Shown one piece after another: positions 1 through 35,013 of a DNA stretch of 35,013 bases. How positions within the stretch are numbered: position 1 is the first letter of the stretch; every line of letters begins with the position of its first letter. Where the stretch lies: positions 1-35,013 of the IMG/VR virus record IMGVR_UViG_3300017437_000039. One strand, written 5' to 3'. The notes beneath the pieces are model-generated. The model was not told where the DNA came from and ran no database searches. It saw only the letters and a program-made list of their open reading frames with translations. A program made the translations under genes and the position numbers. This DNA comes from a virus.

Positions 1-2
1 TT

Positions 3-866
3 ACCAATTCCTCTGCTATAGCAAAGGAGCATTGGAGGATTGTAATCTACGGACCACCGGGTCATGGCAAGACTGTACTTTCGGCGTCGTTTTCTGAGAA
101 ATTTCCGTCTTCTGAAGAATTTAAATCCAGACTTACTGCGGAAAAGAGAGAAGTGATTAAACTGACTGACATGCTGTGGATGGGGTTTGATAACGGCGCA
201 TGCAATAGCCTGGCATCATTGGGATTAGAGGTTGATGTGTTAGACTACGTCAGCTTGAGAAATAAATTTCCGAATCACTCAGCCTTAGATGTGTGCAATA
301 TGATGGTCAATGCTGCTGCGTCGGCCAAGGATAAAACAACTATTGTGGTCGATACTTTATCCAAGCAGGTAGATGAATATGAAGAATTTTGTAAAGCCTC
401 TTGTGAAGCACTTGTTCAGGATTCTAGTTTGGAAGTATTTGAAAAGAATTCCATACGAATGTATAGGCAATTAGCCAGTCTAAATCGCAAATTTAAAGCA
501 GATATGTTTTCTTTGAAAAAACATATAATAATGTGTTGCCATAGTCACATGCCGACTATAATGGATAAACCAGATGCAGATAAAGAGGAACTCAAAGCAT
601 TTCTCACTCTTCCAGGTGGAGCCAAGGTGGAACCACAACTTACAGGTCAGGCAAAAAAAATCTACCTCAATGACCCCTCCATGCAATTATTTCTCGTGGC
701 TCAAAAGTCAATGCGACAGGCGGGGAAGCTCATTAGAAAGCTCTACTCATCGCCGAATCAAAAAGCGCAATGCAAGAATCGTTTTGCTGGGTTAATGCCG
801 GAGGTAATAGAGGAACCACATCTTCGAGAGATATACAACATGGTGGTAGCAAAACTTCCAAATTAG
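3..866 (+). CDS. Sak4-like RecA-fold phage recombination ATPase (5' truncated)
   Basis: The reading frame is open from the first bases, so the start codon lies outside the window. The GTG at 153 is too late because the Walker A motif GPPGHGKT (nt 51-74) lies upstream of it in the same frame. A Walker B-like strand, TTIVVDTLS, follows at about nt 339-365, and a conserved-looking HIIMCCHSHMP strand at about 522-554. A short RecA-like core with GPPGxGKT and a hydrophobic strand ending in Asp fits phage Sak4/AAA_24 ATPases, which assist single-strand annealing and strand exchange at replication forks. The C-terminal part is basic. It is first in a tight + strand run with the polymerase, which supports a role in replication or recombination. 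Another RecA-fold phage ATPase, such as a helicase loader, remains possible. Confidence 0.72.
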   Translation, partial: TNSSAIAKEHWRIVIYGPPGHGKTVLSASFSEKFPSSEEFKSRLTAEKREVIKLTDMLWMGFDNGACNSLASLGLEVDVLDYVSLRNKFPNHSALDVCNMMVNAAASAKDKTTIVVDTLSKQVDEYEEFCKASCEALVQDSSLEVFEKNSIRMYRQLASLNRKFKADMFSLKKHIIMCCHSHMPTIMDKPDADKEELKAFLTLPGGAKVEPQLTGQAKKIYLNDPSMQLFLVAQKSMRQAGKLIRKLYSSPNQKAQCKNRFAGLMPEVIEEPHLREIYNMVVAKLPN

Positions 867-875
867 GAGGGTAGT

Positions 876-1181
876 ATGAGACGGGGTGCTAGAGAAAAGA
901 TTGTCATAAGACATGATGCCATAAAAGCTTTTTACAAGCGTATGGAGCAAGAATTTATTCTTACAGAAAAGTTAAAAAAACTTGAATGTCGATTAAGAAT
1001 ATGTGAGAATAAATCGAGGATAGCATACAATATATTAAATACAGCCGAGAAGTTAAAAACAATAGATTTTCATCAAAAGCTTTATGCGAAGTATGATAAG
1101 TTAGAACAAGACTATAAGTTAGAACCAGAATTTGGTGTTTTACGGCGGGAAGCCGCAGAAGGAGAAAAAGTAAATGACTGA
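876..1181 (+). CDS. Small basic alpha-helical protein, function unknown
   Basis: This is a 101-residue protein with an excellent start: AGGAGGG lies just before ATG 876, nine bases after the ATPase stop. The sequence is rich in Lys, Arg, Glu and Leu with heptad-like spacing, for example ILTEKLKKLECRLRICENK at about residues 28-46, so a helical or coiled-coil protein is likely. No catalytic motif is visible. The end overlaps the next start by 8 bases, which indicates translational coupling. Its place between the recombination ATPase and the polymerase suggests an accessory role in replication or recombination, but that is inference from context only. Confidence 0.7.
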   Translation: MRRGAREKIVIRHDAIKAFYKRMEQEFILTEKLKKLECRLRICENKSRIAYNILNTAEKLKTIDFHQKLYAKYDKLEQDYKLEPEFGVLRREAAEGEKVND

Positions 1182-1848
1182 TACAGATAGTATTGATGTA
1201 ACAAATGGTCTTGGTGGTTTTACCAATGAGGCAATTATTGCCAATATGGGTACGGCCGAACCTATTTTGGGGAAGGGATTTTATGCCACGGAGGTTACGC
1301 AACCAAAGTTGGTCTCTTATGTTGAAAATCGCTTGCAATTGCAGGTAATTTTGCGTCCTGTGTTGCTGACTGGGGAAGTTTGTAAAGCATCTTGGGCGAG
1401 GGTTTATGCGTTTATCACTTTACCAATTGTAATGCTGAACAAGGATGAAACAGAGGATTCTCTTACTGAGGAGGTGATTCGATCTAGAGTTCCAACTGCC
1501 CCAGAGATGGATAAGTTTTGCGAATTTGCAAGATCATTTAATCCTGATTTTCCACCTATTGATCATCGACAGGGTGGTGCATGGTGGAATAATGGGGTAA
1601 AGGTTGACACCACGATGGTAAAACAAGTACAAACTGAGAGAAATGCCGCTGCTATAATGTGGGCAGAGGAGATTAAAAACAGTCCACTAGTGGTAACAGG
1701 TTTACGTGGTGTAATTTGTGTTGGGCATTATAAATCAAAGAAAGACGATACTACTAGAGCTACAGTATCATATTTTTTAAACCCAGAATATGGTAATACC
1801 AAAGTGTTGCTAAATCCTCTAGATAGTAAGACCTTTATTGTAGAATAA
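1174..1848 (+). CDS. Unknown protein of the replication cluster
   Basis: The 224-residue protein starts at ATG 1174 behind AAGGAG. The N-terminus is Asp/Thr/Gly-rich, followed by alternating hydrophobic stretches such as LQLQVILRPVLLTGEV and ARVYAFITLPIVML that look like beta strands, a WW pair (GGAWWNNGV), and a beta-rich C-terminus ending NPLDSKTFIVE. No motif identifies it. A beta-rich protein next to a Sak4-type ATPase could be a single-stranded-DNA-binding protein, since such pairs are common in phages, but nothing in the sequence proves this. An 11-bp hairpin begins 21 bases after its stop. Confidence 0.65.
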   Translation: MTDTDSIDVTNGLGGFTNEAIIANMGTAEPILGKGFYATEVTQPKLVSYVENRLQLQVILRPVLLTGEVCKASWARVYAFITLPIVMLNKDETEDSLTEEVIRSRVPTAPEMDKFCEFARSFNPDFPPIDHRQGGAWWNNGVKVDTTMVKQVQTERNAAAIMWAEEIKNSPLVVTGLRGVICVGHYKSKKDDTTRATVSYFLNPEYGNTKVLLNPLDSKTFIVE

Positions 1849-1868
1849 TAGAATATACATAGGATATT

Positions 1869-1933
1869 AGTCCCGTCCGGTATGAACTCTTCTCGCTCAA
1901 AAAAGTGTACCACAAAAAATATCGGACGGGACT
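1869..1933 (+). other. Perfect 11-bp inverted repeat around the HNH start codon
   Basis: AGTCCCGTCCG (1869-1879) is exactly complementary to CGGACGGGACT (1923-1933). The 43-base loop contains ATG 1882, the start codon of the HNH gene, and the 3' arm lies inside that gene. The 3' arm runs into a T tract (TTTTT, 1933-1937), so the structure could end transcription after the upstream gene. It could instead hold the weak ribosome-binding region near 1861-1866 and the start codon in a structure that limits endonuclease translation. Its GC-rich stem stands out in this AT-rich genome. Confidence 0.75.
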
Positions 1934-2232
1934 TTTTGTATTACCTACCTGTTTATTCTGGTAAAAAAATGGTTAATTCAACTTTGGTAGACCAAGATTG
2001 GTGGAAGAGATTACATAATGTGAAGATTTATACAAATAGGGCACCTGATGGAAAACATGCCTATGCTAGGGTTGCGGTATATTTACACAGATTAATCACC
2101 AAATGCCCTGCACATTTACAGGTAGATCATTTGAATAATGATAAAATGGATAATAGACGTTGTAATCTGCAATGTGTTTCCAGACTACAAAATTTAAAAC
2201 GGCGTGATGCCCGTGGCAAAAGAAAACGCTAA
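1882..2232 (+). CDS. HNH homing-type endonuclease
   Basis: This is a 116-residue protein with a complete HNH pattern: LHRLI (His69), LQVDHLNNDKMDNRRCNLQ with Asp82-His83, Asn91 and Asn95, then a basic tail. The N-terminal stretch YLPVYSGKK...VDQDWWKRL resembles the segment that often precedes the HNH domain in free-standing phage endonucleases. This supports a start upstream of Met30, and ATG 1882 is the best available. Such enzymes cut DNA near their insertion site and spread by recombination repair. The 3' end overlaps the polymerase start by about 26 bases, so it sits against a favoured homing target. The start lies in the loop of a strong hairpin with only a weak ribosome site. Confidence 0.85.
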   Translation: MNSSRSKKCTTKNIGRDFLYYLPVYSGKKMVNSTLVDQDWWKRLHNVKIYTNRAPDGKHAYARVAVYLHRLITKCPAHLQVDHLNNDKMDNRRCNLQCVSRLQNLKRRDARGKRKR

Positions 2233-4588
2233 AGCTTTGGGATGTCTCTGTGACTCTTGCCCATTTGTAGAGCATAAATGCGTATTGCCTACCAAGCCAC
2301 CAAAGAAGGTACAGTATATCATAGTTGGCGAATCTCCGGGGTTAGATGAAGCATCAGAGGGAAAATTCTTTATAGGTAGATCTGGCAGATTATTGACAAG
2401 GTTGTTGGAGACTACCGGGCTAACTAGGAATGATGTTTACACTACAAATGCAATTCTATGCGAACCATCAAAAAAGACCATATCACTAGAGGCATTAAAG
2501 GCATGTCGGGCGAGGTTATATAACGAATTATCGTATGTACAATGTAATTACATTCTTGCATTCGGCGCAAAGGCTTTAGCTACACTAACAGGCCAGCAGA
2601 AGATATTATCCCACAATGGGTATATTTTCCAGGGAAAGAATTGGAACCGCTATGGAAAGAAGGGAGATTTGTTGGAAGCTGGTGCTGATTTTTCTAAGTA
2701 TCAGATATTAGCCTCTATCCATCCTGCGTTTGCCTTGCGATCACCTTCTTATACACATGTGATATTATCGAATTTGCAGAAAATGAAATTAGTAGCTAAT
2801 GGCCAATTGCAGAAACGAAAATGGCCAGAGATTATTATCAACCAGGATTCCCCAGAAATGCTAGAGGCGTTAGACAAATTGTCTTCGGCTACCTCTGTGG
2901 CGATTGATGTGGAGACTTCTGGAATCAACCCTCTGGTGGATAAATTGCGGTGCTTTTGTATAACCACTAGCCAAATCGCAATATCGGTTCCTTGGCCGAT
3001 TGAAAACCAAGAAGTTGCGGATAGGGTATTGGGTATTTTAAAAAATCCTGCTATTGGCAAGACATTATTAAATATGTCTTTCGATCTACAGGTATTTCAT
3101 GCAAACGGGATTCAAGTAGAAAATGCGGATTGCGATTTGTTAGTCCTAGATAGCTATCTATATCCAGACACAAGACATAGTCTCGCTTGGATCGCCGCAC
3201 GCGAACTGTGGTTGCCGGAATGGAAAGATAAAATCTCCACCGAAGTAAAGGACAAATCCTCTGCGAGATGGGAAAAATATCCAATTGAAGATCTAATGGT
3301 ATATAACGCTAGAGATGGGATAGTTACACAAACTCTGCGTGAGATGTTAATACCTAGACTTAAGCAACTGCAAAATGGGGAGGTTATATTTAAAGATTTA
3401 ATGAGATGTCATCAAATAGGCGTTAAGATGACAATCAGAGGAAATAGGATTGATTTTTCTAAAATAGACAATCTTCGCAAGGAATTGCATGAAAAGTTAA
3501 GTGCTACACAGAAAACCTTAAGTGAGTATTGCCTTGAAGCTTCAATTCCAGTTGGGAATATACAATCTATTCCTTATATAACTAAGGTATTTCAACTGTT
3601 CAACATAAAGTTTAAAAAGAAAACAGCTTCAGGAAAATTTTCATTAGATAAGTATGTATTGGTAGATATTATTGGTTCTGAAAATATCCCAGCCGCGAGG
3701 TACGCCAAAGCTCTGTTAGAGTATAGAGGGTATAAAAAACTATTATCTACCTATATCAACGGACTAAAAACTGACATGCGAGGATTTCTTCATCCAAATT
3801 GGAAACCTACCCTGTTAACTGGTAGATGGTCGTGTACCGATCCGAATATTCAAAATATTCCAAAAGCAATGAGGTCGTTGTTCAAGGCTCGTGATAATTG
3901 TTGGCTCGTGTCTGCTGATTTCAATGCCTTGGAGGTACGCATATTAGCTTTACTTGCAAAGGATAAATTGTTTCTTGAATACTTCGCTGAAGGAATTGAT
4001 CCACACCTAGCTACTGCTAAGCTGATTTTAAAGACGAACAACGTTACAAAAGCGCAAAGAAATATTGTTAAAGGAATTGTCTATGGGATAATATACGGGT
4101 CATCTTCTCAAACTGCATATACCAATATTACAGCCAAGGGACTGGAAGTCACGTTAGAACAGATAGAATGGGTCAAGGCTAAGCTTTTGCAAATGCATCC
4201 AGAATTAGTCCATTTTCATACTAAAATTTACCGGCAGGTATTTAAAAACCGTTGGGTAGAAATACCATTCACTAGTAGAAGAAAGTATTTTTTAGATACC
4301 ATTATTACTAGAGAACAAATAAACGAAGCGTATAATTATCCAATTCAGGGACTTGCGGCACATTTAATGAATCAGGCAGTAATTAAAATCTCTGGTCTAT
4401 TAGACTGGGGGGTAGAAACTATCTTTGCACAACTACATGATGAATTAGTTCTCGAAGGGCCGGATCCAGAACGTCTAAAGGAGATATTATTGACTAATTT
4501 ACAAACTTCTGCCACACTAGATGGTGTAACCATGACATTCCCGGTTGCACTTCATGTGGCCCAAAATTGGGGTGATATAGAGAAATGA
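2207..4588 (+). CDS. Uracil-DNA glycosylase (family 4) fused to proofreading family A DNA polymerase
   Basis: Residues are numbered from GTG 2204; ATG 2207 is the next codon and was preferred, though neither has a clear ribosome site. Residues about 13-200 form a family-4 uracil-DNA glycosylase: CLCDSC for the Fe-S cluster, GESPGLDE (42-49), FFIGRSG, TNAILC, a fourth Cys 15 residues later, and HPAFALR. Residues about 228-395 are a DnaQ-like 3'-5' exonuclease with DVE (Asp235, Glu237), N290-x3-D294 and Y367-x3-D371, all intact. The polymerase follows: motif A ADFNALEVR near 572, motif B RNIVKGIVYGIIYG (Arg619, Tyr627) and motif C LHDE (His745-Asp746-Glu747). The position equivalent to Phe762 of E. 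coli Pol I is Tyr, as in T7. It is the likely replicative polymerase, with uracil removal on the same chain. Confidence 0.93.
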   Translation: MPVAKENAKALGCLCDSCPFVEHKCVLPTKPPKKVQYIIVGESPGLDEASEGKFFIGRSGRLLTRLLETTGLTRNDVYTTNAILCEPSKKTISLEALKACRARLYNELSYVQCNYILAFGAKALATLTGQQKILSHNGYIFQGKNWNRYGKKGDLLEAGADFSKYQILASIHPAFALRSPSYTHVILSNLQKMKLVANGQLQKRKWPEIIINQDSPEMLEALDKLSSATSVAIDVETSGINPLVDKLRCFCITTSQIAISVPWPIENQEVADRVLGILKNPAIGKTLLNMSFDLQVFHANGIQVENADCDLLVLDSYLYPDTRHSLAWIAARELWLPEWKDKISTEVKDKSSARWEKYPIEDLMVYNARDGIVTQTLREMLIPRLKQLQNGEVIFKDLMRCHQIGVKMTIRGNRIDFSKIDNLRKELHEKLSATQKTLSEYCLEASIPVGNIQSIPYITKVFQLFNIKFKKKTASGKFSLDKYVLVDIIGSENIPAARYAKALLEYRGYKKLLSTYINGLKTDMRGFLHPNWKPTLLTGRWSCTDPNIQNIPKAMRSLFKARDNCWLVSADFNALEVRILALLAKDKLFLEYFAEGIDPHLATAKLILKTNNVTKAQRNIVKGIVYGIIYGSSSQTAYTNITAKGLEVTLEQIEWVKAKLLQMHPELVHFHTKIYRQVFKNRWVEIPFTSRRKYFLDTIITREQINEAYNYPIQGLAAHLMNQAVIKISGLLDWGVETIFAQLHDELVLEGPDPERLKEILLTNLQTSATLDGVTMTFPVALHVAQNWGDIEK

Positions 4589-4827
4589 TTAAGGTATTGA
4601 AATATGTTTTTATTGGCTTTTTAATTGCCATTCCAATTACAGCAATTAATCTCGGGTTATCCTATCGCTTTGCTACTAGGCATTATTACATCCAAATGCA
4701 CTACCATGAACCAGCTGTAGAAGAGGATATAGAAATCTTCATGAATTATATTACCTACAAGATAGGAATCTTATGTGATGCCCCCGAGGGATCGCAAATG
4801 CATTTTACTTGGTTGGAGGAATTATGA
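4585..4827 (+). CDS. Small single-pass membrane protein
   Basis: This is an 80-residue protein whose ATG overlaps the polymerase TGA as ATGA, so translation is coupled. A hydrophobic helix at residues about 6-26 (YVFIGFLIAIPITAINLGL) lies near the N-terminus, and the rest is hydrophilic and acidic. It could be an anchored membrane protein or a signal-anchor. No known lysis or spanin signature is seen. It opens a run of four overlapping genes that all carry membrane or export signals, which suggests a shared envelope-related role. Confidence 0.65.
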   Translation: MIKVLKYVFIGFLIAIPITAINLGLSYRFATRHYYIQMHYHEPAVEEDIEIFMNYITYKIGILCDAPEGSQMHFTWLEEL

Positions 4828-5144
4828 GAAAGTCTACAGATAAAAAATTAAAAAATGTTGACTATGTTAAATTGTCAGTTGTGGCTTTGGTTCTTTGTAC
4901 AATAGGGTCATTAGTAACTTTGGTAATCATTCCTGCTGGTTGTCTGTTTCCAAAACCACCACCGAGAATTGCTTTGGTACCTTTACCCACCGGATGTATA
5001 ATGCGTGTAGATGTAGATAAGAAGCAATGTGCGTTATCATGTACAGAAACCGCCCCACAAACATTAGACAATACTTTGTATCAGGAATTTTGTAACAAAA
5101 TGTGGGGGTATCTTAATGAATATTGGGTGGAGTTAGCTAAATGA
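4824..5144 (+). CDS. Cys-rich membrane protein, possible lipoprotein-like
   Basis: The start is ATG 4824, with GGAGGA at 4815-4820. The frame extends back to 4809, but the ribosome site and the ATGA overlap with the previous stop fix this start. The 106-residue product has a basic N-terminus, one hydrophobic helix at about residues 16-40, and IPAGC followed by a Pro-rich stretch (FPKPPP). IPAGC resembles a lipobox but has Pro at -3, so lipidation is doubtful. The C-terminal half carries several Cys residues, which would suit disulfide bonds outside the cytoplasm. Function is unknown. Confidence 0.6.
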   Translation: MRKSTDKKLKNVDYVKLSVVALVLCTIGSLVTLVIIPAGCLFPKPPPRIALVPLPTGCIMRVDVDKKQCALSCTETAPQTLDNTLYQEFCNKMWGYLNEYWVELAK

Positions 5145-6751
5145 TATGTTCAATATTTTTCTCTTTTTTGGGAGCATTTTCAGTCTATTCTGGGGTGCAT
5201 ATTGCCGAAGAAAATGGCGTTGCAATACCTGGTAGTCCATTTGCTAATGATGTTGCGGCGATTCAAGCGGCGGTGAATAGGGCGGCTGATGGAGATATTA
5301 TTCAATTAAAGGCCGGGCCAGGAGGTGTACAATTTGACTTTAGTCTAGGACAAAGAAGGGTACGTTTGTATGCTAATAATCCAACTAGCGGTTCTTCTCC
5401 AGCAGCCGTCGTCCCACCACCATCTTCTGTCGGGGGAAAATCTCTCACATTTATTGGAATACCTAGTAATGGAGTTGACAAACCTGTGTTGTACAGGGGT
5501 AATCAATTTTTTGAGATAGACATGGGAGCTAGTCCGGGGGGGATGAATGGAGAAAATACCCAGCACGATATAGTTTTCGACAATCTCCATTTTGCTGAGG
5601 CCGGTGCCATAACAGCCGCGGAAAGATTGCTTTCTAGTAGACTTTCTGCTTTTATCTTCCTTCGTCGAGTTCGATCATTTATTTTGAGAAATTGTCTATT
5701 TACACACACCAATTATCAACAAGATTTAAGGGATAATCTTATTGAGGATTTTCAGACTAGAGTATTGCATTTAGATAAACAAGGATTTGTTCTCCAAAGT
5801 GCGGTCCCCGGGGGGATAGCGAATACTGTAATTGTTTCTAAATTATTGCTAATAGAAGATAATGAAGTTGATTTATGTACTTCTTGTTTACCTTCTGATG
5901 TTGCTCCACGTAATGGGCAATTATATGGGTTTAATCTCCGTAGATCTGGACCTAATGCGAAAGTAATTGCGAGAAATAATAATATAAAAAATATATCTGG
6001 TAGCGGGTTATTAAGTATAGACAATTGGGGGGATGTAAATTTTTATGATAATTATATAGAATCTACCTATTGGCAGCATAATAGGGATGATTTAGGAACC
6101 GGAAGATTTTACAGAGGGGGAAGTCCAACTAGTGGTTTTCACCTAGAACATCTTGATGGATTTATGACTGCAAATCCAAATAACTACGGTAGTCTTTCTG
6201 CCGATAGAAATATAATTAATTCTCACTTATTAGATGCCAATGGAGTTGCTATTGCCAGACTTGAAAATGGTGGTGGGGATCAGAAAGTTATAAAATTAAC
6301 AGGTAATGTCATAAGTACTAAAAACGGACATTTTTCTATCGAATTATTTGGATTTAATAATGTTTACGTTGGTCATAATTATCTTCAAGGTTCTATGTTG
6401 TCACCATTAATGATTGGTAGACCAGATTTTTTAATCGATCCATCAATAACACCACATCCTTTTTCAACAGTAGGTGGTTCATATGTTGGAAACAACCTAA
6501 CGCGGGCTGCTTATGTTGATGCCGCAGTAATATTTTCTATAAGTGCAACAAATAATTCTATAGTAGGTGGTGGGGTACATTTTAATGATAATAATGTTTT
6601 ATTTTATTGTACTCCTGCTCCTTGTGGTAATACCTTGTCTGGATATACAGCATCCGGTGGAGTTGGGCAGGTAATTTCTAATTCTTTGAAAGCTGTTGGG
6701 GAATCTCAACCGAATTATCATTCAGAAAATTATGACCAGGAAGTCGAGTAA
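5141..6751 (+). CDS. Predicted secreted right-handed beta-helix protein
   Basis: The 536-residue protein starts at ATG 5141 behind GGAG and overlaps the previous stop as ATGA. The first 20 or so residues are hydrophobic (ICSIFFSFLGAFSVYSGVHI) and could be a signal peptide. Residues about 34-60 (DVAAIQAAVNRAADGDIIQL) match the opening motif of pectate-lyase-fold proteins. The rest is a run of short beta repeats rich in Asn, Gly and Asp, such as VIARNNNIKNISG, VNFYDNYIES and DVLFYC-like strands near the end. This fold is shared by polysaccharide lyases and phage tail spikes. The gene lies in the early + operon rather than among structural genes, so an exported enzyme or surface protein is as likely as a spike. 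No active site can be assigned by eye. Confidence 0.72.
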   Translation: MICSIFFSFLGAFSVYSGVHIAEENGVAIPGSPFANDVAAIQAAVNRAADGDIIQLKAGPGGVQFDFSLGQRRVRLYANNPTSGSSPAAVVPPPSSVGGKSLTFIGIPSNGVDKPVLYRGNQFFEIDMGASPGGMNGENTQHDIVFDNLHFAEAGAITAAERLLSSRLSAFIFLRRVRSFILRNCLFTHTNYQQDLRDNLIEDFQTRVLHLDKQGFVLQSAVPGGIANTVIVSKLLLIEDNEVDLCTSCLPSDVAPRNGQLYGFNLRRSGPNAKVIARNNNIKNISGSGLLSIDNWGDVNFYDNYIESTYWQHNRDDLGTGRFYRGGSPTSGFHLEHLDGFMTANPNNYGSLSADRNIINSHLLDANGVAIARLENGGGDQKVIKLTGNVISTKNGHFSIELFGFNNVYVGHNYLQGSMLSPLMIGRPDFLIDPSITPHPFSTVGGSYVGNNLTRAAYVDAAVIFSISATNNSIVGGGVHFNDNNVLFYCTPAPCGNTLSGYTASGGVGQVISNSLKAVGESQPNYHSENYDQEVE

Positions 6752-7058
6752 TTCTTGGCCATATTGGCTTGTAAGCCTCTGTGACGTGTTAATAATTGTG
6801 GGTACTATATTATCTATACTTTTTCTTGCGGCTCAAATAAGCTGCGCTATTAACTACAAATTTCCAGTATTATCCTTGGCTTCTGGTAGATATGCTGTTC
6901 TGACTTGCGATCAAGCATTGAATAGAATTAAGAGATATAAAGAATGGGATGAGGTTTTAATCGGAGGTGATGAGTCACATATTGGTACTTTTGCGATTTG
7001 TAAACTTATCAATGGTGTCTGGAAACTTAGTAGTGTTCCACATATAGAGTGCTGTTAA
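6732..7058 (+). CDS. Small membrane protein ending in Cys-Cys
   Basis: The frame opens at a TTG at 6696, but ATG 6732, which overlaps the previous gene by 20 bases, gives a basic N-terminus (MTRKSSNS) directly before a hydrophobic helix at about residues 12-36. That is a better membrane-protein start. The 108-residue product has several Cys residues and ends HIECC. No ribosome site is obvious at either start, so translation may depend on coupling. It is the last gene of the + operon, and its TAA overlaps the TAA of the convergent - strand gene in a TTAA palindrome. Function is unknown. Confidence 0.55.
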   Translation: MTRKSSNSWPYWLVSLCDVLIIVGTILSILFLAAQISCAINYKFPVLSLASGRYAVLTCDQALNRIKRYKEWDEVLIGGDESHIGTFAICKLINGVWKLSSVPHIECC

Positions 7059-7579
7059 GCTTTTCCTTTGAAATATTTCCTTCTAATTTCCGCAAGTTCC
7101 ATAGAACTAGGCATTTCCGTAGCGGGGGCATCCCCACTGGGAACTGGGTATTCACCTAAATTTTCCTCCCAGACTGGGGACAGTCCTTCAGGCATAAAAT
7201 ATTCCCACGCCTGCAATCTTCGTAGATATTCAGTGTCCCCAAAATCGAATGTAGGTTCGGTGGAGAAGGGATTTTCGTGATACATAGGACGGGGTGGGCT
7301 GGCTGCTTCAGGCCATGATTCAGTAGGAGGCATTTGTTCTAGCAATGGGTCCAGACGGATATTCCATTCTTCTCTATCTGGGAATCTGCGGACTTCGTGA
7401 ATTGCTCTTTGCCCCCAAGCTTCTGGTGTGCTATGCCAAAATGGCGTATAGTCACTTTCTACTGTAGGTAAATTACTGGGGCGGATTTCATTTTCTGGAT
7501 AGAATCTGGTAGCTCTTGCGGAAAATGGTTGCCCCCTTATTTGTTTCCAGTTAAGCCCTTTTGGGATACTCAGCGGCAT
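7055..7579 (-). CDS. Proline-rich hypothetical protein, last gene of late operon
   Basis: This 174-residue product is rich in Pro, Glu and Trp with little predicted hydrophobic core, for example SDYTPFWHSTPEAW and TESWPEAASPPRP. AGGAG lies 10 bases before the ATG, which overlaps the amidase stop as TAATG. The C-terminus is basic (ELAEIRRKYFKGKA). It has no recognised domain. As the promoter-distal gene after the lysis cassette it could be a late accessory or minor virion protein. No terminator hairpin follows, and its stop shares bases with the convergent gene. Confidence 0.6.
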   Translation of the reverse strand: MPLSIPKGLNWKQIRGQPFSARATRFYPENEIRPSNLPTVESDYTPFWHSTPEAWGQRAIHEVRRFPDREEWNIRLDPLLEQMPPTESWPEAASPPRPMYHENPFSTEPTFDFGDTEYLRRLQAWEYFMPEGLSPVWEENLGEYPVPSGDAPATEMPSSMELAEIRRKYFKGKA

Positions 7580-8151
7580 TAAAGAGTTACTCCTAGGGAT
7601 TTAATCCATTCATCATCACGGTATTTTCCTGCTTCCCAGTTAGTTCTCGCTAGTCTCTTACAGGCGTTTAGGTCGAAAAGATCCCCAGGACATTTCTTTG
7701 ATAGGTCAGCGGTAGCATATTGCATTTGCGTATGGCCGTACATTACAAATTCCGGTCTTTGCCCCATCCAGGTAGATAGAATCCCACAGAGTTTTGCAAC
7801 CGCAACAAATTGTTCCATAGTAGGTTGGTGTAATTGAAAATCCCCTACTGCGGCAATGCCTATACCACGGAGACTCCATTTGCGAGCATGCGGACCTACG
7901 TCAGATAGAGCTAGTGCTTGTTCGCAGGTTCCATCTTTGCGGATGATAAATGTATACGGCATCTCTGCCCCGGTGTATGGACTAACAGTAGAGTCGTTTA
8001 TAAACTTCTTTGCAATTTCTTCTGCTGTTTCGCCGATTGTTGCACCAATACGATGGATTACCAAACAGACTACCTTTGATAAATCTCTCTCTCGGATTTT
8101 TCCGTCTGCACAGAGACTAATTGAGTTTAATATCTGTGGGTATTTTGACAT
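7579..8151 (-). CDS. N-acetylmuramoyl-L-alanine amidase endolysin (Amidase_2/T7 lysozyme type)
   Basis: Cuts the amide bond between muramic acid and the peptide in cell-wall peptidoglycan at the end of infection. ATG 8151 is chosen over an in-frame start at 8175 because AAAGGTAG precedes it at good spacing. In the 190-residue product the zinc ligands of the Amidase_2 fold are visible: His33 (LVIHRIG), His140 (MYGHT) and Cys154 (SKKCPGDLFD). PYTFIIRKDG and GPHARKWSLRGIGIAAVGDF match the conserved core strands of the family. No separate wall-binding domain and no signal peptide are present, so export should depend on the holin-like genes upstream. The length fits T7-type lysozymes. Confidence 0.88.
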   Translation of the reverse strand: MSKYPQILNSISLCADGKIRERDLSKVVCLVIHRIGATIGETAEEIAKKFINDSTVSPYTGAEMPYTFIIRKDGTCEQALALSDVGPHARKWSLRGIGIAAVGDFQLHQPTMEQFVAVAKLCGILSTWMGQRPEFVMYGHTQMQYATADLSKKCPGDLFDLNACKRLARTNWEAGKYRDDEWIKSLGVTL

Positions 8152-8542
8152 TTTGGCTACCTTTTTGTTTATCAAATTCTTTACGTAGAAGTTCTATTTT
8201 TTGTTCCGTGATATTTGCAATATCCTTTGCGGATTTGCATGAGGAGACAAGTAGATGGACGCATTCATTAAGATACCTTGCTCCTGACATAAATGAAGTT
8301 GTAGCATTCTCCATTTCTTTGTGCATTTCTCGTGCTAGCTCTATGCATTCAAAAAAGTTTTTATCTGGCAATTCGTTGGATAGTTTATTTATTACATTTT
8401 GTATTTTAATGTACATAGCTTGGATCATTGTTGGTATTAGGTAGATGTAATCTTGTCCCAGCTTCATTATAGAATAAACTTCTACATTATATACTACTTC
8501 ACTGAGAAGTTTTTCTAGATCTTCTGTTTTTTTGTGCTCCAT
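8117..8542 (-). CDS. Alpha-helical protein of the lysis region, function unknown
   Basis: The 141-residue product has a strong GGAGG before its ATG. It is almost wholly helical in appearance, with many charged residues and hydrophobic heptads, and no membrane segment or signal peptide. It sits between the holin-like gene and the amidase and overlaps the amidase start by 35 bases. A regulatory or structural role in lysis would fit the position, but nothing in the sequence identifies one. Confidence 0.65.
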   Translation of the reverse strand: MEHKKTEDLEKLLSEVVYNVEVYSIMKLGQDYIYLIPTMIQAMYIKIQNVINKLSNELPDKNFFECIELAREMHKEMENATTSFMSGARYLNECVHLLVSSCKSAKDIANITEQKIELLRKEFDKQKGSQNVKIPTDIKLN

Positions 8543-8560
8543 AAATCCTCCGTGTATTTA

Positions 8561-9007
8561 TTATTCCATCTTTGAAAGCTCTTTCAATTTTTTTTGATCT
8601 AACTCAGAACGGAGGCTAAATGGATCGGAATAGTTTTTGCGATTTTCCTCTGAGGAAAGTTTATCTTCTTGGTGTTTCTGCAAACTTTCTTTAGAGGCAT
8701 TTCCTCCGATAGCCACAAGTGTAGCCACTAAAGCAGTTGGCACTGCCAGTTTTAAGGCTACCCCAGTTGTGAGACTTAACATGAGACTACCAATTAATGA
8801 GCTACCTGCTATCAGCATCAGCCTCTTAGGTCGATTTAACGCTGACCAGGAGAATTGCGGTGCTAGTTGTTGCATAACCCGATCGAATAATTCAGTACGA
8901 TAAAGCCGGATTGAGAAATAAACCAACCCTGCAAGACCCCCAATCATCCCGTGGGTTTTCCAAGAGTTTAGTAGATCCATAAATAATCCCAAAACATCTT
9001 CGTCCAT
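8561..9007 (-). CDS. Holin-like multi-pass membrane protein
   Basis: The start is ATG 9007, preceded by GGAGG; the longer frame from 9034 lacks this signal. The 148-residue product has a short hydrophobic stretch at about residues 21-34 (IGGLAGLVYFSI) and two adjacent helices at about 64-98, from LMLIAGSSLIGSLML to ALVATLVAIGG, then a long charged tail typical of holins. Position supports the call: it lies between an XhlA-like gene and an amidase. Holins form the membrane lesions that let the endolysin reach the wall. The tail of about 50 residues is longer than in many small holins. Confidence 0.6.
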   Translation of the reverse strand: MDEDVLGLFMDLLNSWKTHGMIGGLAGLVYFSIRLYRTELFDRVMQQLAPQFSWSALNRPKRLMLIAGSSLIGSLMLSLTTGVALKLAVPTALVATLVAIGGNASKESLQKHQEDKLSSEENRKNYSDPFSLRSELDQKKLKELSKME

Positions 9008-9011
9008 ATTA

Positions 9012-9287
9012 TTATTTCCTCCACAGGTTAACAATTGCCCCAGTGAGAGCCGTGAGTATTGCCCCCACTATTGCCATTTTCATTTTTACTTCTGAGCTGT
9101 CAATACCATCAACCCGTTTTTCTAGCGTTGCGATTTGGTTTTCAACTAGCCTTGATCGCAAGAGTACTCCCGAACCGTCTGCGTCTCCACGTACAATCCC
9201 AATAAGCTCCTTCATATCCTCTTCTACTCTGGATAATTTCGTAGAGAGTTGAGCTATTTTTTCTAGAATTTCTTCTTGCACCGGCAT
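9012..9287 (-). CDS. XhlA-like coiled-coil membrane protein
   Basis: The 91-residue protein has an N-terminal coiled coil (EEILEKIAQLSTKLSRVEED), a second heptad segment around ENQIATLEKRVDGIDSSE, and a C-terminal membrane helix at about residues 68-87 (KMAIVGAILTALTGAIVNLW) ending in WRK. This layout is that of the haemolysin XhlA family, which works with holin and amidase in phage lysis cassettes. It lies 4 bases upstream of the holin-like gene and in the same operon. The start at 9287 lacks a clear ribosome site. Confidence 0.68.
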   Translation of the reverse strand: MPVQEEILEKIAQLSTKLSRVEEDMKELIGIVRGDADGSGVLLRSRLVENQIATLEKRVDGIDSSEVKMKMAIVGAILTALTGAIVNLWRK

Positions 9288-9298
9288 GGTATACTATT

Positions 9299-9631
9299 CT
9301 AACAGCATTTTTGGGTAACCGCATGGGGTAATATCCATGCTGAGCCATTGTCCAAACACCAAGCCAGACGTTTTGAGGGAGTTGCATCGGAAATTAATGC
9401 TATACGGCCGATCGTATTAGCTGGACCTGTTTGTATACACGTCTGTGGAGTGAGGTATAGTATATTAGTTTTGGGGAGCAGTTTTAAATCACCAGCCCCG
9501 GTCTTTATTTCCCCAGATATGCCGTTATGCAACATCTCGGTCCAAAGATTTAACAACTTTGATTCGTGGTAGATAATGTTAGTAGGATTGGTTGACATTA
9601 ACATACTTATTATAATTATACTCATCTGCAT
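9299..9631 (-). CDS. Truncated paralogue of the fibre C-terminal tip
   Basis: This is about 110 residues from ATG 9631; an in-frame start at 9667 would overlap the upstream gene by 26 bases. From about residue 28 it mirrors the end of the 680-residue fibre next door: LHNGISGEIKTGAGDLKLLP against LHNQTDGLIQTGAGSLYLNP, then TIGRIALISDA against TAGRMALISDA, AWCLDNG in both, and a terminal Cys-Cys in both. Only one repeat unit and the tip remain. The first 20 residues are hydrophobic (MSIIIISMLM) and may be a signal or anchor. It could be an alternative or accessory tip, or a decaying duplicate, although the frame is intact. Confidence 0.6.
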   Translation of the reverse strand: MQMSIIIISMLMSTNPTNIIYHESKLLNLWTEMLHNGISGEIKTGAGDLKLLPKTNILYLTPQTCIQTGPANTIGRIALISDATPSKRLAWCLDNGSAWILPHAVTQKCC

Positions 9632-9639
9632 GAATACAT

Positions 9640-11160
9640 TTCTAACAACAGGCTGTATCTGTCCCATCTGGTACTACCCAATTTGTACCATTATCTAAAC
9701 ACCAAGCCCACTTGTCTGTAACTAAAGCATCTGATATTAATGCCATTCTCCCAGCTGTACCAGCAGCACCAACTTGCGCACATGTTCGTGAATCCATCTT
9801 AAGAATATCAGTAGCTGGATTTAGATACAAGGATCCGGCCCCAGTTTGGATCAACCCATCAGTTTGATTATGTAGCATTAAAATATGTAAAGTTGTGTCT
9901 GATACATCTGCTGAATGCACACGGAACTGTGGGTTAGTCCCACCATTTATATTGTATGGAGTATCACCATTCTCTATAATTACAAGCGTCTTGCTTGGAC
10001 CAAGAGCAATGTAGCCACCATCTGTGGTTAAATCAGCCACCCCAATACTCATACCAGTAGACCCGGCTAGCTCAACTACTTTCCCTAAATCTAGATTTAC
10101 ATCAGCAGCAGAGATATTAACATCTCCTCCAGCAGGGATTACCTTAAGATCCCCTAGGCCAGTTTCAATATTACCATCCGTCTGATCGTGATATACTTGT
10201 AACCACTGAGTAGTTGTAGTAACATCTGCGCTGTGAACACGAATAACCGGGTTTGTTGCAGCAGAACCAATAGTATACCCAGCAGAATCGGCTCCCTCTA
10301 CGAAGATAAAATATCTCGATGCATTGCTGGCAAAAAAGAAGGTATCAGAAGTAGTATCCTTCTGGAAAATCTGTGGTACAGTAGCACCAGTAGACCATTG
10401 AATGGTGTTGAATGCTCCATGTACGGTGTTGCCATCCACCCAAAGAGTACCATTAACTTCTAATTCACCAGAACATGTATCTCCTGTACCAAGACTATGG
10501 TCTGTAGAACATGCTGCTCCTAGTTCAACAAAAGACGATGGTGCAGAGATAAATCCGGTTGAGAGTAAATTCGCAGTCCCTAGATTAACGTCTCCCCCAG
10601 CGGGGATTAGATTAATATCCCCCAAACCAGTCTCTATGTTCCCATCTACTTGGTCATGATAAAACTGTTCCCATTGCGTAGTAGTACCAATTGTTGCGGA
10701 ATGCACCCTTATAGTGGGATTTGTCTTAGCGGCTATGGCATATCCGGCAACATCGGCATTTTCAGTTATTAGTAAAGTATTACTTGGTCCTAAAGCTAAA
10801 ACTGCTCCATCGCTAGCAAAATCTTGTAAGACTAATATTGCCCCAGTAGACCCACCCAATTCCAAGCTTTTCCCTAAGGCAATATTTAAATCAGAGGCGG
10901 TTAGTGTAACGTCTGCCCCTGCCGGAGTCAAGATTAGATCCCCCAACCCTGTTTCTAAGACTGCATCGGTTTGGTTATGAGATGTTTGTATCCATTGAGT
11001 TGTGTCAGTAATATCCGCCGAATGTATTCTTAAGGTTGGATTAGTTGCGGTTCCGATAGAATACCCAGCAGAATCCGCTCGTTCGACTAAAAGTAGATAT
11101 CTATTTGTGCTTGTGGTTAACACTGATTGATCAGTAGCTAAATCCCGGAGAGCAAAAATT
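9640..11160 (-). repeat. Four tandem coding repeats of about 100 codons inside the fibre gene
   Basis: The conserved HSAD/HSAT segment recurs near nt 11018, 10696, 10228 and 9910, each time followed by TTxQW or a similar turn, H(N/D)QTDG, GLGDL or GAGSL, and a PAG/PAT strand. Spacing is about 320 bases, except for a longer gap between copies 2 and 3 that holds a copy of the second, Cys-containing motif. DNA identity between copies is partial, so the duplications are old. A fifth, partial copy lies in the next gene (about 9299-9560). Confidence 0.8.
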
Positions 11161-11684
11161 GATCCATCCGTGACACCTACTGAGAGGTTTTGTCCCATTG
11201 GTAAAACCACCCCAGCATCAGCGTATAAAACACCATCTACTTCCGCTGCACCGCATATTAATGTGGCATTTGCCCCTAAAGCTTGGGACGTAGCACAGCT
11301 AGATCCTAATTCAATCGGTTGGGTTGCATCTGTGATATTATTCCCAGCTAAGACAATGTTTTGCCCAGTCATTGTCAATGCTGCACCAGAAACGGTAATA
11401 CCCGCATCTGCCCATAGTAAACCGTTATGCTCAGCTACTCCGTTTATACATACATCATTAGCCCCTAAACCATGCCCAGTAGAACAATCAGCCCCTACTT
11501 GAATACTTCTTGTAGAATCTAGAAGATTAAACCCAGACAAGTCTATATCAGCTATAGCAGCACCACCTAAGCTTGCACTTTGTTGCGGCATTGTGGTTCT
11601 CGGCATGGGTCTTGCAAAGGCAAATGGCAGCCATGCATAAATAGCTAATATTGCGAGCACTCTACGTCTTAATTTGCGAAGCAT
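9642..11684 (-). CDS. Repeat-built tail fibre/appendage protein with signal-peptide-like N-terminus
   Basis: A 680-residue beta-rich protein that starts at ATG 11684 behind AGGATGG and overlaps the previous stop as TAATG. Residues 1-25 form a classic signal-peptide pattern: RKLRRR, a hydrophobic core and an AFA cleavage-like site. The body has four copies of a unit of about 100 residues carrying TNPxxRVHSAD...HDQTDGNIETGLGDL..PAGGDV. It also has three copies of a shorter motif of the type GxxCSTxHxLGxxDxC followed by NGxLWxDG. The C-terminal tip (TCAQVGAAGTAGRMALISDA...DTACC) is repeated in the neighbouring gene. The composition, rich in Gly, Thr, Asn and Asp, fits a trimeric receptor-binding fibre, but an export signal is unusual for one. 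Confidence 0.68.
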   Translation of the reverse strand: MLRKLRRRVLAILAIYAWLPFAFARPMPRTTMPQQSASLGGAAIADIDLSGFNLLDSTRSIQVGADCSTGHGLGANDVCINGVAEHNGLLWADAGITVSGAALTMTGQNIVLAGNNITDATQPIELGSSCATSQALGANATLICGAAEVDGVLYADAGVVLPMGQNLSVGVTDGSIFALRDLATDQSVLTTSTNRYLLLVERADSAGYSIGTATNPTLRIHSADITDTTQWIQTSHNQTDAVLETGLGDLILTPAGADVTLTASDLNIALGKSLELGGSTGAILVLQDFASDGAVLALGPSNTLLITENADVAGYAIAAKTNPTIRVHSATIGTTTQWEQFYHDQVDGNIETGLGDINLIPAGGDVNLGTANLLSTGFISAPSSFVELGAACSTDHSLGTGDTCSGELEVNGTLWVDGNTVHGAFNTIQWSTGATVPQIFQKDTTSDTFFFASNASRYFIFVEGADSAGYTIGSAATNPVIRVHSADVTTTTQWLQVYHDQTDGNIETGLGDLKVIPAGGDVNISAADVNLDLGKVVELAGSTGMSIGVADLTTDGGYIALGPSKTLVIIENGDTPYNINGGTNPQFRVHSADVSDTTLHILMLHNQTDGLIQTGAGSLYLNPATDILKMDSRTCAQVGAAGTAGRMALISDALVTDKWAWCLDNGTNWVVPDGTDTACC

Positions 11685-12091
11685 TATGTTACCATCCTAA
11701 CTGTCACAGTCGCTACGTCATCATCATCCCCGCCGGTTGCTGTTAGGGATAAAATTCTCATCACATCGGCAAAAATTCTAGAGCTTACTACGAATTTTTC
11801 ACTACCAGAAACAGCATTGCTGAAGGTATAATTAGTAAGTGTAGATACTCCAGCGGAGACTGATTCTGCTTGCGGTTTGAACCAAGTTGTGCCTCCATCA
11901 TTGGAACCTTCCAAGGAAAATGTTACTGCTGTTCCGGTACTGCGGGTATAGTTGATAAAAATATCCAATGTACCAAATCCATTAGTGGAAAAAGCATTGG
12001 ATGTCTTAGCAGCATTAATTGCTTTAGCATTTAAATTTAATGCCGCAGCAGTAATACTTCTAGACTCTCGTTGGTTGATATTAAATCCCAT
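11684..12091 (-). CDS. Small beta-rich virion protein
   Basis: A 135-residue protein with GGAGAG before ATG 12091. It is rich in Ser, Thr, Ala and Val with alternating strands, for example TLDIFINYTRSTGTAVTFSL, and a GSNDGGTTWF turn like those in Ig-like or lectin-like beta sandwiches. It lies between the large internal protein gene and the fibre gene and overlaps the fibre start. A fibre-associated, adaptor or decoration role is plausible. No enzyme motif is seen. Confidence 0.65.
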   Translation of the reverse strand: MGFNINQRESRSITAAALNLNAKAINAAKTSNAFSTNGFGTLDIFINYTRSTGTAVTFSLEGSNDGGTTWFKPQAESVSAGVSTLTNYTFSNAVSGSEKFVVSSRIFADVMRILSLTATGGDDDDVATVTVRMVT

Positions 12092-12094
12092 TGG

Positions 12095-15000
12095 TCACTC
12101 TCCAGGTTCTACAGCATAGCCATATTTTCGGCCACGCTGTATTGCATCATCCACTCGTTTACTGCGGGTTTGGGCACCACTTATAAAATATTGCGCTCCC
12201 CATGGACTACCACCAGTTTCTAGATCAAATTGTCCACCCAAGCTTCTACCATTTTTGCCTAGCAATTTCAATGCCTGATTATCAAAACCAAGTAGGTGTC
12301 TCCCAACAGCATATCGCAACCGCAAGTTTAGTTGCCAATTAGGATCGTTGTATAGATTTACGGTGTCCATAAATGCCTTTGTAGGTCGTTTTGCTAGACT
12401 TTCCACTACTCCACCTAGCCTACTTTTTCTCATTCGTCCCAGGGCTTCTTCTTCGTTTGTAACTCCTGTCATATCTGCCCATATTGGTAACCCGGTAGCT
12501 TCCATCTTACTTACATCAAACCCGGTAGTTAGGGCTATTATTGCCTGCGGACCTAGAGCTAAAAGCTTGAATAAGTTCTCGTCACCATCTCCCATGACAG
12601 TAGTTGCGTAAGTAGTCAACATTGCTGGTAGATTTTCCATTAGTGTTACCACATGCTCGTTCGAGGATAGGTTTACACCCCCAGGTACTTTTGCGATTCC
12701 GACCGGCAATTGTTGCCCCATCCAATTTGGAAGTGCTGCGTCTGGTACTGCCTTAGCCTCTTCACGTTTTTTAGCCTCCCAGAGTTTACTCCAAGCGGCT
12801 ACTCCCGCAGGGTTTTCCTTCATATGCCGAAAGGTTATCCCAATGATATTCTTCATCCATCCATAAAAACCCACCCAGTCTGATAGGTATCTACGTTCAA
12901 ATGGTGACATACGGAAATAATTCCCAGCATAGTTGCTAACATCTTCCAAAACCTTTGCTTTAGCAGTACTAGAGGCGAAACCATATTTCTGGATTGACGA
13001 AATCGCAACTGGTAATCGTTGGTACAATTCAATCACCCTGTTGGTGTAGGAAAATGGTTGTAATAGAAAATCCATCCCCTTATTTAGTAAGATTAGAGAT
13101 TTTCCGCTTCCATATTGCGTACGCATTTTCATTAGTTCTTCGAATTGATTAGTAAACCCCATATCATGCATTGCATCAATTAGCTTACGACCATCCATTA
13201 TTCCATCTGGGGTTTGTATCGCAATTTGTGAGAGAATTTTACTATCCTGCCATCCGTGCTTAGCGGAGCCAAGTGAGCCAATAATTGCACCTAGTAATGA
13301 ATCTGCTTGCAATTTAGGGTTTAGCACCTTAATCCCCAAAGCATGGGTAGCTAGAATTCCTGCGCCGACTGCATTGCGTTCCAAAAATGGTAAATTTGGA
13401 ACAGTTGCAGCCCAGCTTACCATCTTGTTAAATGGTCTAATAAATTCCCCCAAGTTTCTCAAAATCTCCCTTGCTTGTCCGGCTTTCCCTGGGGAATCTT
13501 TAAATTCCTTAAGAATTACATCTAGTCTATCTACTACAGGCTGTGGGGCGAAATGAACCCAATCTTCTGGTGATGCTTCTCCACCAAATTTTTTGACCAT
13601 ATTACTAACTGAAGCCCACTTGATCTTGCTATTGCGATTTAGCTTCTCTAACATCTTCTGTGAACCAACTTCAATCATGGTTCTTTTTGCTTCCAGCAAT
13701 TCCTTTTCCATTGGACCTAGAGTTCCATAGGTCACATCTTTATCTCCACGGAATACCACATCTCCTGTTGTTTTATCTTCCCACAGAATTTCCCTTTGAA
13801 GAAATTGTGTCTTCTCATCTTCTTTTTGGATAACCTTTAGGATAGATTCTTCCATTTGCGGATCGGTATGAAATTCCCTGACTAAATCATCTGGGGACAT
13901 TCTACGATAAAGCCCCTCTTCTGCTGAGTATTTCTGTACTGAGGTGATTTCTAACTCTGTCTTCCGTTTTGCTAATTCTGCCAAAGCTGGGCGAATTTCT
14001 TCCTTTGGAGTGGAGGATTTTACATTCTTGTAGAATTCTATTACATCCTCTCCGTATTTCTGCGCCACTTCTGTGTCTGCTAATTTAAGTTTCAATGCTA
14101 AATTAGAGGCAGATTCGGTTCCTAGTTTTTCCAATTTCCCAGCTTGAGGCATGTATTGCAGGGTAGTTTGGATTACATCCATTGCTTTTTCTGCTGCTGG
14201 AACTTTTTTCAATGCTTGACTGGCTAGTTTAATTCCACCAGCTACGCCTTTTGCGATTGGCCCACCGAGGTAATTTAATGGATCCCCTATTGCCCCGGCC
14301 GTAAATTCAGAGATGTTATAATGCTTCAGCATTGGATCAGAATCTACCTTTTTATTAAACACACCCTCGGTCTTGGCTTCTAATGCTTCAGCAAATGCTT
14401 GAGGATTTTGATCTATCTTTGGATATTGTTCCAATAACTGCTCAAGTGCCTCTTTGATAGCCTGTTGGCGATATTGCATCCTGGTTTTTTCCAAAACCGC
14501 AAGGGTCGTTGAGGATTCTTCTCCCATTAACCCCTTGGCTGCTGCTTTTACTCCGGCGCCGGGAATTTTTAAAAGTTGACTGGGATTTTGGACAATTTGT
14601 TTTCCCAATTTCTGTAACGAAACACCACCAATTTCTATCTCCAACGGATCTGGTGTTGCGGGTGCAATTTTTCTAGCCGCCTCCAACATCCCACCTACTA
14701 ATGAGCTACCTGTCCTTGCGGTTGGGCCAAATACTGTCTGAATAATCCCGGGGGTAAAATCATATGGACCAAATCGTTCTTTGGCTAATTCTTCCTGAAA
14801 ACGCTTATGTAATTCCGGATCTCGAATATCCTTGAGAATAAATTCATGTAGTCTCTCATCTGGAATTCCAGACTGAATCATCTGCCTGATTGCTTGATCT
14901 TGATTGAACTTCCAAGGAAGTCCCTGTGATAAGGCCTGTTGCTGTTCTGGTGTATAGTCCAAACGAAAATTATCCAGCCCCCCTGTTTCTACCGCTCGTT

Positions 15001-15292
15001 TGAGCATGAGCATTTTTTGATCTCGATATTGTTTTGTTCTCTCCTTTTGTTGTTGAACCGCAATGTCTATATCAAAATCCCGCAAGGCAAAACGTGGGTC
15101 TGAGACACCCAAATCCCTCATACGCCCCCGAACAACATCAACTGCAATGTCCAAATCTGGACGAATTTCTTCTGTTTTTAATACCTCAGAGGCAAGGCGC
15201 TGCAAATCTTGTAAACCATAGCGCTCACGTTTGAGATTCCTTTGCTCTCTCAGATTTGATAATTCACTAGGGGAGAAATCTCCGTAGACCAT
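12095..15292 (-). CDS. Large internal virion (ejection-type) protein, 1065 residues
   Basis: The longest gene in the window. The product is mostly helical, with long charged stretches at both ends and a Gly/Ala-rich, more hydrophobic middle, such as KMVSWAATVPNLPFLERNAV near residues 640-660 and HALGIKVLNPK after it. Its size and its position between the tail proteins and the fibre match the internal or ejection proteins of short-tailed phages, which leave the head with the DNA and build a channel across the envelope. No lysozyme or transglycosylase motif was seen. The start ATG 15292 has only a weak ribosome site. With the three genes upstream it probably forms one ejection-protein set. Confidence 0.65.
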   Translation of the reverse strand: MVYGDFSPSELSNLREQRNLKRERYGLQDLQRLASEVLKTEEIRPDLDIAVDVVRGRMRDLGVSDPRFALRDFDIDIAVQQQKERTKQYRDQKMLMLKRAVETGGLDNFRLDYTPEQQQALSQGLPWKFNQDQAIRQMIQSGIPDERLHEFILKDIRDPELHKRFQEELAKERFGPYDFTPGIIQTVFGPTARTGSSLVGGMLEAARKIAPATPDPLEIEIGGVSLQKLGKQIVQNPSQLLKIPGAGVKAAAKGLMGEESSTTLAVLEKTRMQYRQQAIKEALEQLLEQYPKIDQNPQAFAEALEAKTEGVFNKKVDSDPMLKHYNISEFTAGAIGDPLNYLGGPIAKGVAGGIKLASQALKKVPAAEKAMDVIQTTLQYMPQAGKLEKLGTESASNLALKLKLADTEVAQKYGEDVIEFYKNVKSSTPKEEIRPALAELAKRKTELEITSVQKYSAEEGLYRRMSPDDLVREFHTDPQMEESILKVIQKEDEKTQFLQREILWEDKTTGDVVFRGDKDVTYGTLGPMEKELLEAKRTMIEVGSQKMLEKLNRNSKIKWASVSNMVKKFGGEASPEDWVHFAPQPVVDRLDVILKEFKDSPGKAGQAREILRNLGEFIRPFNKMVSWAATVPNLPFLERNAVGAGILATHALGIKVLNPKLQADSLLGAIIGSLGSAKHGWQDSKILSQIAIQTPDGIMDGRKLIDAMHDMGFTNQFEELMKMRTQYGSGKSLILLNKGMDFLLQPFSYTNRVIELYQRLPVAISSIQKYGFASSTAKAKVLEDVSNYAGNYFRMSPFERRYLSDWVGFYGWMKNIIGITFRHMKENPAGVAAWSKLWEAKKREEAKAVPDAALPNWMGQQLPVGIAKVPGGVNLSSNEHVVTLMENLPAMLTTYATTVMGDGDENLFKLLALGPQAIIALTTGFDVSKMEATGLPIWADMTGVTNEEEALGRMRKSRLGGVVESLAKRPTKAFMDTVNLYNDPNWQLNLRLRYAVGRHLLGFDNQALKLLGKNGRSLGGQFDLETGGSPWGAQYFISGAQTRSKRVDDAIQRGRKYGYAVEPGE

Positions 15293-15300
15293 GCTCTAGC

Positions 15301-16128
15301 CTACTGTTGTTTGCTTCGGTAGTATTCTTCCAAAGCTTTTACGATGTCAGATTTTTCTTGATCTGCTGGGCTTATTGGCAGAGTTTCCGATTGACCAAAT
15401 TCCGGTGGACTAAGACCCATTTTACCAAATACTTGATTAAATAACGTCAAACGTTTGTTGAGTTCTGCTGCGTAACGCTGGGCATCTTGAACACCTTTTC
15501 GCGCTACCACCGGGTCCATACTGTTCGCAGCCATTTCGGCAGAATTCTTTGCTGCTTGAAAACGTGTAATTTCAGCAACAGCATTGCGGTAAAGCTTCTG
15601 ACCCATATCTGACATTGAGGATAATTTTGGATCTTTAAAAACCCCCGCTTCCACTCCGCGTTTTCGAGAGGCAATATCCATTTCGCGACGTTTGCTATAT
15701 TCTTTGGTCTTAAACATTTCAAGGCGTTTGCGACTTTCCTCTTGTTCTGGGAGCATTTCTGCCTTTAGCCTAGCTGCCTCTCGCGGTCCTGCTACTGCGC
15801 TTTCGATTCGTTCCGTCTGGCGGAAGTTCTCCATGCCCCCCTTACCTCGGCCTAGTTCGTAAACATGTTGAAGGCGTGGATCTGGAAATTGTATTGGTTC
15901 TTTACCAAGGCGTTCTCCGATTTGCCCCTGTAACATTACCTCTTGTTCATATGCTTTGCGTTCATTATCGAGCTTTTGGGATTTGAATTGTTCTTGTTGC
16001 TGGTTCATACTAACAGCTTGCATAAGGGCTTGAGCCGCAATATTTCGTCCTTGGGCTTCTTCAGCAGCCTTTCTGGACTTTTCTTGCAGAGCGTGAGTTA
16101 TTAGGAGATTTCCTAGATCTATTGGCAT
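15301..16128 (-). CDS. Coiled-coil internal virion protein
   Basis: A 275-residue, highly charged, Gln/Glu/Lys/Arg-rich protein with little hydrophobic core, for example EKSRKAAEEAQGRNIAAQAL near the start and QESRKRLEMFKTKEYSKRRE in the middle, so long helices or a coiled coil are likely. It lies 8 bases upstream of the 1065-residue gene. Similar Gln-rich helical proteins accompany the ejection machinery in short-tailed phages, and this call rests on that context. The C-terminus (DIVKALEEYYRSKQQ) is also helical. Confidence 0.6.
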   Translation of the reverse strand: MPIDLGNLLITHALQEKSRKAAEEAQGRNIAAQALMQAVSMNQQQEQFKSQKLDNERKAYEQEVMLQGQIGERLGKEPIQFPDPRLQHVYELGRGKGGMENFRQTERIESAVAGPREAARLKAEMLPEQEESRKRLEMFKTKEYSKRREMDIASRKRGVEAGVFKDPKLSSMSDMGQKLYRNAVAEITRFQAAKNSAEMAANSMDPVVARKGVQDAQRYAAELNKRLTLFNQVFGKMGLSPPEFGQSETLPISPADQEKSDIVKALEEYYRSKQQ

Positions 16129-16142
16129 AAAGGTTACTTAAC

Positions 16143-16505
16143 TTAAAATCCGGCGCCAAACATCCCTCCGGTATAACGTTGTTTGAATAAATTCCTCCAA
16201 TTATCTTGGACTCCAGGATAGTTTGACAGCATACCAGCACCTACCGCAAGACCAGGCCCTTGTGCCCCACCAAAAAGCCCAGCAGCACCACCAACCAATG
16301 CTCCTAGAGGATTACCACCACTAGCTAGAAAACCTAATCCACCACTTAACCCAACTTGTCCAACCCTGCTTAAGAATGATGGCTCGGATTCTCTTCGGAT
16401 ACGTTCCGCTATTGCGTGTTGTGCCAGCCCTTGCAGTTTGCTCGATTGCATCATTGTTCTGCGATAAGCATCTAATAAAGCTTGTCTGTCCATATTTTGT
16501 GCCAT
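16143..16505 (-). CDS. Glycine-zipper-like small virion protein
   Basis: A 120-residue protein with a helical, charged N-terminus (residues 1-43) and a long Gly/Ala/Leu-rich middle (about 47-95) with many GG and GxxG steps, such as GGLGFLASGGNPLGALVGG. Such glycine zippers insert into or cross membranes. It sits among the putative internal virion proteins, so it may help form the DNA channel in the host envelope. The ATG at 16505 follows GGGAAA at reasonable spacing. No homologue is recognised by eye. Confidence 0.6.
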   Translation of the reverse strand: MAQNMDRQALLDAYRRTMMQSSKLQGLAQHAIAERIRRESEPSFLSRVGQVGLSGGLGFLASGGNPLGALVGGAAGLFGGAQGPGLAVGAGMLSNYPGVQDNWRNLFKQRYTGGMFGAGF

Positions 16506-16507
16506 AA

Positions 16508-17872
16508 TTATTTCCCGTAGTACTGATTATGTTTAGCTAAATCTGCATATGATCTAATTACCAATGGAAGGCCTGTGGCCGGATTCAGACCAGCGGCATA
16601 TGCGGCGCCCGTTCCTGCTGCCTGTGCAGATATATCTGCTATTTGAATTTCAGTATCTTCTCTCTGTTCTTGTAATTCTCTTACCAACTCGCGGTCCTTA
16701 GCCTTTTCTGCTTTATTAATCATCTCGTCTAGCCAATGCATTCTATGTTGCAATTCACCCATTGTTTTCTGAATTCCAGCTTGAGTGGAAAATTCCCCAT
16801 ATCTTCCTTGAGCCGCTGTTCTAGCTCTAGTGTACTCTTCTCCTAATCCCATTTCCCTATCCGCGTAATCTTGTAGTAACGCGGCACGTTGTTGCTGATG
16901 GGCCTGTCTTGCACCAAGCTGTTGCCCAGTTAGATCTAACAATGCTTGATTTTGTCCAGATAAAAATCCACCGCCCAAACCACCGCCCATTGCAGCGTTC
17001 ATTTCAGCTTGTCTGCGATATTGCGATTGCCCTTCTCGTTGGGCCATTTCCAACGCTAAGGCTAATTCTTTATCCTGTTCTCCTAGAGTTTCTCCTTTTA
17101 GTCTATTGAGATTTTCAAGATTTTGTCCATAACCAGCTTCCATGTCGGATATCATTTTATTAAAATTTTCACCGTATTTAGAAGTAAGATCTTCCCACCC
17201 CTTTGCATAGGCGCCTTGAGTTGTTGCATATTGGGAAGCCGCATCTTCATACCACTTTCTGTCTATGGGAGTAAGTTCCACTACTTCTGCCCCACCTGGA
17301 TCTAAATCTACGTCATCAACATCCCCATTTCCACCACCACCTCCAGTATTTTTTGCCAATGCACCAATGGTTGGTGCTATATCTAAATATTCCTGGGCTT
17401 CTACTGGATCTAATCCCAGTTTATCAAGCATGTCTTCGGTTGGCATAGACTCTAATTCATATCTGTTAGTTGCAAGATTCTTATCATATCCAGTGCCTTC
17501 TAGATTTCCACTCATTTTCCAAGCATCTCCAACTGTTATAGGCCCAAATACCGGAGTGTTTGGATTTGCCCATGGGTTGATAGATACTGGGGCATCTTTA
17601 AGCAGTTTAGGTTTTGCTGGATTAATAATACCAGAATGCGTAACTTGTGGTGATGGAGGTAGAACTACTGGTGCTGGCGGGGGGCTAATTACTTCAGGTT
17701 GTTTTTGTGAAAATCCAAAAAATCTTTTAGCATCTAGCCCGAAGACTGGACCTGCTGTTGGTGGGGGGATTATATTTCCACCCCCAGAAACTCTATCTAC
17801 TGCTCTATTTACAACAGACTTTGTTCTACCAGAACTTGCTCTGCCACTTAGGCTATTATAAAAGCTAGGCAT
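16508..17872 (-). CDS. Internal virion protein with Pro-rich head and coiled-coil body
   Basis: A 454-residue protein. Residues about 1-130 are Ser/Pro/Gly-rich and look disordered (IIPPPTAGP, VISPPPAPVVLPPSPQ). An acidic Gly/Asp segment (GGGGGNGDVDDVDLDPGG) follows at about 186-203. Residues about 215-430 are a long Gln/Glu/Arg-rich helical region with an internal Gly patch (NAAMGGGLGGGFLSGQNQAL). The helical region contains repeated QR and YxxR steps. It is translated just before the glycine-zipper protein and probably belongs with it to the ejection set. An antisense frame of 198 codons lies opposite its 5' half and is rejected. Confidence 0.62.
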   Translation of the reverse strand: MPSFYNSLSGRASSGRTKSVVNRAVDRVSGGGNIIPPPTAGPVFGLDAKRFFGFSQKQPEVISPPPAPVVLPPSPQVTHSGIINPAKPKLLKDAPVSINPWANPNTPVFGPITVGDAWKMSGNLEGTGYDKNLATNRYELESMPTEDMLDKLGLDPVEAQEYLDIAPTIGALAKNTGGGGGNGDVDDVDLDPGGAEVVELTPIDRKWYEDAASQYATTQGAYAKGWEDLTSKYGENFNKMISDMEAGYGQNLENLNRLKGETLGEQDKELALALEMAQREGQSQYRRQAEMNAAMGGGLGGGFLSGQNQALLDLTGQQLGARQAHQQQRAALLQDYADREMGLGEEYTRARTAAQGRYGEFSTQAGIQKTMGELQHRMHWLDEMINKAEKAKDRELVRELQEQREDTEIQIADISAQAAGTGAAYAAGLNPATGLPLVIRSYADLAKHNQYYGK

Positions 17873-17918
17873 TTTTATAACCTACACTTTATATCCAATA
17901 CATGGTTGTTGGTGATAA

Positions 17919-18545
17919 CTATAAACACTCTACATACGCATCTGATACATAAAATATCAACCACGGGCTAACTCCATAATTCTTTGTTAAAGAATCCCGA
18001 TTAAGAACTTTTGGAATGGCTGTAACAGTTGCATTCAACGTAGCGGTTATTGGCGAAACAGAACCAGTAGACCTTAATGTAAACGCTGTTCCAGATTTAT
18101 GAGCACCTAAAAAATAATCCTTATTACCCAATATCACACATGGATTAGATAGTTTTACAACCTTCCTTCCAGTAGAACTAATCGGAGAAATCATTCTGCT
18201 ACCAGGAACTTCTGTTAATATTTGATAATTATCTTCCCTCGAAGCAGAGTATAATAATGTGGTTAGATTTTCTGCACCTGCTCCACTGGCTACCTCAAAT
18301 ACAACATTAGTGAAAACCGCATTATTCTGTAGTCTTGGAGTTTTAAATAGAACTAATCTATTTGTCACTCCTGACCCAGTAGAGGTTGATATTGTATACA
18401 ATTCACCTACAGGCGATAGAAACCACTCCGAATCATCAGAGTTTAACGATTTTCGTAAGAAATTTCCTTCTTGTTGATTTTGAAAGAAATCTTCTGCTCT
18501 ACGTAATCCCCTACTTCCCAGCAGGATATGTCGATCTTGAACCAT
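17919..18545 (-). CDS. Beta-rich virion protein
   Basis: A 208-residue product whose start overlaps the preceding stop as TAATG, so it is translationally coupled. After a charged N-terminus (about 35 residues) it is beta-rich, with strands such as RLVLFKTPRLQNNAVFTNVV and VTATLNATV-like segments, and it ends VSPWLIFYVSDAYVECL. It follows two paralogous surface-like proteins and could be part of the same tail or collar appendage. No motif assigns a function. The 46 bases before the next gene (17873-17918) hold no convincing promoter or terminator. Confidence 0.6.
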   Translation of the reverse strand: MVQDRHILLGSRGLRRAEDFFQNQQEGNFLRKSLNSDDSEWFLSPVGELYTISTSTGSGVTNRLVLFKTPRLQNNAVFTNVVFEVASGAGAENLTTLLYSASREDNYQILTEVPGSRMISPISSTGRKVVKLSNPCVILGNKDYFLGAHKSGTAFTLRSTGSVSPITATLNATVTAIPKVLNRDSLTKNYGVSPWLIFYVSDAYVECL

Positions 18546-19123
18546 TAAGGAATAATCTGCCTACGTAGTATTACGCTTACAACTAAAAACCCTGTAGTTG
18601 CTGTGAGTATATTTGCTCCAGCAGCATTTACTCTGATCGCCAAGCTTCTGGCTCCGGTAGCAAAAGCTAAAGATACAGATCCACCCTCCAACCCACGAGC
18701 ATCGTTTGCCGTATCAGCAACACTATTCGCATTAGAAAGCGCAATAGCAGAAGCTACTGTAGTTGTGGTTGTCCATGTTCCAGCAGCATCATATTCTCCC
18801 CAGACTACATCGAATGTTCCGGCTCCGTTTCCACTATCTGTACAGATCCATTGGATGTCTGTGACTACCCATGCGGTATCTCCATTTGACCCAGGCAACG
18901 GTGTTGCAGCAATAATAGCATTCGCGGCTCCCCATTCATCGGCTGCTATTGTTATACAAAGTTCCTGATAAGAAGCAGATAATTTGCTCAGAGCAATCCC
19001 AGCATCGGAAGAGATATCCTCATTTATGATATTACCGAATTTATTTTGTATATTCGCAAAGCGTGTTTCAATTTCACTTTTTATAATCGGATTTGATAAA
19101 GAAACTGTATAATCGAAACTCAT
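18545..19123 (-). CDS. Beta-rich virion protein, copy B of a tandem paralogous pair
   Basis: A 192-residue protein with AGGAG before its ATG. It is clearly homologous to the gene just upstream (19132-19725): both contain ADEWGAANAIIAATPLPGS, a W(I)CTD segment, AGTW or SGTW, RxLEGGSVSL and NAAGANxLxATTGFL. The N-terminal 45 residues are helical and differ more, while the C-terminal 150 residues are beta-rich. This layout suits an attachment domain plus a surface domain. The function may be in tail or capsid appendages. Confidence 0.68.
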   Translation of the reverse strand: MSFDYTVSLSNPIIKSEIETRFANIQNKFGNIINEDISSDAGIALSKLSASYQELCITIAADEWGAANAIIAATPLPGSNGDTAWVVTDIQWICTDSGNGAGTFDVVWGEYDAAGTWTTTTTVASAIALSNANSVADTANDARGLEGGSVSLAFATGARSLAIRVNAAGANILTATTGFLVVSVILRRQIIP

Positions 19124-19131
19124 AAAAGCTC

Positions 19132-19725
19132 CTATGGCTGTAAGAGGCGTTTTAAAGTAACACTTACTGTTAAGAAACCAGTGGTGGCACTAAGAACATT
19201 TGCACCAGCAGCATTTACTTGTATCGCAATGCTATTAGGAGCAGTTGGAATTTCTGTAGTGTCGAACACCAAACTAACTGAACCACCTTCTAAGGCTCTA
19301 CCATCATTTGCATCATCAGCCCCAGCAGCATTAGGCAATGCAACTGCACTTGCTATTGTAGTAGCAGTTACCCAAGTTCCAGAAGAATTATAGGCTCCAT
19401 AGACTATATTGAACGTTCCTGTGCCGTCGCCTGTATCAGTACATATCCACTGTGCATCTGTAGCAACCCAATTCATATCTCCGCCACTACCTGGTAATGG
19501 TGTTGCGGCAATTATTGCATTTGCTGCTCCCCACTCATCAGCATCAATTGTGATTACCATTTCTTGGAAACTACCAGCTAGCTTTTTTATTTCTATACCA
19601 GCATTTTCACGAAAATCTATCCCTGTTATATTACCGAATAACCCATCAATTACATCATCAAAGAGGTTATCTAACTCATTTTTGACAATAGTATCAGAGA
19701 GGGTAGTTGTATAATATACTGGCAT
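19132..19725 (-). CDS. Beta-rich virion protein, copy A of a tandem paralogous pair
   Basis: A 197-residue protein that starts at ATG 19725 and overlaps the previous stop as TAATG. It shares the full domain layout of its downstream paralogue: a divergent helical N-terminus (NELDNLFDDVIDGLFGNITG) and a strongly conserved core including DEWGAANAIIAATPLPGSGG. The two differ mainly in surface-like loops (NAAGADDANDGRA against NANSVADTANDARG). The pair may form a hetero-oligomer or be two variants of one appendage protein. Confidence 0.68.
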   Translation of the reverse strand: MPVYYTTTLSDTIVKNELDNLFDDVIDGLFGNITGIDFRENAGIEIKKLAGSFQEMVITIDADEWGAANAIIAATPLPGSGGDMNWVATDAQWICTDTGDGTGTFNIVYGAYNSSGTWVTATTIASAVALPNAAGADDANDGRALEGGSVSLVFDTTEIPTAPNSIAIQVNAAGANVLSATTGFLTVSVTLKRLLQP

Positions 19726-21968
19726 TATCTTACACCAAGAATATTCAATCCAACTTCTAGAGACTGCAAATCGAATTTTGTTTTTTTAGAATGATTAATA
19801 ACAATTTCAGCTTCATCACATGTTACGCGAAAATCCATTCTACCATTTTTAACCTGTTCATCGGTATAGTTACTTACTGAATCAACATATCCTCCACTTC
19901 CCCAAACTGGATCATTTACATCTGTTAGATCGACTGTTCCTGTAGTTTCGCGAAAATTATCTCCTTCAGGTCGTATAGATACATCTATAGAGGATGTTGT
20001 ATTTTTTGTTTTTACTATAACATCTCTTATACATATCTTCTCACTCCCTAGTTTATTCAAACTATGAGATACAATCTTAGAGGCAATTTCGCCACGATTG
20101 TTAGTTGGTTCTCCTGGTAGGAGTTTATATACCTCTCCAGTGATAGTCATATAGTATATCTCTTCATCATCACTGGCAGATTCATCTACAATCCAGGAAT
20201 TGGCGTTTATATCATCCCAAAGCCAGAAGGAATTATTCTTATAATCATAAGCAATTACGTGATTATTCTCATGACTGCCATCTAAAGATACAGCCAATAA
20301 GTATAAGGAATATTTTCTCCAATTTGCTGCAACAGCCCACTGTCTTCTTGCTGTTGTAATTCGTCCTATAATGGAATCAATTTTATCTGATAGTTTTCGA
20401 ATTGCTGGGGTGCCATTAAAGGCATAAATCCCATCTTCAGCCAAGAAGAAATGTTCTCCCCGAATTTGTTGTAAACTCGCGTTGGAAACACATCCAGTCC
20501 CAGCAACAATTTTTACAATCGAAACTGTTAATAAATTATATTGATTAACCCCAGCCGAGGGCAATAACCAAATTGAATCTTGTTTGTAAATCACCGGCGC
20601 TTCATTTAACCCAACCAATCCAGTAATTGGACTATTGTCATCTTCTATTAGATCTTCAAAAGAAATTTCTGGCCAGACTTTGTGATATGGAATCGGTGGT
20701 GTCCAACGTACTCTATGGGCATTTTCTTCTAAATTAGCAGCCCACAATCTTCCACCTATTAAAGATAAATACTTTGCCGCCGGCCAAGTAGTCAATTGTG
20801 CTATTACTGCTGTCTCGTATGGTGCTCCGGTGCCTATTGCAAAGTTTCTATTTTCAACCTGCGCCTTTTGAATATTAGTGATATCAGTATTTACTAAAGT
20901 AGAATCTTGATACTCCACATTATGATTAATCATAATATTTGTATATCCAACACAAAAATAGCTTTCTGCAAATGGAACTACAATTGCAAATGCCGGTGGA
21001 GGTATAAATTCCTTTTGCGTAATTATTGCAAGGTCGTATTCTGTAAATTTTGTAGCATTCCCAACATAGGCATTGTTGCGGTAGAAATCTGACCATACGC
21101 ATATTGTAGGAAAGGCGTATCCATCAGCGGGTCCAGAATATACTAAATTATTACTTATTGATACATATCTATTCTTCGTTGGTAGTTTTACATTAAATAA
21201 GTAATGGTATAACGGGCGACCTGCATTTGGAGAAAGTTCCGATAAAGAATAAAATATCCTTGGTATAAGCTCGGTGTCTACTAGAGTAAACGATACTGTT
21301 GCATCCGTAGCAGCCTCAAGAATCGTAAATCTAATCCAATAGGCTGTAATTGAATTAACTACCGTCTTCGCCCAATCTCGGGGGGCAGCAAAGCATAATA
21401 TGTTCTTATTAAAAGCTACTCCAGAAAAATCTGCAAAATGGTGCTTCAATCTTTTTGGTGATGGGTTGGCTCCTCCCACCCCTATCCCCAAATTAGACTC
21501 TATAGTCTCAACAAGGTTTAAATATTTCCAAGAAGTTCCATCATTATATTCAGCATAAAATTTGGTAGAATTAGAGTTATGGGCTGTTATAAACAAACCA
21601 ATTCCTATAATATCCTTCGGTAAGGCGGTAATATTAATAGTAAAAAAATCATTTACTTTTCCTAAACTAGAAAACCCTAAATACCATCTTTTATCAACTC
21701 CTAAACTAGAAATATTCCCATTTGAAGATGTGAATGTACCTAGTGGATCTTCTTTTAGGGTAGTCTTTGTTATAGCCCCAGAGGTATCAGTGCCGTAAGT
21801 TGCGCAAGTATTTATTGAAATATACCCAGGCCTTTTCTGGATATGCCCACTTGGTGCCCACACATTCAACGCTTCAGCACATTCCGTTTTAACATCCGCA
21901 ATTTCAGAATTTTCATTAATCCCCTTGTTGAAGTACAACCGGATGGATTTTTGGGTTTGTCTCGACAC
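19725..21968 (-). CDS. Large beta-rich tail nozzle/stabilisation-type protein
   Basis: A 747-residue protein starting at GTG 21968 and overlapping the previous stop as TAGTG. The opening, GINENSEIADVKTECAEALN...GHIQKRPGY, follows the pattern of phage tail tubular B and head-tail stabilisation proteins, where an early Asn-Val strand is followed by an RPG motif. The rest is a series of beta strands, with blade-like repeats such as SLIGGRLWAANL, GEHFFLAEDGIYAFNG, VIAYDYKNNSFWLWDD and YYMTITGEVYKL that suggest a beta-propeller. It lies in the tail block between the adaptor region and the paralogous surface proteins. The name is tentative. Confidence 0.58.
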   Translation of the reverse strand: MSRQTQKSIRLYFNKGINENSEIADVKTECAEALNVWAPSGHIQKRPGYISINTCATYGTDTSGAITKTTLKEDPLGTFTSSNGNISSLGVDKRWYLGFSSLGKVNDFFTINITALPKDIIGIGLFITAHNSNSTKFYAEYNDGTSWKYLNLVETIESNLGIGVGGANPSPKRLKHHFADFSGVAFNKNILCFAAPRDWAKTVVNSITAYWIRFTILEAATDATVSFTLVDTELIPRIFYSLSELSPNAGRPLYHYLFNVKLPTKNRYVSISNNLVYSGPADGYAFPTICVWSDFYRNNAYVGNATKFTEYDLAIITQKEFIPPPAFAIVVPFAESYFCVGYTNIMINHNVEYQDSTLVNTDITNIQKAQVENRNFAIGTGAPYETAVIAQLTTWPAAKYLSLIGGRLWAANLEENAHRVRWTPPIPYHKVWPEISFEDLIEDDNSPITGLVGLNEAPVIYKQDSIWLLPSAGVNQYNLLTVSIVKIVAGTGCVSNASLQQIRGEHFFLAEDGIYAFNGTPAIRKLSDKIDSIIGRITTARRQWAVAANWRKYSLYLLAVSLDGSHENNHVIAYDYKNNSFWLWDDINANSWIVDESASDDEEIYYMTITGEVYKLLPGEPTNNRGEIASKIVSHSLNKLGSEKICIRDVIVKTKNTTSSIDVSIRPEGDNFRETTGTVDLTDVNDPVWGSGGYVDSVSNYTDEQVKNGRMDFRVTCDEAEIVINHSKKTKFDLQSLEVGLNILGVR

Positions 21969-22915
21969 TATGCACCAGTTGTTACTTCCATATCTGCTTT
22001 GGCGGCCTTAGCTCTTGCGATTGCGTTTTCCTTAGCTGCCTTATTTGCTTCTTCATTTCCCAAAATTGAAATCTGAATCTTACTATCCGCCTTGGCAGAA
22101 GCAAATTCTTCTCTTGATGGCAATCCATAACGCTCATCAATCAATCGAAAGAAAATTCTTTTCCATAATTCTAACTTCGCCTCTGATAATGTTAGATAGA
22201 TAATATCATTATGAGCCCTAGCAACTTGAATTCTAGCTTGTAGTCTTGACGCGTCGGCGTAGACCCCTGGGGACCAAAATGTTTCCGGCCTTATGCCTTG
22301 TCTGTCTAGTAAAAATGCATATGTCCTCAAGTCCTCATACGACCAACTATCATTCGCCTCCCATTCAGACGGTGGACGCACTTGACAAATCTGTCCGCGC
22401 AAATGCTCCTCTCTCATATTATCCCTTCGCAGTAGAAATTCCGCAACATGTTCTGGGACTGGTACTCTAATAAATGGAGGAATTTCGATCCTAATCGGAG
22501 GAAAATGCAATGAAGTTTCTCCATCTCCCTCTGGTGTTGACACAATTCGTTCCGAAGTATGCATATCTTCCATAACAACTCTTGGAACTAATAGCGGATT
22601 TGGAGATGCTACCATGTCCCAGCTGTGCTCTTTTCTATTTCGTTTGCGAATAAATACCTCGGGGGTAATGAGTGGATTACCACTAGCATTTGCGATCCAG
22701 ACTGCTTTTTCATACGGCCCAAGTGGTGGTGGTATTTTTACTTCTTGATATTTCTGTATAAACCTTCCACGAAGTTGTATAAATTCCTTTGCGATATCCT
22801 CTGGTAATACCCGTAATTCTTGTGCCGGGATTTCATACCTAACCCCATCTACAAAAATATTCTGCGTAACATCCGAGATATTTCTAACCGAAACTGCGGT
22901 AGAGATATTTGTCAT
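21968..22915 (-). CDS. Virion protein, function unknown
   Basis: A 315-residue protein with GGAG seven bases before its ATG. The N-terminus (SVRNISDVTQNIFVDGVRYEIPAQELRVLP) is beta-rich and ends in a phrase common in phage structural proteins. The middle is Pro/Glu-rich and the C-terminus is an Ala/Lys/Glu-rich helix (NEEANKAAKENAIARAKAAK). It lies between the adaptor and nozzle-type genes, so it is probably a tail or neck component. No specific family can be named. Confidence 0.6.
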   Translation of the reverse strand: MTNISTAVSVRNISDVTQNIFVDGVRYEIPAQELRVLPEDIAKEFIQLRGRFIQKYQEVKIPPPLGPYEKAVWIANASGNPLITPEVFIRKRNRKEHSWDMVASPNPLLVPRVVMEDMHTSERIVSTPEGDGETSLHFPPIRIEIPPFIRVPVPEHVAEFLLRRDNMREEHLRGQICQVRPPSEWEANDSWSYEDLRTYAFLLDRQGIRPETFWSPGVYADASRLQARIQVARAHNDIIYLTLSEAKLELWKRIFFRLIDERYGLPSREEFASAKADSKIQISILGNEEANKAAKENAIARAKAAKADMEVTTGA

Positions 22916-22927
22916 TTTATTTCTCCA

Positions 22928-23596
22928 TTAAAACTCATAGGGATCACTAATTCGTATGCGTGAGGGGTTATTCATGCTAGGTTTTCCTCTGGCTAAGGTA
23001 GTATGCAACTGCTCTTGCAATTCTATGAACCGCAAAATCCACGATTCTGGGGCAAGTTCATCCGCCATGGTACGAAGTAAAATTGCGGCTTTCCAGGAGA
23101 TAATATCCCTAAATCTCACTGGGATTAAAAATGGCTCATCATTATCCGATACTAAGTCTTGAGGATTTTCCAAACAAACAGCAGATATTGTAGTAATTCT
23201 AGATGGCCCAGTTGTTCCCCATCTTAGCGTCTTGCGATCTTCCCAGTGAATTGCTCCATCCACCCAGTAGTCACAGAAAACTAGTGGTGTTCCCATTTCA
23301 TCATCTGTGGTATCACGTAATTCTAGAATATCCTTCCCGAGAATATCATCAGGAACTTGCTGCGTATCAGCATCGGCCGCCCAAGTGAAGGAATAAACTC
23401 TCTTAAACCAATCATACCCACATTCTAGCATCGCTTCGTTTACTACAGCCCTATAGGCTTCGTTAATTGCTTCGTCTAGATATTTATTGGTATTTCCAGT
23501 TGGGCCGATGAAATCCTGATTAGTCTGCTTTGGGTTCATGTTTAAGATGAATGATAATTTTTCCCTTAGCCCTTTGCGATCTAAAGTCCATACCAT
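22928..23596 (-). CDS. Head-tail adaptor / tail tubular A-type protein
   Basis: A 222-residue protein with AGGG before the ATG at 23596. The pattern is that of short-tailed phage adaptors: an N-terminal helix with a YLDEAINEAYRAVVNEAM segment, then a strand block around RVYSFTWAADADTQQVPDDI and LGKDILELRDTTDD, then PxxF and WxxxG turns, and a C-terminal helix (IELQEQLHTTLARG). Such proteins form the ring under the portal. The position, between capsid-proximal genes and the nozzle-type gene, agrees. The exact family is not proven. Confidence 0.6.
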   Translation of the reverse strand: MVWTLDRKGLREKLSFILNMNPKQTNQDFIGPTGNTNKYLDEAINEAYRAVVNEAMLECGYDWFKRVYSFTWAADADTQQVPDDILGKDILELRDTTDDEMGTPLVFCDYWVDGAIHWEDRKTLRWGTTGPSRITTISAVCLENPQDLVSDNDEPFLIPVRFRDIISWKAAILLRTMADELAPESWILRFIELQEQLHTTLARGKPSMNNPSRIRISDPYEF

Positions 23597-23599
23597 TTA

Positions 23600-24142
23600 T
23601 TACCCTAAATCACCCTTAGGTAGCAGACTTTCTCTCATTTTGATACGATCGCGTTCCATCTTATCTCCACATAGAACATCTTTGTCTTCTTTTGTCAAGA
23701 ATTTTTTTGCTACTACCTGGGGACCAAATATGGATTTTTTTGCTCTCCAATACAACTCCTCCCCCGCTGCACCTGATATTTCTGTTGCTTCTCTGTCGTA
23801 CAAATTTCCCAATGTCTCACGATTTTCTCGAATACGTTTGCGAATTGGGATAATCCATTCTTTTAACTTTGTAATAACACCCCCTTGGTAAACATCTAAA
23901 TGAGATAATTTCGCGATTGTTATTGGGGTATAGGTTAATCTATCAAAGTCTTTCCCGAAAATGGGACCCCGATAATTCCAATATCCAGAATATGTTTTTT
24001 CTGCATCTTTTCTGTGAAACAATTGTAGGAGATAAAATTGTCCCTCACCAGTTTGTCCAGGTTGCCATGGATCAAATCCTATTCTGGCTCGGTGGTGAAT
24101 TTGTTGAACTTGATCAGTTACCCAAGAAGGAGCATGTGACAT
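23600..24142 (-). CDS. Hypothetical protein between decoration and adaptor genes
   Basis: A 180-residue, charged protein rich in Trp and Tyr in its first half (DPWQPGQTGEGQFYLLQLF, YSGYWNYRGPIFG) and helical, Lys/Arg/Glu-rich in its second half (KLKEWIIPIRKRIRENRETL). No ribosome site is evident before ATG 24142. The gene is 3 bases from the adaptor gene start and therefore part of the same block. Function is unknown, with a minor neck or capsid protein likely from position. Confidence 0.58.
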   Translation of the reverse strand: MSHAPSWVTDQVQQIHHRARIGFDPWQPGQTGEGQFYLLQLFHRKDAEKTYSGYWNYRGPIFGKDFDRLTYTPITIAKLSHLDVYQGGVITKLKEWIIPIRKRIRENRETLGNLYDREATEISGAAGEELYWRAKKSIFGPQVVAKKFLTKEDKDVLCGDKMERDRIKMRESLLPKGDLG

Positions 24143-24163
24143 GACGTCAATATAAGCATAGCT

Positions 24164-24499
24164 CTACGAAACACCACCAGAGGCAGCTTGTAGAAACACG
24201 AAGTAAACTCTGAATTTTGCTCCGGAAATACTTCCACCATTTTCAACCGCAAATACCAACCTACAGGTATTATTCGCGGCACTATCAGCGGCTTTATTCC
24301 AAGAACAAGTTACTAACTCCTCAGATGTAGCTTGGGCAGTTTGAACCGGAATAACCGCAACAGGAAGCACACCCGATGGTCCACCGTGAGCAACATCCTC
24401 ATCTTGATCTGTAGTAAGGGTGTTTAGCTCCTTCATAATAACTTGGATCCCTCCACCGAAATTGATAGAGCCTTCATTTACAACATTAGCAGCAGCCAT
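24164..24499 (-). CDS. Small capsid-associated beta-rich protein
   Basis: A 111-residue protein with AAGGAG at ideal spacing before ATG 24499. It is rich in Ala, Val, Gly and Thr, and beta strands seem likely in the second half (AKFRVYFVFLQAASGG). It is the third small gene after the major capsid gene and next to the two decoration-like paralogues. A capsid surface or stabilising protein is the most likely role, by position and composition only. Confidence 0.62.
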   Translation of the reverse strand: MAAANVVNEGSINFGGGIQVIMKELNTLTTDQDEDVAHGGPSGVLPVAVIPVQTAQATSEELVTCSWNKAADSAANNTCRLVFAVENGGSISGAKFRVYFVFLQAASGGVS

Positions 24500-24530
24500 A
24501 AGCTATCTCCTTAAGTAATCCTCGTTTTAA

Positions 24531-25043
24531 TTACGTAGTACGTATTCCAATAACCACTACCTCGCAAGCGCAATTTGTAGCTTTAGTAGCAGCAATTCGC
24601 AATGTCCCACCAGCAGCAATACTCCACTGGGCATCGTCTAAAGTACCAACCCTCACTAAGGTTTTATCTACAGCATTAAGACTGATGACATTACTTATAG
24701 CATTAGTGCCGTTTTGTACAATTACCTGGTCTCCTGCTCCACCATCAGCAGCAGTTTTTACTGCATAAGCATCAATAACTCTAGTCTTATGCGTTAGCAC
24801 TACGTCTGTATTTGCTGTAGCATCTGCGATGGTAATACGATGCACCACCTGTACGCCACCAATGACATTGGCATCTACAACATTTGCTAAATCTGCTCCA
24901 TTGATAATCTGTGCCGCAAGTGCTACCACCCCAGCATTACTCATCGTAGCATCACCAGATAATGCCACTGGGGCCATTCTATTTGCTGTAGTACCAACCC
25001 AGATTTTAGCCTCTGCTAAGGCGGCGTCAGTAGGCATTCCCAT
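24531..25043 (-). CDS. Capsid decoration-like protein 2
   Basis: ATG 25043 is preferred to TTG 25052 because GAGGG lies 9 bases upstream and the ATG follows the previous stop by one base. The 170-residue product has an Ala-rich N-terminus and a beta-rich C-terminal domain. The domain from VIDAYAVKTAADGGAGDQVI onward parallels the gene just upstream (IINAWGVMTAAGGALDTVVI), including NG(T/S)xA(V/I)xN and a final hydrophobic strand. Such small Ala/Val/Thr-rich proteins placed after the major capsid gene usually coat or stabilise the head. Confidence 0.62.
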   Translation of the reverse strand: MGMPTDAALAEAKIWVGTTANRMAPVALSGDATMSNAGVVALAAQIINGADLANVVDANVIGGVQVVHRITIADATANTDVVLTHKTRVIDAYAVKTAADGGAGDQVIVQNGTNAISNVISLNAVDKTLVRVGTLDDAQWSIAAGGTLRIAATKATNCACEVVVIGIRTT

Positions 25044-25044
25044 G

Positions 25045-25431
25045 TTAGACAACCCTCATAAATAGAATATACACCATACAGGGCGCACCGGATACAGTTA
25101 CCACTGATAATTCATCATTCACTGTTAATTGATATTTATCATCATTCAATGAAGAAAAATCAAAAATATCCTTATCCGCAAGAGTTGACACATCTGCTGT
25201 ATTAGTAACTGCTGTACTACCATTTTTAATAACCACTGTATCTAATGCTCCACCAGCAGCTGTCATCACCCCCCATGCGTTGATAATTTCAATCTTAAAC
25301 GGAGGTTTCTTAGATTTAAATGGATACTTCGTCGAATCACTAGCACCCATAGAGACTTTTAAAATCCCTAATCCACGACCATATCCTGTTTCAGAATCCC
25401 CAAATGCCCAGGGTGTTAATCCTCTTGCCAT
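25045..25431 (-). CDS. Capsid decoration-like protein 1
   Basis: A 128-residue protein. GGGGGA lies 4 bases before ATG, almost the same leader as that of the major capsid gene directly upstream, which suggests high translation. The body is beta-rich and homologous to its neighbour: INAWGVMTAAGGALDTVVIKNG followed by an Asp/Leu-rich strand block and a final strand (PCMVYILFMRVV). It has an extra N-terminal segment (MARGLTPWAFGDSETGYGRG) that could contact the shell. Capsid decoration is the likely role. Confidence 0.64.
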   Translation of the reverse strand: MARGLTPWAFGDSETGYGRGLGILKVSMGASDSTKYPFKSKKPPFKIEIINAWGVMTAAGGALDTVVIKNGSTAVTNTADVSTLADKDIFDFSSLNDDKYQLTVNDELSVVTVSGAPCMVYILFMRVV

Positions 25432-25472
25432 TTAATCCCCCAGCCTTGCTACAGCCGCGATTGTATCAACCA

Positions 25473-26723
25473 TTAACCAAAAGCCGTGACAAATTGTTCG
25501 TCTAGATCTTTAATCTTTCCACAACGATTTCTTTGGAAGATGATATATTCCAAAGTTTCCAAACACGTAGCAGTGTAAGATAAATTCGCCGTAGACATTA
25601 CAAAAATTCCACCCTCACTCTTAGGAGGTCTTCGCCAATCCAGTTCCTTTTGTACCGCGCGAGAAATTTGGGACATATCAGCGAAAAACAACACGCCATA
25701 AGGTGAATCTGGATCAGTGACTACATTTACCGTTCCGAGAAAGCTTTGGAACCTTGCAATTTTCACTCCACCTACCGTGGTTGTTTCATTAATTCTAAGA
25801 TCCCCCTCGTACATTTCCTCCATAGCAATACCTTGCCCATGACTCCCCAAGACTGTAACTTCAGCATCTAACCCTGATTCTTGTTTGATTGCCAATAGCA
25901 TCTGGCGAAACAATGATGGTGTAAGGGGGCGTTTCAAACCAGAATTACTAAGTACTGGACTAGTATATCTAGGATATGTAGATGTGCTAATGTTTTGAAA
26001 TGTCCCTGATGCGTCATCAATTAGTTTGTCTAATCCAACTGGCATGAGGTTATACGAACTCACCGGCACACCGGCAGAGCCTTTCCAAACGATGTAATCT
26101 CCATCAGCTTGAGAACCGGCCGCAATGGCTGAAACGGGAGTAACTGTTACCTCATTAGCAGCTGTAAAAGCTCTTGAAATTTTCGAAACCTCAAAATTCG
26201 CGTGGACGGTGGATCCATCGGTATCAAGGATTTGGAAATTTGCTCCATCCCACATTCCCCTACCATCATCCACCGTAATAGTCGATCCATCAACAACAGA
26301 GCCTAGAAGGGTAGTTACCCCAGTACCATCACGGGTGAAATAATAATTCTCAAATTTCCTAATAGACTCCATCAACCCCCGCATTTCACTATCCAACACA
26401 GAAATAGCGGCATGCTGAGTAGTTGCGGCGTTATTTAAAATATTATCCGTTAGTTTTATACTACCAACGATATTTTTCCGAAACGCCTTGGCCATTTCAT
26501 AGCCTTGTTTTCCAGCCGCAGGTAAAGCTCCACCATCCGCAACAGCACCGATAGCTGGATTTCTCTTTAAATGTGTTGTCCACTCAAGATTTTTACCTTC
26601 CCATTTAATGGAACCCTTAGGAAGAAGTCTCGCTAGGGAGAAAAGATTTAGTGTCTTCGTGACACCCGGTAGATAGTGAATAAAATTTGCACCAAAAGTA
26701 TCAATTGATACACCGTCAACCAT
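25473..26723 (-). CDS. Major capsid protein (HK97-fold type)
   Basis: The shell subunit. ATG 26723 is chosen because GGGGGA lies at 26728-26733 on the coding strand; the frame also opens at TTG 26735, inside that leader. The 416-residue protein has the usual order for the fold: an N-terminal arm, an E-loop-like region (SIKWEGKNLEWTTHLKRNPA), a long helix (LDSEMRGLMESIRKFENYYF), a beta-rich P-domain and A-domain, and a late GVLFFADMSQI segment. It follows the scaffold gene with one small gene between. The call rests on order, size and strand pattern, since the fold has no short signature. Confidence 0.85.
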   Translation of the reverse strand: MVDGVSIDTFGANFIHYLPGVTKTLNLFSLARLLPKGSIKWEGKNLEWTTHLKRNPAIGAVADGGALPAAGKQGYEMAKAFRKNIVGSIKLTDNILNNAATTQHAAISVLDSEMRGLMESIRKFENYYFTRDGTGVTTLLGSVVDGSTITVDDGRGMWDGANFQILDTDGSTVHANFEVSKISRAFTAANEVTVTPVSAIAAGSQADGDYIVWKGSAGVPVSSYNLMPVGLDKLIDDASGTFQNISTSTYPRYTSPVLSNSGLKRPLTPSLFRQMLLAIKQESGLDAEVTVLGSHGQGIAMEEMYEGDLRINETTTVGGVKIARFQSFLGTVNVVTDPDSPYGVLFFADMSQISRAVQKELDWRRPPKSEGGIFVMSTANLSYTATCLETLEYIIFQRNRCGKIKDLDEQFVTAFG

Positions 26724-26788
26724 TAAATCCCCCAACGAGAGAATGGAGTAACCATCTAGGGTACATTGTCAGATCTATTTTAGTTTGG

Positions 26789-26986
26789 TTATTCCTTACT
26801 AGGAAATTTAAGATATTTCAATAATTTTTTGCATTCTTTTTCAGTAAGGCCATAGGTCGTATCTGACAAATGTGGTGTTTTCGTTGGTGATTTTCCTCTG
26901 TATTTACGTTTTAGTTTCAGGAGAAGTTTTTTAGAATCTCTGTAAGTTATCATCGCAACATGGTGCTTAATTATCAAGAAATCCAC
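26789..26986 (-). CDS. Small basic hypothetical protein
   Basis: A 65-codon frame that overlaps the scaffold end by 13 bases. The start is unsure: GTG 26986 stands only one base after AGGAG, whereas a TTG about 10 bases downstream of AGGAG has better spacing. The product is Lys-rich (KKLLLKLKRKYRGK) with a short helical C-terminus (EKECKKLLKYLKFP). It lies between scaffold and major capsid genes, where assembly cofactors are sometimes encoded. It may be real, as the frame is undisturbed and there is no other gene in this stretch. Confidence 0.45.
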   Translation of the reverse strand: MDFLIIKHHVAMITYRDSKKLLLKLKRKYRGKSPTKTPHLSDTTYGLTEKECKKLLKYLKFPSKE

Positions 26987-28020
26987 ACTCCTGTTTTTAC
27001 CATTTCATCCAGAGGATCTTTAAATCCTCGTTTGATTGAATCCTCACCACTAGGTACACCACGTCCTTTTGTTGCAGATTCCCCACGAGATGAGGCTAAT
27101 GTTTTTTGAGTCTCTTGGGATAGACCTGTTGAATTTTTCATCTGTGCTGCTTTCGCTCGAATGTAATTTTTAGACCAACCTAGGAGCATTTTTTCCAAAG
27201 CAGAAGCCGAAGCCGCAAAGGGAACATTATTAACTAGTGAATTCCTAATAACCATTGCGCTTAGAGGTGCGGATAATTCTTGAACTACCTCTGGGGCAAA
27301 GCCATTTAGGAGCCTATTAACTACTTCAACCTCTGCTGCCTTGCGATATTCTTCCGATTTGCGATATCTTTCTCGCTGTTCTGCCGCTTGTTTTTCCCTA
27401 GTTTCATATGCAGTAAGTTTTTCCTGCAGAGGCTTGAGGCTGTTTTCTAACAATTCTTTAGTCCGTTTGTCTGCTTCACTAAGAAAGTCTCCTTGCAATT
27501 GCTTGTAGGGGTCCTCCTCTATTTTATGTTGTTGGCTATAGCCCTTCGACATCATTTCCACTCTAGCACGCAATTCAGCCAGTTGAATCTGATCCTGCTG
27601 CCTAGCTTCAGCGACTTGCTGTGCCCAATTTTGCCATTCTTGCTCCTTGGTTTGGTAATTATCCAATAATCCACGAAAGGATTTCTCTGCTGCTGTTTTT
27701 GCCTTTGCGGTTTCTAGTAATTGAGTTTTTATATTATCCGGTAACCCAGTGATGTTATCTAGTTCCTTTTGAAGCGGATCAATATCTTCAGGGAGTTTTT
27801 CCTGCAACCCGGTGTCGAATAATCGTTCTGCTTCAGCAAAGGGATCAACTTCTACGACTGCTGCTTCTTTTTTAGCCACAGGTTCTTTTTTGGTAGAAGT
27901 TGTCTTTTTTTCTATTTGCTGTGGTTCTGTTTTAGCCTCAACAAGTTCTGTTATTCTAAACCCAACCTCTTTACTTTCTGGATTTAGCACTTCAGCATTT
28001 TTGTTTTCTTCTGTTTCCAT
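26974..28020 (-). CDS. Capsid scaffolding protein
   Basis: A 348-residue, highly charged and helical protein, located directly between portal and major capsid genes, the standard place for a scaffold. The N-terminal 60 residues are acidic and Lys-rich and look disordered. Long heptads follow (EWQNWAQQVAEARQQDQIQL, KPLQEKLTAYETREKQAAEQ), then a helical domain and a basic Gly/Ser-rich C-terminal tail (residues about 305-348) where scaffolds usually bind the coat protein. AGGGGA precedes ATG 28020. Scaffolds guide head assembly and leave before or during packaging. A separate protease gene was not seen. Confidence 0.82.
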   Translation of the reverse strand: METEENKNAEVLNPESKEVGFRITELVEAKTEPQQIEKKTTSTKKEPVAKKEAAVVEVDPFAEAERLFDTGLQEKLPEDIDPLQKELDNITGLPDNIKTQLLETAKAKTAAEKSFRGLLDNYQTKEQEWQNWAQQVAEARQQDQIQLAELRARVEMMSKGYSQQHKIEEDPYKQLQGDFLSEADKRTKELLENSLKPLQEKLTAYETREKQAAEQRERYRKSEEYRKAAEVEVVNRLLNGFAPEVVQELSAPLSAMVIRNSLVNNVPFAASASALEKMLLGWSKNYIRAKAAQMKNSTGLSQETQKTLASSRGESATKGRGVPSGEDSIKRGFKDPLDEMVKTGVWIS

Positions 28021-28036
28021 TTTATTCCCCTATATT

Positions 28037-30229
28037 CTATGATTCATGCCTCTCTGACATCCTTGCGATTTGTTCTCCGCTAGCATCAGCGTTTTGTACA
28101 TGCTCCGCTGCCTCTTGCTGTTGCGATTGCGCTGGTTTTACAAGGGTATTGCTAGCAGCACCAGAACCCATACCTACGGTATTTTGTTTAACCCCTTGTT
28201 GTTGCTGCGGCACACCAGTCATTGGCAGCATATTCTGATCCATAGCTGTGTATACGCTATTACTCGCATACAGCCAAGCTATTTGTGAAACCATTTCTAC
28301 TTGAGCGGGGTGGGCATTTCTACCAGCAGCTCGTAACCAACTGATTAGCTCATCCCGGCAAATTGCCGCATCATCCCACCAACGAGGTTGAAATGGGGGG
28401 TTATTTTGCGGATCGAGTATATTTTGCAAAACAACATCTGGAATCTGGGAGGCATATAAATGCATAGCGTCTTCTGCTGATGGGTTTGTCCCTGGCATTT
28501 TTACCCCAGTCATACGAAAATAGCTATGCTTATCTGGCATGCCGGTTGCTGGATTTGTAAACAACCCACGGTCCCACATTTCATTTGCCTGCTGAATTCG
28601 CAATGCGGGGTTTTTGCTGAGACTATCATCCTCTGTCATGATAATATCCCAACCATCTGCGAGATTAATCTCCCCCCAAGAGTAGGTACGTGGTCGTTCT
28701 GATCCAGTAGATGCCCATATTCTATCAGGAGAGTAATATTTCTGTGCTATAAGCAGTATAGCTCTATGCATCTCCATCCATTCATCAATCACCTGTGCCA
28801 TAATGTGGCCTATGCTTTCTGATGCTTGCGCCTCCTGAATTGCAGCAAAACGACCCGAGGGGTCTCCTTTGGTAATGCCTAAATCCTGTGGAGTAACCAT
28901 CGCTTTGGACCATATTGCTGCCTCCATGCGATTTAGCTCTGCATAGACATACTGTGGCATTTCTGGGGGAGTCAGATATTTTGGTGGTGGAAAGGCACTT
29001 TTGTAATACAAAATCTGTCCAGGAGTAGTGTCAATTTGATCCACACCAATGTGAGAGTTATTTGCCACTAGCATTTTCGGACGATTAGTCAATGATCTAG
29101 CCGCCCGCAATTCAGAAAGAAGCCCATTGCGCTCCCTTTGAATGCTGTGACACTGGTCTATAAATGACTCCCCCCAATATTCCCCTTCTCTGTCGAAGAG
29201 GTTAAAGTCAAAAAATGGCATTCTACCTAGAAGCTTGTAGTAATAATTCGGAGTTTGTTCTAGGATAATCCCATTGGCAAAGCTAACAATACGACCGTTT
29301 TTATATGTCTCTGATGGAGCCTCGAAGTATCTGTATAAATATACATGCTCATCCAGATATTGAGTGGTATAGGAGTTATTTACAATACTAGTCCCAGAGA
29401 TAGCAATGGATCTGTCTACGTACAATCCTTGTTCTGCTGCTACATATTTTCCCTTTTCTGGGTAATGCTTTCTTAAATCCGAAATTGGAATAGCCTTTCG
29501 CAAGAAGCAATATCTCATGTCCTCAATTGCCAACACCCCAGGTTCCGGAAACCAGTCTCTAGTGTCATGTTTTTGTACTACTACATCCCCCTCATTTATG
29601 AGCTTTAGTGGTATTTGCTCTGCATATAATGCCATACACTGGGGGCAATTGCCTAATTCCTCCACACCTCCTTGGTAGCCGCATTGTTCACACCAGGATA
29701 GTTCCTTTCCAGCTTCCGGATTCCAACAACACTCTACAACTGCTGTGCCAAAGGTTACCATACTACGAATCATTTGGATGTATTTTACTCGTAGTTTCTG
29801 TTCACGCATTTTGTAATCTAAAAATTCCGACGCTACATCTGCGGCTCTGGCATCTGATGAGTCATAAGAGGCTGGAATTACCCTTGCGGTTGGGATTATT
29901 CTAGTAAATTTTCCTATCAAAGCTTGGGCGGTTGGGTGGATAATGTTGTCTATAGAATAGAAATTTCTCTGAGAGTCACGATCTATGATTAATCTAACAA
30001 TCTCCCCATCTACCCTGCGTCTTGCGGTTATCTGTTCCCCTTTTGCATATTGCCTATTTACCTCCCAACGATACTCATAAGGCTGTCTGGATGACTGCGC
30101 TTTTTCAAATAGCCTCTGTAATACTGAAACCGATTCTTTTTCCTCCTGCCCAGCAATATAGTGCTCTGCATCTTTCCAGCTTTCAGCAATTCCAGTTGGA
30201 TCTATATCTCTAGAAGAATTCACCGCCAT
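28037..30229 (-). CDS. Portal protein with a Cys4 insertion
   Basis: The dodecameric DNA gate and packaging hub. ATG 30229, four bases after the upstream stop, is preferred to TTG 30247, giving about 730 residues, within the usual range for large portals. Portal-like signs are the N-terminal DxxYRWEVNRQYAKGEQ helix, a SRxxxPxx-type core, IRSMVTFGTAVVECCW, WGESFIDQCHSIQRERNGLL with a long helix, and a flexible Gln-rich C-terminus. An unusual insertion holds C-x2-C (180, 183) and C-x2-C (195, 198) with a GYQGG turn, typical of a zinc ribbon. It lies just upstream of scaffold and downstream of the terminase region. Confidence 0.82.
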   Translation of the reverse strand: MAVNSSRDIDPTGIAESWKDAEHYIAGQEEKESVSVLQRLFEKAQSSRQPYEYRWEVNRQYAKGEQITARRRVDGEIVRLIIDRDSQRNFYSIDNIIHPTAQALIGKFTRIIPTARVIPASYDSSDARAADVASEFLDYKMREQKLRVKYIQMIRSMVTFGTAVVECCWNPEAGKELSWCEQCGYQGGVEELGNCPQCMALYAEQIPLKLINEGDVVVQKHDTRDWFPEPGVLAIEDMRYCFLRKAIPISDLRKHYPEKGKYVAAEQGLYVDRSIAISGTSIVNNSYTTQYLDEHVYLYRYFEAPSETYKNGRIVSFANGIILEQTPNYYYKLLGRMPFFDFNLFDREGEYWGESFIDQCHSIQRERNGLLSELRAARSLTNRPKMLVANNSHIGVDQIDTTPGQILYYKSAFPPPKYLTPPEMPQYVYAELNRMEAAIWSKAMVTPQDLGITKGDPSGRFAAIQEAQASESIGHIMAQVIDEWMEMHRAILLIAQKYYSPDRIWASTGSERPRTYSWGEINLADGWDIIMTEDDSLSKNPALRIQQANEMWDRGLFTNPATGMPDKHSYFRMTGVKMPGTNPSAEDAMHLYASQIPDVVLQNILDPQNNPPFQPRWWDDAAICRDELISWLRAAGRNAHPAQVEMVSQIAWLYASNSVYTAMDQNMLPMTGVPQQQQGVKQNTVGMGSGAASNTLVKPAQSQQQEAAEHVQNADASGEQIARMSERHES

Positions 30230-30233
30230 GTGG

Positions 30234-30647
30234 TTAAAATTGGACAAGTTCTGGTTTAAACTGCTTCAGTATATTTTTTTTCTGATTATTTTGTGCCGCT
30301 GTCATTTGTTGGTATTTATTGGATAAGTTTTTGCGTTCTTGCATTTCTAAGATCATTGCTTCTCGTAAGGCCTTTTCGTCGATGAATGTTGAATCCGCAT
30401 TCTCCTGTTGTTCTGGGGAACTAAATGGATCTTGCATAGGTAGATCACTAGACATTTCTCCTGATATGTTACCATTGGCACCGTAAAAATCAGCAGCGTC
30501 AATTCGCCAATCTGGAATATCTACCGGATAAGGCATTCCTTCAACAACCATAGATGCCTCTCCCATAGCTTGTAATGCTGCTTCAACATCAGAAGCTCCA
30601 GGTAATTGCGATTGTAGAAGCATTTCTGGAGATTTGTAATGTAGCAT
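30234..30647 (-). CDS. Hypothetical protein between terminase and portal
   Basis: A 137-residue protein whose ATG overlaps the upstream stop as TAATG. It is acidic in the middle (SSDLPMQDPFSSPEQQENAD) and helical and basic at the end (EMQERKNLSNKYQQMTAAQN...KKNILKQFK). It has no membrane helix and no known motif. The gene is inserted between the terminase-linked membrane gene and the portal, and may be a small head or packaging accessory. Confidence 0.58.
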   Translation of the reverse strand: MLHYKSPEMLLQSQLPGASDVEAALQAMGEASMVVEGMPYPVDIPDWRIDAADFYGANGNISGEMSSDLPMQDPFSSPEQQENADSTFIDEKALREAMILEMQERKNLSNKYQQMTAAQNNQKKNILKQFKPELVQF

Positions 30648-31012
30648 TAATTTGAATTTTGGTTAGTAAACCCTGCCGGGTCAGCAATTATGTCGTAGAC
30701 ATTTCCATCAGCATCTTTGAATACTCTAGGATTATTTACAATTCTATTAGCTTCTGATTCAGTTTTATTCTGGTGTTTGATTGCTTCAACAGATTCTTGC
30801 GTATAGACATTTGCTTGGGCGTGTTCTATGGGATTTGCAGATCGCAAAAGGGCTAGTTGGTCAAAGGACTTCTCAATTGCATCCTGTTGTTTCCCCAGCA
30901 TTCTTTCAAATGATTCAGTTTGACTCTCTCCCCGGCGCAGTAGGGCATAGAGTGTAAGCAGGAGGGTACTTACAGATACCAGGGAGAGAGCCGTTAGACA
31001 CATTATGATCAT
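30647..31012 (-). CDS. Membrane-anchored coiled-coil protein
   Basis: A 121-residue protein with an N-terminal hydrophobic helix (residues about 1-26, ending LYALLRR), then a charged helical stretch (SQTESFERMLGKQQDAIEKS) and a polar tail with a VFKDADGNVYDI strand. ATG 31003 is a possible alternative start, with GGATGA at better spacing, and would shorten the product by 3 residues. A membrane protein between terminase and portal is unexpected. It could aid assembly at the membrane or act on the host. A short AT-rich inverted repeat lies just upstream. Confidence 0.55.
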   Translation of the reverse strand: MIIMCLTALSLVSVSTLLLTLYALLRRGESQTESFERMLGKQQDAIEKSFDQLALLRSANPIEHAQANVYTQESVEAIKHQNKTESEANRIVNNPRVFKDADGNVYDIIADPAGFTNQNSN

Positions 31013-31019
31013 CCAAGGT

Positions 31020-31043
31020 AAATATACACATTTATGTATATTT
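31020..31043 (-). other. AT-rich 9-bp inverted repeat between terminase and membrane-protein genes
   Basis: AAATATACA (31020-31028) and TGTATATTT (31035-31043) are exact complements separated by six bases. The stem is AT-only except for one GC pair, so as RNA it is weak. It sits 8 bases upstream of the coupled gene's start and about 20 bases after the terminase stop. A minor processing or operator site is possible. It is not followed by a T tract. Confidence 0.45.
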
Positions 31044-31061
31044 GGCTAGTACTTAGATAGG

Positions 31062-33023
31062 CTATACATAACTCTCTGATTCCTCTCGCGAATTTTCCTC
31101 CTCTGTCTTATGGACATCGCTCCAGAAATTGGTATCATGTTCTGATAACTCTGCGATTTTTCTAAGTTTTCGTCTTCTTTCTTTATCGTAGTCAAATAAA
31201 TCCGGATAGGTTTCAGTAGCATAAATCGCAATCGCAACCGCAATGACTGTATCATCATGTGCTCCTTGGGTTCCACGGAATCTGTAGGATAGACCAGATT
31301 CAGTACGCTCCTGGCCGAAATGACCAAATTCTTCCAGGGTGTAAACATCCCTGATTATTAAATAACGCTTTCCAGTTTCAGCATGTTTAATGCTATTCTG
31401 TAGCATACTTATAATGATTCCTTTGGTTTTTACATTTGTATCTATCCCAAAGGCAAAGTCTTGTCCCCAACCAGTTTGTGCTGGGTCAATTATATCCCTA
31501 AAGATATTATCATATCCTAGTTCACGAGTCATTTCTTGAATTGTCGCATCTCCTGGTCCACGACGTTCAATGACTACTACAGCATCATTGTAAAACTTCC
31601 CTAGCTTATAAAGCACTTTGGCATAGGCAATGCTATTTATATGCCCATGGAACATTGCAACCTGTTCGTAGAAATATTCCAAGCCAATTTTAATAATCTT
31701 CAATACTTGTGCACAAGAGTAGTCCCTGCCTGCAAGACCTTGGGCCACATCTGCTCCTATGACATATTGCGCTTCCGGTTCTGGGAATTCAAAGATTTTA
31801 TATCCCCCAGACTGCTTTGCTTCTAGAGGCTTGATTTCTCCTGATTGTATCTTGTGATGGCTTATGTAGAAACATTTGCGATCCCAGGCAGCTAGACGTT
31901 CTTTTTCGTCCCAGTTTCCAAATTGATCTTCTAGTTCATCTGATAGACACGTCACACGAAGTTCCACTAGCTTCGGCTTCAAGCATTCGTCGAACATTTC
32001 TGACATAATCCACGTATCAAAGACTGCGCTTTCGCTGTAGGCTACATGCTTGCCAAATATTCTTGCTTCTGCTTCAATTGGAGCATAAAGCTTTCGCATT
32101 GCGTCAATGTCTTGGTGGGCTATAAGTCCAGCGGAGTATTGGTCTATAGTATGACAGGAGACTAGTTGTCTATCGCTCCCAGGAATTAAATTATCCTCCC
32201 CACCACGTTCGAAGACTAGGTATAATCTTTGATATTCCCACCGGCTTTTTCCGCCTAGAGGTGTTCTTGTAACCATAAGAGAGGATTTTGGGACATTTCG
32301 TAGACGTTGCATTGCTTCGGAGAAATATGTTTCATCTACATTCTCATCAAACCATCCAAGGGAGTGTTGTCCCCCGGCTATAGCATCTGGTCCAGTTTCG
32401 TCGGAGAATAATTGTAGAGTACTCCGTGAGGCATGTTTACAGTCTCTTGCTTTGTTGCGGTTTGCACATTCCCGACAGGCTACTCTTAGCAATCTATGAT
32501 GCCGGTCATAGCCGTTGAACCATTTTCCTTCGTATGGAAATATCGGAGATAGAGGGTTTCCTGGTTCTCCTTCTATGAATTTCTTCTCGAATACTTGGGG
32601 GCCATATTGCGTAAAATTCGTTCCGACTACAAATACTGAAACTGGTAATGGCAGAGCCGGTCTATAGATCATCTGACCAGTCATTGCGGCGTAAACGTCA
32701 TATGCAGCTGATTCTGTTTTGCTACAACGATTTCCAGAGAAGAAATATCGTACCATTGCGGTGCTGGATAGAAAATCAAGGGAAACACTATGAGCAGGAC
32801 GAAAGAGAATCATCGGATCAGCCTTGACAACTTCTTCAAAATCATCACGAAGTTTTTTCAAAGATTCAATGAAGTCTTTCAATCCAATAGTTTCTTCCCT
32901 TTTGCTATTAGGCCAGGATTTGATTACATCTCGTACTAAATCTGCCCATTCTAGGAAATTTGGAACAAGAAGAACCTTGTGGTCAATACCGGCATCTGAG
33001 AGAATCTTTTCTCCCATTTGCAT
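31062..33023 (-). CDS. Terminase large subunit (packaging ATPase-nuclease)
   Basis: Drives DNA into the procapsid and cuts the concatemer. The 653-residue protein has Walker A SGNRCSKT (96-103), Walker B LGWFDE (Asp226-Glu227), a coupling motif VTRTPLGG (251-258), and a RuvC-like nuclease with Asp425 (VIGADVAQ), Glu486 (AVVVIERRGPG) and Asp590-Asp591 (GAHDDTVIAVAIA). All key acids are present. Between Walker A and B lies a Cys-rich insert (C183-x2-C186, C195, H197; CRECANRNKARDCKH) that looks like a zinc site and is unusual. ATG 33023 has a weak ribosome site. An overlapping 100-codon frame at 31046-31348 is a shadow. Confidence 0.95.
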   Translation of the reverse strand: MQMGEKILSDAGIDHKVLLVPNFLEWADLVRDVIKSWPNSKREETIGLKDFIESLKKLRDDFEEVVKADPMILFRPAHSVSLDFLSSTAMVRYFFSGNRCSKTESAAYDVYAAMTGQMIYRPALPLPVSVFVVGTNFTQYGPQVFEKKFIEGEPGNPLSPIFPYEGKWFNGYDRHHRLLRVACRECANRNKARDCKHASRSTLQLFSDETGPDAIAGGQHSLGWFDENVDETYFSEAMQRLRNVPKSSLMVTRTPLGGKSRWEYQRLYLVFERGGEDNLIPGSDRQLVSCHTIDQYSAGLIAHQDIDAMRKLYAPIEAEARIFGKHVAYSESAVFDTWIMSEMFDECLKPKLVELRVTCLSDELEDQFGNWDEKERLAAWDRKCFYISHHKIQSGEIKPLEAKQSGGYKIFEFPEPEAQYVIGADVAQGLAGRDYSCAQVLKIIKIGLEYFYEQVAMFHGHINSIAYAKVLYKLGKFYNDAVVVIERRGPGDATIQEMTRELGYDNIFRDIIDPAQTGWGQDFAFGIDTNVKTKGIIISMLQNSIKHAETGKRYLIIRDVYTLEEFGHFGQERTESGLSYRFRGTQGAHDDTVIAVAIAIYATETYPDLFDYDKERRRKLRKIAELSEHDTNFWSDVHKTEEENSREESESYV

Positions 33024-33042
33024 GACTATGGAATTATCCAGA

Positions 33043-33429
33043 TTACGTCCCTCTGTAGGAGATTTTTAACTTAACCGCTGCGGTATTTGCAGTGAAGATT
33101 AGATTATTTGCAACTGTTACGTCTTGTAGGATGATTATATCGGTTTTCAACAGTTTTATTTTATTGTCTGTGGCTCCATTTGCCCCAGTCCTGAAGGTTA
33201 ATGTAACAAAATTTGTAGTATCTAGATTTTCAATTATTAAATCTGTTACTGAGGTGAGGTGATCTATATAATATGTAGTTGCACTAGTGCCATTAGTCTC
33301 CCAAATATGAGCTACTTGTTTTTCATCCGATGTTGATTCATCTCGAAGAAATCTATGATATCTAGGAAGCTCTAAATCAGCCAGTTCCGCAACACGAAAT
33401 ACTACATTTAACTGGGAAGAATTTGCCAC
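33043..33429 (-). CDS. Small beta-rich protein upstream of terminase
   Basis: A 128-residue protein starting at GTG 33429, with GGGGTG seven bases before it. The first 45 residues are charged, and the rest is beta-rich (YYIDHLTSVTDLIIENLDTT, VTLTFRTGANGA, NLIFTANTAAVKLKISYRGT), the look of a small beta-sandwich virion protein. It is inserted between the putative small terminase gene and the large terminase gene, which is not a usual place for a decoration protein. Function is unknown. Confidence 0.6.
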   Translation of the reverse strand: MANSSQLNVVFRVAELADLELPRYHRFLRDESTSDEKQVAHIWETNGTSATTYYIDHLTSVTDLIIENLDTTNFVTLTFRTGANGATDNKIKLLKTDIIILQDVTVANNLIFTANTAAVKLKISYRGT

Positions 33430-33431
33430 AG

Positions 33432-33836
33432 CTAATCACCCCTTTTTGCTTTTAATATTTTTTCTTCAATTTGCGGTCCGCCAATTTCTGGTAGACCTAC
33501 TACTGTGGAATTTTTTCTCAAGGTATGTCTGGAATCTTTCCAATCCGCAAGTAAGGATTCTATAGATGCATCCACAGAGACGTTGTATGTTGTTCTAGTG
33601 GTACCTTTGTACATACCTGCAACTTTAAGTTCCATATCTAAAGCCTTTAGTTGATCTTCTGAAATTGCAATTGTACCCTCTTCTACACCCTGAAGCTTTG
33701 CCAGGAGATATTTTTCATTTTCGCTATCGGTGTTTCTTGGCATTTTGGAAATATCCACAGGCTCAAATCCCAGTTTGATTACTTCCGCGATATCATCTAT
33801 GGTTATTCCCTGATAGTATCTATATCTCCCCGGCAT
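33432..33836 (-). CDS. Putative terminase small subunit-like protein
   Basis: The frame is open from 33944, but ATG 33836 comes two bases after the upstream stop, with AAAGGTG further upstream, so it is preferred (134 residues). The N-terminus (RYYQGITIDDIAEVIKLGFE) could be a helix-turn-helix. The C-terminal half, SEDQLKALDMELKVAGMYKG then TTRTTYNVSVDASIESLLADW, resembles the C-terminal region of many small terminases: an LxALxxxxxxxGxY helix, then a beta strand. Its position two genes before the large terminase agrees. A small terminase recognises the packaging site and loads the large subunit. The call is tentative. Confidence 0.5.
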   Translation of the reverse strand: MPGRYRYYQGITIDDIAEVIKLGFEPVDISKMPRNTDSENEKYLLAKLQGVEEGTIAISEDQLKALDMELKVAGMYKGTTRTTYNVSVDASIESLLADWKDSRHTLRKNSTVVGLPEIGGPQIEEKILKAKRGD

Positions 33837-33838
33837 GG

Positions 33839-34180
33839 TTATACATACACCTTTTGCGGTTCTGTGGTCTTTGGTTGTTTTTTTATATAAACGCTTGTTG
33901 TCATCACTGAATCGCAATGGTAGCACCGCTTGGAAAGTTCCCATTCTCCAAATGACATTTGTAGCTTGTTATCTGCTCCGTCGAACATTTCTACTATAGC
34001 TTTGCGGGTTAGTTTTACATTTCCATCTGAGAGTTCTATTAATAATTTCTTTTCTAGTAATAACCCCACCATTGCGATTGCTTTAGCATATGGCATAGAC
34101 CAGATTCTTGATAAATCCTCCCTGGAATATTCCTTTCCCATGGTTAGGTGGTAGCAGATATGAAATAGCGTATATGGCAT
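33839..34180 (-). CDS. Winged-helix-like regulator with a CxxC site
   Basis: A 113-residue protein with a strong AGGAGG before ATG 34180. The middle, YSREDLSRIWSMPYAKAIAMVGLLLEKKLLIELSDGNVKLTRK, has the spacing of a winged helix: two helices then a hairpin (LLIELSDGNVKL). The C-terminus has CYHCD followed by a basic tail. It could be a regulator of the late operon. It is the second gene of the operon, overlapping neither neighbour by more than a few bases. An alternative is a second small-terminase-type DNA-binding subunit. Confidence 0.55.
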   Translation of the reverse strand: MPYTLFHICYHLTMGKEYSREDLSRIWSMPYAKAIAMVGLLLEKKLLIELSDGNVKLTRKAIVEMFDGADNKLQMSFGEWELSKRCYHCDSVMTTSVYIKKQPKTTEPQKVYV

Positions 34181-34195
34181 AAGATCCTCCTGTTG

Positions 34196-34582
34196 CTAGG
34201 TAATATTAACATCCCCTAATGCTAATGTTACATGTAATAACTTACCACAACCTGGGCAAAGTTGCAATTTTGTTAAATCAGTAGAAATTCCAGAATTTTC
34301 TTGTTTATTAACATTAGTCTTTGATTTATGTTGAAAAAATTTCTGTAGAAATCTAATCCTCCAACCTTTGTTATATGAATAGGCATTGAATTTATTTTTG
34401 AAAATATTAACCTTCTCGGCAAATTCATCCCGGATAAGTTTTTCTCTAAATTCCTTAATCTCTTCCCTAGATGAATATGTCAGAAGACTATTTAGTTGCG
34501 GTATTGAATAGGGTGTATTTGGTGAAACTTTTCCACTCTCCAATAGACAACACCTCAACTCATTAAATAAACTGTCTTCCAT
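34196..34582 (-). CDS. First late-operon gene, helical protein with a CPGCG knuckle
   Basis: A 128-residue protein starting at ATG 34582 with GGAGGG at good spacing. It is the promoter-proximal gene of the long - strand operon. The first 90 residues are helical and charged (SREEIKEFREKLIRDEFAEK), followed by Lys-rich sequence (QHKSKTNVNKQ), then LCPGCGKLLHVTLALGDVNIT, a CxxCGK knuckle typical of zinc ribbons, near the C-terminus. DNA binding or regulation is plausible because its neighbour also has a winged-helix pattern and CxxC. No family is recognised. Confidence 0.6.
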   Translation of the reverse strand: MEDSLFNELRCCLLESGKVSPNTPYSIPQLNSLLTYSSREEIKEFREKLIRDEFAEKVNIFKNKFNAYSYNKGWRIRFLQKFFQHKSKTNVNKQENSGISTDLTKLQLCPGCGKLLHVTLALGDVNIT

Positions 34583-34616
34583 TTGCTAAACCCTCCTTCA
34601 TAATTTTGTTATTGCG

Positions 34617-34698
34617 ACGCCTGCAACACAACATTCCATCGCGCATACCGTAGTCGCCAGCGTAGGAGCGATGTTAGAATGCCTTGTTGCAATGGCGT
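34617..34698. promoter_or_regulatory. Long imperfect inverted repeat in the divergent control region
   Basis: The left arm (34617-34642) and right arm (34668-34698) match in the order ACGCC, TTGCAACA-like, CATTC, then ATCGC, with short bulges. They flank a 25-base loop (34643-34667) that is GC-rich for this genome. The right arm overlaps the -35 box of the rightward promoter. It lies in the 155-base stretch between the first late gene and the first + strand ORF. The structure may be an operator, an origin-type hairpin, a bidirectional terminator without a T tract, or the packaging site. Confidence 0.65.
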
Positions 34699-34715
34699 TT
34701 CGCATAACATACTAT
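34687..34715 (+). promoter_or_regulatory. Sigma-70-like promoter, rightward
   Basis: TTGCAA (34687-34692) and TACTAT (34710-34715) are separated by exactly 17 bases and match four of six consensus positions in each box. AT-rich DNA follows. It points at the + strand ORF starting near 34738 and would drive the early operon that continues beyond the window. An equivalent leftward promoter for the late operon was not convincing; TTGCAG and TTATGA are present at about the right spacing but are poor. A phage-coded factor may be used there. Confidence 0.55.
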
Positions 34716-34737
34716 TAATATATTAAAAAGTCAAGAG

Positions 34738-34998
34738 GTGGGGGAAGTATTGAAATTTTCAGGGGGAAAAAGAATACTTCGCCGTGGTGGTAAATATGAT
34801 AATCATGAAGGGATTTGTCATGTATATGATACCTCCCCAGGTTGGGGTTATGGTAACTCACTGTTGGGATTGGTGTGTCCCAGTTGCGGTTGTGCAAAAA
34901 TTTCCCCAAATCGCAAAAGTGGCTGTGTTGAAAGTTCGCGTCCAGGTGTAAAATTCCCTTTCATTGCAAAATTTCCATTGCAGATTCATCTGCCTTAG
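34738..34998 (+). CDS. Small Cys-rich ORF, possible first early gene
   Basis: An 86-codon frame opening at GTG 34738, or at a TTG near 34750 that has GGGGG five bases upstream. The product has a basic N-terminus (KRILRRGGKYDNH), then PGWGYGNSLLGLVCPSCGCA and a further Cys (RKSGC), which resembles a zinc knuckle. It lies just downstream of the rightward promoter. Composition is plausible for a small phage regulatory or host-takeover protein, but the start is not a strong one and no family is recognised. If it is not a gene, then 34583-35013 holds only the control region. Confidence 0.4.
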   Translation: MGEVLKFSGGKRILRRGGKYDNHEGICHVYDTSPGWGYGNSLLGLVCPSCGCAKISPNRKSGCVESSRPGVKFPFIAKFPLQIHLP

Positions 34999-35013
34999 GC
35001 TACTCTATTCTAA

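Follow-up and report, generated by a model that had tools for sequence, protein, structure and literature searches.

The DNA analysed here, hereafter the window, is the whole of IMG/VR virus record IMGVR_UViG_3300017437_000039 (35,013 bases), which is classed as linear and carries early genes on the plus strand and structural genes on the minus strand; its portal and capsid are P22/SU10-like. The record probably lacks its left end, because its first gene is cut and similarly arranged relatives are circles of 44 kb. A second contig of the same virus, L022 (3300022563_000061, 26.3 kb), is 99.8% identical to the window over the 19.5 kb compared. Both contigs stop at exactly the same right-hand base (window position 35,013), perhaps because the genome truly ends there, or else through an assembly break common to the two. 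The genes nearest to the polymerase gene encode a Sak4-like protein, two ORFs without assignment and an HNH endonuclease (Table 1). The HNH gene runs into the first bases of the polymerase gene, and in SPO1 a putative homing endonuclease sits in a polymerase intron. The polymerase gene is followed by a 536-aa ORF (5141-6751) without a Pfam or PHROG match, whose N/G-rich repeats give the impression of a beta-helix.

Table 1. Features of the polymerase gene and its neighbourhood in the window
Feature	Residues	Position	Strand	Basis
Sak4-like single-strand annealing/AAA protein, truncated by the left edge of the record		3..866	+	Family match
HNH endonuclease, overlapping the polymerase gene start by ~26-29 bases		1882..2232	+	ORF, family match
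UDG, 3'-5' exonuclease and family A DNA polymerase on a single chain	793 aa	2207..4588	+	ORF, Pfam, conserved residues, AlphaFold model
Family-4-type UDG domain	~15-197	2249..2797	+	Pfam, NCBIfam, alignment, profile match to Tth UDGa 1ui0
Short linker between UDG and exonuclease	~198-212	2798..2842	+	Domain borders from Pfam and model
3'-5' exonuclease domain	213-385	2843..3361	+	Pfam; D234, E236, D293, Y366, D370
Family A polymerase domain	423-789	3473..4573	+	Pfam, fold match; D571, K622, Y626, H744, D745

The polymerase ORF begins with an ATG at 2207, with an alternative in-frame GTG start three bases upstream at 2204, and contains no internal stops. Pfam detects three domains along it, each exceeding its curated cut-off: UDG (PF03167; 78.4 bits, E = 7e-22, residues 33-181), DNA_pol_A_exo1 (PF01612; 48.9 bits) and DNA_pol_A (PF00476; 186 bits), scores that lie far beyond chance. 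The protein thus has the fusion-type layout, with UDG, exonuclease and polymerase in that order and without a 5'-3' nuclease domain. Its exonuclease carries the DxE...D...YxxxD pattern (D234/E236, D293 and Y366/D370) and its polymerase carries motifs A (D571), B (K622) and C (H744-D745), the catalytic residues of both domains being invariant or nearly so among 36 homologues. Together with the four cysteines and the pocket residues described below, these data bear out the original prediction, which had placed a complete family-4 UDG and a proofreading family A polymerase on one chain at 2207-4588; the motifs on which it relied were all confirmed in the sequence.

The structural modelling that had been proposed as a check also gave a favourable result. 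An AlphaFold2 model of the full chain, for which all 36 input sequences came from the window or from IMG/VR loci, was confident (mean pLDDT 86.8, pTM 0.84) and displayed the strand-helix order expected for a UDG in residues 37-197; when the UDG domain was modelled alone from its single sequence, the pLDDT was 35. In a fold search, the model matched Klenow-type polymerases (Klenow, E = 2e-29) and full-length phage polymerases. It is extremely unlikely that assembly has wrongly joined a host UDG gene to a phage polymerase, given this single confident fold, a GC content that is even on both sides of the junction (0.41 and 0.38) and more than a hundred independent phages with an identical domain order. 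We found no evidence in support of such a chimera; the 99.8% identical L022 contig stops short of the polymerase gene.

The UDG domain possesses the family-4 ligand pattern, a CxxC near its N-terminus and two further cysteines around motif 3, with all four Fe-S cysteines (C15, C18, C85 and C100) aligned to conserved columns. Its pocket is likewise complete: E42 and E48 in motif 1 (VGESPGLDE), F55, N81 (TNAILC) and H172 (IHPAFALR) correspond to E41, E47, F54, N80 and H155 of Tth UDGa. Two positions depart from the Thermus enzyme, G42 being replaced by S43 and N89 by K90. Thus, the EG doublet of family-4 motif 1, a Gly or Ala after the Glu, is absent (E42-S43), as is the Asn of motif 3, and NCBIfam UDG_fam4 (TIGR00758) scores 82.0 bits over the whole model, under its curated cut-off of 125.3. 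For these reasons, we call the domain family-4-type and do not regard it as a canonical member. A profile built from the domain and 12 homologues matched Tth UDGa (1ui0) at E = 6e-57, as compared with ~1e-37 for UdgX-type chains and 9e-13 for family 5. Assignment to UdgX itself was considered and rejected, as the UdgX model scores 63.7 bits against a cut-off of 190 and the KRRIH insertion before the motif-2 region is absent.

The functional cost of changes at the equivalent positions has been measured in Tth UDGa, where H155S drops k2/Km ~2500-fold, N80A ~40-fold and N89A ~7-fold, H155 being a catalysis residue rather than a binding residue and N89 the proposed water-positioning residue (PMC5387724). 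The mutant table, as printed, lists no change equivalent to S43 of the window (PMC5387724). The large costs at residues that are matched in the window, whose pocket and ligands are intact, support an active UDG. Since these residues are kept and the positions of G42 and N89 are altered, we expect an activity that is perhaps weakened: by analogy with N89A, the change to K90 may weaken excision but should not abolish it, and the domain probably excises uracil.

Novelty of the fusion is not supported. The UDG-exonuclease-polymerase order was described in 2020 for phage PaBG, whose gp205 UDG was modelled on Tth UDGa 1ui0, and it was noted in 11 related phages (PMC7412058). PaBG and the 'Lupandier' group, which are jumbo myophages, resemble the window in having an N-terminal UDG, a 3'-5' exonuclease and a C-terminal family A polymerase, a likeness compared by domain order (PMC7412058). 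Bacillus phage SPO1 gp31, the fusion reflected in the family name 'phage SPO1 DNA polymerase-related protein', likewise joins a UDG fold to an exonuclease and a family A polymerase, but it has lost the cysteines, has a Ser in place of N81 and is adjoined by a dUMP hydroxymethylase. Using tblastn, we identified 27 phage records whose matches span 80% or more of the window protein, and IMG/VR searches yielded over a hundred loci with UDG-PolA polymerases, some of which share one contig or phage. The architecture is therefore not new, and the window, as judged from sequence comparison, is a very divergent member. Its nearest rows on a polymerase tree are Caudoviricetes of the vir526, ctSAF950 and Mel-JY34 type, which have an intact catalytic core and no hydroxymethylase gene, but whose identity to the window is just 24-29%; the join between the window and ctSAF950 unites two long branches and is unsure. 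In Mel-JY34-type polymerases (L017, L031-L039) the UDG catalytic residues are kept and all or most Fe-S cysteines are lost. The annotation of ctLwi270 splits the polymerase (L018:1727-4364) into two ORFs, the first of which carries the UDG; a frameshift, an intron or an error may account for the split. The stand-alone family-4 UDGs (Tth UDGa 1ui0, TM0511 1vk2 and 4zbx) share the cysteine pattern, motifs and fold with the window, but are unfused, and the Tth enzyme has the G42 and N89 noted above. In addition, residues 9-153 of PDB entry 9qhs, a 1142-aa 'Putative DNA-directed DNA polymerase I', match the UDG profile (E = 2.4e-20), so a solved polymerase with a UDG domain exists. UDG goes unmentioned in the YerA41 polymerase paper.

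Taken together, we consider it reasonably probable, as one joint judgement, that the window protein serves a tailed phage as its replicative DNA polymerase, and that the UDG fused to it is an active enzyme that removes uracil from the phage DNA during replication. In this model, a catalytically competent family-4-type [4Fe-4S] UDG, fused to a Klenow-like proofreading polymerase, would flip and excise uracil while the enzyme sits on the DNA, so that deaminated cytosine and misincorporated dUMP would be cleared in the course of replication. The resulting abasic site would then be dealt with by separate nucleases or recombination, a Sak4-like protein being encoded nearby. We infer all three elements, the activity, its timing in replication and the handling of the abasic site. 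The suggestion that the fusion replaces a separate repair step at the fork is likewise inference only: a uracil removed from the template in front of the polymerase would leave behind an abasic site that blocks it. In some relatives (L005) a dUTPase gene lies directly beside the polymerase gene, which is consistent with uracil exclusion.

Such a block would not arise if the domain were a sensor that bound uracil in the template before the polymerase reached it and halted the enzyme without excision. Archaeal family B polymerases stall at template uracil in this way, through a pocket of their own. The binding pocket residues of the window are intact; however, H172, the equivalent of the Tth catalysis residue, is conserved too, and we found no direct support for a sensor, which we regard as improbable. 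The further suggestion, that the fusion counters a host nucleotide-pool defence, gains no support from the window: we detected neither a dUTPase or dCMP deaminase gene nor one of thymidylate-synthase type in the 35 kb, from which the left end is missing. Nor did the window ORFs scanned give a family match to UDG inhibitors or other uracil-pool genes, although a very small inhibitor could escape such a scan.

We then aligned the N-terminal parts of 118 polymerases, of which five lacked the region and 113 had a UDG domain. Taking E42, N81 and H172 as the core, and calling it broken where at least one of the three was missing, we found the core and all four cysteines kept in 46 of the 113 domains (the window included), the core kept and cysteines lost in 11, and the core broken in the remaining 56, broken-core domains often retaining all four cysteines. 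A tree was built from the exonuclease-polymerase part only, using 70 polymerases below 75% identity (quick search, LG+G4, with long branches). One side of it holds the window, ctSAF950, vir526, L028 and the Mel-JY34 group, all without hydroxymethylase genes, and the other holds the remaining polymerases, with hydroxymethylase genes wherever enough flank is visible. On this tree the state of the core, intact or broken, changes at least 13 times, a count that gives no direction. Selection was estimated from pairs with dS below 1, as most pairs are saturated and say little. Among vir526-type polymerases, the closest intact-core group with dS that is not saturated, dN/dS is 0.04-0.07 for the UDG part and 0.03-0.04 for the polymerase part; in the broken-core pairs L099/L134, L099/L015, L015/L134 and L098/L104 the corresponding values are ~0.09-0.26 and 0.05-0.17. 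The IMG/VR and GTDB genomes contained no relative close enough for such an estimate on the window gene itself.

These data bear on the activity of the UDG in both directions. The 46 domains with core and cysteines kept, and the strong purifying selection on intact vir526-type domains, favour active uracil excision, while the S43 and K90 departures, the sub-cut-off NCBIfam score and the 56 broken cores weaken the case. Many relatives keep a broken-core domain, so retention of the UDG does not require glycosylase activity; moreover, the purifying selection on the broken domains argues for a function of the fold beyond excision, and this repeated inactivation without loss hints at a second way in which the domain aids the polymerase. 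It could accordingly be that the polymerase retains the UDG chiefly for DNA binding, processivity or folding, with any glycosylase activity incidental or secondary. There is precedent in vaccinia virus, where the UDG D4 has a catalysis-independent role in the processive polymerase complex and so in replication (PMC1936997). Like the window domain, the D4 UDG is associated with the replicative polymerase of a virus, but it is a separate subunit with a family 1 fold, and its polymerase belongs to family B, so that the likeness is one of analogy and not of kinship. Every main pocket residue is kept in the window copy, which would be needless for a purely structural part, and as the main explanation for the window we hold this reading to be rather unlikely. 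A catalysis-independent role is nonetheless a serious rival, and the main one, and both roles can hold together.

As for DNA modification, the first 20 phages had suggested that the core is broken in hydroxymethyluracil phages and intact elsewhere. This was refuted: among intact-core loci with at least 4 kb visible upstream, 23 of 28 have a hydroxymethylase-like gene and 22 of 28 a dCMP deaminase gene, frequencies that are biased, since the sample was drawn partly by a query built on hydroxymethylase-bearing phages. A conserved gene order, thymidylate kinase, MazG/dUTPase-like, an unassigned gene, hydroxymethylase-like thymidylate synthase, dCMP deaminase, UDG-PolA, Cas4-like exonuclease and Sak4-like, was observed in L003, L007, L009, L015, L016, L019, L020 and L021, and suggests thymine modification in these phages, mycobacteriophage Muddy among them. 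With such dUMP-hydroxymethylase-like and deaminase genes adjoining relatives' polymerase genes, and with a fusion in SPO1, a known hydroxymethyluracil phage, the fused UDG might clear uracil from DNA that has hydroxymethyluracil or its derivatives in place of thymine. For the window this is very improbable, however, as we found no hydroxymethylase or deaminase gene in its 35 kb, which lack the left end, the polymerases grouped with it on the tree (vir526, L028 and the Mel-JY34 group) are without these genes, and the complete circular relatives ctLwi270, vir526 and ctSAF950 have none.

Since the fold matches to the full-length model included a T5-like polymerase (Gostya9), we examined T5 DNA polymerase itself (L138:7098-9665; AY543070, 71097-73664). 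This family A enzyme needs no accessory proteins for its high processivity, and its N-terminal region is unique. Pfam detected no UDG in the T5 protein. However, a phage-UDG profile built without T5 matched its residues 58-122 with 25.1 bits (E = 1e-5) in a search of ~17,500 real, reversed and shuffled sequences, in which the best decoy reached 8.5 bits; a profile from intact domains only gave 16.3 bits (E = 0.005), and hhalign gave a probability of 91-93%. The catalytic positions are gone (ISPAQ as against HPAF elsewhere). The extension therefore resembles an eroded UDG copy, which is a lead and not proof, and it counts in favour of a role of the domain in processivity. We tentatively propose, as a possibility somewhat short of an even expectation, that the N-terminal UDG fold is a general part of a large class of phage family A polymerases, serving in DNA grip or processivity; excision would have been preserved in some lineages, including that of the window, and lost many times elsewhere, down to the T5 extension.

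As the fusion was already known, the window adds one divergent member, and the surrounding pattern is of more interest: a repair domain on a replicative polymerase that has been inactivated again and again and yet kept. If the domain does have a second job in DNA synthesis, the intact and broken versions from related phages, together with T5 polymerase, would form a ready comparison set and could lead to polymerases with or without tolerance of uracil. Finally, we note that residue 626 of the window protein (4083-4085), which lies in motif B and corresponds to F762 of E. coli Pol I, is a Tyr, as in T7 polymerase, whereas most aligned phage fusions have a Phe there; Tyr626 predicts easy use of dideoxynucleotides by the window polymerase.
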